Notes under the pieces: model-generated | Seen by the model: the letters and a program-made list of their open reading frames with translations, nothing else | Databases searched by the model: none | Told to the model about the DNA's origin: nothing | Shown: positions 1 to 39,242 of the stretch, piece by piece | How the letters are laid out: each line of letters begins with the position of its first letter | Numbering within the stretch: position 1 is the stretch's first letter | Made by a program: the position numbers and the translations under genes | Assembly (NCBI GenBank): GCA_021163845.1 | Contig: JAGGTH010000039.1 | Coordinates: 1-39,242 of the forward strand | Reading direction: 5' to 3' | Length of the DNA: 39,242 nucleotides | Source: Helicobacteraceae bacterium | GTDB taxonomy: Bacteria; Campylobacterota; Campylobacteria; Campylobacterales; Sulfurimonadaceae

Positions 1-244
1 GGTCTAACTCAAAGTCTTTTGAATTTTTATCATTTGCAATACTTTGTATCATATTGTCAGCATCATTACTTTTTAGTTTACCTGCAAATTGTAATAATTG
101 GCTGTGTTTTAAATTATTTTGTTTTGAAAAAAAGCTTATGGCTTTTTCTATAACTTCTGTTTTTGTTGTATGAAGTTCTTCTGATAATTGGTTGAGTGTA
201 ACAATGACACTTTCTTCCAAGCGTAGATTTACTGCTCTTTTCAT
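1..244 (-). CDS. Ribbon-helix-helix antitoxin-like protein, C-terminus cut by window edge
   Basis: An open minus-strand frame starts at ATG 244-242 and runs off the left edge without a stop, giving 81 visible codons. The product begins MKRAVNLRLEESVIVTLNQL and continues with a helix rich in charged residues. This is the pattern of CopG/ParD-type ribbon-helix-helix proteins: a short basic beta strand, then two helices. A strong ribosome binding site (AAGGAG, complement of 251-256) and a near-consensus promoter support the start. Such proteins usually bind DNA as dimers, repress their own promoter and neutralise a toxin encoded just downstream. Here any toxin would lie outside the window. The family call is inferred from the N-terminus only, and a stand-alone RHH regulator remains possible. 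Confidence 0.72.
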   Translation of the reverse strand, partial: MKRAVNLRLEESVIVTLNQLSEELHTTKTEVIEKAISFFSKQNNLKHSQLLQFAGKLKSNDADNMIQSIANDKNSKDFELD

Positions 245-266
245 GAAAACTCCTTTTCTTTACAAT

Positions 267-295
267 ATTATACATTTTAAATGTATATTTGTAAA
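267..295 (-). promoter_or_regulatory. Sigma70-like promoter of the RHH gene
   Basis: On the minus strand a TTTACA -35 (complement of 290-295) is followed after exactly 17 bases by a perfect TATAAT -10 (complement of 267-272). The start codon is at 244, so the leader would be about 15-20 bases. This is a far better sigma70 match than usual for Campylobacterota, which often lack a -35 box. It is a prediction from sequence only. Confidence 0.65.
269..287. promoter_or_regulatory. 19-bp palindromic operator candidate
   Basis: Two 9-base arms (TATACATTT and AAATGTATA) flank one central base at 278. The palindrome covers the spacer and part of the -10 of the promoter driving the RHH gene. A binding protein here would block polymerase directly, as expected for autoregulation by an RHH antitoxin. 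Binding itself is inferred. Confidence 0.55.
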
Positions 296-319
296 GATTG
301 TGTGTTTTAAGTGTTTAGG

Positions 320-476
320 TTATAACGGGGGCGCGGGTCACCGACTCCCGAATCAAAATTTTAATTTTTTATTTGGGTGCTCGGTGCACTCGCTTGTTAT
401 CTGGCGCTATGCGACAGATGACTAGCGAGTGTTCAGCTCGCGCCCCCGTTATCCGGTCGCGTAGCGAGCGGATAAC
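320..476. repeat. Nested inverted repeats forming a three-way cruciform plus hairpin
   Basis: This lies in the 481-base stretch between the RHH gene and the next gene (245-725), where I see no convincing gene. An outer 14-bp stem pairs 322-335 perfectly with 439-452. It encloses stem B (339-344 with 381-386, and 347-353 with 371-377) and stem C (388-394 with 424-430). Inside stem C is a hairpin of 399-403 with 415-419 and 405-407 with 411-413. A further hairpin (448-455 with 469-476, 457-460 with 464-467) shares GTTAT 448-452 with the outer stem, so the two folds compete. The stretch is GC-rich in AT-rich surroundings. It resembles a recombination site such as a long attC, or a REP/MITE-like element. 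Its function is unknown. Confidence 0.7.
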
Positions 477-640
477 TATTCATTCAAACACATTATATGG
501 AGAATACCCTTAATTAACATAAATAACTTACATTTTACACACTACATCCCTATGAGTGAATCTTCACTTCTATGTTATAATTTTTTTATTACTGAATTAC
601 AATTGAGGCTTCGTTAAAAGAAATGAAGACTGCTTTTTAC

Positions 641-687
641 GGGCTAACGCCTGTGTTAAAGCGAAAGCTTTGCAGAAACTTGTTATA
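641..687. repeat. Short imperfect hairpin upstream of the toxin-antitoxin pair
   Basis: TAAC (645-648) and GTTA (682-685) bracket a central hairpin whose AAAGC and GCTTT arms are separated by a GAAA tetraloop. On the minus strand the segment reads TATAAC ... GCGTTAGCC, which loosely recalls the ends of integron attC sites. The intervening complementarity is weak, so the attC reading is tentative. A smaller hairpin, AGTGAA-TC-TTCACT, lies nearby at about 554-567. Confidence 0.35.
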
Positions 688-689
688 CT
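684..689 (+). promoter_or_regulatory. Possible -10 box for the toxin-antitoxin operon
   Basis: TATACT lies 37 bases before the antitoxin ATG, in an AT-rich stretch. No convincing -35 is present at 16-18 bases, which is normal for Campylobacterota promoters. This is a prediction only. Confidence 0.35.
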
Positions 690-725
690 AATCCTCAAAA
701 AATAAAGTCAAAAGGAGTTGTAAAG

Positions 726-959
726 ATGCATATAGCTATAGATGTTAACGACCCATCAGTCGCACAGAAAATACTCCACTATCTTAAAAGTTTCAAAAAT
801 GAGATTGCCGTAGATGCATTTGAAAATGATGAGGAGTTTGAAAAAAACAAGCAGTCCTTGCATACGATTTATAACTCAATAAAAAACTCTCCTGAAAATT
901 TACATACACTAGATACTGACTTTTGGGATGAGATGGACAGCGCAATAAAAAATGCTTAA
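726..959 (+). CDS. Putative antitoxin of a type II toxin-antitoxin pair
   Basis: A 77-residue acidic protein, preceded by AGGAG about nine bases before its ATG. It overlaps the following RelE/ParE-like toxin gene by 8 bases. I do not recognise a DNA-binding fold with confidence. The N-terminus (MHIAIDVNDPSVAQKILHYL) suggests a beta strand and helix, while the C-terminal half is acidic and probably wraps the toxin. The antitoxin assignment rests on size, charge, order (antitoxin first) and translational coupling. If correct, it neutralises the neighbouring toxin and may repress the shared promoter. Lower GC than the ribE-recQ genes that follow is compatible with horizontal acquisition. Confidence 0.7.
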   Translation: MHIAIDVNDPSVAQKILHYLKSFKNEIAVDAFENDEEFEKNKQSLHTIYNSIKNSPENLHTLDTDFWDEMDSAIKNA

Positions 960-1236
960 AACCATACAAAGAAGTGAACCTTTCAAAAAAAGCTTGCTGG
1001 GGATTTTAACTTTTATTGCAAAAGATAGTAAAAATAAAGCAAATATTTTTAAAAAAGCCTTGCAAGAAAAAATAAACCAACTTACATTTATGCCTTTTAA
1101 GTACAGAAAATCTATCTATTTTGAAGATGAAAATATTCGTGATTTTATCTTCAAGGGCTACTGCATCCCTTATGTAATAGATGAAGAAAACGAAAAAATA
1201 ATATTGCTAGATATAATCAAATACGAAAAGAGATAA
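952..1236 (+). CDS. RelE/ParE-family toxin
   Basis: A 94-residue basic protein. It starts inside the last codons of the preceding antitoxin gene, so translation is probably coupled. The layout fits the RelE/ParE fold: an N-terminal strand (KTIQRSEPFKKSL), two helices rich in lysine, then a C-terminal sheet with RKSIYFEDENIRDFIFKGY and a final ILLDIIKYEKR strand that is typical of this superfamily. RelE members cleave mRNA on the ribosome and ParE members poison gyrase; the sequence does not tell which applies. The gene appears intact. It ends 3 bases before ribE, so TA and ribE transcription may be joined. Confidence 0.82.
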   Translation: MLKTIQRSEPFKKSLLGILTFIAKDSKNKANIFKKALQEKINQLTFMPFKYRKSIYFEDENIRDFIFKGYCIPYVIDEENEKIILLDIIKYEKR

Positions 1237-1239
1237 AGA

Positions 1240-1872
1240 ATGTTCACAGGATTAATACGAGAGATTGGGCGCGTAAAAAGCTTTGTTGGCTCTACCCTCA
1301 GTGTCTCCTCAAAACACAAAGCAAAACTAGGAGATTCTATCGCTATCAATGGGGCGTGTTTGAGTGTGGTCAAGCTCTTGCCTGATGGCTTTAGTGTCGA
1401 GCTCTCCCCTGAGTCACAAAAACATCTCGCTATGGAAAACTACAAAGATGAAGTACATATAGAGCCTGCGATGATGATGGGTGATCGCTTTGAGGGGCAT
1501 GTAGTTCAAGGGCATATTGATGCTATTGGGATAGTAGAGCAGATCAAAAACAACGGCAACTCTTATGATGTCTACATCCAAATCGGCAAAGAGTTTATCC
1601 CCTATATCGTGCCAAAAGGCTCTATCACTATCGATGGCGTCAGCCTCACGGTCAACGATGTCTATGAGGAGAGTTTTCGCCTCACCATCATCCCTATCAC
1701 GATGAAAGAGACTCTCTTTCGCTCTTACACAAAAGGCTCTCGTGTCAATATAGAGACCGATATGTTTGCGCGCTATATCGCACATATTCTCTCGCATCAA
1801 AACAATCCTAGCTCCAAACAAAACAGCTCTTTATCTTGGGAAGATATAGACTCTATTAGTTCGAGATACTAG
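1240..1872 (+). CDS. ribE: Riboflavin synthase, alpha subunit
   Basis: Catalyses dismutation of two 6,7-dimethyl-8-ribityllumazine molecules to riboflavin and a pyrimidinedione, the last step of vitamin B2 synthesis, in the cytoplasm. The 210-residue protein shows the family's duplicated barrel. Repeat one begins MFTGLIREIG and has SIAINGACLSV at residues 33-43. Repeat two has GHVVQGHID at 86-94 and SITIDGVSLTV at 128-138. Length matches the usual 200-220. ATG 1240 is the start because the MFTG beginning is invariant in the family. An flhX-like gene follows after 6 bases and recQ overlaps that gene, suggesting one transcript. Some genomes call this gene ribC. Confidence 0.96.
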   Translation: MFTGLIREIGRVKSFVGSTLSVSSKHKAKLGDSIAINGACLSVVKLLPDGFSVELSPESQKHLAMENYKDEVHIEPAMMMGDRFEGHVVQGHIDAIGIVEQIKNNGNSYDVYIQIGKEFIPYIVPKGSITIDGVSLTVNDVYEESFRLTIIPITMKETLFRSYTKGSRVNIETDMFARYIAHILSHQNNPSSKQNSSLSWEDIDSISSRY

Positions 1873-1878
1873 TCTTTT

Positions 1879-2136
1879 ATGCAAAAAGCTGCCGCACTCC
1901 AATATGACAAAGAGGTCTCAGGCGCTCCTAAAGTTTTAGCCAAAGGCAAAGGGGAGTTCGCACGCAAGATCCTCCAAAAAGCAGAGGAGTTTCGTGTCCC
2001 TATCTTTGCCAACGAAGCACTGGTCAATTCCCTGATAGATCTCGAACTCGATAGCGAGATCCCAGCAGAGCTGTATCAAGCGGTCGTAGAGGTCTTTATC
2101 TGGCTGATGAAAAACGAAAACAAAGCCACTTCATGA
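1879..2136 (+). CDS. FlhB C-terminal domain paralogue (FlhX type)
   Basis: An 85-residue protein matching only the cytoplasmic C-terminal part of the flagellar export switch FlhB. It has AALQYDKEVSGAPKVLAKGK near the start, then a helix and the RVPIFANEALVNSLIDLELDSEIP segment that corresponds to the FlhB 'P..N..LAR.L......G..IP' region. The NPTH autocleavage site and the membrane part are absent, so this resembles the cleaved FlhBcc fragment. Homologues called FlhX occur widely in Campylobacterota. In Helicobacter pylori such a protein can partly replace the FlhB fragment (established knowledge). It overlaps recQ by four bases (ATGA). Placement away from other flagellar genes is normal for this phylum. 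Confidence 0.87.
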   Translation: MQKAAALQYDKEVSGAPKVLAKGKGEFARKILQKAEEFRVPIFANEALVNSLIDLELDSEIPAELYQAVVEVFIWLMKNENKATS

Positions 2137-3908
2137 AATATGAGATACTCAAAGATGCCTTTGGGCACAATAGCTTTCGTCCGCTTCAAGAAGAGGGGGT
2201 CGATGCCATCTTAGAGGGGCGTGATCTCTTGATGATTCTGCCTACTGGTGGTGGAAAGTCTCTCGTGTATCAGCTCCCTACTCTTCTCAAAGATGGGATC
2301 AGCATCGTGATCTCACCTCTCATCGCTCTGATGCAAGATCAAGTTGCCGCACTCAAAGCACAACGCATAAATGCCGAGATGATAAGCTCCGCACAGAGTC
2401 GTGAGGATGTAGAGGAGATTATCCAAAGTGCCTATCGTGGAGACTTGAAGTTTCTCTATCTCTCCCCAGAACGCCTCAACAATCCCTCAACTTTGGCGAT
2501 GCTTCGAGGGCTTCGTATCAACTTTTTTGTGATCGATGAAGCACACTGTATCTCTCAGTGGGGGCATGAGTTTCGTGATGATTATCGTGCTTTGGGCAAT
2601 CTCAAAGCCAATTTTCCACAAACCAATATCTGTGCCTTTACCGCTACATCCACATATCATGTCACCGATGATATTTTACGAGAGCTTAGGCTTGAGAATC
2701 CTCTGCTTCTCAAAGGAAAGATCTTTCGTAAAAACCTTTTTATCTCCGCACAAAGACGTATCTCAAATGGTCAAGAACAGCTCAAAGCCTTTTTGCACCG
2801 TCACAAAAACGAAAGTGGGATCATCTATGTAAGCTCGCGCAAAAAAGCTGAAGATCTCAGTATCCAGCTCAACCTTGCAGGCTATAAATCCCTCCCTTAC
2901 CACGCAGGACTTCCCCAACACATAAGAGAGCAAAACTTCCGCATCTTTGTCAACGACAAGGTGGATATCATGGTCGCGACCATTGCTTTTGGAATGGGGA
3001 TCGACAAGAGCAATATCCGCTTTGTAGCCCACATGTCTTTGCCAAAATCACTTGAGAACTATTACCAAGAGATAGGGCGTGCAGGGCGTGATGGAGAGGA
3101 TAGTGAGGTGCTTTTGCTCTTCAACGCAGGCGATATCGCCCAACATAAGCGCTTTTTAGACGAGATAGCAGATAGTGAATACAAAGAGCATCTGAGTGAA
3201 AAGATAGATACCATCTACAAGTACGCGACAAGCGAAGTTTGTTTTCATCAGCAACTTGCAGAATACTTTGGAGATACACTTGATCCTTGTGGAGATAGAT
3301 GTGACAACTGTATCGACAGTGATGCCAAAAAAGAGAATATCACTCGCGAATCGCAGATGTTACTCAGTGCTGTATATAAAACAGGACAAAACTTTGGGAA
3401 AAACTACATCATAGATATTCTCCGTGGATCAAAAGAGCAAAAGCTTCTCGCCAACGAAGCGGACAAGCTCTCGATGTATGGCGTAGGAGTACATCTGAGC
3501 AAGAAAGAGTGGTTTGTTATCTTAGAGCGTCTTTTGGAGCTCAAGATTTTAAGTATCGGGGAGTTTTCAAGTCTCAAGCTCACCCAAAAAGCTGTGGATG
3601 TACTCAAAAGCAATATCGAAGTCACTATCAAATCCTCTCGCTTGCAGATCAATGTCAAAGAGAAAAAAGTCAAACGTGTCGAGGAGTTTGACTTTGACGA
3701 AGAGCTCTTTGAAGAATTACGCGCCAAACGTACAGAGCTTGCAAGTGCCTTGGGTGTTCCGCCTTATATTATCTTCTCTGACAAGACGCTCAAATACCTC
3801 GCTGCCGAAAAACCGTATGACAAGGCAAGTATGCTCATGGTCAATGGCGTTGGGGAGAAAAAATACGAACAGTTTGGAGAGGAGTTTTTAGAGGTGATCA
3901 ATCTCTAA
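2133..3908 (+). CDS. recQ: ATP-dependent DNA helicase RecQ
   Basis: A superfamily 2, 3'-to-5' DNA helicase for recombination and fork repair. Walker A TGGGKS is at residues 38-43 and the DEAH box at 135-138, followed by CISQWGHEFR, the aromatic-rich loop typical of RecQ. Motifs V and VI appear as ATIAFGMGIDK and QEIGRAGRDG. A zinc-binding cysteine set (about residues 370-393, ending CGDRCDNC) marks the RecQ C-terminal region, and an HRDC domain covers roughly 520-591. At 591 residues it is close to the E. coli length. ATG 2133 overlaps the preceding stop (ATGA). The 3' end overlaps the convergent methyltransferase gene by 11 bases. Confidence 0.97.
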   Translation: MKYEILKDAFGHNSFRPLQEEGVDAILEGRDLLMILPTGGGKSLVYQLPTLLKDGISIVISPLIALMQDQVAALKAQRINAEMISSAQSREDVEEIIQSAYRGDLKFLYLSPERLNNPSTLAMLRGLRINFFVIDEAHCISQWGHEFRDDYRALGNLKANFPQTNICAFTATSTYHVTDDILRELRLENPLLLKGKIFRKNLFISAQRRISNGQEQLKAFLHRHKNESGIIYVSSRKKAEDLSIQLNLAGYKSLPYHAGLPQHIREQNFRIFVNDKVDIMVATIAFGMGIDKSNIRFVAHMSLPKSLENYYQEIGRAGRDGEDSEVLLLFNAGDIAQHKRFLDEIADSEYKEHLSEKIDTIYKYATSEVCFHQQLAEYFGDTLDPCGDRCDNCIDSDAKKENITRESQMLLSAVYKTGQNFGKNYIIDILRGSKEQKLLANEADKLSMYGVGVHLSKKEWFVILERLLELKILSIGEFSSLKLTQKAVDVLKSNIEVTIKSSRLQINVKEKKVKRVEEFDFDEELFEELRAKRTELASALGVPPYIIFSDKTLKYLAAEKPYDKASMLMVNGVGEKKYEQFGEEFLEVINL

Positions 3909-4656
3909 GTGATTTCGCTTCAGGATTGCACGCGATCTTGTGCTCCATATCGACAGGCTCAAAGCCCTCAAGCGTGCCAAGAGAAGCGATCGTCGCCTTG
4001 CGATACCCTTCCCCCTCATTGAGATAGATACGAAAACCATTTTCATAAAGTGCAAGGCGTGTAGAGAGCGCGATTGAATAGGTCGTCAGTACCCCATCAC
4101 TCTTCATCGCTTTTGCAATATCTGCAAAATATTCTTGTGTCCAAAGAATAGGATTCGTCGCGGGTGAAAAGGCATCCTGATAGACAATGTCAAAGTGATT
4201 TTCAAACCTCTTGATATACTCTCTTGCATCCCCCACAAAAAGCTCTACATCCCAAGACTCATCCAAATAGCGTCCTGTTTGTACGAGCTCAATGAGCATA
4301 TCTCTGTATTTTTCAAACTCTCTTGGATATGCAAAATATGGCAAAGATGTAATGAGTGTACTATCGAGTTCTGGAGAATAGATACTCACCCTACATCCCA
4401 AGCCCTCTCGCTCTATATATTCAAGCGTGGCAAGAGTATTAAAGCCCAAACCAAAACAGATATCTAAGATATTGAGCTCTTTTTTTTCTCTTTTTACACG
4501 CAGAGCTGGGATCACATGCTTTTGTAGTGATTCTTGAAGCGCCCCATCTTTTGTTGAGTGATAATGTTCTCCATACTCCGTACTGTAGGCAGTGAAGCTT
4601 CCATCACTACTTTGTACGATAGTGTGTGTCTGATCATCAAATTTTTGCATCCCCAT
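3898..4656 (-). CDS. mnmD: tRNA mnm5s2U34 methyltransferase, stand-alone MnmC/MnmD type
   Basis: A 252-residue class I SAM methyltransferase. Motif I is LDICFGLGFNT (about 64-74) and the active-site region is YQDAFSP (159-165), followed by LWTQEYF. These match the methyltransferase half of E. coli MnmC, which methylates the aminomethyl group on wobble uridine 34 of some tRNAs. The FAD oxidase half of MnmC is absent, so it would act like the stand-alone MnmD of Gram-positive bacteria, or with a separate oxidase elsewhere. The start is supported by AAAAGG six bases upstream. It is convergent with recQ. The family call is strong; substrate detail is inferred. Confidence 0.85.
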   Translation of the reverse strand: MGMQKFDDQTHTIVQSSDGSFTAYSTEYGEHYHSTKDGALQESLQKHVIPALRVKREKKELNILDICFGLGFNTLATLEYIEREGLGCRVSIYSPELDSTLITSLPYFAYPREFEKYRDMLIELVQTGRYLDESWDVELFVGDAREYIKRFENHFDIVYQDAFSPATNPILWTQEYFADIAKAMKSDGVLTTYSIALSTRLALYENGFRIYLNEGEGYRKATIASLGTLEGFEPVDMEHKIACNPEAKSLRD

Positions 4657-4719
4657 ATATACCTTTTCATTTTATAATATTAATATCACAAATAAATGAT
4701 ACTTTAAAAATCTTTCCCC

Positions 4720-4725
4720 TACAAT
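4720..4725 (+). promoter_or_regulatory. Possible -10 box for the thioredoxin/cytochrome pair
   Basis: TACAAT lies 34 bases upstream of the GTG start at 4759, in the divergent gap between the methyltransferase gene and this pair. There is no clear -35. Prediction only. Confidence 0.3.
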
Positions 4726-4758
4726 GAGACCAAGTTTACTTATTACAAAGGGGAGAGA

Positions 4759-5172
4759 GTGAAAAACATTTTCATTATTATAGCTTTTCTTGTTAGCTTT
4801 TTAGAGGCATCACAGATCGAGTGGCACAAGAGTTACGAGGACGTAATAAAAACCTCTACTGAAGATCAAAAAATGATTATGCTCTTCATTACAGGCGAAG
4901 ATTGTAAGTTTTGCGCAAAGCTTAAAGATGAAACATTCAAAGATCCAGATATCATCAAAGAAATCACAAACAAATATCATTGTGTTGAAGTCACTAAAGA
5001 TGAAGATACTTACCCCAAAAAGTTTACTGCAAAAGGGGTACCGACTATCTATTTTCTGACACCAAAACAAGAGGTGATAGATTACACCCTTGGCTATTAC
5101 GATGCCGAGGAGTTTGGCTATATTCTTAGTGCAGCCCAGCGACGTTATAAAAAAATAAAGGATACAAAATGA
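4759..5172 (+). CDS. Exported thioredoxin-fold protein
   Basis: A 137-residue protein with an N-terminal hydrophobic signal (about residues 3-17) and a thioredoxin fold. The redox motif is CKFC at 49-52 and the cis-proline loop is GVPT at 93-96. It resembles SoxW/DsbD-gamma-like periplasmic thioredoxins that keep haem-binding or substrate cysteines reduced. The start is GTG, chosen because GGGGAG sits a few bases upstream and no ATG fits. It overlaps the following cytochrome c gene by four bases, so a role in reducing the CXXCH cysteines of that cytochrome before haem attachment is plausible but inferred. It could instead be a general thiol reductase. Confidence 0.82.
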   Translation: MKNIFIIIAFLVSFLEASQIEWHKSYEDVIKTSTEDQKMIMLFITGEDCKFCAKLKDETFKDPDIIKEITNKYHCVEVTKDEDTYPKKFTAKGVPTIYFLTPKQEVIDYTLGYYDAEEFGYILSAAQRRYKKIKDTK

Positions 5173-5507
5173 AACCAATCCTAGCAATCACAATTTTAAT
5201 TTCGAGTCTAAGCACACTTTATGCGTATCATCCAGAAGGGATGAAAGTGTATAAAAAAGAGTGTATGATCTGCCATGGCAGCCCTTTTAGAATGGCAGAA
5301 TCACGCAAGCAGTATGATTGGGAGCAGATGATGTTTCAATCATCTAGACCTATTTTAGACCTACATAAAAACGAAAAAGAGGCTATAGAGCGTCTTGGAA
5401 GTAACTGGACGGATAAGAAACAAGAAAATCTATTTAAATTTCTCATAGGAAATGCAAAAGACTCAGGTGCAGTTCCAGGGTGTGATGGGAACTATTGTGG
5501 ACCATAA
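5169..5507 (+). CDS. Small periplasmic mono-haem cytochrome c
   Basis: A 112-residue protein with a clear signal peptide (hydrophobic residues 4-19, likely cut after YA). One haem c site, CMICH, lies at 32-36. Possible methionine ligands are in EQMMFQ further on. Two cysteines near the C-terminus (PGCDGNYCGP) are not part of a haem motif and could form a disulfide, perhaps a substrate of the thioredoxin encoded just upstream. The two genes overlap by four bases (ATGA). The electron-transfer partner cannot be told from sequence. It ends 6 bases from the convergent gene, with no terminator visible between them. Confidence 0.8.
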   Translation: MKPILAITILISSLSTLYAYHPEGMKVYKKECMICHGSPFRMAESRKQYDWEQMMFQSSRPILDLHKNEKEAIERLGSNWTDKKQENLFKFLIGNAKDSGAVPGCDGNYCGP

Positions 5508-5513
5508 ATAAGT

Positions 5514-6011
5514 TTACAACCCATTTCCCCACATATGCATCTTTTTACCCATCACGATATCGTAGCCCTCTACAATATCAAGAGTATTAGGCGCACGAAA
5601 CTCAAAACGCTCTAAAAGCTCTTGTGTTGCGTAAGTATCAAGTATCCCTTTTTTTTCCATAATAATTATATGTGCGGTATTTGCCAATGTTTTATAGGCC
5701 GTATTGAGCAAAAGATCCTGTTTGTGATGCATTGCGAAGATATCTTTGAAGATCACCATATCATGGTCACGTGGAAGTGCGCGAAATGGATGTATAAGGT
5801 TACTAATATACTGTATCTTTGCATCAGGATAAAGTGCCGAGAGATCAGGTGAGTCTAGCTCTTCGTTATAATATGCCAAACTCAGCTCTCCCCCTACACT
5901 TTGCATCAGTTCATAAAATGTTGTAGTGGTCTCATCCACTGAACTTGTTACTTGGATGTAGTGGTTTCCAGGCAGAGGGTTAAAAAGCTCTTTAAACTGC
6001 TTTAAATTCAT
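5514..6011 (-). CDS. Conserved-looking protein of unknown function
   Basis: A 165-residue cytoplasmic protein without signal or membrane segment. I do not recognise it firmly. The middle and C-terminal part (HPFRALPRDHDMVIFKDIF, then LANTAHIIIMEKKG and a final VEGYDIVMGKKM strand) has the strand-helix rhythm of the second half of a Rossmann-type methyltransferase, but no SAM-binding glycine motif is present. It is the last gene of a run starting with luxS: its ATG is 8 bases after the stop of the preceding small gene. No good ribosome binding site is visible, so coupling to the upstream gene is likely. Confidence 0.7.
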   Translation of the reverse strand: MNLKQFKELFNPLPGNHYIQVTSSVDETTTTFYELMQSVGGELSLAYYNEELDSPDLSALYPDAKIQYISNLIHPFRALPRDHDMVIFKDIFAMHHKQDLLLNTAYKTLANTAHIIIMEKKGILDTYATQELLERFEFRAPNTLDIVEGYDIVMGKKMHMWGNGL

Positions 6012-6019
6012 AGTTTTGT

Positions 6020-6322
6020 CTAATACTCCATATCGTGAAGCTCTCGAAAAAGATATGCTTCTACTATATCATCGATCGTTTTTTGAGTGTGCGCGACAAG
6101 AACCATCATATTGTAATCCATAAACTGAAATACATTCTCTCCGTCTTGTTTGACCACAACTGCTTCACTCAGAGCATCGAACTTATCCCAAAGCTCATTG
6201 TGCGAAATCTCTACTACCTCACCCTCTTCTACAAGCACTTGCGCCCAGATCTTTGCATCATTGACTGCTGTAATTTTTGCTTCTTGGACATTCTCACTAT
6301 CCATGGGTATGAGAATATACAT
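6020..6322 (-). CDS. Small protein, weak NifX/NifB-C-terminal-like character
   Basis: A 100-residue acidic protein starting one base after the luxS stop (TAA-t-ATG), with AAAGG inside the luxS end as ribosome binding site. The opening MYILIPMDSENVQEAKI, followed by a strand-turn-strand with EEGEVVEISHNE, loosely recalls the NifX/dinitrogenase cofactor-binding fold (strand, 'PVD', then a substrate strand). The usual 'FG' and glycine motifs are missing, so this is only a hint. Position implies co-transcription with luxS. Function is unknown. Confidence 0.7.
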   Translation of the reverse strand: MYILIPMDSENVQEAKITAVNDAKIWAQVLVEEGEVVEISHNELWDKFDALSEAVVVKQDGENVFQFMDYNMMVLVAHTQKTIDDIVEAYLFRELHDMEY

Positions 6323-6323
6323 A

Positions 6324-6827
6324 TTAGCTTACCTTTGACATATCAAGCTTGATGGCCTCATTGTCCATGATATCGATATCTTTACGAAGTACGGTTTGTG
6401 CTATCTCTTTAGCTTCATCAAGAGAGTGCATCTTGTAAGTACCACATTGATAGACGTTGAGCTCTGGGATATCACTTTGTTCTTTAACATTCAGGACATC
6501 TTTCATAGACTCTTCCCACGCTTTTACAACTGCCTCTTCCTCAGGAGTACCTAAAAGTGACATATAAAAACCTGTTCTACATCCCATCGGTGAGATATCA
6601 ATGATCTCTACTTTATCAGAGTTAAGATGATCTCTCATAAACCCTGCAAAAAGATGCTCTAATGTATGGATCCCTTTTTCAGAAAGAATATCTTCATTAG
6701 GACGCACAAAACGAAGATCAAAAACTGTGATATCATCTCCACTCGGTGTTTTCATCGACTTTGCACGACGTACTGCAGGTGCTGGCATAATGGTATGATC
6801 TACTGTAAAACTATCTAATAATGGCAT
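6324..6827 (-). CDS. luxS: S-ribosylhomocysteine lyase LuxS
   Basis: Cleaves S-ribosylhomocysteine to homocysteine and DPD, the precursor of autoinducer-2, in the activated methyl cycle. The 167-residue length is typical. Metal ligands are the HTLEH motif (His54, His58) and Cys128 in [10 protein letters not shown]. The catalytic Cys83 is in [10 protein letters not shown], and an N-terminal [11 protein letters not shown] stretch is also diagnostic. AAGGA lies a few bases before the ATG. Two small genes of unknown function follow closely. Upstream, beyond two hairpins, lies porB, so luxS may have its own promoter or be reached by read-through. AI-2 signalling itself is not shown; the methyl-cycle role is enough to explain the gene. 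Confidence 0.97.
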
Positions 6828-6920
6828 AAAAATTCCTTGATTTAATATCTAGTAATTGTAGCGTTTTTAATTGTAAGAAGATTGAAAAAGTGAAGTTAAA
6901 TTTAAAAAAAATTGTAGAAG

Positions 6921-6954
6921 TACGCAAATCTAAAAAACTTTTAGATTTGCCGTA
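6921..6954 (-). terminator. Hairpin between porB and luxS, terminator-like
   Basis: A perfect 12-bp stem (6924-6935 with 6939-6950) has a 3-base loop and is extended by TAC/GTA with one bulge. Reading on the minus strand, a run of eight T follows about 14 bases after the stem. It lies about 85 bases past the porB stop. The T-run is too distant for a textbook intrinsic terminator, so it could also be an mRNA-stabilising 3' hairpin. Confidence 0.5.
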
Positions 6955-6961
6955 GATTGTG

Positions 6962-7011
6962 CCAAACTCTGAGAGAAAGCGTACTCAAAGTACGTCGAAC
7001 TCAGAGTTTGG
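6962..7011. repeat. Long nested hairpin after porB
   Basis: A perfect 12-bp stem, CCAAACTCTGAG with its complement (6962-6973 with 7000-7011), encloses a second perfect hairpin CGTACT-ttg-AGTACG. It is 26 bases beyond the porB stop and directly beside the 6921-6954 hairpin. Such a strong stacked structure can protect por mRNA or belong to a repeated palindromic element family. Confidence 0.6.
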
Positions 7012-7036
7012 TGCAAGATGCGGTGAAGCTATAAGT

Positions 7037-7993
7037 TTATACTCTAGCTTCTTCGCGGCGGTTTAGGTACGCCCAGTTAGAGTCTACACGCTCTTGCCAC
7101 TCTTTGATTAAGTATTTGTACTCATCTTTAAAGAGGTGCTTGAAACGTCCTTGAGCAGCTAAATACTCCTCAACAGGAATTACATTTTTTGGTCTATATG
7201 TAATATTGAGCTCTTTGCCGTCAATGATCTCATAAAGAGGCCATGCAAGTGTATCAGTTGAAAGATCCGCAAGGTGCATAGTATCTTTTGGATCAAATTT
7301 CCACTCTGTACAACACTGAGATGCAGCATTGATAAATACTGGTCCATCTACAGAGAAACCATGTTGAATTTTCTTCACCATGTCTTTCCATTTATTTGGA
7401 GAAACTTGTGCTACATATGGACCACCATGAGCTGCCATAATAGCCATCATATCTTTTTTGTTTTGTTTCTCACCATAAGAGTGTGTTCCAGCTGGAGTCG
7501 TTGTATTACTTCCACCAATTGGCGTAGAAGATGAACGCTGACCACCCGTGTTTGCATATACTTCATTGTCAAGTACTACGTGCATGATGTTATGTCCACG
7601 CTCAAAACATCCAGAGATCCACTGAAATCCGATATCATAAGAAGCACCATCACCTGCAAAAGAGATAAACTTAGGGTTACGCTCAGGTTGCTTGAGGCGA
7701 CCTTTTTTCTTAAGAGCATTATACATAGCTTCTGCACCTGCAACTGCAGTAGAACCATTTTCAAATCCGATATGGATCCAAGAAGCATCCCATGAAGTGT
7801 ATGGATATACCGCTGTACAAACTTCCAAACAACCTGTAGAAGCTGAAAGTACAAGATCATCATTCGTAGCATTTAATACTTCACGAACAATAATAGAGTG
7901 CGCACAACCAGGACAAAGAAGGTTTGCACCCTCAAAACGGTCCGCTGAAGTTGAGAACTCTTTTAAGTTTTTAATTTTTTTCATTTCACTCAT
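7037..7993 (-). CDS. porB: Pyruvate:ferredoxin oxidoreductase, beta subunit
   Basis: The thiamine-diphosphate subunit of the four-subunit enzyme interconverting pyruvate and acetyl-CoA plus CO2 with reduced ferredoxin/flavodoxin. The 318-residue protein has CPGC at 27-30, Cys55 in STGCLEV and a later cysteine in ASQCC, giving ligands for the proximal 4Fe-4S cluster. The TPP signature is GDGASYDIG (114-122) through NEVYANTGGQ (143-152). It is the last of the porG-D-A-B series, starting 9 bases after porA. In autotrophic Campylobacterota this enzyme serves the reductive TCA cycle and in heterotrophs acetyl-CoA production (established). Direction is not decided by sequence. Confidence 0.96.
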   Translation of the reverse strand: MSEMKKIKNLKEFSTSADRFEGANLLCPGCAHSIIVREVLNATNDDLVLSASTGCLEVCTAVYPYTSWDASWIHIGFENGSTAVAGAEAMYNALKKKGRLKQPERNPKFISFAGDGASYDIGFQWISGCFERGHNIMHVVLDNEVYANTGGQRSSSTPIGGSNTTTPAGTHSYGEKQNKKDMMAIMAAHGGPYVAQVSPNKWKDMVKKIQHGFSVDGPVFINAASQCCTEWKFDPKDTMHLADLSTDTLAWPLYEIIDGKELNITYRPKNVIPVEEYLAAQGRFKHLFKDEYKYLIKEWQERVDSNWAYLNRREEARV

Positions 7994-8002
7994 ATTATGC
8001 TC

Positions 8003-9226
8003 CTATAAAAATGATAGTTTCGGTCCACGTACACCGATAAACTGTTGTAATGGAGTAGTTACTTTGCCTGCATCTACATTTGCTTGTAGCTCATTATAGA
8101 GATCTACTAAGTGCGCTTTTGTTAAGTCACGACCACCAAGACCGTATACATATCCACTTAAAAGTGCTTTTGTATCAGTGTTAAAAAGACAGCCTGCGAT
8201 TTCATTAAAGAGCATACCTGCTGCACCATTTGGAGAAGATCTATCAAGTGTAGCGATCGCTTTTACACCTTTGAGTGCTTCTGCAATTTGCATAAATGGG
8301 AAAGGACGAATTACACGAATACCTAAAACACCCGCTTTGATTCCCTTTGCTCTCATCTCACCCGCAACTTCACGAGCAGTCTCAACCGATGTACCCATAC
8401 AAACTACTACTACATCTGCATCATCTACATCATATTTTTCAACAAGATTATATTTACGCCCCGAAAGTTTTTCAAAGTCTGCAAATGCTTGTTCGATCTT
8501 TGGAATAACTTTTGTCATAAGATCGTTATGTTGACGTGCTTTGTGCTCAAAGTGCCAATCTTCTTCTGTTTGTACACCATGTGTTACAGGGTGCTCGAAG
8601 TCTAGCATATCGTTCATTGGTTTAAAATCACCAACAAATCCATATCCCTGATCATCAGTCAAAGTGTGAACACCTTGCGCTGTATGTGATGTCATAAATC
8701 CATCTTGGTGTACCATAGCTGGAAGTCTTACTTCATGATCTTCAGCAACTTTAAATGCGATAAAGTTTAAGTCATACGCATCTTGTGGGCAGTATGCATC
8801 AAACTGAATCCATCCGCTATCACGCCCAAGATACATATCTGAATGGTCACCATTTACGTTAAGTGGTGCAGCTAAAGCACGGTTTACAACGTTAAGTACG
8901 ATCGGTAAACGCATACCAGATGCTTGGTAAAGTGTCTCACACATGAGTGCAAAACCTTGTGAAGATGTAGCCGTAGCAACACGTCCACCTGCAGCAGCAG
9001 CACCAATACATCCTGACATTGCAGCATGTTCAGATTCTACCATTACAAATTCACCCTCAACATAGTTATCTGCTAAGAATTTTGCATAGCCCTCAACGAT
9101 TGGAGTTGATGGAGTAATTGGATACGCCGCAACAACATCGATCTGACACTGTCTTAATGCTTGTGCTGCTGCAAAGTTTCCATCCCATACTTCAATGTCT
9201 CTTAGTTCCATTTTATCAAATGCCAT
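8003..9226 (-). CDS. porA: Pyruvate:ferredoxin oxidoreductase, alpha subunit
   Basis: A 407-residue subunit forming the pyrimidine-binding domain and transketolase C-terminal-like domain. YPITPSTP (35-42), ESEHAAMS (64-71) and TATSSQGFALM (85-95) are hallmark PFOR/2-oxoacid oxidoreductase alpha motifs. A C-terminal section with VVVCMGTSVETAREV and a GVLGIRVIRPFP stretch forms the second domain. The ATG overlaps the porD stop by one base (TAATG) with GGAGAAAA upstream, so it is translationally coupled. The substrate call (pyruvate rather than 2-oxoglutarate) rests on similarity to the four-gene por arrangement of Helicobacter/Campylobacter relatives and is probable, not proven. Confidence 0.95.
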   Translation of the reverse strand: MAFDKMELRDIEVWDGNFAAAQALRQCQIDVVAAYPITPSTPIVEGYAKFLADNYVEGEFVMVESEHAAMSGCIGAAAAGGRVATATSSQGFALMCETLYQASGMRLPIVLNVVNRALAAPLNVNGDHSDMYLGRDSGWIQFDAYCPQDAYDLNFIAFKVAEDHEVRLPAMVHQDGFMTSHTAQGVHTLTDDQGYGFVGDFKPMNDMLDFEHPVTHGVQTEEDWHFEHKARQHNDLMTKVIPKIEQAFADFEKLSGRKYNLVEKYDVDDADVVVVCMGTSVETAREVAGEMRAKGIKAGVLGIRVIRPFPFMQIAEALKGVKAIATLDRSSPNGAAGMLFNEIAGCLFNTDTKALLSGYVYGLGGRDLTKAHLVDLYNELQANVDAGKVTTPLQQFIGVRGPKLSFL

Positions 9227-9621
9227 TATTTTTTCTCCTCATCTTTTTCAGGCCACTTTGCGAGTTCTGCCTCTTCGTCTGCATGTTCTGGGAACATTAA
9301 AAGTGATTTAGGGTTTGTAGGACAAACTTCCACACAAATTCCACACCCTTTACAGTGATCCATATCTACACCGATCATTTTTTTATCTCTTGAGATAATT
9401 GATATATCTGGACAATAGATCCAGCAAAATTGACAATCGATACAAAAATCTTTATTAAATACTGGTTTCTCGATTCTCCAGTCTGCTACACTTGCAACAA
9501 ACGAATTGTTTTGAGAGTATGCACGGTCCTCTTGAAGAGTACCAGCGATATCATCTATTTTTCCATCAAATGAGCGAAGCATAGCTCCGATTTCAAATTC
9601 ATCCCATCCTGTATTTGCCAT
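9226..9621 (-). CDS. porD: Pyruvate:ferredoxin oxidoreductase, delta (ferredoxin) subunit
   Basis: A 131-residue protein whose C-terminal half is a bacterial 2x[4Fe-4S] ferredoxin domain: cysteines 60, 63, 66, 70 and 90, 93, 96, 100 (ending CPTNP). It passes electrons from the TPP site to external ferredoxin or flavodoxin. The N-terminal 50 residues are a family-specific extension (GWDEFEIGAMLRSFDG). It sits 9 bases after porG and overlaps porA by one base. All eight cysteines are present, so both clusters should form. Confidence 0.95.
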   Translation of the reverse strand: MANTGWDEFEIGAMLRSFDGKIDDIAGTLQEDRAYSQNNSFVASVADWRIEKPVFNKDFCIDCQFCWIYCPDISIISRDKKMIGVDMDHCKGCGICVEVCPTNPKSLLMFPEHADEEAELAKWPEKDEEKK

Positions 9622-9630
9622 CTTAACTCC

Positions 9631-10188
9631 TTATTTCACTTCGTCATATGCGCGTTGGATCGCTATCATATTTGCATCGATAATTTTTTGAGGAAGTTTT
9701 CCTAAAATTCTTTGCATACTTTCTTTGAAAAACTCTATGTCATACATCTTAGAAACTTTCATAAATGCACCAAGCATTGGTGTATTTGGAATTGGGCGAC
9801 CAATCGTTTCTTGAGCGATCGTGATACAATCGACTGTGTATACATTTTTGTCTGCTAGCTTTGGTTGTGCTGCTTTTAGCTCATCCGTAGTCATGTGTGT
9901 TGTGATAATATAAACTGTATTATCTTTATGATTTATAGTAACATCAGATGTAAAAACTAATGCAGGGTCAATTACGAAAACATAATCCGGTTTCATATAT
10001 TTCTCATGATTCATAATCATTTTGTCATCAACGCGATTGTAAGCTGTCATCGCAGCCCCACGCTTTGCTGAACCATAAAACGCGAACGCCTGAACATGCT
10101 TACCAGTTGTAGAAATTACATCTGCCAAACCTTTTGCACCTGTAACAGCACCCTGTCCAGCGCGACTATGCCATCTAATCTCTAGCAT
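9631..10188 (-). CDS. porG: Pyruvate:ferredoxin oxidoreductase, gamma subunit
   Basis: A 185-residue subunit of the POR complex, with the diagnostic RAGQGAVTGAKGLAD run (9-23) near the N-terminus and FYGSAKRGAAMTAYNRV further on. I start it at ATG 10188: AAGGAG lies 5 bases upstream, and the product begins MLEIRWHSRAGQG, as in homologues. An in-frame TTG at 10209 would add seven residues that include the ribosome binding site itself, so I reject it. This is the first gene of porG-D-A-B, so the por promoter should lie in 10189-10299. AGTGTA at 10235-10240 (TACACT on the minus strand) is a weak -10 candidate. Confidence 0.94.
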   Translation of the reverse strand: MLEIRWHSRAGQGAVTGAKGLADVISTTGKHVQAFAFYGSAKRGAAMTAYNRVDDKMIMNHEKYMKPDYVFVIDPALVFTSDVTINHKDNTVYIITTHMTTDELKAAQPKLADKNVYTVDCITIAQETIGRPIPNTPMLGAFMKVSKMYDIEFFKESMQRILGKLPQKIIDANMIAIQRAYDEVK

Positions 10189-10299
10189 AAATTCTCCTTC
10201 ATTATTCAATAGAGTTTCTCTATATTTCTAATTTAGTGTATTTTATGCAAGTTGGTCTTAAATACAGCTTGATATTATGATTCAAATTGGCAACTCAGT

Positions 10300-10947
10300 T
10301 TAGTTGTGTGATAATTTCCTATCCCTCAAGAAAGAGACCGCTTCAAGGGCATCACCTAAAATAACATTAGTGTACATTTTTAATGTTTCATGGCTATCAT
10401 AACCACTCAAAACACCTATGCTATTCACCCCTGCATTTTGAGCTGCAATGAGGTCAAGTTTCGTGTCACCTATCATCCAAATCTCTTTATTCTCTACATC
10501 CAAAGCTTCAAGTGCTTTGAGAATAGGTTGTGCATCTGGTTTTGGGAGTGTTACATGTTCCCTGCCTATAAGCACTTTGAAGTGCTGCATCAAGCCAAAA
10601 TGCTCCATTAGAATTTGCGAATACTCCCCTGTTTTTGTTGTCACGATACCTAAGGTGGCAAACTCACTTGCTTTGAGGACTGCCTCAGCGGCATTTGCTA
10701 AAAGGAGCGTCTTTTGTGTTGATATCTTTCTATAGTGCTCTTTATAAGTTGCCACAAAATCCCAAACCTTTGCTTCAGGAACACCCAAGTTTGTGTACAT
10801 GTAATCGAGCGGATAGCCTATGAGTGGTGTGATCTGCTCTTTTTTTACAGGTGTGAAGTTGTGCACGTGAAAAGAGTTTTCAAAACTCTCTAAGATCGCT
10901 TCTGTCGAATCTATTAGCGTTCCATCTAGATCAAATAGTATTATCAT
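10300..10947 (-). CDS. gph: HAD-family phosphatase, phosphoglycolate phosphatase-like
   Basis: A 215-residue HAD hydrolase. Motif I is FDLDGT (nucleophile Asp6, acid Asp8), motif II is VTTKT near 102-106, motif III lysine is in LPKPD (Lys136), and motif IV is GDTKLDL (Asp161, Asp165). The helical cap between motifs I and II fits subfamily IA, which includes Gph and PpaX-like pyrophosphatases. Phosphoglycolate is the likely substrate, but HAD specificity is hard to read from sequence. Its ATG overlaps the stop of the solute-binding protein gene by four bases, so it is the last gene of that operon. Confidence 0.85.
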   Translation of the reverse strand: MIILFDLDGTLIDSTEAILESFENSFHVHNFTPVKKEQITPLIGYPLDYMYTNLGVPEAKVWDFVATYKEHYRKISTQKTLLLANAAEAVLKASEFATLGIVTTKTGEYSQILMEHFGLMQHFKVLIGREHVTLPKPDAQPILKALEALDVENKEIWMIGDTKLDLIAAQNAGVNSIGVLSGYDSHETLKMYTNVILGDALEAVSFLRDRKLSHN

Positions 10948-12458
10948 TCATTTTCCTCTTTTTCCCACTCTATGTAGTTGTGCCAAATACCGCTGAGGGC
11001 TGGTTCTATGTTTTTCATTTTCTTACTGACTGTTGTGATAGAGTTTGGGATGTAGAGAAAAAGATAAGGGTTGTCTCTAACGATCATCGCAAACATCTCT
11101 CGATTCATTTGGGCAAGTTTCTCTTTGTCTATAATACTCTGCGAACGCTCTATCATCGCATCGATCTTTGGATTGTTATAGCCTATAAAATTAAACCCAC
11201 CTCGCTTATCATTATCACTATGCCAAAAGATATAGGGATCAGGCGTCGAAGAGAGTGACCAGCCAAGAAGTACCGTATCAAACTCTTTTGGAAACACCAC
11301 CATATTTAAAAATGCTTGCCACTCCATCACCCGTAGATTGACAATCACACCCGCTTTTTGGAGCTGATGTTGGAGTATCTGCGCGGCATAGGGGCGAATT
11401 GAGCTTGAGTTGGATGTAGCGATCTCAAAAGTAAAAGGGTTATTTGCATCATATCCCGCCTCTTTGAGCAATTCTTTAGCGCGTTTTATATCTTGCTTGG
11501 GAGCTTTGATCTCTTCGTTAAAAGATTTAGTGCCAGGGAGAAATGGACCTGTACAAACTCGCGCGTGTTTAAAAAAAAGGATCGAGACGAGTTCCTCTCT
11601 GTCTATAGCGAGCGAAAGTGCTTCACGTACGCGCGGGTCTTGAAACTTTTCTCTCTTGAGGTTAAATCCCAAATAGGTATAACTATGGCTGATCTCCTCA
11701 AAAATCTGAAAGTTTTCAAAGAAAGTTGCATCGAGTTGTCGCTCATACTCCATCGCTTCTATACTTCCTACATCCAAAGCTTTTGATTTAAGCATCAAAA
11801 AACGCGTCATAGGATCAGCGATCACATGAAAAGAGATTTGATCGATCTTGGCTTTTCCTAGAAAATAGTTCTCATTCACACGCAAGATAATATTTTTGGA
11901 ATGTTCAAGCTGATGAAGTTTATACGGTCCTGTGCCTATTGGATTAGTATTAAAAGAGGAGTTCATCAGATTCTCTTCATCCTCTAAAATATGGCGTGGC
12001 AATATCCCCATCATCCACGTTTCTAAAGCTTTAAAATAGGGCTTTGTATATTTCACTCTGAGTGTATGGCTATCTATCGCTTCGACACTTTGAACAAAAC
12101 GAAAATTTGCACTATAAGGGGAGGATATTTTATCTGAGACCAAAACCTCATAGGTGAACACAACATCGCTTGCATCCATCTCTTTGCCATCGTGCCATTT
12201 GATATTTGGGTGGAGTTTAAAGATGAGGGTTTGATTATCTTCATAATAAAAATCTTGTGCCAAATCTCCAATGATCTGATCGAGATCCTTGTCGTATTTG
12301 ACAAGACCGTTAAACAAAAAACTAGCGATCTCAGAAGAGCTCGAATCAGTCGCAAGGATCGGGTTGAGCCGCGATGGATTTGCCGAAGTCGCGAGATGGA
12401 GTGTGGAGCTGTAGAGATCTAGCACAAAAAGGAAAAAGAAAACAAATCTCACAGCCAC
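10944..12458 (-). CDS. ABC transporter substrate-binding protein, peptide/SBP_bac_5 family
   Basis: A 504-residue periplasmic solute receptor of the DppA/OppA family. A hydrophobic N-terminus (about residues 4-20) acts as signal or anchor, with no lipobox cysteine. Family features include the opening SANPSRLNPIL, the NIKWHDGKEMDASDVVFTYEVL segment and NPIGTGPYKLHQLEHSKNIIL. The start is GTG (12458 or 12452); no ATG fits. No permease or ATPase gene is next to it, so it is an orphan receptor here and must use a transporter encoded elsewhere. Its ligand (oligopeptide, nickel or other) cannot be told from this sequence. It follows the DUF945 gene by 5 bases. Confidence 0.86.
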   Translation of the reverse strand: MAVRFVFFFLFVLDLYSSTLHLATSANPSRLNPILATDSSSSEIASFLFNGLVKYDKDLDQIIGDLAQDFYYEDNQTLIFKLHPNIKWHDGKEMDASDVVFTYEVLVSDKISSPYSANFRFVQSVEAIDSHTLRVKYTKPYFKALETWMMGILPRHILEDEENLMNSSFNTNPIGTGPYKLHQLEHSKNIILRVNENYFLGKAKIDQISFHVIADPMTRFLMLKSKALDVGSIEAMEYERQLDATFFENFQIFEEISHSYTYLGFNLKREKFQDPRVREALSLAIDREELVSILFFKHARVCTGPFLPGTKSFNEEIKAPKQDIKRAKELLKEAGYDANNPFTFEIATSNSSSIRPYAAQILQHQLQKAGVIVNLRVMEWQAFLNMVVFPKEFDTVLLGWSLSSTPDPYIFWHSDNDKRGGFNFIGYNNPKIDAMIERSQSIIDKEKLAQMNREMFAMIVRDNPYLFLYIPNSITTVSKKMKNIEPALSGIWHNYIEWEKEENE

Positions 12459-12463
12459 TCTTT

Positions 12464-13834
12464 TTATAAAGATTTACCGTTAATAGAGAGTTTTGAATCT
12501 TTAAGTACTATATCAAATACCAAATCATCCCCTACATCTTTAGCATATCCCATGGCCATAGTGCTCAATGGTACTTGTTGGTTGATATACACAAAAAGTT
12601 CCTTTGAGAGCGTAAAGCTACTTTCGACAAAAAGGTGCTGTAACATCTGTGTCGTTTGTGCCGTGCTTTGTAAGCTTGAATTTGGAGAAAGAATGATCTC
12701 TGATTGGAGTGTGAATCCCCTCATCCCTTCACTCTCTCCAAGCGAAATCGTATCAACAGAAAAGTCAGCAATGTTAATCTTAAGACCTTGTGCAAGAAGT
12801 CTCGTAACAGAGCTTTCTATCTCTTTTTGAAGTTGATGCGATTGATTCGTTTTTGTTTGAGAAAGAAGTACACGAAGTTCCTCAAGCGCATCTTTATCTA
12901 CATCCGTAACAGAAATATCATAATTAAACCCATCCATACTAAGATCGAGTTGCTTTAATTTTGCATTGAGTTTCGCAAAAGAGCTTTTCGCATAGACTTC
13001 TGCTTTTACCCCTTCCATGCTTGAAGATACATTAAATTTTAAGTCATCAACATCTATCGAAGTCACTGGAACATTTTTTTCTTTAAACACAATATTGAGT
13101 GTTTTAAACGATGCAGTTGAGATATAACTTGTAGCAGAGGAAAATGTAGAAGAACTCTCCACGCCACCGAGTAAAAAATAGATCTCTGATTTGTCATCAA
13201 AAAGCTTAAAGCTCATTCTATCACCACTTGCTCGAAGCTCACTCAGTGCTACAAGGGGTCCTACCCCTTCAAAGACTACAGATTCAAGATTCACGGCAAC
13301 CTCGACATCATCTTTGAGTTTAAGAGTTTGTCCAATATCTTTAATATATCCATCAAAAGAGCTCGTTATTAGGTTGTAGTTAAGATGATACAAGAGCCCT
13401 TTGTTTTGTAAAAATGTATCGATCGTGTTAAAGAGGCGAAAATCATATTTTTTGAGCTCTTTTTTTATATCGTAAGAGAGGGAAAGTGGGTAGATATCGA
13501 CTTCAACTGAGTTGCTAAAAGGCAAATTATTATACTTTACATCACAGCCAATCTCTGTTCCCTGTAACATTGCATTGACATAAGGGGGAAGTTGTTCATC
13601 AGCAAATTGACTTAGATAAAGAGCAAACTTTTGGCTGTCACTTACTAAAAACTCATAATGGTTTGAAGAGCTGAGTAAACTTGATTCCTCAGATGATTCC
13701 TGAATACTCACACCATTAGATGTTAGAATCGTGAGTTGATTTTCAATTGCATCTTTTGCAAGTTTATTGCCGACAAATAAGAGAGCAGCGAGAAGAAAAG
13801 TGATGAGTGCTGTGATGATGTATATTTTTTTCAT
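12464..13834 (-). CDS. DUF945 (YdgA-like) family protein
   Basis: A 456-residue protein with one N-terminal membrane segment (about residues 4-22, IYIITALITFLLAALLFVG) and a large beta-rich periplasmic part. It resembles the DUF945/YdgA family of Gram-negative bacteria: a charged start, one transmembrane helix, then repeated short strand units, with a C-terminal section carrying a run of 'QVPLSTMAMGYAK'-like text. Function is unknown for the family; an envelope or AsmA-like role is a guess. AAAGG is well placed before the ATG. It is the first gene of a three-gene minus-strand set with the solute-binding protein and HAD phosphatase. Confidence 0.68.
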   Translation of the reverse strand: MKKIYIITALITFLLAALLFVGNKLAKDAIENQLTILTSNGVSIQESSEESSLLSSSNHYEFLVSDSQKFALYLSQFADEQLPPYVNAMLQGTEIGCDVKYNNLPFSNSVEVDIYPLSLSYDIKKELKKYDFRLFNTIDTFLQNKGLLYHLNYNLITSSFDGYIKDIGQTLKLKDDVEVAVNLESVVFEGVGPLVALSELRASGDRMSFKLFDDKSEIYFLLGGVESSSTFSSATSYISTASFKTLNIVFKEKNVPVTSIDVDDLKFNVSSSMEGVKAEVYAKSSFAKLNAKLKQLDLSMDGFNYDISVTDVDKDALEELRVLLSQTKTNQSHQLQKEIESSVTRLLAQGLKINIADFSVDTISLGESEGMRGFTLQSEIILSPNSSLQSTAQTTQMLQHLFVESSFTLSKELFVYINQQVPLSTMAMGYAKDVGDDLVFDIVLKDSKLSINGKSL

Positions 13835-13918
13835 AGTTTACCTTTTAAAAAGAATAATTTATAAACATTATAATAAAAAAAGTAAAAAGGGAGATTAAAA
13901 ATGTGGGGAAAAATTTAC

Positions 13919-13936
13919 CAATGCCCAAGAGCATTG
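13919..13936 (-). terminator. Terminator-like hairpin after rpsI
   Basis: A 6-bp stem CAATGC/GCATTG with a 6-base loop lies 14 bases past the rpsI stop. On the minus strand it is followed by GTAAATTTTTCC. The T-stretch is short, so termination may be modest. Confidence 0.55.
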
Positions 13937-13949
13937 ATAAAGAAGAATA

Positions 13950-14339
13950 TTAACGTTTAGAGAACTGGCGAGAACGACGAGCTTTTCTCTTACCTGGCTT
14001 CTTACGCTCAACAACACGTGAATCACGAGTCATCATACCCTCTGGTTTGAGGATCGCTTTTAATTCTGGATTGAATTTTACAAGCGCACGAGAGATTCCA
14101 TGACGAAGTGCATCTGCTTGACCACCAAAACCACCACCTAAAGTAGTCGCTACGATATCCACTGATGTATCTTGTTTTGTTAAAGAAAGTGGTTGTTTAA
14201 CACGAAGTTTTTTCGCTTCAAGTCCACCTAACCATGCATCAATTGAAAGATCATTGATTACGATTTTACCTGTACCTGGAGTTAACCATACTTTTGCTAT
14301 CGACGACTTACGACGACCTGTTGCATAAATTTTTGCCAT
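13950..14339 (-). CDS. rpsI: 30S ribosomal protein S9
   Basis: A 129-residue basic ribosomal protein. [14 protein letters not shown] at the start, [19 protein letters not shown] in the middle and the highly basic [11 protein letters not shown] tail are all diagnostic. The SKR tail reaches towards the P-site tRNA in the ribosome (established). It lies 11 bases after rplM in the universal rplM-rpsI order, with a hairpin terminator behind it. Length is normal. Confidence 0.98.
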
Positions 14340-14350
14340 TATCTCAGTCC

Positions 14351-14773
14351 TTACTTAGCAAGTTGAGCAGTGTGAGGATGACTTTCACCTGCATAAACTT
14401 TTAATTTTTTGAGCATTTTTGCGCCAAGCTTTGTTTTAGGAAGCATACCACGAGTCGCTAATTTGTATAGTTTCTCTGGATTTTTTTCTAAAAGCTCAGT
14501 CATTTTTACGCTCTTTGTGCTACCAAAATACCCTGAATGTGAGAAGTATTCTTTGTTAGCTACTTTACCAAGACCGTTAAATTTTGCTTTAGAAGCATTG
14601 ATGATTACTACGAAATCACCACAATCTTGGTTTGGAGTAAAACATGGTTTATTTTTACCACGAAGTATAGTAGCTACTTCTGTGATCATACGACCAAATG
14701 TTTTACCTTCAGCATCAATCAAAACCCATTTTTGATTGATTTGTTCTTCAGTTGCAATTTTAGTAAATTTCAT
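14351..14773 (-). CDS. rplM: 50S ribosomal protein L13
   Basis: A 140-residue large-subunit protein. It has [40 protein letters not shown] and [11 protein letters not shown], all typical of L13. I start it at ATG 14773 ([11 protein letters not shown]) because AAAGG lies about 8 bases before it and homologues begin at this point. An in-frame ATG at 14788 would add MKGSQ, with only a poor ribosome binding site. It is the first gene of rplM-rpsI. Confidence 0.97.
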
Positions 14774-14836
14774 TTGAGAACCTTTCATCTTGGTTTATTT
14801 ATTTAAACATTTTGCAATGTCTATTTAAGTGGCGAA

Positions 14837-14842
14837 AGTATA
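14837..14842 (-). promoter_or_regulatory. Possible -10 box for rplM-rpsI
   Basis: TATACT on the minus strand lies 64 bases before the rplM ATG in the rplM/galU gap, preceded by AT-rich DNA without a clear -35. Prediction only. Confidence 0.35.
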
Positions 14843-14880
14843 TCTTTATAAACTTACGAATAGCTTAATTTATGGTTTTT

Positions 14881-15699
14881 TTAAGCTTTGTTATAAAAAT
14901 AATTCGTTGCCTCTACAAAACCATCAACACTTCCACAGTCAAAGCGCTTCCCTTTAAACTTATAGGCGATCACTTTTCCCTGTTTTGCTTGTTCTAAAAG
15001 GGCGTCTGTAATTTGCACTTCGCCCCCTTTTCCAGGTTTTGTTTCCCTGAGAATATCAAAGATATCGGGTGTTAAGATGTAGCGACCTATGATCGCGAGA
15101 TTCGATGGAGCATCTTTTGGATCAGGTTTTTCCACCATATTCTCTACTTGAACAATGTCTTCATCAATAAATTCCCCTGCGATCACTCCATATTTATTAG
15201 AGTCTTGGGGTGGGATCTCTTCAACGGCTACTATGGAGCACTGATATTTTTCATAAAGCTTGACCATCTGAAGAAGCACACCGTGCCCCTCGTGGTTATC
15301 ACACAGATCATCAGCTAATATCACTGCAAAAGGCTCATTTCCAATAAGTGTTTCACCGCTGAGTATCGCATGACCTAAACCTTTCATCTCCACTTGTCTC
15401 GTGTAAGAGAACGTACATCTGTTGATCACATCTCTGATCTCTGTGAGATAATGCTCTTTGGATGTTCCTTTGATCTGGTGTTCTAGCTCGTAGGAAACAT
15501 CAAAATGATCTTCAATTGCGCGTTTTCCTCTTCCTGTGACAATCGCCATCGTGCTCAAACCCGCATCGATCGCCTCCTCTACGCCGTATTGTAAAAGTGG
15601 TTTGGTGAGTACTGGGAGCATCTCTTTTGGGATCGCTTTGGTTGCAGGTAAAAAGCGTGTCCCATAACCAGCTGCAGGGAATAAACATTTTTTGATCAT
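14881..15699 (-). CDS. galU: UTP-glucose-1-phosphate uridylyltransferase
   Basis: Makes UDP-glucose from UTP and glucose-1-phosphate for LPS, capsule and glycan synthesis. The 272-residue protein has the nucleotide-binding signature GYGTRFLPATKAIPKEMLP (11-29), then FAVILADDLCD for metal binding and VEKPDP near position 168-173. Length fits the bacterial GalU family. It lies 57 bases beyond the addA stop and about 107 bases before rplM; no transferase genes are nearby to hint at the product glycan. Confidence 0.95.
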   Translation of the reverse strand: MIKKCLFPAAGYGTRFLPATKAIPKEMLPVLTKPLLQYGVEEAIDAGLSTMAIVTGRGKRAIEDHFDVSYELEHQIKGTSKEHYLTEIRDVINRCTFSYTRQVEMKGLGHAILSGETLIGNEPFAVILADDLCDNHEGHGVLLQMVKLYEKYQCSIVAVEEIPPQDSNKYGVIAGEFIDEDIVQVENMVEKPDPKDAPSNLAIIGRYILTPDIFDILRETKPGKGGEVQITDALLEQAKQGKVIAYKFKGKRFDCGSVDGFVEATNYFYNKA

Positions 15700-15756
15700 T
15701 TGTTGTCCTAAATAGTATTTGTCTATTGAATTGAGGGCGCTATTTTAGCATCTTTG

Positions 15757-18495
15757 TCATACTTTGACAATCTTGATCTCCTCTTTGAGAAGATAGCAGA
15801 TATAACCATCAACCTCTTGGGATGTAATCGCTCTAATCGCGTTTTTATAATAGTTCACCTGCTGGTGATGCTCCTCTTGAAAGTTTAGAGAACTTTTATA
15901 GTCGATCACTGTGTATTGCACGCTTGCAAAGAGCGATTGAGGATCTTGGATCTCTTTTTTGACAAGCAGATCGATATAGCGAAGATTCTTTTTATATTTG
16001 AGTGCTTTTTCTTTCATACACTCCCCATCCACCAAGTCTAAGAACTCTTGATTTTTCAAAAGCATCTCCACACGCAAGCAGATATCATCGATCTCTTCAC
16101 TACTCAAAAGTGCCCCATATCTGTTTAAAAGCATATCTTTTGCATTGGCAATACAGCGTAGCTCAAAAGAGCTGAGCATCTCTAATATATAGTGCAGACC
16201 AAGACCAAAATGGATAGCACTCAGATCTTCCTCTTGCTCCTTTGCAAGTTCTAGGATGTCACTTTGTGTACCATAGTAAAGTGACTTGTATTGCAAGCTA
16301 GTTTGGGCGCGAGACGCCTCCTCAAGGCTGGGTTTACATACAAGTTTTCCCCTTGCTTTGGGTGTGAGCTCTAAAAGTTCAAAGGCAGAGTCTTTGGATT
16401 TGAGCAAGACAAAAAGGTTCTCCCTTGCGCGAGTAAAGGCAACATAGAGTGCATTGAGGTTATCCTCACGTGTGAGTTTTTTCTCTTTAGCAAGCGCATT
16501 CTCATAAGGCTTATCAAGAAGATCTCTCCCTTTGATACGCAAATATATCCCCTCTAACTCAATCCCATCGTACTCATAGATAATAGTGTCACGCGCAGGG
16601 GGAGCTTTTTTGAGTCTATCAAGCACTATAACGTGCTCATATTCAAGCCCTTTGGATTTGTGGATCGTAAGCACTCTCACACCTCTTAGATCCGATGCTG
16701 CACCGCTAAGGTCTAAGCGCTCATACTCAAATAACAAGGCTTCAATATCAGGATAAACACGTAGTGCGTCCAAGAAACGTATAAGATGAAACTCATCACT
16801 AAAGAGTTCATAACGCTCTATTGCATACTTGACTACATCCACAAGGAGCAAACTGTTTATATCTAGAAGTGCTAAAGGCTCAAGTTCTTGTTGGATGAGT
16901 GCAAAGAAATTGTAGCGATAGATATCCTCTTTAAAATATTGGTATTTGAGATACTCTAGCACCGCTTTGACACTTTGTTGATGGATAAGCTTGGTGGTTG
17001 TCTCAGTTACCACTTCGATCTTTTCATTCTCCAGAGCATTCTTGATCTCTTCACCATCGCCATTTGTCGCACACAGTATCGCTATTTCATTGATATCTGC
17101 CCCAAGATCTAGGAGTCTTTGAACTTGCGTTACACAGCACTCAAGAAGTGTGTCACAAGCGATTACTTCGACGTAGCCGCCTTGTGCTTCTTCTCTTGTT
17201 TTTTGTGGAAGATAATTTGTTATCTTATTCTCAAAGGTTCGATTGACAAACTCTATCACCTCTCTTTGGGAGCGGTAGTTTGTCAAAAGAGGTTCTACGC
17301 GCGTATGATTCTCAGATGCCACTTTAGCAAACAAGGCACTCACACCCCCACGAAAGCGATAGATAGATTGTTTTACATCCCCTACAAAAAAGAAACTCCC
17401 TTCTTCATTGACACCATTTCCAGAGACTATCTCAGTGATAAGTGGTTTTAAGATCTCATATTGCACAATACTTGTATCTTGAAACTCATCGAGCAAAATA
17501 TGCTCAATCTGTGCATCGAGACGAAAATATAAAAATTCACTATCGATGCGTTCCTTTAAGAGATAATACACAAGCATCGTCACATCATTAAAACTAAGCT
17601 CGCTATCATCCATATAGAGCGCTTTTTTTGATTTTTCATAGATATCTACAAGCTCTTTTAAGGCATAAAAAAAGTTCTGTTCACGTGCACGATATTGATT
17701 TTTGATCGCCTCTTGGATACGAGTGAGATATCGATCCATCTCAGGGGTATAGCACTTGGAATAGGTACGATAATTAAGCGTTTCTTTGCCCACCCAACTC
17801 TTTGCACAAAGCTCTTCAAAACTCTCTACATCCATACTCTTTTTGGCAGTCGCAGATGCTGCCTCGCATCCATTGACAAGTGCTTGCAACTCTTTGAGAT
17901 TTGCAAGAGCTTCCTCTTCATACAGAAAACTTTTTTGCTTGCTAAAAGCTATCGTTGAGAGTTCATGTTTTTTCGTATAAAGTGCATCTAGAAGGAAAAA
18001 GATGCTCTCAAGTCTCTTGCTTGATTCTAAAGAGAGTTGCAAGAGTATCTCCATTTTTCCAGCGACCGCGACCTCTTTTAAAAAGCGAGAGAGAAGCTTT
18101 CTCTCATGCTGTGAACTTTGTGTCGTAAAATCTGGCATCAAGGAGGTATAGAGTGAAAATTTACGAAGTATTTGGGTAAAGAACTTATCGATCGTCATGA
18201 TCTTAGTATTGGCATTTAAGAACTCTGAGAGGATCTTATCTCTTTGAGAAAGAAGCTCTGCTTTAGAGAGCCCAGTCACCTCAGAGATCACATCCAACTC
18301 CCCACGACTCTCAAGTGCTTCGAGTGTCGCGACGATACGCTCTTGCATCTCGTAAGCTGCTTTATTAGTAAAAGTAAGTGCGAGGATCTTACTCGGATGT
18401 GCCCCTAAAAAAAGGAGACTCAAATAACGCACCACCAACATAAAAGTTTTCCCGCTACCCGCACTCGCTTCGTAGGCTAAATTTTTCTCTAACAT
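15757..18495 (-). CDS. addA: AddA/RecB-like UvrD-type helicase-nuclease
   Basis: A 912-residue superfamily 1A helicase that, with the neighbouring AddB-like protein, should process double-strand DNA ends for RecA. Walker A is ASAGSGKT (10-17). Next come LALTFTNKAAYEM, the Walker B region LLDEFQDTS, GDVKQSIYRFRGG, LTNYRS, TIHKSKGLEYEH and the motif VI segment YVAFTRARENL. A C-terminal PD-(D/E)XK nuclease is suggested by YIDLLVKKE followed by VIDYKSS. I start at ATG 18495: it follows the addB stop by one base with AAGGG upstream, and brings Walker A near the N-terminus. A longer frame to 18579 would overlap addB by over 80 bases and adds nothing recognisable. Confidence 0.9.
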   Translation of the reverse strand: MLEKNLAYEASAGSGKTFMLVVRYLSLLFLGAHPSKILALTFTNKAAYEMQERIVATLEALESRGELDVISEVTGLSKAELLSQRDKILSEFLNANTKIMTIDKFFTQILRKFSLYTSLMPDFTTQSSQHERKLLSRFLKEVAVAGKMEILLQLSLESSKRLESIFFLLDALYTKKHELSTIAFSKQKSFLYEEEALANLKELQALVNGCEAASATAKKSMDVESFEELCAKSWVGKETLNYRTYSKCYTPEMDRYLTRIQEAIKNQYRAREQNFFYALKELVDIYEKSKKALYMDDSELSFNDVTMLVYYLLKERIDSEFLYFRLDAQIEHILLDEFQDTSIVQYEILKPLITEIVSGNGVNEEGSFFFVGDVKQSIYRFRGGVSALFAKVASENHTRVEPLLTNYRSQREVIEFVNRTFENKITNYLPQKTREEAQGGYVEVIACDTLLECCVTQVQRLLDLGADINEIAILCATNGDGEEIKNALENEKIEVVTETTTKLIHQQSVKAVLEYLKYQYFKEDIYRYNFFALIQQELEPLALLDINSLLLVDVVKYAIERYELFSDEFHLIRFLDALRVYPDIEALLFEYERLDLSGAASDLRGVRVLTIHKSKGLEYEHVIVLDRLKKAPPARDTIIYEYDGIELEGIYLRIKGRDLLDKPYENALAKEKKLTREDNLNALYVAFTRARENLFVLLKSKDSAFELLELTPKARGKLVCKPSLEEASRAQTSLQYKSLYYGTQSDILELAKEQEEDLSAIHFGLGLHYILEMLSSFELRCIANAKDMLLNRYGALLSSEEIDDICLRVEMLLKNQEFLDLVDGECMKEKALKYKKNLRYIDLLVKKEIQDPQSLFASVQYTVIDYKSSLNFQEEHHQQVNYYKNAIRAITSQEVDGYICYLLKEEIKIVKV

Positions 18496-18496
18496 C

Positions 18497-20842
18497 CTAA
18501 GCCCTTCCACAAAGCGTTGCAAACTCACAGTAGCTACAGGTTTTGAGATCTTCACACTGAGTAAACTCAAAACTCTCATGCATCAAGAGGTCTTTGATAT
18601 TGGATTCTAACACAGCAAGCTTCTCATTTAAAAAGCTCTCAGGAACGATTTTTAAACTTTTAAGATCATAATAGGCACACGAGACTGCGTTGCCAATATT
18701 ATGCGCTAAGAGATAATAAAATTCGAGTTGAAAATCGGTAGCCTCATGGAGATTTTTCTCTGTATAGAGTGGATAAGAACCCGTCTTATAATCTAAGACT
18801 AAAAGTTCCTCTCCTCGCTTATCGATTCTATCAATCTGACCTGTGAGAGTGAGCCCTGCAAATTCATACTCATAGCTTTGCTCACATCCCAACACTTCCC
18901 AGCCCTCATCAAAACGTTTGATCTCATGCTCACAAAAGGGGCGAAGTGATTTTTTATAAAGGGCTATTTGGTATTTTTCTAGTTCACTTTTTCCACATAC
19001 TAGATCTAAAGATCGTTCTAGCTCTTTGCTGAGATCTTCATAGCTTGAAAAGCTTTGCTTGTTTGTATAAAGAATACGCAGTGCTTCGTGTATACTCGTA
19101 CCGATCTCCCACTCTTGAGGCATATCTTTTGGGATCTCATGATCGCGAAGTGAAAGAATATAGCGATAATAGAACTTTCGTCTACACTCTAAAAAGGTTT
19201 TGAGCTTGGTTGCGGAGAGTTTTTTCTCTCTAAAATTATACGCTGCAACTACCTCTTGCTCCTCTTTTTTTATTCTTTTATGCGGAGTAAAAAGAAGATG
19301 CGCATAGGTATGCTCTTCATATCTATTCTTTGGCTCAATGCCGAGCTGTTTTAAAAAGCGTGAGGGGGCACTTTGCTGTGAAGCGACAAAACATATCGCA
19401 GCTTCTTTTGCGTTTCTCAAAAGAAGCTCATAGTAATGTTTTTGCAAGTTCTCTCTATCTGCCATGGTTGGAAGTTTTGCATTTTCTCGGATCTGTGTAT
19501 TTAAAAACATATCTTTTTGGCTTTTTTTTGGGACATTATTGTCACTAAAGTCTACAATAACAACTCCATCAAACTGTACAGCCCTCGTTTCAAGCACTCC
19601 AATGACGGTGATTTTTCCACCTCGTACATCATCTATTGTTCTGCCACTCAAGCGTTGCAAAAAGAGATGAAGTAAGGATTTGACACGCATATTTTGCATA
19701 AAAGGGAGAATCGTTTTAAAATGAAAGATCTCCTCTTCATAGATCTTTCGCTCTTGTTTACTTGCAATAGACTCGCTAAAACTGCTCATAATCGCTAAGA
19801 AATCTACATCCCAAGCCTCTTTTTTATAAAGAGGGAAAAACGCTTGATAATACTCATCTCCAAGCCTTTGAAGACGTGCAAGATTCTCTTTGGAATCATT
19901 TTCGATCGCTTGAGATGAGGCATGCAATTTTTGATAGATCTGCGTTGTTGCAAAAGATTCCCCCATCGCAAAGTTAAAGTTAGACTCTGTATCAAAACTT
20001 TTAAGTGTTTGTGCAAACTGTTCATCTGGAAGGATCACGGCTAGCTTGTGGGGAGCGTAACCTTTTTGTATAAACTCATAGATCTTGTGCTTGATAAATG
20101 CTACTTGCAACAAAGATTCACTCAGTGATTCACACTCAATGAGAGTCTCTTTTGTGAGAGATTTTTGCTCCAATATTTCGCTTGAATTGAGTGAGAGTTT
20201 GTAGTGAAAATTTGACATAAGATCAAAACCAAGCGCGCGAAACCTCTCTTGCATCTTTGCATTAAAACGTGTTGTCGCTAAAGATATCTCAACACTGCTA
20301 TACTCACTACATCTTTGGAGAATCTCTACCTCAAAATTAGTGAGATGCCCTACCACATGAAGTAAAATTTTAGGATGTGAATGAAGATACTCATAATTAA
20401 AAATATATTGCTTGGGAAGAAAGATTCTATCAAGTACCTTTCTCTCTTGGCAAAGTGCTTCGTAACGTTTATAGAGCTCTTGAAGAATAAGAATATGCTC
20501 CTCGTATTCTGCATACATATCTGCGGTATCTAGTAAAGAGATATCATACATCTCTGCACTGAGCTCTTCGAAAAATTTAAAAATATAACTTGCATTTTTT
20601 GTAAAAGTAAAAAAGTTTCGCTCTATTTGAAGTTTTGCGAAATTGGCAAAATCGGATGCTTCTAAAAGAAGAAGAACACGCGTATCATCATCTATATATT
20701 TCGTTTGTGGCACTATACAAAGTTTTGAAAGAAATTCAGACATTGTGATATAGTTTGGGAGGAAGAGTGTCTCTTCTTGGATTTGAAGTTGCTCATGACG
20801 TATAGCACGAGCAGAGGGAAGAATAATAGTTTGTGTATTCAT
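18497..20842 (-). CDS. addB: AddB-like PD-(D/E)XK exonuclease subunit
   Basis: A 781-residue partner of AddA in end resection. The C-terminal nuclease has GQIDRIDKRGEELLVLDYKTG, giving the Asp...Asp-Tyr-Lys catalytic pattern. An iron-sulfur cluster staple is indicated by one cysteine in LECRRKFYYRY ahead of the nuclease and three in the terminal CEDLKTCSYCEFATLCGRA. The N-terminal part is a degenerate helicase-like region with poor Walker motifs, as in other AddB proteins. It lies 9 bases after fixH, so addBA may be transcribed with the cco cluster. A RexB-type name would be equally acceptable. Confidence 0.87.
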   Translation of the reverse strand: MNTQTIILPSARAIRHEQLQIQEETLFLPNYITMSEFLSKLCIVPQTKYIDDDTRVLLLLEASDFANFAKLQIERNFFTFTKNASYIFKFFEELSAEMYDISLLDTADMYAEYEEHILILQELYKRYEALCQERKVLDRIFLPKQYIFNYEYLHSHPKILLHVVGHLTNFEVEILQRCSEYSSVEISLATTRFNAKMQERFRALGFDLMSNFHYKLSLNSSEILEQKSLTKETLIECESLSESLLQVAFIKHKIYEFIQKGYAPHKLAVILPDEQFAQTLKSFDTESNFNFAMGESFATTQIYQKLHASSQAIENDSKENLARLQRLGDEYYQAFFPLYKKEAWDVDFLAIMSSFSESIASKQERKIYEEEIFHFKTILPFMQNMRVKSLLHLFLQRLSGRTIDDVRGGKITVIGVLETRAVQFDGVVIVDFSDNNVPKKSQKDMFLNTQIRENAKLPTMADRENLQKHYYELLLRNAKEAAICFVASQQSAPSRFLKQLGIEPKNRYEEHTYAHLLFTPHKRIKKEEQEVVAAYNFREKKLSATKLKTFLECRRKFYYRYILSLRDHEIPKDMPQEWEIGTSIHEALRILYTNKQSFSSYEDLSKELERSLDLVCGKSELEKYQIALYKKSLRPFCEHEIKRFDEGWEVLGCEQSYEYEFAGLTLTGQIDRIDKRGEELLVLDYKTGSYPLYTEKNLHEATDFQLEFYYLLAHNIGNAVSCAYYDLKSLKIVPESFLNEKLAVLESNIKDLLMHESFEFTQCEDLKTCSYCEFATLCGRA

Positions 20843-20851
20843 ATACAGGAC

Positions 20852-21358
20852 TTAATATTCCTGTATATCTTTATAGCGTGTATCTGCTTTAAAATTATAA
20901 AATCGACTTAGATCATCGATATCAATTTTCGCCATTATATCCCATCTTCCCTCTTGTGGAAGCTTGATCGAGGAGAAAGTGTAAACTCCATTTTCTTCAG
21001 TAGGTGCACTAAATTCTTGATCATGCTTATGATTATTTGGTCTCGTTACAACCACTTTTATCCGCGCGTTTTCTACGGGATTTCCCTTAATATCTGTGAG
21101 TTTATACTTCAAAGTCGTATTCTCTGAAGATATCCCTTGATTGATATATTCAATTTTATATTTATTATCAAATGCTATCTGCGACTCTATTAGTTCATTT
21201 GCTGTAGCATCTGCTTGATGATAATTCATCATATACGTGTCACTTGCCTCTACAGGCATCTTACTTGTCACTATAATTGTCGCAACACATGCACCAAAGA
21301 TAAACAGAATGGACGCACCAATTGCATAGGGCCAAGCTCTTCCACTACTTAGATTCAT
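20852..21358 (-). CDS. fixH: FixH-family protein
   Basis: A 168-residue membrane-anchored protein: one transmembrane helix (about 11-31) and a periplasmic beta-sandwich with KYKLTDIKGNPVENARIKVVV and GRWDIMAKI, as in FixH/YtkA-like domains. FixH proteins are linked to cbb3 oxidase assembly, perhaps copper delivery (established association; mechanism uncertain). The start overlaps the end of the upstream TPM-like gene by 14 bases. Context at the end of the ccoNOQP cluster agrees well with this call. Confidence 0.83.
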   Translation of the reverse strand: MNLSSGRAWPYAIGASILFIFGACVATIIVTSKMPVEASDTYMMNYHQADATANELIESQIAFDNKYKIEYINQGISSENTTLKYKLTDIKGNPVENARIKVVVTRPNNHKHDQEFSAPTEENGVYTFSSIKLPQEGRWDIMAKIDIDDLSRFYNFKADTRYKDIQEY

Positions 21359-22049
21359 TTTTTTGCCTTCTTAGGTAAAGTTTTCTTTTGATATAAAGAA
21401 ATATACCATAAATTATCATTCCATAAAACAACAACTTCACAATGAAAATACTATATTTATTTGCATTTCCTGCAGCATTTTCAAGAACCACACCTTTAGT
21501 GTCTGCAATCTGCTCTGCAATATCAACGTATCCGTTATACATCGAACCTGAATACTTCCCTATCTGCTGGTTATCTTTTGCTTTTTGTGCTAATAGTGGC
21601 AAGATAGTCCCACCTGACGAGCTTGCTATCTCTTTAAAACTTGCAAAACTATCACTATAAAAAAGTGCCATAATAAATGCTTGTAGACTGGAAGCAACGG
21701 GACTTAGTACCTGTTTTTTATCAAAATATTCATATAAAGAAGTATCATTTGCCAAAATATCAACTTTTGAATCAAGCTCTGCAAAAGTCAATAATATTGT
21801 TGGCTCTTTCATTTCAGCGATAAGCTCTTTTTCGTACTCTACGATACTTTTACCTTCTGGTAATTGACGAAGCATCACAAGGCGAAGAGATATACCTGTT
21901 TTTTGATACAGTTCTAAACCTAACTTCTCCACTTGAGTTGTAAAGTCTGGATTATGAACAACATCATCTTTATATAAATACGAAGCGACCAAAGTTGTTT
22001 GAAAAAATAAAATGAGGATGAGGGCCGCAAGCCCTCGTGAAAGTCTCAA
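21345..22049 (-). CDS. TPM-domain-like membrane protein in the cco cluster
   Basis: A 234-residue protein with an N-terminal hydrophobic signal segment (about 7-23), a central soluble domain and one C-terminal transmembrane helix (about 205-222) followed by a basic tail. The soluble part (LGLELYQKTGISLRLVMLRQ, then EPTILLTFAELDSKVDIL) resembles TPM/YgcG-type periplasmic domains: 'tG....v.....' followed by 'i.l......k..i'. The start is TTG at 22049, preceded by GGGGAG; no ATG is available nearby. The ribosome binding site immediately follows the stop of the 29-codon gene upstream. A role in cbb3 oxidase assembly is inferred from position only. Confidence 0.66.
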   Translation of the reverse strand: MRLSRGLAALILILFFQTTLVASYLYKDDVVHNPDFTTQVEKLGLELYQKTGISLRLVMLRQLPEGKSIVEYEKELIAEMKEPTILLTFAELDSKVDILANDTSLYEYFDKKQVLSPVASSLQAFIMALFYSDSFASFKEIASSSGGTILPLLAQKAKDNQQIGKYSGSMYNGYVDIAEQIADTKGVVLENAAGNANKYSIFIVKLLFYGMIIYGIFLYIKRKLYLRRQKNESK

Positions 22050-22060
22050 AGAAACTCCCC

Positions 22061-22150
22061 TTAACCGATAAAAAGGTGATTAGGTGTTACCACCGCGTAA
22101 AGTGTATATGCAGCCATAACTACAAGGCCCCAAGAAATAATTTTTTCCAT
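22061..22150 (-). CDS. 29-residue single-helix membrane protein in the cco cluster
   Basis: A very short gene between the DUF4006 and TPM-like genes. It starts at ATG 22150, with AAAGGA eight bases upstream, and stops at TAA 22061-22063. The product begins MEKIISWGLVVMAAYTLYAV and ends TPNHLFIG, so nearly all of it is one hydrophobic helix. It fills an otherwise unexplained 111-base gap in a densely packed operon, and its stop joins directly to the GGGGAG of the next gene. It could be an extra small subunit or assembly factor of the cbb3 oxidase, comparable in kind to CcoS, CcoQ or CcoM, but no homology is claimed. Confidence 0.65.
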   Translation of the reverse strand: MEKIISWGLVVMAAYTLYAVVTPNHLFIG

Positions 22151-22160
22151 AATATATCCT

Positions 22161-22373
22161 TTACTTCACATCAACTAGATGTTTTTTTGCACTTTCAGTG
22201 TCAAACATTCTAATTGAGCTTTCATCTTTTATCTCATAAAAGTTAGTTGCACTTGCATTTTGCACATTTATTCCCCAGATAGTTAAACCTACGAGAATAC
22301 TGAGCAAAAGGACAGTTGCAATCAACATACCTGTTATACCATCAAGAACAAATACGCCTCTATTTTCATTCAT
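22161..22373 (-). CDS. DUF4006 family small membrane protein
   Basis: A 70-residue protein with one transmembrane helix (about 13-35: MLIATVLLLSILVGLTIWGI). I start at ATG 22373 because AAGGAG lies a few bases upstream and the product begins MNENRGVFVLDGITG, the DUF4006-like opening. A longer in-frame start at 22415 would add 14 residues overlapping ccoP. DUF4006 genes occur next to ccoP in Campylobacterota. Function is not established, but position suggests part of cbb3 oxidase assembly or structure. Confidence 0.8.
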   Translation of the reverse strand: MNENRGVFVLDGITGMLIATVLLLSILVGLTIWGINVQNASATNFYEIKDESSIRMFDTESAKKHLVDVK

Positions 22374-22383
22374 ACCTGTCTCC

Positions 22384-23310
22384 TTACTTACTGCTAATGC
22401 TTGTAATATAAGCACCTACAGCTTCTTTTTGCTTGTCGTTAAGTTTATCAAACTTAGGCATAGCACCGATCGCGCCTTTTTTACCATGGTTAAGAACATT
22501 TACAACAAGCTCTGGAGTGAACTCAGCAATATTAGGAGCTACATACTCCATCCCTTTGCCATCAGCACCGTGACATGAAGCACATACGCCTTCAAATACA
22601 TCTGCACCAGCGCCAGTCATACCATTCGCAACATATTTAGACACGAGATCTATTTCCGCATCCGTAATCATCTCATTCGTATTTGCGTTAAAGAGTCCGT
22701 TACGATCTGGCATTGGCATCTCTGTACCTAAAAGATGATTATTTGCGCCATTGATAATCGCATGTTTTACAACTTTTTCTTCCAGTCTTACGTTAAGATT
22801 AGCAGCTTTTCCATCAATTCCATCAGCTTGAAGTCCATGACAAACTTTACACTCAGCCAAGAATACTGATTCACCCATATCTACAAGTCTCTCACCAGTA
22901 ATATCAGCATATTTTGCTTCAAATTTCTCGTTGTGAGCTTTTGTATCTTCATTGTATTCACCAATTTGTGAATATGCATTGACTGGATAACCGATTGTGA
23001 AGTACCACATACCCCAAATCATTGTTCCCAGAAACATAATAGCCCAACCCATCGGTACGCTATTTTTATACTCGCCTATGCCGTCCCAGCTATGATCTAC
23101 CAATTCACCATCAGCAGTATCTGTTTGCATTTGACGTACATATTTGATGACAACAAACACAGTAATAATTACAAGTGCAACAGCACCTGCAACCGCTAAC
23201 ATGTTTACGATATCATCATTTAAACCACCTTCGGAACCTCCAACAGACAAATATGTTAGAAGTAACATAACAGCAGCAAAGATAATTCCCCAAAGATAAA
23301 GCTTATTCAT
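22384..23310 (-). CDS. ccoP: cbb3-type cytochrome c oxidase subunit III (di-haem)
   Basis: A 308-residue subunit that accepts electrons from soluble cytochrome c and passes them to CcoO. It has two N-terminal transmembrane helices (about 5-22 and 36-56), and a third hydrophobic stretch at 88-106 in the N-terminal FixP-like region. Two haem c sites, CKVCH (154-158) and CASCH (243-247), follow in the periplasmic part, with methionine ligand candidates in EMPMPD (198-202) and GAMPKF. It is the fourth gene of ccoN-O-Q-P, 9 bases after ccoQ, with a clear GGAGA before the ATG. Confidence 0.96.
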   Translation of the reverse strand: MNKLYLWGIIFAAVMLLLTYLSVGGSEGGLNDDIVNMLAVAGAVALVIITVFVVIKYVRQMQTDTADGELVDHSWDGIGEYKNSVPMGWAIMFLGTMIWGMWYFTIGYPVNAYSQIGEYNEDTKAHNEKFEAKYADITGERLVDMGESVFLAECKVCHGLQADGIDGKAANLNVRLEEKVVKHAIINGANNHLLGTEMPMPDRNGLFNANTNEMITDAEIDLVSKYVANGMTGAGADVFEGVCASCHGADGKGMEYVAPNIAEFTPELVVNVLNHGKKGAIGAMPKFDKLNDKQKEAVGAYITSISSK

Positions 23311-23319
23311 ATATCTCTC

Positions 23320-23523
23320 CTATTTCTCTTTATCGTCTGATACCGCTGATACAGGAGTATCAGTGATATCATCTTTTAGCGCCATATTGCTATAATCTTC
23401 ATAATCATGACCATCAGCATCTTTCTTTTTTGAATACAAATGATAAATATACCCATAAAGTACCACTACTAAAGTAGCAGTTAATGCAAAATACCCATAA
23501 GCTTGTAATTCAGCAATATCCAC
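23320..23523 (-). CDS. ccoQ: cbb3-type cytochrome c oxidase subunit IV
   Basis: A 67-residue small subunit with one transmembrane helix (about 9-31), then a charged tail (YSKKKDADGHDYEDYSNM). CcoQ helps stabilise the CcoP-CcoNO complex (established for proteobacteria). It sits between ccoO and ccoP, 9-13 bases from each. Slightly longer than the 50-60 residues common in Proteobacteria but normal for Campylobacterota. Confidence 0.9.
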   Translation of the reverse strand: MDIAELQAYGYFALTATLVVVLYGYIYHLYSKKKDADGHDYEDYSNMALKDDITDTPVSAVSDDKEK

Positions 23524-23536
23524 TTTAAAACCTTTA

Positions 23537-24229
23537 CTATTTCAGACTATTCATATATGCAATAATAGCTACTATCTCAGGGATCTCACCACGAGCTACT
23601 GCATCTTTGACATCTTGATCTTTCATATCAGCTACTATCTCTTTTGCTTCTGCTAAAGCTAATGCCCTAGCTTCTGCAAGATTTTTACCCATTTTTACAA
23701 TTTTTGTTGAACCGTCTTTCATAGGAACTGGTTCATTATAAGGTACAGAGAATGCATTTGCAACTGTTAATTGCTCTGCATAAGCAGTATCAACATCAGC
23801 ATTATTTGTAAACATCCATTTATATGCTGGCATAATAGAACCAGGTACTACAGATGCTGGGTCTTTCATATGGTTTTCATGCCAGTCAGTTGTACGGTAG
23901 TTTCCTACACGCATCAAGTCTGGACCAGTTCTTTTAGAACCCCAAAGAAAAGGACGATCATACGCGTACTCACCACTTAAAGAGTAGTGACCATAACGAT
24001 CAGTCTCTGATTTAAATGGGCGCACTAACTGTGAGTGACAAGCATTACAGCTGTTTTTAATATAAACGTGACGACCCGCTAATTCTAAAGTAGAATATGG
24101 AGCAGTTCCGATTACAGGACGAGATGCTTGAGCAAAGTTTGGAAGAATTTCAATCAAACCTGCAAACGCAATTGTTACAAATACACCTACCGCAAAAAAG
24201 AACGGATGTTTTTCTAACCAATGAAACAT
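23537..24229 (-). CDS. ccoO: cbb3-type cytochrome c oxidase subunit II (mono-haem)
   Basis: A 230-residue subunit anchored by one transmembrane helix (about 11-30). A haem c site, CNACHSQ, is at 61-67 and the axial methionine lies in PGSIMPAY. The opening FHWLEKHPFFFAVGVF and the ELAGRHVYIKNSCNACHSQ context are standard for CcoO. It transfers electrons from CcoP to the haem-copper centre of CcoN. It starts 15 bases after ccoN. Confidence 0.97.
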   Translation of the reverse strand: MFHWLEKHPFFFAVGVFVTIAFAGLIEILPNFAQASRPVIGTAPYSTLELAGRHVYIKNSCNACHSQLVRPFKSETDRYGHYSLSGEYAYDRPFLWGSKRTGPDLMRVGNYRTTDWHENHMKDPASVVPGSIMPAYKWMFTNNADVDTAYAEQLTVANAFSVPYNEPVPMKDGSTKIVKMGKNLAEARALALAEAKEIVADMKDQDVKDAVARGEIPEIVAIIAYMNSLK

Positions 24230-24244
24230 ATTTTATCCTTTCTA

Positions 24245-25723
24245 TTAAGCGCCCATAGGCGAAGCATTTTGTAGCTCAGACTCTTCAACAGGACGAGCAG
24301 ACATAGTTTTATAGATGTTGTAAGCAAACATCAAGAAACCAACTAAGTATAAAAGACCACCAACACCACGAATTGTATAGTATGGATGTAATACAGTTAC
24401 AGTATCGATAAATGAGTAAGCAAGGTTACCAAATTCATCGTGAGCACGCCACATCATACCTTGAGTGATACCTGCAATCCACATTGAAGTGAAGTAAAGC
24501 ACAACACCCAAAGTTTGAATCCAGAATTGTGTAGCCATAAGTGACTTTGAATAGATCTCACGCTTAAATACACGTGGAGCCATATGGAAAAGTGAAGCCA
24601 TGATCATGAATCCAACCCAACCAAGTACACCATCGTGAACGTGACCAACGATCCAGTCTGTAAAGTGAGCGATTGCATTTACTGATTTGATAGCTTGGAT
24701 AGGACCTTCTAATGTTGAGAACATATAGAATGTAGAAGCAAGAATCATAAACTTAATCAGTGGAGATGCTGCAACTTGTTGCCATTCACCCTTCATTGTA
24801 AGAAGCATATTGATCGCTGAACCCCAAGATGGAAGAATCAAGATAACAGAGAAGATAGACCCCATTGTCTGCATCCAATCAGGAACAGTTGAATAAAGTA
24901 AGTGGTGTCCACCAGCCCATAAATAAACAAACATTAGACCCCAAAAAGAGAGTAACGACAATTTATATGAATAGATAGCTTGACCAGATTCTTTTGGTAA
25001 AAAGTAGTAAATCATTGCAACAATAGGCACTGTAAAACCAAATGCAACCGCATTGTGTCCATACCACCATTGTACTAATGCATCATTGGTACCAGCATAC
25101 ATAGAAACTGAATGCCACCATGAACCAATTCCACCAGAAGCAAAGTATGTTGGAATTTCCATATTGTTAAAAAGGTAAAGCATAGCTATACCTAAGAATG
25201 TAGCAATATAATACCAAATAGAGATATAAAGTGATTTTTCACGGCGAATACCGATTAAACCAAAAAGACCCATACCCCACAGTACCCAGACAACTACTAC
25301 AGCAATATCAATAGGCCATTCAAATTCAGCATACTCTTTTGAAGTTGTAATACCCATAAAAAGAGTTACTACAACTGCAGCAACAACAATAAGATACAAC
25401 CAAAAATGTAGTTTACCTAAAAACATCAATAGACCTGACTCCGCCATTGATACCTTTAATACACGCTGACCAACATAATACCAAGTAGCAAAAATACCAC
25501 TTAAAGTAAACCCAAAAATAACTGCATCAGTATGCAGCGGACGAAGACGACTAAAGTTAGTATATTCAGCTAACCCCTCACCAAGAATTGTATTAACACT
25601 TGGGAAAGCAAGTTGAAATGCTAAAATTACACCGATGAGCATACCAACAATCCCTAAAACGATTGTTGTGAACATGAACATCTTTGCAACTGTATAGTCG
25701 TACTCTAATGGACGATTCTCCAT
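24245..25723 (-). CDS. ccoN: cbb3-type cytochrome c oxidase subunit I
   Basis: A 492-residue catalytic subunit reducing O2 with high affinity and pumping protons, with about 12 membrane helices. Haem and CuB histidines appear in RPLHTDAV, WWYGHNAVAF, GGHHLLYS and DWIVGHVHDGVLGW. I choose ATG 25723 because AAGGAGG lies a few bases upstream and the product then begins MENRPLEYDYTVAK like homologues. An upstream in-frame start at 25801 would run through a probable leader region. First gene of the ccoNOQP cluster; a 9-bp inverted repeat lies just upstream. It is the high-affinity terminal oxidase expected for microaerobic life. Confidence 0.98.
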   Translation of the reverse strand: MENRPLEYDYTVAKMFMFTTIVLGIVGMLIGVILAFQLAFPSVNTILGEGLAEYTNFSRLRPLHTDAVIFGFTLSGIFATWYYVGQRVLKVSMAESGLLMFLGKLHFWLYLIVVAAVVVTLFMGITTSKEYAEFEWPIDIAVVVVWVLWGMGLFGLIGIRREKSLYISIWYYIATFLGIAMLYLFNNMEIPTYFASGGIGSWWHSVSMYAGTNDALVQWWYGHNAVAFGFTVPIVAMIYYFLPKESGQAIYSYKLSLLSFWGLMFVYLWAGGHHLLYSTVPDWMQTMGSIFSVILILPSWGSAINMLLTMKGEWQQVAASPLIKFMILASTFYMFSTLEGPIQAIKSVNAIAHFTDWIVGHVHDGVLGWVGFMIMASLFHMAPRVFKREIYSKSLMATQFWIQTLGVVLYFTSMWIAGITQGMMWRAHDEFGNLAYSFIDTVTVLHPYYTIRGVGGLLYLVGFLMFAYNIYKTMSARPVEESELQNASPMGA

Positions 25724-25755
25724 ATATAGCCTCCTTAAAGTTTCAAAGCAATTAT

Positions 25756-25785
25756 GTCTAAATAAAATTTTTGTACTATTTAGAC
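25756..25785. promoter_or_regulatory. Inverted repeat upstream of ccoN
   Basis: GTCTAAATA at 25756-25764 is exactly complementary to TATTTAGAC at 25777-25785, separated by 12 bases. It lies 33-62 bases before the ccoN ATG. It could be a dimeric regulator site or a leader-RNA hairpin. Which regulator would bind is unknown; the motif does not match FNR (TTGAT-N4-ATCAA). Confidence 0.45.
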
Positions 25786-25932
25786 TAATTAACACTGTCA
25801 TAATATCAATACAAAAGTTTAAACAATCTTAATTTCTTAACACTTTTGTAACAAATCATTATTTTTTTGTTTACTTTTTATATTTTATATTTACTTAAGA
25901 TTTTTCTTTGTTTTGTTTTAAAAGAGGAAGTG

Positions 25933-25958
25933 AGCCCTTTAAAAAAAAGGGCTTTTTT
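25933..25958 (+). terminator. Hairpin with T-run between carA and ccoN, plus-strand orientation
   Basis: AGCCCTTT (25933-25940) pairs with AAAGGGCT (25946-25953) across a five-A loop, followed on the plus strand by a run of T to 25958. As written it is an intrinsic terminator for plus-strand transcription, though both neighbouring genes are on the minus strand. On the minus strand there is no following T-run, so it would end carA transcription poorly. Confidence 0.6.
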
Positions 25959-25972
25959 AAGGAGTACTTATT

Positions 25973-27100
25973 CTATCTTTTGATTAAAGATAAAAATTGA
26001 TCGAAGATGTACCTACTTTCCTTTGGTCCAGGGCTAGACTCAGGATGGTGTTGTACAGAAAATATTGGAGCATCTTTATATTTGAGCCCTTCGATTGTAT
26101 TATCAAAAAGGTTTAAATGTGTAATATCTGCAACTTCTGTAATGTTATCTGGAACATTATAGTTATGATTTTGTGCCGTAATCTCTACAAGTCCTGTGTT
26201 ACAATTCTTCACAGGATGATTCCCACCATGGTGTCCAAACTTTAATTTATATGTTTCGTACCCATGAGAGATCGATAAAAGTTGATGTCCAAGACAGATT
26301 CCAAACATTGGAACCTTTGCAGCTATCAGTTTTTTGATCTCCTCTTGCTCTTTTTTAAGTACTAAAGGATCTCCTGGACCATTAGATAAAAAGACCCCAT
26401 CGATCTCTTTCTTATTATAACGCTCTATTAAGTCACTTGCTTTAAAGTCGTTTGGAATAACTTCTACACCAATTTTTGACTCTACTATGTTATTAAGAAT
26501 ATTTCTTTTCACGCCAAAATCGATCACCACAACATTTGCTTCTGGTGTTGGAGCCTCTTTGTACTCAAAACGATCTTCTGCATAAGTCGCATTCGTATGT
26601 TTATACGCTTTTTTTGTACTTACTTGCTCTATATAGTTTACATCCTCAATGCGTGGTGAACTTTCTAAGATCTTTTTAAGTTCTTCTTTGTCGCTCACTT
26701 TTGTAGAAGCTACCATCATCATAGCCCCTTCATCACGTAACATTTTTGTAATATAACGTGTATCAATATCGCAGATTCCCATCACATTGTATTTTTTCAA
26801 AAATGAGTCAAGAGATTCCTCTGCTCTAAAGCTTGAATATCTCGGTTGATATTTTCTTACAAGCATCCCTTTTGCATGAGCACTTGAGCTTTCCATATCT
26901 TGTTGATTCACACCAACATTTCCGATCTCTGGCATAGTAAAAGTAACAAATTGTCCTGCATAAGAGGGATCAGACATCACCTCTTGATATCCACTAAGGG
27001 ATGTATTAAACACTAATTCACCGACACTTGTATCATCAGCACCAAAGCTTTTTGCTTCTAAATATGTCCCGTTCTCAAGATATATCCAAGCTTTTTTCAT
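25973..27100 (-). CDS. carA: Carbamoyl-phosphate synthase, small (glutamine amidotransferase) subunit
   Basis: Hydrolyses glutamine and feeds ammonia to CarB for carbamoyl phosphate, the precursor of pyrimidines and arginine. The 375-residue protein has the class I amidotransferase nucleophile in FGICLGHQ (Cys269) and the partner His352/Glu354 in QHHPES. The N-terminal SLSGYQEVMSDPSYAGQ is characteristic. I start at ATG 27100 (MKKAWIYLENG, as homologues). GTG 27112, overlapping the DUF507 stop (GTGA) with AGAGG upstream, is a real alternative adding four residues. carB is not in this window. Confidence 0.95.
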   Translation of the reverse strand: MKKAWIYLENGTYLEAKSFGADDTSVGELVFNTSLSGYQEVMSDPSYAGQFVTFTMPEIGNVGVNQQDMESSSAHAKGMLVRKYQPRYSSFRAEESLDSFLKKYNVMGICDIDTRYITKMLRDEGAMMMVASTKVSDKEELKKILESSPRIEDVNYIEQVSTKKAYKHTNATYAEDRFEYKEAPTPEANVVVIDFGVKRNILNNIVESKIGVEVIPNDFKASDLIERYNKKEIDGVFLSNGPGDPLVLKKEQEEIKKLIAAKVPMFGICLGHQLLSISHGYETYKLKFGHHGGNHPVKNCNTGLVEITAQNHNYNVPDNITEVADITHLNLFDNTIEGLKYKDAPIFSVQHHPESSPGPKESRYIFDQFLSLIKR

Positions 27101-27108
27101 CTTATCAC

Positions 27109-27663
27109 TCACTGTTGCATACCTCTCTTTGTTAGTTCTTCTTTGTAGAGTTTGTCATAAAGAATATCAAACTCATCTGTTCCTGGAATGTAGCGTTTTT
27201 TATACGATCTTATTTTGTCCATCACAGCATCTTGAAGTGCAGAATCATCCGCAATAAAAGATGTTATTGAGTTATAGATGATATTTTTAATTCTGTTCTC
27301 TGTTACTTCAAAATGGATCAGATCTTCTTCATAAAGCTCATCGAGTATCTTATGTGCAATATCTGAATATCTCTCTTCATAGTTAAGGATCACTCCAAAT
27401 TCAGGAGCGAGCTTCTTTTTGATCATAAAAAAGAGCTGTCTCTCGTCCGCTAGCATGAAATCGATCTCTTCTTCATTATCTTCACAAATTGTTCTTGCTT
27501 TTTCTTCGAGTGCCATCTCTTTGTTGACATTATCAATAAGTATTTTTTGCGCTTCTTGTGATACAGGCTCAAGACCTTTTGTCATTGTAGCAACACCGCT
27601 TTTATTCAGGTCAATTGCAATTTTGTTTGATATATGGGGAATAGTTCTTAGTGATATTTTCAT
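27109..27663 (-). CDS. DUF507 family protein
   Basis: A 184-residue acidic cytoplasmic protein with the DUF507 pattern: MKISLRTIPHISNKIAIDLNKSG at the start, then repeated helical units of about 90 residues (DNEEEIDFMLADERQLFFMIKKKLA; later IKNIIYNSITSFI). The family is widespread in Campylobacterota and Aquificota, but its role is not established. It is directly linked to carA by overlapping stop/start. The ATG follows an unusual GC-rich stretch (GGGCCCGCGC) that leaves only AGGG as ribosome binding site. Confidence 0.85.
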   Translation of the reverse strand: MKISLRTIPHISNKIAIDLNKSGVATMTKGLEPVSQEAQKILIDNVNKEMALEEKARTICEDNEEEIDFMLADERQLFFMIKKKLAPEFGVILNYEERYSDIAHKILDELYEEDLIHFEVTENRIKNIIYNSITSFIADDSALQDAVMDKIRSYKKRYIPGTDEFDILYDKLYKEELTKRGMQQ

Positions 27664-27673
27664 GCGCGGGCCC

Positions 27674-27709
27674 TGTTATTGAAATAAATTTTGATATTTT
27701 ACAATAACA
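27674..27709. promoter_or_regulatory. Inverted repeat upstream of DUF507-carA
   Basis: TGTTATTG (27674-27681) is complementary to CAATAACA (27702-27709) with a 20-base AT-rich spacer. It lies in the 72-base gap between motE and the DUF507 gene, and may be an operator or a leader hairpin. The spacer would carry any -10 element. Function is not known. Confidence 0.35.
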
Positions 27710-27735
27710 AAGGTAAAGATAGGATTAGAAAAGCG

Positions 27736-28251
27736 CTATTTACTCAAAAGAGATGTAAGTTCAGAGGCTTTTTGAGCTTGCATTTTTGCAAGGATCGCTC
27801 CTACTGTTTTTGGCTTAAGTGAATTGAGTATTTTGAGCGCTTCTTGTGGCTCCATACCCGAGAGAATATCAGAAGCAGCCCCTGCTTTCATTTTTGAAAA
27901 TGTTTGCGCTACTTTATCCATTTTGAGCTCTTTGATCTCTTGGAGTACTTGCTCATTTTTTTCTAAAAGCTTTTGAATATTTTGCTCTTTTTGTTTGACC
28001 TCTTCAAGCATATTACTCACTTCATTTTCTTTATGCTGAAGCTTCATCTCTTTTTTGTTTAAAAGATCTTCGGTTGCTACCTTTAAAGAGTTCAGAGCTT
28101 GTTTTTGCTCATCTATACGCTCGAGCTCTACAAGCAATTCACTCTTTCTCTCTTGAAATATCTCTGTACAATCAAAAAGTCTATCACTTGTTTCAAGTGC
28201 AAAGAGATTAAAAGTAAAACTAACTAGTAATATGAGTTTATACACGGACAT
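27736..28251 (-). CDS. motE: MotE-like periplasmic motility protein
   Basis: A 171-residue exported protein: signal segment (about 4-19), a long coiled coil (about 40-115, rich in Lys, Glu and Gln), and a C-terminal MgtE-N-like helical domain with AGAASDILSGMEPQEALKILNSLKPKTVGAILAKM. This layout is that of MotE (PDP) proteins, which in Helicobacter/Campylobacter relatives act as a chaperone for the stator or motility apparatus. It follows fliJ with 3 bases between, AAGGA overlapping the fliJ stop. Family call by architecture; detail of function is inferred. Confidence 0.8.
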   Translation of the reverse strand: MSVYKLILLVSFTFNLFALETSDRLFDCTEIFQERKSELLVELERIDEQKQALNSLKVATEDLLNKKEMKLQHKENEVSNMLEEVKQKEQNIQKLLEKNEQVLQEIKELKMDKVAQTFSKMKAGAASDILSGMEPQEALKILNSLKPKTVGAILAKMQAQKASELTSLLSK

Positions 28252-28254
28252 TCC

Positions 28255-28677
28255 TTAGAGATATTTTTTTCTTGAAAAAGTAATAGACGCTATCTCATCA
28301 AGCTCTTTGGACTCTTTGATCTTAAACTCTTTGAGTATTTTATTTCTTTCTTGAAGCTCTAGATACTTAAACTTTTCGTGTTCCATCATATCAAATTTAA
28401 ATTGTTCTTTTGCTTGATAAAGTTGATTTTGACAGTATTCAACCCATTGTTTATTGTGAGAAATGATCTCTCTTTGAGAAGCTAGCAGAGAGTGAGAAGC
28501 AAGAAGCTCTCCTATATTTCCACTCTTTGGAGGCATAATCTCTTCGAGTGAACTATAAGAATTACTCAGTGCATCAGAAGCATTTTTGAGATCTGCATTT
28601 GCTCTTTGCACTCCACGTTCGCTTTTGTCTAAAGTGTTTTTTTTCAAAGTCACCAAAGAGCTAAAGCGAGTCTTCAT
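28255..28677 (-). CDS. fliJ: Flagellar export protein FliJ-like
   Basis: A 140-residue almost wholly helical coiled-coil protein. FliJ forms the stalk inside the FliI ATPase ring and escorts chaperones in flagellar type III export (established). Sequence identity among FliJ proteins is low. The call rests on length, coiled-coil nature, RFSSLVTLKK near the start (FliJ proteins commonly begin with a similar 'F.l..ll..k' segment) and position just upstream of motE. It starts 9 bases after purA. Confidence 0.75.
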   Translation of the reverse strand: MKTRFSSLVTLKKNTLDKSERGVQRANADLKNASDALSNSYSSLEEIMPPKSGNIGELLASHSLLASQREIISHNKQWVEYCQNQLYQAKEQFKFDMMEHEKFKYLELQERNKILKEFKIKESKELDEIASITFSRKKYL

Positions 28678-28686
28678 TTTTATTCC

Positions 28687-29937
28687 TTAGAGGATAATTG
28701 TATCATCTCTTTCTGGGGATGTAGAGATAATACCAACTTTTGTCTGTGATATCTCTTCAATCGTTCTTACATACGCTTGTGCCTCGGCTGGAAGAGCATC
28801 AAAACTTCTTGCCCCGACAGATTTATCCCAACCTTTGAATGTTTTGTAAATAGGTTTTACATCCTCTAGATTTGCAGGAAGATAGTCTATCTCTTTACCA
28901 TCAAGTTCATACGCAACGCACACTTTTACTTCATCAAAACCATCGAGAACATCAAGTTTCATCAATGCGAGTTCATCACATCCATTGAGGCGACTTGCGT
29001 AGCGAGTAGCCACAGCGTCAAACCAACCACAACGGCGCGCACGACCTGTTGTTGTGCCAAACTCATGCCCTTGCTTACCTAGACGTGCGCCATCTTCACC
29101 CAAATCTTCACTAGGGAATGGTCCATTTCCAACACGTGTACAGTATGCTTTAACAATTCCGATCACTTTGCCAATATCTTTTGCATTGATTCCAAGACCT
29201 GTACAAGCACCTGCACTTACAGTAGAGCTTGAAGTAACATACGGATAAGTTCCATGGTCGATATCAAGCATTGTTCCCTGCGCACCTTCTAAAAGTACAC
29301 GCTTGTTTTCTTTATCAAGAGCACGCCATACCATCTGTGTTGTATCTGTGATAAATGGAGCAAGCTTCTCTTTGTAGCCCTCAAGTTCAGCCAACAGCTC
29401 TGCTTCATTTGGCGTAGCGATACCCAAAATATCAAAAATCGCTCTATTTTGCTCAAAATAATCTAAGATGGATTGACATAATTTTATAGGATTCAAAAGC
29501 TCACCTACACGCATCCCGATACGATTTATCTTATCTGAATATGCAGGTCCGATCCCTTTTCCAGTTGTACCGATCGCTTTATCACCTTTAAGTTTTTCAC
29601 GTGCCTGATCGATGAGCGAATGGTATGGAAGATTAAGGTGTGCTTTATCAGAGATAAAGAGTCTCCCCTCTAACCCTTCAAACTGTGTCATCTCTTTAAT
29701 AATTGACTCAGGAGAGAGTACGACACCATTTCCTACTACATTAATAGCTTTTGGGTTGAGTACACCTGATGGGATAAGATGCAGTGCATATTTTACACCA
29801 TCTACCCAAATTGTATGCCCTGCATTGTGACCCCCTTGGCTTCTACAAACCATATCGTATTCACATGCAAGCCTATCTACAATCTTTCCTTTTCCTTCGT
29901 CTCCCCATTGGATCCCAACAATCAAGTCTGCCTTCAT
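28687..29937 (-). CDS. purA: Adenylosuccinate synthetase
   Basis: Joins IMP and aspartate using GTP, the first step to AMP. The 416-residue protein has the GTP-binding GDEGKGK loop (12-18), followed by [11 protein letters not shown] and later [29 protein letters not shown] segment is also diagnostic. Length is normal. It sits in a block of hisZ, purA, fliJ and motE with short spacings, an unrelated metabolic-motility mix common in this phylum. Confidence 0.97.
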
Positions 29938-29957
29938 TTTCTTCCTCTTTCTTTTTA

Positions 29958-30806
29958 TTATTTCGTTAATATTTCACACAGCTCATCTGTATATAGAGCA
30001 AAACCTACAGAACGTATATCTGCGTTTTTATATCTTCCACCACGTGCAAGCACCTCATTTTTTTCAATGATTCTAAAAAAAAGCTCGTCATAATAAAGCA
30101 TTTTAGAGTAATACATTGGTGCTAAAACACTGTTTTCGTAGCCCACTTCTAAAGAGAGATCTCTCATCTTCACAAGCTCTTTTTGAATCTCTTCTGGAAC
30201 CTTTGGTAAAAGCGCATCAAGCTGATCGAGATGCTGTAGATACACAAGATCTCTTACCCACTCCTTACCAAGAGCTAAAAATTTCTCTATATTGATATGG
30301 CGAAAATCATCAAGGCTAAGTGAATCAAACATCTCAACAAGAAGATGTGCAATACGGATATTTGAGATCTGCACCAAAGGTTTTACTTCAAGTTTTTGAA
30401 GAATCTCAACTGCTATTTGCATCACTGAAGAGAGTTTTTTCTCCCCCATAAATTCAGCACCTACTTGGTATTGCTCCGTGGAAGGAAAACGAAAAACAGG
30501 TTGGATGTAGAACCATTTTTTGTGTTCTGTATTTCTTCCTAAGCGTTTTTCTATGATACGCACTACATCGATAGTAGAATCCGCACGAAGGCTCATATTA
30601 TTGTTTTTTTGATCGTTAATACGAATAAGCTCTTTGGCATCTGCGATACTTTGATGCTGATGATAAGAAAAAATAGGAGTTACGATCTCTTCAAAGCCAT
30701 GAGCATAAAGAACATCACTTGCTACTTTTTCTATTTCACGCTTTACTTTCGCACTTTTACCAAAGTAAAGTTTTGAACCGTTTGGGATCTCGTGTTCAAG
30801 TATCAT
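29958..30806 (-). CDS. hisZ: ATP phosphoribosyltransferase regulatory subunit (HisZ)
   Basis: A 282-residue class II aminoacyl-tRNA synthetase paralogue that activates the short-form HisG in histidine synthesis. Histidyl-tRNA synthetase-like motifs include [15 protein letters not shown], then [17 protein letters not shown] (motif 2 region), [10 protein letters not shown] and a terminal [17 protein letters not shown] that mirrors motif 3. It lacks the anticodon-binding domain, as HisZ does. The ATG overlaps the upstream aminotransferase stop (TAATG). It could be confused with HisS by automated naming; length argues for HisZ. Confidence 0.88.
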
Positions 30807-31918
30807 TATTTCTCTAGACCAAAAGTGATCTCATTAAAGATCTTATTTGCTGTTCCATCGTACGTTCTACGACCAAGCTTTGCAAGGGCGAGTTCAACAC
30901 TATTGACAACCCATGCCATCTCATAATTACTTATAAGCCCCATCTGATTGATACGAAAGATCTTCCCTTTGAGGTGATCCTGCCCACCCGCGACATTCAC
31001 ATCAAACTCATCTTTTAAAATATTTCTAATTGCTGAAGCATCTGCATCATCAACAGTTGTCATAGAAGGAGCTGGTGTTTTTGGATAGATATGCAAACCG
31101 ATCGCTTGCAAGGAACTATTGACCGCTTTTGCGCGCACAGCAGTATCACTATAAAGCTTCTCGATTCCACCCTCACGTTCGATAGTTTCTAATATCTCTA
31201 AAAGACCAATGATAAGAGTAGTCGCGGCTGTCCAAGCTGTTGTATTTTTTCTTTGTGATTTGATCTCTGTTGCAAGGTTAAAGTAATAGCCTCTCCCCTC
31301 ACCGATCTTCTCTAATGCCGCAGCACTTAGACCTAAAATAGCAAGCCCAGGAGGAAGCATTAACGCTTTTTGACTCCCTGCGATAAGTGCATCAATATGC
31401 GTCGTATCTATTTTTCTCACACCCACAGCCGTGATCCCATCTGCGATGATCATAATATTTGGGTTGAGAGCTTTCACAGCTTTTGCAAGCTCCTCTACAG
31501 GGTGTGCTAAACCACCTGCTGACTCACTCACTTGCACAGCGATCGCGTCGATGTCAGCGTTCGCCTCGATCGCTTTGAGTACATCTGCTACATCCACAGG
31601 TGTATCCCACTCGTTTTTGATCTCTACGTTTTTAAGACCATTTGCAAGCGCGATCTTTCCAAATCTCTCACCGAACTTTCCAGAATTTACATTTAAGAGT
31701 GTATTGTGGCAAAGATTCGTTACAGCAGCTTCCATTGCACCTGTTCCACTCGAAGAGAGCATTACCACTTCATCCATCCCAAAAAGCTTGAAAAGGTGTG
31801 TACGCGTTTTTTCAAAAATAGCTTCAAATTCAGGTGTACGGTGATGCATTGTCTCATCGCTCATCGCATTACGAACGTTTTGAGGTACTGGAGTTGGTCC
31901 AGGCGTAAAAAGTAGCAT
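30806..31918 (-). CDS. Class V PLP aminotransferase (alanine/serine-glyoxylate type)
   Basis: A 370-residue pyridoxal phosphate enzyme. It opens with LLFTPGPTPVPQNV; SSSGTGAMEAAVTNL contacts cofactor phosphate, IADGITAVG carries the cofactor aspartate, and GSQKALMLPPG holds the Schiff-base lysine (Lys184). This matches the alanine-glyoxylate/serine-pyruvate/phosphoserine-like class V group. The exact substrate pair is open; a biosynthetic role (for example serine-glycine interconversion) is plausible. It is first in a block with hisZ and purA. Confidence 0.87.
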   Translation of the reverse strand: MLLFTPGPTPVPQNVRNAMSDETMHHRTPEFEAIFEKTRTHLFKLFGMDEVVMLSSSGTGAMEAAVTNLCHNTLLNVNSGKFGERFGKIALANGLKNVEIKNEWDTPVDVADVLKAIEANADIDAIAVQVSESAGGLAHPVEELAKAVKALNPNIMIIADGITAVGVRKIDTTHIDALIAGSQKALMLPPGLAILGLSAAALEKIGEGRGYYFNLATEIKSQRKNTTAWTAATTLIIGLLEILETIEREGGIEKLYSDTAVRAKAVNSSLQAIGLHIYPKTPAPSMTTVDDADASAIRNILKDEFDVNVAGGQDHLKGKIFRINQMGLISNYEMAWVVNSVELALAKLGRRTYDGTANKIFNEITFGLEK

Positions 31919-31992
31919 TAGATTTTTCCTACGAGGTGATATGTTTTAAAGACGCCATTATATCAAAATAACTTAAATTGACTCTTTTGTGC

Positions 31993-31998
31993 TAAAAT
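31993..31998 (+). promoter_or_regulatory. Possible -10 box for uppP
   Basis: TAAAAT lies 25 bases before the uppP ATG in the 104-base divergent gap. TTGACT (31977-31982) is too close upstream to act as its -35. Prediction only. Confidence 0.3.
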
Positions 31999-32022
31999 CC
32001 GATTCATTTTTAAAGGTTAAGC

Positions 32023-32793
32023 ATGACATTATTTGATTCTATCATCCTGGGAATTATCGAGGGGTTTACAGAGTTTTTACCTATCTCTTCGACCGGACAT
32101 CTCATCGTTGCGAGTCAGTTTTTAGGAGTAGATCAAACAAATATCAATAAAGCTTTTGAGGTTATTATTCAGTTTGGTGCTATTTTAGCTGTTGTACTCA
32201 ATTACAAAGAAAAATTCACCCCTGCACATATCCCATTGTGGATAAAAGTTTTTTTAGCATTTTTACCTATTGGTATAATAGGCTATCTTTTTGCATCATC
32301 TATTAAAACACTTTTTACAGTTGAGATCGTGGCTTGGATGTTTATCATTGGAGGGGTAGTTTTTTTACTTGTAGAGAAGTTTTTTATCCCGCATGAAGCT
32401 AAATTGCTCGATGATGTAGAAAAGATAAGCTACAAACAATCGATGATCATCGGTATCGCTCAAGTTTTTGCTCTCATTCCTGGGACGAGTCGTGCAGGCT
32501 CTACGATCATTGGGGCACTTTTGGTGGGTCTTAGCAGAAAAGCGAGTGCGGAGTTTAGTTTTTTACTTGCATTTCCAGTGATGAGTGCAGTTACAGCCTA
32601 TGATCTTTTGAAACACTATAATGACTTCACGCAAGAGAGCCTTATCACACTAGGTGTAGGCTTTCTTGTCTCCTTTGTTGTAGCCTATGGAACGATCAAG
32701 CTCTTCTTGGCATTTTTAGAGCGTTTTACTTTCGTTGCCTTTGGAGTTTATAGAATCCTCTTTGGTCTTTTACTTCTCACCTTTGTCAGTTAA
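32023..32793 (+). CDS. uppP: Undecaprenyl-diphosphatase
   Basis: Removes the terminal phosphate of undecaprenyl pyrophosphate so that the carrier lipid can be reused for peptidoglycan and surface polymers. The 256-residue integral membrane protein has the two UppP/BacA signatures: [14 protein letters not shown] (13-26) and PGTSRAGST (153-161), with seven or eight hydrophobic helices. AAAGG precedes the ATG. It is divergent from the aminotransferase block. Overproduction is known to give bacitracin resistance in other bacteria, but here it is a housekeeping gene. Confidence 0.97.
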
Positions 32794-32821
32794 GATAGTG
32801 GAATAGTATTTGCTGTATTTT

Positions 32822-32841
32822 CTTTGTGTAACACAAAGGAG
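32822..32841 (+). promoter_or_regulatory. Hairpin overlapping a ribosome binding site
   Basis: CTTTGTG pairs with CACAAAG (32822-32828 with 32832-32838) across a TAA loop, and the ribosome binding site AAAGGAG occupies 32835-32841. In mRNA the hairpin would hide the first four bases of the Shine-Dalgarno sequence of the short gene that follows. Whether it has regulatory value is unknown. Confidence 0.4.
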
Positions 32842-32846
32842 TACTC

Positions 32847-32936
32847 ATGCAAACGATACGACAAAATACACGTGTTCTAACCCTACTCCAAAGACTTGAA
32901 GACTCTTTTTACAAGATAAGTCGCAAGTTTTTATAA
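32847..32936 (+). CDS. Possible 29-residue basic protein
   Basis: A short frame between uppP and rdgB begins at ATG 32847, five bases after AAAGGAG, and ends with TAA. The product starts MQTIRQNTRVLTLLQRLEDS and ends FYKISRKFL; it is basic and may form an amphipathic helix. The near-perfect Shine-Dalgarno is the main evidence, in a 218-base gap with no other content. No family is recognised. It could be a leader peptide, a small membrane-binding peptide, or chance. Confidence 0.4.
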   Translation: MQTIRQNTRVLTLLQRLEDSFYKISRKFL

Positions 32937-33011
32937 AAAAATATTATAGACCATACAAGGGATCAGGACGTACATCCCAATCTATAATATTATAAATTCC
33001 ATGGAGGGAAT

Positions 33012-33599
33012 TTAAAGTGTTTGCAATATCACCTTTGCAAGACTCAGCGCTTTTGCACGATGAGAAAGATTCTTCTTTATCTCGCTCTCTAACTCCCCTA
33101 AAGTTTTCTCATATCCAAGTGGTATAAACATCGGATCGTAGCCAAAACCACCATCTCCACGTGGCGAAGTGATCACATCTCCATACATCCAACCATGTAC
33201 ACAAAACTCAGCATCTCTGCTCACTATTGCAATAGCCGCTGTGTAATATGCTCTAGAACTCTCTACACCCTTATCTTTAAGATCTTGTACGAGTTTATTT
33301 AGGTTTGCCTTATCATCAGCATTTTCTCCTGCATGGCGCGCACTATAAATACCTGGTGCACCATCGAGTGCATCGACACTAATACCGCTATCATCTGCAA
33401 TCACCACAACATTTTCATCCCCCAAAGCTTTAAAAACTGCTCGCGCCTTAATTAAAGCATTTTCTTTAAAGCTATCCCCATCTTCTATGATCTCAAAAGG
33501 CTCTATTAGCTCACTATAAGGGATCACCTCATGATCTTCACACATCGCTTGGATCTCTTTGACCTTGCCCTTATTGGAGGTTGCTAAAACTATTTTCAT
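33012..33599 (-). CDS. rdgB: Non-canonical purine NTP pyrophosphatase (RdgB/HAM1)
   Basis: Hydrolyses dITP, ITP and XTP to monophosphates, keeping deaminated purines out of DNA and RNA. The 195-residue protein has [11 protein letters not shown] near residues 6-16, the [20 protein letters not shown] region (69-88) with the metal-binding aspartates, and SHRAKAL near the C-terminus. All are conserved HAM1 motifs. Its 3' end carries an inverted repeat (32995-33013) without a clear T-run. Confidence 0.96.
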
Positions 33600-33671
33600 T
33601 CTATTTCCTTATACTTTACTTTAAAGAATCTCTTTTGGCTTCTACAAAGTTTGCGTAAACATATCTTTTAT

Positions 33672-33677
33672 TATAAT
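33672..33677 (+). promoter_or_regulatory. -10 box for the MFS transporter gene
   Basis: A perfect TATAAT with AT-rich upstream DNA lies 36 bases before the transporter ATG, in the divergent gap after rdgB. No canonical -35. Prediction only. Confidence 0.45.
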
Positions 33678-33712
33678 GCCGACATTATACCAACTTAACT
33701 TATGGGGCGTTT

Positions 33713-35032
33713 ATGTTTAAAAAAGTTTTTCCTCTCTCTATGATCCTCTCTTTGAGATTCTTGGGTCTTTTCCTTGTTTTACCTGTACTTTCTATTTATG
33801 CGCTGACACTAGAGGGTGCTACACCTCTTTTGGTAGGTGTTATTGTTGGGGGTTATGCACTCACCCAAGCACTCTTTCAAGTTCCTTTTGGAACTCTTAG
33901 CGATAAGATAGGGAGAAAACCTACTATTCTTTTTGGTCTTATCATTTTTCTCATAGGCTCTATCATAGCTGCCTATGCAACGGATGTATATACACTTATG
34001 ATTGGGCGCTTTTTACAAGGGGCTGGAGCGATCGGTTCTGTTGTCACTGCGATGATCTCAGATCTCGTTGAAGAGGAGATCCGCGCAAAAGCGATGGCAA
34101 TAATGGGTGGTACGATTGCTCTTAGCTTTGCTCTTGCTATGGGTCTTGGTCCAGTTATTGGAGCTGCGTACGGTGTAGATAGTCTCTTTCTCATTACAGC
34201 CGTTTTAGCTTTTATTGCGATGATACTTCTCTTTACCAAGGTGCCAACACCTCCAAGGATCAAACATATCTACCATGACACAAGTAAAACATCGGATATC
34301 ATCAAAGATCCAAATCTTTTAAATATGATCATCATCAATGCGATGCAAAAAGGGCTTATGACAGTTGCTTTTGTACTTATCCCTATTATTCTTACTAGTG
34401 ATACTTTTGGTTGGGATAAATCAGAACTCTACAAAGCCTATCTGCCTGCAATGATACTCGGCTTACTTGCGATGGGTCCAGCAGCTATTTTTGGAGAAAA
34501 AAAGAATAAGCCTCGTGAGATATTCTTACTTTCTATTGTGCTTTTTATCGCATCTTTTTTTATTATGGGTCTTACTGATTCTGATACTGTTTTTGTGATC
34601 GGTGTTGTGTGTTTCTTTATCGGATTCAATATGATGGAACCACTTGTACAGTCAATGATAAGCAAGTTTGCAAAAGTACACCAAAAAGGTGCAGCTCTTG
34701 GGATCTCAAACTCCGCTGCGTATTTTGCTACTTTTATTGGTGGTACACTCGCAGGACTTTCACTTGACTTAAGTGATAGAGAAAGTATCGGGATCACAGT
34801 AGGAGTTATCTCGATTCTTTGGCTTATCTACACGATCATCAAGCTCAAAAACCCTACAAAATACTCCCACCTTTTTCTCGATGAAGAGAGTGTGAATATG
34901 GATAAACTTCATGCGCTTGAAAATGAACATATCGCTGAATGGTATATTAATGAAACAGAAAAGAAAGTTGTAGTGAAGTATGTAGCAAGTGCTATTGATA
35001 CACTTGAGTTAGAAAATAAAATTTTAAACTAG
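33713..35032 (+). CDS. Major facilitator superfamily transporter
   Basis: A 439-residue membrane protein with 12 predicted helices. The MFS motif A appears as GTLSDKIGRKPTILFGL (about 63-79), the loop 2-3 signature. ALTQALFQVPFG and GAIGSVVTAMISDLVEEEIRAKAMA fit drug:H+ antiporter-type members (DHA1/YajR-like). The C-terminal about 55 residues after the last helix form a soluble extension (FLDEESVNMDKLHALENEHI), which recalls the C-terminal domain of YajR-type transporters. Substrate is unknown; a solo gene with its own promoter. Confidence 0.9.
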   Translation: MFKKVFPLSMILSLRFLGLFLVLPVLSIYALTLEGATPLLVGVIVGGYALTQALFQVPFGTLSDKIGRKPTILFGLIIFLIGSIIAAYATDVYTLMIGRFLQGAGAIGSVVTAMISDLVEEEIRAKAMAIMGGTIALSFALAMGLGPVIGAAYGVDSLFLITAVLAFIAMILLFTKVPTPPRIKHIYHDTSKTSDIIKDPNLLNMIIINAMQKGLMTVAFVLIPIILTSDTFGWDKSELYKAYLPAMILGLLAMGPAAIFGEKKNKPREIFLLSIVLFIASFFIMGLTDSDTVFVIGVVCFFIGFNMMEPLVQSMISKFAKVHQKGAALGISNSAAYFATFIGGTLAGLSLDLSDRESIGITVGVISILWLIYTIIKLKNPTKYSHLFLDEESVNMDKLHALENEHIAEWYINETEKKVVVKYVASAIDTLELENKILN

Positions 35033-35039
35033 ATTCGGG

Positions 35040-35090
35040 TCAAGTTCGCAATGACGGCACTGTGCAGTCATCCTGAACTTGATTTAGGAT
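35040..35090. repeat. Palindromic repeat element between MFS gene and infC
   Basis: TCAAGTTC (35040-35047) and ATGAC (35051-35055) are complementary to GTCAT (35067-35071) and GAACTTGA (35075-35082). GTCATCCTGAACTTGATTTAGGATCC resembles a palindromic intergenic repeat found dispersed in many bacterial genomes. It fills the 70-base gap between two convergent genes and may act as a bidirectional terminator. Confidence 0.6.
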
Positions 35091-35102
35091 CCAAAAGATC
35101 TA

Positions 35103-35621
35103 TTATTTTAGTGGAAGCACCGTCATATTGTAGTAACGACCTTCAAACTTAGGTGGTTTTTCCATAGTTCCAACATCTTCTACCATCGGCCATACTCTCA
35201 TAAGCACGTCTCTTGCTGCTTCTGGATGTGCCATCTCACGTCCTCTTAAAAAGACACGAAATTTTACGTGTTTACCTTTTTCTAAAAACTCTCTTGCATG
35301 TTTTACTTTATACGCAATATCATTTTCAGCGATTTTTACAGAAAGTTTGATCTCTTTGACATCTATTTTTGTCTGATTCTTTCTCTGTTCTTTAAGTTGT
35401 TTCTCTTTTTGGTATCTATACTTACCGTAATCCATTATTTTTGCCACTGGCGGCTTTGCATCTGGAGCGATCATCACTAGGTCTAAGCCTAACTCATTTG
35501 CTTTTTCCATAGCCTCATCTGTAGAGATAACCCCTAAAGGCTCTCCTCCATCTACATTACAACGCACTTCTGGCACACGAATATCGTCATTCATAATGAC
35601 GCGGTCTGTTTTTTTAGTCAA
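35103..35621 (-). CDS. infC: Translation initiation factor IF-3
   Basis: Binds the 30S subunit and checks start-codon pairing. The 172-residue protein has the IF-3 N-domain ([23 protein letters not shown]), the [20 protein letters not shown] linker region, and the C-domain ([18 protein letters not shown]). The start is probably TTG 35621, overlapping the thrS stop (TTGA), with GAGG upstream. The next ATG (35594) would remove nine residues. A non-ATG start is known in E. coli infC (AUU), where it mediates autoregulation, so TTG here is notable. Confidence 0.95.
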
Positions 35622-37426
35622 AAATTTACCTCATTTATTTTAGTTTGTATAAGTGAAAGAAAATCTGCTTCACTTATATTGTACTGTTCTCTTGTTCTTC
35701 TATCTCTAACTGCGACACTTTTGTTTTGAATCTCTTCATCACCGATCACAACTATCATAGGCACGCGGGTTTTCTCAGCCGTACGAATTCTTTTGTTCAA
35801 AGAGTCATTCTTTGCGTAAATTTCGCTATCAGCTCCAATATCGATAAGTTTATCTGATAATTCCTTAGCATAATCTTTATGACTCTCTGCAACAGGCACG
35901 ATTGCTACTTGTGTAGGAGCGATAAACATTGGGAATTCTCCTGCATAATGCTCTGTTAAAATCCCGATAAAACGCTCAAATGAGCCTAAAATAGCTCTAT
36001 GGATCATAACCGGCTGGATCTTATCGTTATTTTCACCATTGTATTCAAGAGCAAAACGCTCAGGAAGATTAAAATCTAGTTGCACTGTTCCACATTGCCA
36101 CTCGCGTCCGATAGCATCTGTGATCTTGATATCGATCTTTGGTCCATAAAACGCTCCACCACCCTCATCTATTTCGTATGGAAGTTCATTTCTATCCATC
36201 GCTGTTTTCAAAGCATTAGTCGCAGTTTCCCAAATTTCGTCACTTCCTACCGCTTTTTCAGGCTTCGTGCTTATCATCATCTTGTAGTCAAATTCAAAAG
36301 TAGACATAATTTTATCAACAAAATCAACTACTTCGATGATCTGCTCTTCGATCTGATCGGATGTACAGAAGATATGCGCATCATCTTGTGTAAATTCACG
36401 TACACGGAAAAGCCCGTGAAGTGCTCCTGTTAGCTCATGGCGGTGCACCACACCATATTCAAAATATTTAAGTGGAAGATCTCTATAGGAGTGAAGATCC
36501 TCTTCATAAACCTTAATATGTCCTACACAGTTCATCGGCTTCACACCAAACTCTAGCTCATCGATGTTGGTGAAGTACATATTTTCACCGTAGTTTTGGT
36601 AATGCCCAGATGTTTTCCAAAGATCAGATCGTAGCATCTCTGGACCACGCACAGGCTCATAACCACGTTTACGGTGCGCTTTAAAGAGAAGTGATTCTAA
36701 TCTTGCACGAAGGCGTCCACCCGCAGGGAGCCAAATAGGAAAACCAGCTCCAACCTCTTCACGGAACGTAAAAAGTTTCATTTCATTTCCGAGTTTACGG
36801 TGGTCACGTTTCTCTGCTTCGGCGATCATATCAAGGTGTGCTTTGAGAGACTCTTTATCTGCAAATGCTATACCATATATACGTGTAAGCATCTCATTTT
36901 TTGAATCACCACCAAGATAAGCACCCGCTATTTTCATAAGTTTGAAGTAGCGGATCAGTCCAATATTAGGGAGGTGAGGACCACGACAAAGATCTTCAAA
37001 CTCCCCTTGTTTATAGATGCTCACACGATCACTTGGGATGCGCGTCATTACAGCTAATTTAAGGTGATCGTTTTTAAACTTTTCTTTTGCCTCATCCATA
37101 GAGATCTCATATTTTTCGATCTCATATTTTTTCTTTGCAAGGTTGAGCATCTCTTTTTCTATCTTTTTGAGATCTCCCTCACCTATCTCTGCTTCTGTCT
37201 TAAAATCATAATAGAACCCCTCTTTGACCACAGGTCCTACGAAAAACTTCGCATCAGGGTATAAAGACTTGATCGCTTGTGCCATAAGGTGTGCAGTTGA
37301 GTGGCGCAAAACCTCTAGAGCTTCTGCTGAATTATCTAAGTGGATCTGTTCCCCCTCAAAGCCTCTCTCTTTGGCAGTTTGTAGATCGATGATTTCATCA
37401 TTATGTTTTATTGCTATAACATTCAA
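35618..37426 (-). CDS. thrS: Threonyl-tRNA synthetase
   Basis: Charges tRNA-Thr. The 602-residue protein is shorter than the 640 of E. coli. The N-terminal TGS domain is missing or greatly reduced, because the editing-domain motif [12 protein letters not shown] begins near residue 36. The catalytic core has [10 protein letters not shown] in the editing region, MNCVGHI with a zinc ligand, [17 protein letters not shown] (motif 2) and [19 protein letters not shown] (motif 3). It is 22 bases after ilvD and overlaps infC. The reduced N-terminus appears to be normal for this phylum. Confidence 0.96.
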
Positions 37427-37448
37427 AATAATTTCCTATTCTCTTTGA

Positions 37449-39134
37449 TTAAAGTTCAGTTTTTAGTACGGCACCGTTGGATGCATTGGATACAAGCAAA
37501 GAGTAGCGCTTAAGCCATTTGGATGTGATCTCTTTTTTGTACGGTTTGAAGTGAAGACGACGTGATTCAAGCACCTCATAGCTTACATTGAGTTGTAAGA
37601 GGTGTGTGTCTACATCGATCTCAATCTCATCGCCATCTTCTATGAGAGCGATAAGTCCACCCTCGGCTGCTTCAGGGGAAACGTGACCTATAGAAGCTCC
37701 ACGTGTCGCTCCTGAGAAGCGACCATCAGTGATAAGTGCAACTGACTCACCAAGTCCCATTCCCATAATAAGTGAAGTAGGAGCGAGCATCTCTTGCATA
37801 CCAGGTCCCCCTTTTGGTCCCTCATAGCGGATTACTACTACATCCCCAGCTTTTACCTTATGCCCCATAATTCCAGCGATCGCTTCTTGTTGAGAGTTAA
37901 AACATACTGCACGCCCTTTAAATTGGCGCATAGAAGCAGCGATACCAGCTGTTTTTACAACGGCACCCTCTTCTGCAAGATTTCCAAATAAGATAGAAAG
38001 CCCGCCCACTTTTGAAAAAGCATTCTCATTCGTGTGGATGATAGTCTCATCGATGATCTTCGCATCTTTGATACGCTCACCAAGAGTCTCACCTGTAACC
38101 GTTGGGTTATCAAGATGCAAGATCCCACCACGGCGGCTTACCTCTTTCATGATCGCATTAACGCCACCTGCACGGTTGATGTCATCCATATGCACAGTAG
38201 AGAGTGATGGAGAGATCTTTGCAATATGTGCAACATTTTCGCTGATCTCATTGATCTGAGTGATATCGAACTCAACACCCGCTTCTTTTGCGATAGCGAG
38301 CATATGCAGCACCGTATTAGAGCTTCCACCCATCGCCATATCTACAACAAAAGCATTGTGGATCGCTTTTTCGTTGAGTACATTGCGAAGATTATATTTG
38401 CTATCATCTGCTTTTGCCATCTCAACCACTCTTTTCGCAGCTTTTTTTACCATCTCGATACGTGCAGGAGTCATCGCTAGCACGGTACCGTTTCCAGGGA
38501 GTGCAATCCCCATCGCTTCACAAAGAGTATTCATAGAGTTCGCTGTAAACATCCCAGAACAGCTCCCTCCACTCGGACACGCTTCACACTCGATCTCATA
38601 AAGCTCTTCATCACTCATTTTACCCTCAGAGTGTTGCCCTACAGCCTCAAAAGCGGTTGCCAAGTCAATTGGAGTTCCATCTTTTTTATGTCCTGCTTGC
38701 ATCGGTCCACCTGAAACAAAAACAGTAGGAACATTTACACGAAGTGCCCCCATGATCATCCCTGGAACGATCTTGTCACAGTTGGGAATACAGATCATCG
38801 CATCGAGTTTGTGTGCATTCATCACAGTCTCAATAGAGTCTGCAATGATCTCACGTGATGGAAGGGAGTACAACATCCCATCATGTCCCATCGCGATCCC
38901 ATCATCTACACCGATCGTGTTAAATACAAATGGGACACCACCCGCTTCGCGGATAGCCTCTTTTACGATCTCTCCATACTCGTGTAAAAAAAAGTGACCA
39001 GGAATAATATCTATGTAACTATTTGCGATCCCAATAAATGGCTTATCGAAATCTTCATCTTTTAATCCCGTAGCTCGAAGCAGTGAGCGGTGAGGGGTTT
39101 TATCAAATCCTCTTTTTATCGTGTCACTTCTCAT
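37449..39134 (-). CDS. ilvD: Dihydroxy-acid dehydratase
   Basis: Dehydrates dihydroxy acids to 2-oxo acids in isoleucine and valine synthesis and uses an iron-sulfur cluster. The 561-residue length is typical. Cluster cysteines include Cys119 ([11 protein letters not shown]) and Cys192 ([14 protein letters not shown]). The N-terminal [10 protein letters not shown] lacks the PCN cysteine of the [2Fe-2S] plant-type enzymes, as in E. coli IlvD, which carries an oxygen-sensitive [4Fe-4S] cluster. AAGGA precedes the ATG. It is followed by thrS. Confidence 0.97.
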
Positions 39135-39166
39135 AAAAATCCTTCTACTATATTATCTGAATTGGG

Positions 39167-39172
39167 ATTATA
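39167..39172 (-). promoter_or_regulatory. Possible -10 box for ilvD
   Basis: TATAAT on the minus strand lies 33 bases before the ilvD ATG, with A-rich DNA further upstream. A second, plus-strand TATAAT at 39237-39242 ends the window and may drive a divergent gene outside it. Prediction only. Confidence 0.4.
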
Positions 39173-39242
39173 TCATTTTTTTACCTCTTTTTTAAATTTT
39201 TCTCTAAAAACTCTTTACAAACAAAAATAAAACGGCTATAAT

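Follow-up and report, generated by a model that had tools for sequence, protein, structure and literature searches.

A gene-free, highly folded repeat of Sulfurimonas and its relatives as a probable non-autonomous integron cassette

The locus and the folded element

At the left end of the window (the whole stretch of 39,242 nucleotides that was analysed) a small antitoxin-like gene, a densely folded element, an attI-like site and a parDE-ribE block follow one another (Table 1). Comparison of about 60 aligned copies sets the repeated unit at exactly 322/323-476 of the window minus strand, which is the strand of the array, where the order is gene, ordinary attC, element and next gene. The element holds no gene, as the sequence-only reading had stated. 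The DNA between 482 and 536 is 86-88% identical to attI DNA of three relatives (G009, G016 and G055), and on the far side of this site the ParE toxin at 952-1236 matches PF05016 with an E value of 1.3e-10.

Table 1. Features at the locus, parts of the putative cassette and related cassettes (window positions unless a locus is named)
Feature	Positions	Strand	Remarks
Following cassette gene	2..244	-	Small ribbon-helix-helix-like antitoxin (VapB-like); assigned by position, strand and weak family matches only
Whole gene-less palindromic cassette (putative)	322..476	-	155 bp; G^TT at 476/475 and 326/325; ~60 aligned copies
Right, attC-like half	322..403	-	R'' AGATAAC (402-396), L'' arm, variable end, L' arm, R' GTTAT (326-322)
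Left "anti-attC" arm	415..447	-	Shortened version of the right half's attC arms, in inverted orientation
5' hairpin	448..476	-	R' half GTTATCC (476-470) pairs with first R''-like box GGATAAC (454-448)
attI-like site	477..540	-	-10-like TATAATG (497-491), reads towards the element; no intI beside it
parD-like gene (726-959) and ParE toxin (952-1236)	726..1236	+	Chromosomal neighbour, outside the cassette
185-bp gene-less palindromic cassettes	L034:12782-12966, L035:9072-9256	-	Stem sequence unrelated to that of the window element

In two relatives (G110 and G032) the parDE-ribE block has neither attI nor element and lies directly after a Sel1-repeat gene. In the genome of the window (G000) contig C68 ends with the Sel1-repeat gene and then a PIN-toxin fragment (E 0.007), which reads towards that gene and is probably the toxin partner of the antitoxin at 2-244. 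Since G110 and G032 lack the unit, and since the Sel1-repeat gene and the PIN fragment end C68, the attI, the element and the antitoxin gene look like a unit inserted across an assembly gap. This genome has the palindrome ACGGGCTnnnGCCYGT at three places only (639-654, G000:C68:11623-11638 and G000:C28:1372-1387); two of the copies flank the unit, one on each side, and the third lies near an ordinary attC on C28. The attC model finds three ordinary attCs in the genome, on contigs C28, C2 and C51. A supposed attC at 645-690 (minus) was discarded, the model giving no match anywhere in the window, as was the idea that contig C2 starts at a cassette boundary, its first heptamer mismatching the next R''. 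The window holds no intI beside its attI, and no gene of G000 exceeds the TIGR02249 cut-off, so that the arrangement defining a sedentary chromosomal integron, intI beside attI, is absent from the locus; because no intI was found in its genome, the window copy is probably immobile in cis now.

The nested inverted repeats that had been described from the letters are all present, namely the 14-bp outer stem 322-335/439-452 (100%), 387-407/411-431 (86%) and 448-460/464-476 (92%), and the two folds do exclude each other, with the outer stem and the 448-476 hairpin competing over their common GTTAT. The folding of 322-476 is far beyond chance (z -9.4): the 181-base region folds as DNA to -56.9 kcal/mol, against -23.9 +/- 3.5 for 200 dinucleotide shuffles, none of them as good. 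Read along the array strand, the element consists of the 5' hairpin (GTTATCC...GGATAAC), the left arm, a short centre and the right half. Helix 1 of the hairpin is 99.6% paired in 103 sequences, with two-sided changes at 7 of its 8 pairs, and its variants covary (GTTATCC/GGATAAC, GTTGTCC/GGACAAC, GTTGCCT/AGGCAAC, GTTGTAC/GTACAAC and others). The shared GTTATCyGG start noticed earlier is real and proves to be the recombination-box motif (R'/R''), covarying with its other copies. The 5' heptamer is complementary to both boxes of its own element, at 7 of 7 positions for GTTATCC/GGATAAC and 6 of 7 for GTTATCC/AGATAAC, and the three change together across the family: GTTATCC/GGATAAC/AGATAAC, GTTGTCC/GGACAAC/AGACAAC and GTTGCCT/AGGCAAC/AGGCAAC.

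The left arm is taken for an inverted copy on the basis of a reverse-strand self match of the family profile (E ~1e-8). One part of it, GGGGGCGCG.., pairs with the 322-335 region and another, CTCGCTAGTCATCTG, with 388-403, and the long stem so formed shows covariation order-wide. The view that this arm works as a second, reversed attC was given up, no inverted copies having been seen, and it is treated here as a pairing arm. The right half runs from CAGATAACAAGCG... to CGCGCCCCCG^TTA; its arm TAACAAGCGGGAGGAG resembles TAACAAnnnnGAGGAG of the ordinary attCs of the genus, and pairs of its L-stem change on both sides. A model made from 28 ordinary attCs (R1) gave no match to this half at E 10. 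The dominant fold is a continuous long stem without the unpaired central spacer or the extrahelical bases of a canonical attC; a weaker short fold would leave the L box with asymmetric bases, and the right half folded alone as a plain attC reaches -16 kcal/mol, against -57 for the fold that uses the left arm.

Boundaries and insertion sites

Copies of the element start and end at G^TT on the array strand. The ordinary attC preceding them has the form TAACAA...GGAG...CTC...ACG^TTATCC, and the presence of such sites just before the element led us to drop the idea that the whole of it is one long attC. The sequence-only reading, which had proposed a long attC-like single-strand recombination site, was thus right about the integron kind of the element and about flanks unlike those of one plain attC, and wrong in taking as a long attC what appears to be a whole gene-less cassette between two G^TT points. 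In the cassette that follows the element, the opening heptamer is complementary to the R'' of that cassette's own attC, perfectly so in 35 of 53 cases. The mean agreement is 3.43 of 4 variable positions, compared with a shuffled mean of 1.99 (maximum 2.36 in 2000) and with 2.09 of 4 when the same heptamer is set against the attC before the element; the non-perfect cases probably include some in which an intervening attC was missed.

Furthermore, the same cassettes are found with and without the element, across genomes and within one genome (G115), joined exactly at G^TT (L035/L036, L034/L035, L017/L041, L023/L041 and L112/L041). The same exact join distinguishes the attI sites of L046 and L110, which have the element, from that of L060, and attI sites without it are also found in L053, L058 and L062. 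These comparisons, with exact joins at G^TT whether or not the element is there, indicate that it is a separate gene-less integron cassette between two recombination points. For excision and insertion by IntI the pairs provide historical evidence only.

In a first set of 96 copies an automatic rule placed 44 after a model-detected attC and 24 at an attI motif, and most of the remainder were seen by eye to lie at an attC or attI, or at contig ends. In an order-level set of about 53 copies, whose site classes are automatic and in some cases clearly wrong, roughly half lie at attI, right after a Pc-like -10. A single orientation was found among the classified copies, no inverted copy being noticed, and after many copies a gene begins within a few bases. 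The attI motif, (A)TATAATGnnnnTTGAATAAATA^GTT, stands beside an intact intI in L044, L052, L056, L041 and L036, with or without the element. Among about 41 attI-located copies with readable upstream DNA, about 17 have an intI or a remnant of one; the others adjoin ordinary genes such as clpB, tatB, dnaE and recN (named from translated starts). In one genome (G433) three attI/Pc modules of about 290 bp, near-identical to one another (L138, L139 and L155), have the same element, different cargo and no intI beside them; one cargo cassette codes for an EcoRI-family restriction enzyme (PF02963, E 6e-151). Such modules might be integrase-less mini-integrons, made of attI/Pc, the palindromic cassette and one or a few cargo cassettes, which would be scattered over many chromosomal sites and use IntI supplied in trans, a proposal that we consider doubtful. 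The window seems to hold another unit of this type, between the Sel1-repeat gene and parDE-ribE.

Distribution, covariation and the conserved strand

The element is present once in its own assembly (113 contigs) and in many copies in relatives, the outcome that the sequence-only reading had suggested looking for. Among 135 genomes of the genus (Sulfurimonas), a DNA search found it in 35, often clustered on one strand, and a covariance model (R2) in 40; with this model it was also found in 50 of the 228 family genomes (7 of 18 genera) and in 37 of 399 genomes of an order sample (15 of 87 genera). An exact pattern scan gave as hosts Sulfurimonas MAGs, Helicobacteraceae MAGs and one MAG labelled Gracilibacteria, which may be a binning error; plasmids, phages and IMG/VR (the latter by exact pattern) gave no match. 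A genome may hold up to 12 near-identical copies. The 12 of G115, 3 of them distinct, are 99.3% identical, compared with 78% between genomes. Many short-read contigs end inside the element (for example L042, L043, L048, G042:C5 and G148:C1) and, given such ends, the copy number in draft genomes is probably underestimated.

An integron integrase exceeds the TIGR02249 cut-off in 52 of the 135 genomes of the genus, more commonly with the element (22 of 40 carriers) than without it (30 of 95 non-carriers; p 0.013), and adjoins element clusters in G005, G012, G029, G102, G002, G011 and G022. The integrase that the sequence-only reading had proposed to look for is therefore missing from the genome of the window and present in the genus. 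Judged on that genome alone, with its single copy and no intI, the reading would fall; the relatives reverse this outcome.

Other stems occur in the same setting. A 185-bp family, whose stem is GGCGAAGCTGAGC/GCTCAGCTTCGCC, shares the hairpin-plus-three-way fold (z -11.7), is present in 25 of the 135 Sulfurimonas genomes, and sits at attC and attI too. A third stem, GGCAGTGCTGAGC/GCTCAGCACTGCC, is found in L144 (three copies) and at L140:2698-2878, in elements of 179-181 bp with the same layout. Families with other stem sequences thus keep the architecture of the element. Short forms of about 52-66 bp were also observed (L106, L107, L108, L116, L120, L102, L025, L105 and L041:5941), many of which look like deletions between two CACCCGC repeats, and a hand count puts 9 of 13 of them at attI, compared with 19 of 69 for the full copies, an enrichment with p 0.008.

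Compensatory changes support the fold among the relatives, as had been asked of a covariance model. In 38 aligned copies two-sided changes were found at 15 pairs, against 9.8 after shuffling, and in 102 cells, against 28.5. The order-wide set of 103 distinct sequences, an alignment fitted to the model and hence leaning towards structure, has two-sided changes at 33 of 45 pairs, with every helix supported, 524 two-sided cells against 143, and a covariation of 0.305 against 0.112, which 0 of 500 shuffles reach. Sliding the pair partners as a control makes the covariation collapse. Variants of the long stem can be read directly (GGTGGC/GCCACC, GGCAGC/GCTGCC and GGCCTGCGGG/CCCGCAGGCC).

The mismatches in these helices are unevenly divided between the strands. 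Order-wide, 222 mismatch cells read A.C in the top strand of the array, which is G.T in the bottom one, against 29 that read G.T in the top, and in a smaller set the cells, which like the former are non-independent events, number 76 against 2, with pair positions in the same direction (13 against 2; p 0.007). The more stable strand was the bottom one in 52 of 52 and 50 of 50 copies folded; ordinary attCs have the same bias (24 of 28), and coding DNA has none (24 of 60). As G.T on the bottom strand accounts for most of the mismatches, this strand (the window plus strand), the one that IntI recombines, appears to be the conserved molecule. A structured RNA of the sense strand, one of the roles first suggested for the element, is disfavoured by this strand test.

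Interpretation and relation to known systems

We consider, with a probability of roughly three in four, that 322-476 is a complete gene-less integron cassette at an attI-like site, belonging to a non-autonomous, MITE-like family that would depend on IntI from elsewhere. Its boundaries, its range of sites, the presence/absence pairs, the bursts within genomes and the strand-specific conservation of the fold all support this reading. IntI made elsewhere would recognise the folded bottom strand and move the element like other cassettes. By pairing with the attC arms, the left anti-attC arm would let the strand extrude in a very stable three-way form, and might either speed folding and extrusion or keep the site closed after insertion. 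Since the element carries no gene, its spread is most simply seen as selfish. Other observations argue against this reading: the single copy and lack of intI in its own genome, the lack of an intI over the TIGR02249 cut-off in the genome with 12 copies (G115), the lack of an adjacent intI for roughly half of the attI-located copies, and the failure of model R1 to match the right half. Furthermore, the dominant fold should, by analogy, be a poor IntI substrate, because its long perfect stem has neither spacer nor extrahelical bases; in experiments with VCR, pairing of the spacer carried a 27-fold cost and deletion of extrahelical bases lost strand choice (PMC2727003).

The same mobile cassette could instead have been domesticated, and be kept as a promoter, as a Pc/array insulator or as a first-position regulator of intI. 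The frequent place right after a Pc-like -10 and the genes that begin just behind many copies fit such a role, which we nevertheless hold improbable, as conservation tracks the bottom strand and not a sense-strand transcript, no conserved promoter was seen by eye, and the distribution is patchy (40 of 135 genomes), with near-identical bursts within genomes. A MITE- or REP-like transposon, whose transposase would target attC and attI in the manner of IS1111-attC elements and group IIC-attC introns, would likewise be small, gene-less, built of inverted repeats and present in many copies, and its insertion at GTT with a possible GTT(A) duplication would be indistinguishable from cassette insertion. 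We consider this reading very unlikely, given the insertion into attI as well as attC, sites that share little but the G^TT core, the 5' heptamer of the element, which matches and covaries with its own R'' boxes, and the attC-like right half; the REP/MITE comparison made at first holds only as an analogy, the insertion sites and ends being of the IntI recombination type. A structured RNA made from the window plus strand, and so antisense to the array, would show a wobble bias like that of the bottom DNA strand and has a parallel in the small RNAs reported for ORF-less cassettes (PMC6557892). It is just as improbable, since an Rfam search with the element gave only chance-level matches, none over the gathering score, the ends are recombination points that covary as R''/R' boxes, and ordinary attC sites carry the same strand bias.

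Integrons are already known in Campylobacterota (PMC8618304, PMC10295459), and the gene-less cassettes of Vibrio form families of up to 45 paralogous copies, for which "selfish" or "promoter" roles have been proposed (PMC1382264, here and below as described in part of that report). The element resembles them in being gene-less, with many near-identical copies per array in one bacterial group, and differs from them, as there described, in its inverted attC arm, its conserved three-way bottom-strand fold, its preference for attI and its order-wide range. Promoter activity has been shown for gene-less cassettes of Vibrionaceae (PMC11014356) and Treponema (PMC6557892), which also lack a reading frame and are bounded as other cassettes are; those are defined by that activity, whereas here it is a folded DNA strand that is conserved, and first-position gene-less cassettes, reported as rare there, are frequent here. 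VCR (129 bp, with a branched terminal structure; PMC2727003) is similar in length, in its branched fold, in the favoured bottom strand and in recombination at G^TT, but it closes one gene cassette, whereas the element lies between two recombination points and has a long stem without unpaired spacer or extrahelical bases. Like MITEs, the element is non-autonomous, short, palindromic and multi-copy; unlike them, it would need an integrase and attC/attI in place of a transposase and terminal inverted repeats. The open-access literature searched yielded no cassette with an inverted attC arm or with this fold. Gene-less paralogous cassettes are thus already known; the fold, the range and the frequent place at attI sites lacking intI look new.

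If this reading is true, the element would live as a parasite on the integron itself, being a cargo-free cassette kept only for the folding of its bottom strand, across an order. Its more than 100 natural variants, with several unrelated stem families and short deletion forms, would be a test set for what IntI needs of a folded strand, and its preference for attI bears on the choice of first-position cassettes. It would also explain a class of GC-rich, gene-free, highly folded repeats in Campylobacterales, which may be what breaks the short-read assemblies of these bacteria.

Follow-up and report, generated by a model that had tools for sequence, protein, structure and literature searches.

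The window, by which we mean the whole stretch of 39,242 nucleotides analysed here, carries on its minus strand a cbb3 oxidase operon in the order ccoN, ccoO, ccoQ, ccoP, ccoX (DUF4006), ccoY, ccoZ (TPM-type) and fixH/ccoH; all window coordinates below refer to features of that strand. The first gene, ccoN (24245-25801), exceeds the TIGR00780 cut-off at 24257-25705; its start codon is provisional, and the ORF list gives it 518 aa. It is followed by ccoO (23537-24229), named by position and sequence within the order ccoNOQP, by ccoQ (23320-23523), which matches FixQ and lies above the cut-off of TIGR02736, and by ccoP (22384-23310), the dihaem cytochrome c subunit with FixP_N and Cytochrome_CBB3 domains. 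Then comes ccoX (22161-22373), which scores 97.2 bits against Pfam PF13179 (cut-off 22), with DUF4006 matched at 22185-22373; we infer an ATG start for it, and the ORF list has a longer version with a GTG start. Beyond the gene of interest lie ccoZ (21345-22049), 234 codons from a TTG start at 22049 and encoding a TPM-fold protein, and ccoH/fixH (20852-21358; Pfam FixH 46.9 bits, cut-off 23), which overlaps the end of ccoZ. Downstream of ccoH, at 15757-20842, are two frames of 940 and 781 codons that, by their look, we presume to be AddA/AddB-type helicase-nuclease subunits.

The space between ccoX and ccoZ is 111 nt long and is occupied by ccoY (22061-22150), a frame that runs from an ATG at 22150 through 29 codons to a TAA at 22063-22061. 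Its product, MEKIISWGLVVMAAYTLYAVVTPNHLFIG, is a single-helix membrane protein whose hydropathy peaks over the 19-residue stretch 4-22 (mean Kyte-Doolittle 1.82). A Shine-Dalgarno motif, AAAGGA (22157-22162), overlaps the stop of ccoX and is separated from the ATG by 6 nt; the Shine-Dalgarno of ccoZ, GGGGAG (22055-22060), follows directly on the ccoY TAA. A first-pass annotation had proposed a one-helix membrane gene of this length here, with a good ribosome binding site, a close fit to the gap in the cluster and a stop joined to the next Shine-Dalgarno, and each of these points is borne out. It was mistaken in taking fixH as the next gene, as the whole of ccoZ intervenes.

Length alone is weak evidence for such a gene, because mononucleotide shuffling of the 111-nt gap, repeated 20,000 times, gave a frame of 29 codons or more at the same place in 851 cases, and 101 frames of at least 20 aa overlap the 7-kb stretch considered. 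Conservation settles the case. A search with the window protein alone matched 31 of 41 genomes, and all 25 genomes of the same genus, its own included, matched at E values of 3e-15 to 3e-5. Six of the ten non-matching genomes (G025, G030, G031, G032, G037 and G038) have a frame in the corresponding position after ccoX; in G026, G033, G036 and G039 neither DUF4006 nor ccoN was found above cut-off. A wider census comprised 182 sequences, the window and 181 loci, with 80 of 291 relatives taken from one search. A ccoX was recognized by profile in 171 of them, which reduce to 150 distinct loci when sequences identical over 310 nt, and no others, are merged; the 11 excluded for want of ccoX were one locus in which ccoG separates ccoX from ccoY (L021) and ten sub-threshold chance matches (L092-L101). 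A frame of at least 22 codons follows ccoX in 149 of the 150 distinct loci, the sole exception (L117) being a sequence that ends 65 nt after ccoX. These frames are most often 33 aa (66 loci) or 29 aa (47 loci) long, and 138 of the 149 have a Shine-Dalgarno-like motif upstream. One iteratively built profile matches 141 of them at E < 1e-3, where E-values apply to the small set of 177 candidate frames from which the profile itself was built; the remaining eight, at the same place after ccoX, are one-helix frames of greater length and divergent sequence.

The pattern of change within the frame is that of a protein-coding sequence. Pooled over 47 distinct sequences of 29 codons, pS is 0.62 against a pN of 0.20, and mismatches at codon positions 1, 2 and 3 stand at 0.26, 0.15 and 0.50; of the 47, 46 are closed in the +1 frame and 25 in the +2 frame. 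The earlier annotation had named lack of conservation in relatives and frameshifts inside the frame as grounds against the gene, and neither was seen. That ccoY is a chance open frame, a reading favoured by the shuffles that equal its length, is refuted by the retention of place, length and sequence in all but one of the distinct loci, and we give it next to no weight. It is also very improbable that the frame is a translated leader whose sole role is to carry ribosomes into ccoZ. The abutment of the ccoY stop on the ccoZ Shine-Dalgarno would suit such a coupling peptide, as would the fact that 33 of the 149 listed ccoY starts overlap, at offsets of -4 or -1, the stop codon of ccoX, but a peptide of this kind needs no conserved residues, whereas the low pN relative to pS and the conserved C-terminal tail indicate selection at the level of the protein. 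The ccoY frame is therefore a real gene under protein-like codon change.

The tail in question reads V-L/V-T-P-N-H-L-F/Y-I/V-G, with V-L-T-P-N-H-L-F-I/V-G as the majority form. Among the 149 proteins, the last G is kept in 137, the L in 139, the N in 129 and the H in 122, and TPNHL as a unit in 80, such that the motif is common without being universal. In one locus of the same genus (L023, genome G016), VTIGQAVLVG replaces VTPNHLFIG and the helix is kept; the motif is also lost in the members of families f9 and f14 that were examined. As the tail histidine is not universal, it is unlikely to be an essential haem or copper ligand. The basic residues of CcoY sit at its N-terminus, which suggests an N-in orientation with a periplasmic tail.

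Several lines connect this frame to a small gene of Campylobacter jejuni. There, cj1486c-cj1485c-cj1484c-cj1483c correspond to ccoX (DUF4006), ccoY, ccoZ (TPM and DUF5130) and ccoH (PMC8267372), and CcoY, named in 2021, is a one-helix protein of 33 residues (PMC8267372). Of the four primers published in that study, three match locus L043 (genome G133) with 0 mismatches and the other one with two. The peptide KALEYLIV, encoded by one of these primers, lies near the N-terminus of a 33-aa frame in the right place in that locus, MSKALEYLIVIGLVAAAAITAWSVLTVNHLHIG. The exact matches of three of four primers identify L043 as C. jejuni or something very near it. Elsewhere, a first C. jejuni primer used as a pattern matches one genome of genus g11, at a site 277 nt past ccoX in the direction of ccoP, and a second primer, at no more than one mismatch, 0 of 49 genomes of genus g24. 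The window protein is 52% identical to the L043 protein, and the two share one profile (E 8e-23 and 4e-17, respectively). They agree further in the gene order ccoP-ccoX-ccoY-ccoZ-ccoH, in size class and in having a single helix, and differ in that the window protein has 29 rather than 33 residues, lacking four at the N-terminus, and ends in TPNHLFIG where the C. jejuni-type protein has TVNHLHIG. Given the gene order, the primer-matched frame and the degree of identity, the window frame is, as judged from sequence, ccoY itself in another lineage, orthologous to the small gene already known from C. jejuni.

What is known of its function comes from that organism. Deletion of ccoX or ccoH abolishes oxidase activity, deletion of ccoY or ccoZ lowers it significantly without abolishing it, and copper does not restore activity in the deletions (PMC8267372). 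The deletion cassettes were designed such that polar effects were minimised, not excluded (PMC8267372), and we saw no sign that the ccoY deletion had been complemented genetically, the word 'complementation' occurring 0 times in the main text of that paper. Mass spectrometry of native-gel bands, as described there, recovered nine Qcr and oxidase proteins with CcoY not among them (PMC8267372). On that ground its membership of the complex is only putative, and a hydrophobic protein of 33 aa is easily missed by the technique. The authors count the role of CcoX, CcoY and CcoZ among the major unanswered questions (PMC8267372). In other work, cj1485c is listed as a down-regulated 'putative periplasmic protein' (PMC7099621), and Cj1485 is not named in the main text of a C. 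jejuni small-protein census (PMC11955535). Our searches of the open-licence literature brought up nothing on ccoY in species other than C. jejuni.

The distribution of ccoY is much wider than we have seen described. Of 298 genomes searched across the class, 286 have DUF4006 above cut-off and 280 a match to the CcoY profile. Some weak matches (family f14, E near 0.005) may have arisen by chance, and adjacency to ccoX was checked only where the locus sequence was also in the census. All 12 genomes without DUF4006 lack a CcoY match. In a test of ccoN confined to 17 genomes, that gene was absent from 11 of these 12, and in the twelfth (G259) the contig with ccoN ends 1.8 kb after it. The remaining six genomes unmatched by CcoY each have ccoX together with a one-helix frame of 33-36 codons, preceded by a Shine-Dalgarno, in the right place. 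Present also in loci of C. jejuni (for example, L111) and Campylobacter coli (L104 and L106), ccoY is missing together with ccoN and ccoX from two near-complete genomes, G205 and G240, of genus g30 in the Campylobacter-containing family f11. At G063:C1:1997604-1997702 there is a CcoY profile match with one internal TAA, which probably runs upstream of the true start. A sample of 61 genomes taken from the phylum fell entirely within the same order, and the distribution given here is thus that within the class.

No Pfam or NCBIfam model describes this protein. The window CcoY matched 0 Pfam families, and when it and 33 relatives were compared with Pfam and NCBIfam, isolated chance-level matches were all that appeared, with no fitting family. 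CcoQ/FixQ is likewise a small one-helix protein of the same operon, but FixQ (PF05545) was matched by neither the window CcoY nor the 33 other members, and a separate ccoQ is present at 23320-23523; that identity is rejected. CioY of C. jejuni and CydX of Escherichia coli resemble CcoY as short one-helix partners encoded beside a terminal oxidase. In genome G133, however, the CcoY profile has a single hit. CioY and CydX serve a bd-type oxidase from another operon, and the encoding of ccoY with ccoNOQP rather than with cydAB/cioAB genes speaks against its membership of that group. Among all PDB chains, the CcoY profile found only 6bhp_A, at a chance-level E of 0.25, and the best match of ccoX was an uninformative one to MerF (E 0.17); these searches returned no Campylobacterota cbb3 oxidase structure with a CcoY chain.

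The neighbouring ccoZ is nearly as constant as ccoY, being found in 148 of the 150 distinct loci; the two without it (L117 and L154) extend only 65 and 359 nt after ccoX. Although the Pfam TPM domain in the window ccoZ falls below cut-off (E 0.013), an iterated profile joins it to the L043 ccoZ at E 5.2e-60. A predicted model of the window protein (mean pLDDT 92.5, pTM 0.80) matches TPM-fold structures at Z 11-16, among them 7tbr (Z 15.4, rmsd 2.2, 123 aligned), the photosystem II assembly factor Psb32 (8c7i; Z 14.3, rmsd 2.6, 128 aligned) and chains of the mycobacterial bcc:aa3 supercomplex, 8hcr_J (Z 12.3, rmsd 2.4, 111 aligned) and 6hwh_O (Z 11.8, rmsd 2.5, 113 aligned). The model agrees with the structural likeness reported earlier for C. 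jejuni CcoZ (PMC8267372). The protein is thus predicted to share the TPM fold, and a shared fold is no proof of a shared role. PADLOC returned nothing for ccoZ. A natural rearrangement bears on the relation between ccoY and ccoZ: in three genomes, chosen for ccoX and ccoY coordinates lying apart, a frame of 478-489 codons, which from a motif we take to be ccoG, stands between ccoX and ccoY (G027, locus L194, 3387-5884; G062, L196; and G089, L197). In all three, ccoY is intact and still adjoins ccoZ, which argues that ccoY is not mere filler after ccoX and that ccoY and ccoZ behave like a pair.

We consider it very probable that CcoY, as the orthologue of the C. jejuni protein, serves the cbb3 oxidase as a single-pass subunit with an accessory or assembly role. 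The first-pass annotation had proposed a new small subunit or assembly peptide; the functional half of that proposal fits the C. jejuni deletion phenotype, and the novelty does not stand, the gene having been named ccoY in 2021 (PMC8267372). CcoY would be translated within the cbb3 operon immediately after ccoX and immediately before ccoZ and would span the inner membrane once. Its helix (approximately residues 4-22) may pack against the oxidase or against CcoX, CcoH or CcoZ, with the conserved tail placed at the periplasmic edge near the haem c domains. There it might stabilise the assembled oxidase, or the joining of the oxidase with CcoZ, and so allow full activity, and it could either stay in the finished enzyme or help only in assembly.

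These last two options give the accessory-subunit reading its sharper forms. The better of them, to which we assign a little under an even chance, makes CcoY a permanent structural subunit like CcoM or CydX, with its helix in a CcoN/CcoP groove. CcoM of the Pseudomonas stutzeri cbb3 oxidase is likewise a tiny one-helix protein, of 36 aa (PMC10433244), and the strict presence of ccoY with ccoX and the partial loss of activity on its deletion in C. jejuni (PMC8267372) are consistent with a structural place; however, CcoM is needed for stability and not for activity (PMC8267372), whereas deletion of ccoY lowers activity. Weighing against a permanent subunit are the failure of mass spectrometry to detect CcoY with the C. 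jejuni oxidase (PMC8267372) and the lack of a match between the CcoY profile and PDB chains, although the library searched contained the cbb3 entry 5djq and, we assume, the CcoM chain. The other form, a serious candidate that we hold somewhat short of even, sees CcoY as a pure assembly factor or partner of CcoZ that is absent from the finished core enzyme. It draws on the fact that ccoY stays next to ccoZ when ccoG has come between it and ccoX, and on the same partial phenotype of the ccoY and ccoZ deletions, as against the abolished activity of the ccoX deletion (PMC8267372), but neighbourhood and phenotype are no proof of contact.

To the C. jejuni work the present analysis adds the class-wide occurrence of ccoY, its joint absence with ccoX, the gap in family models, the ccoG insertion and the TPM-fold model of ccoZ. 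What had been a gene named in one species thereby becomes a family with members in 280 of the 298 genomes sampled from its class. As neither Pfam nor NCBIfam has a model for CcoY, adding one would let gene finders see ccoY. Non-pathogenic Sulfurimonas or Sulfurospirillum strains would allow tests that use the conserved tail and the naturally occurring ccoG insertion as handles. A bolder reading, which we regard as unlikely, has CcoY and CcoZ acting throughout the Campylobacterota as a linker module between the cbb3 oxidase and the Qcr (bc) complex. In this scheme CcoZ would correspond, through its TPM fold, to the subunit of the mycobacterial supercomplex, and the helix of CcoY would clamp it in the membrane to the oxidase. 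Were it true, a bc-cbb3 supercomplex would be general in the class and not a peculiarity of C. jejuni.
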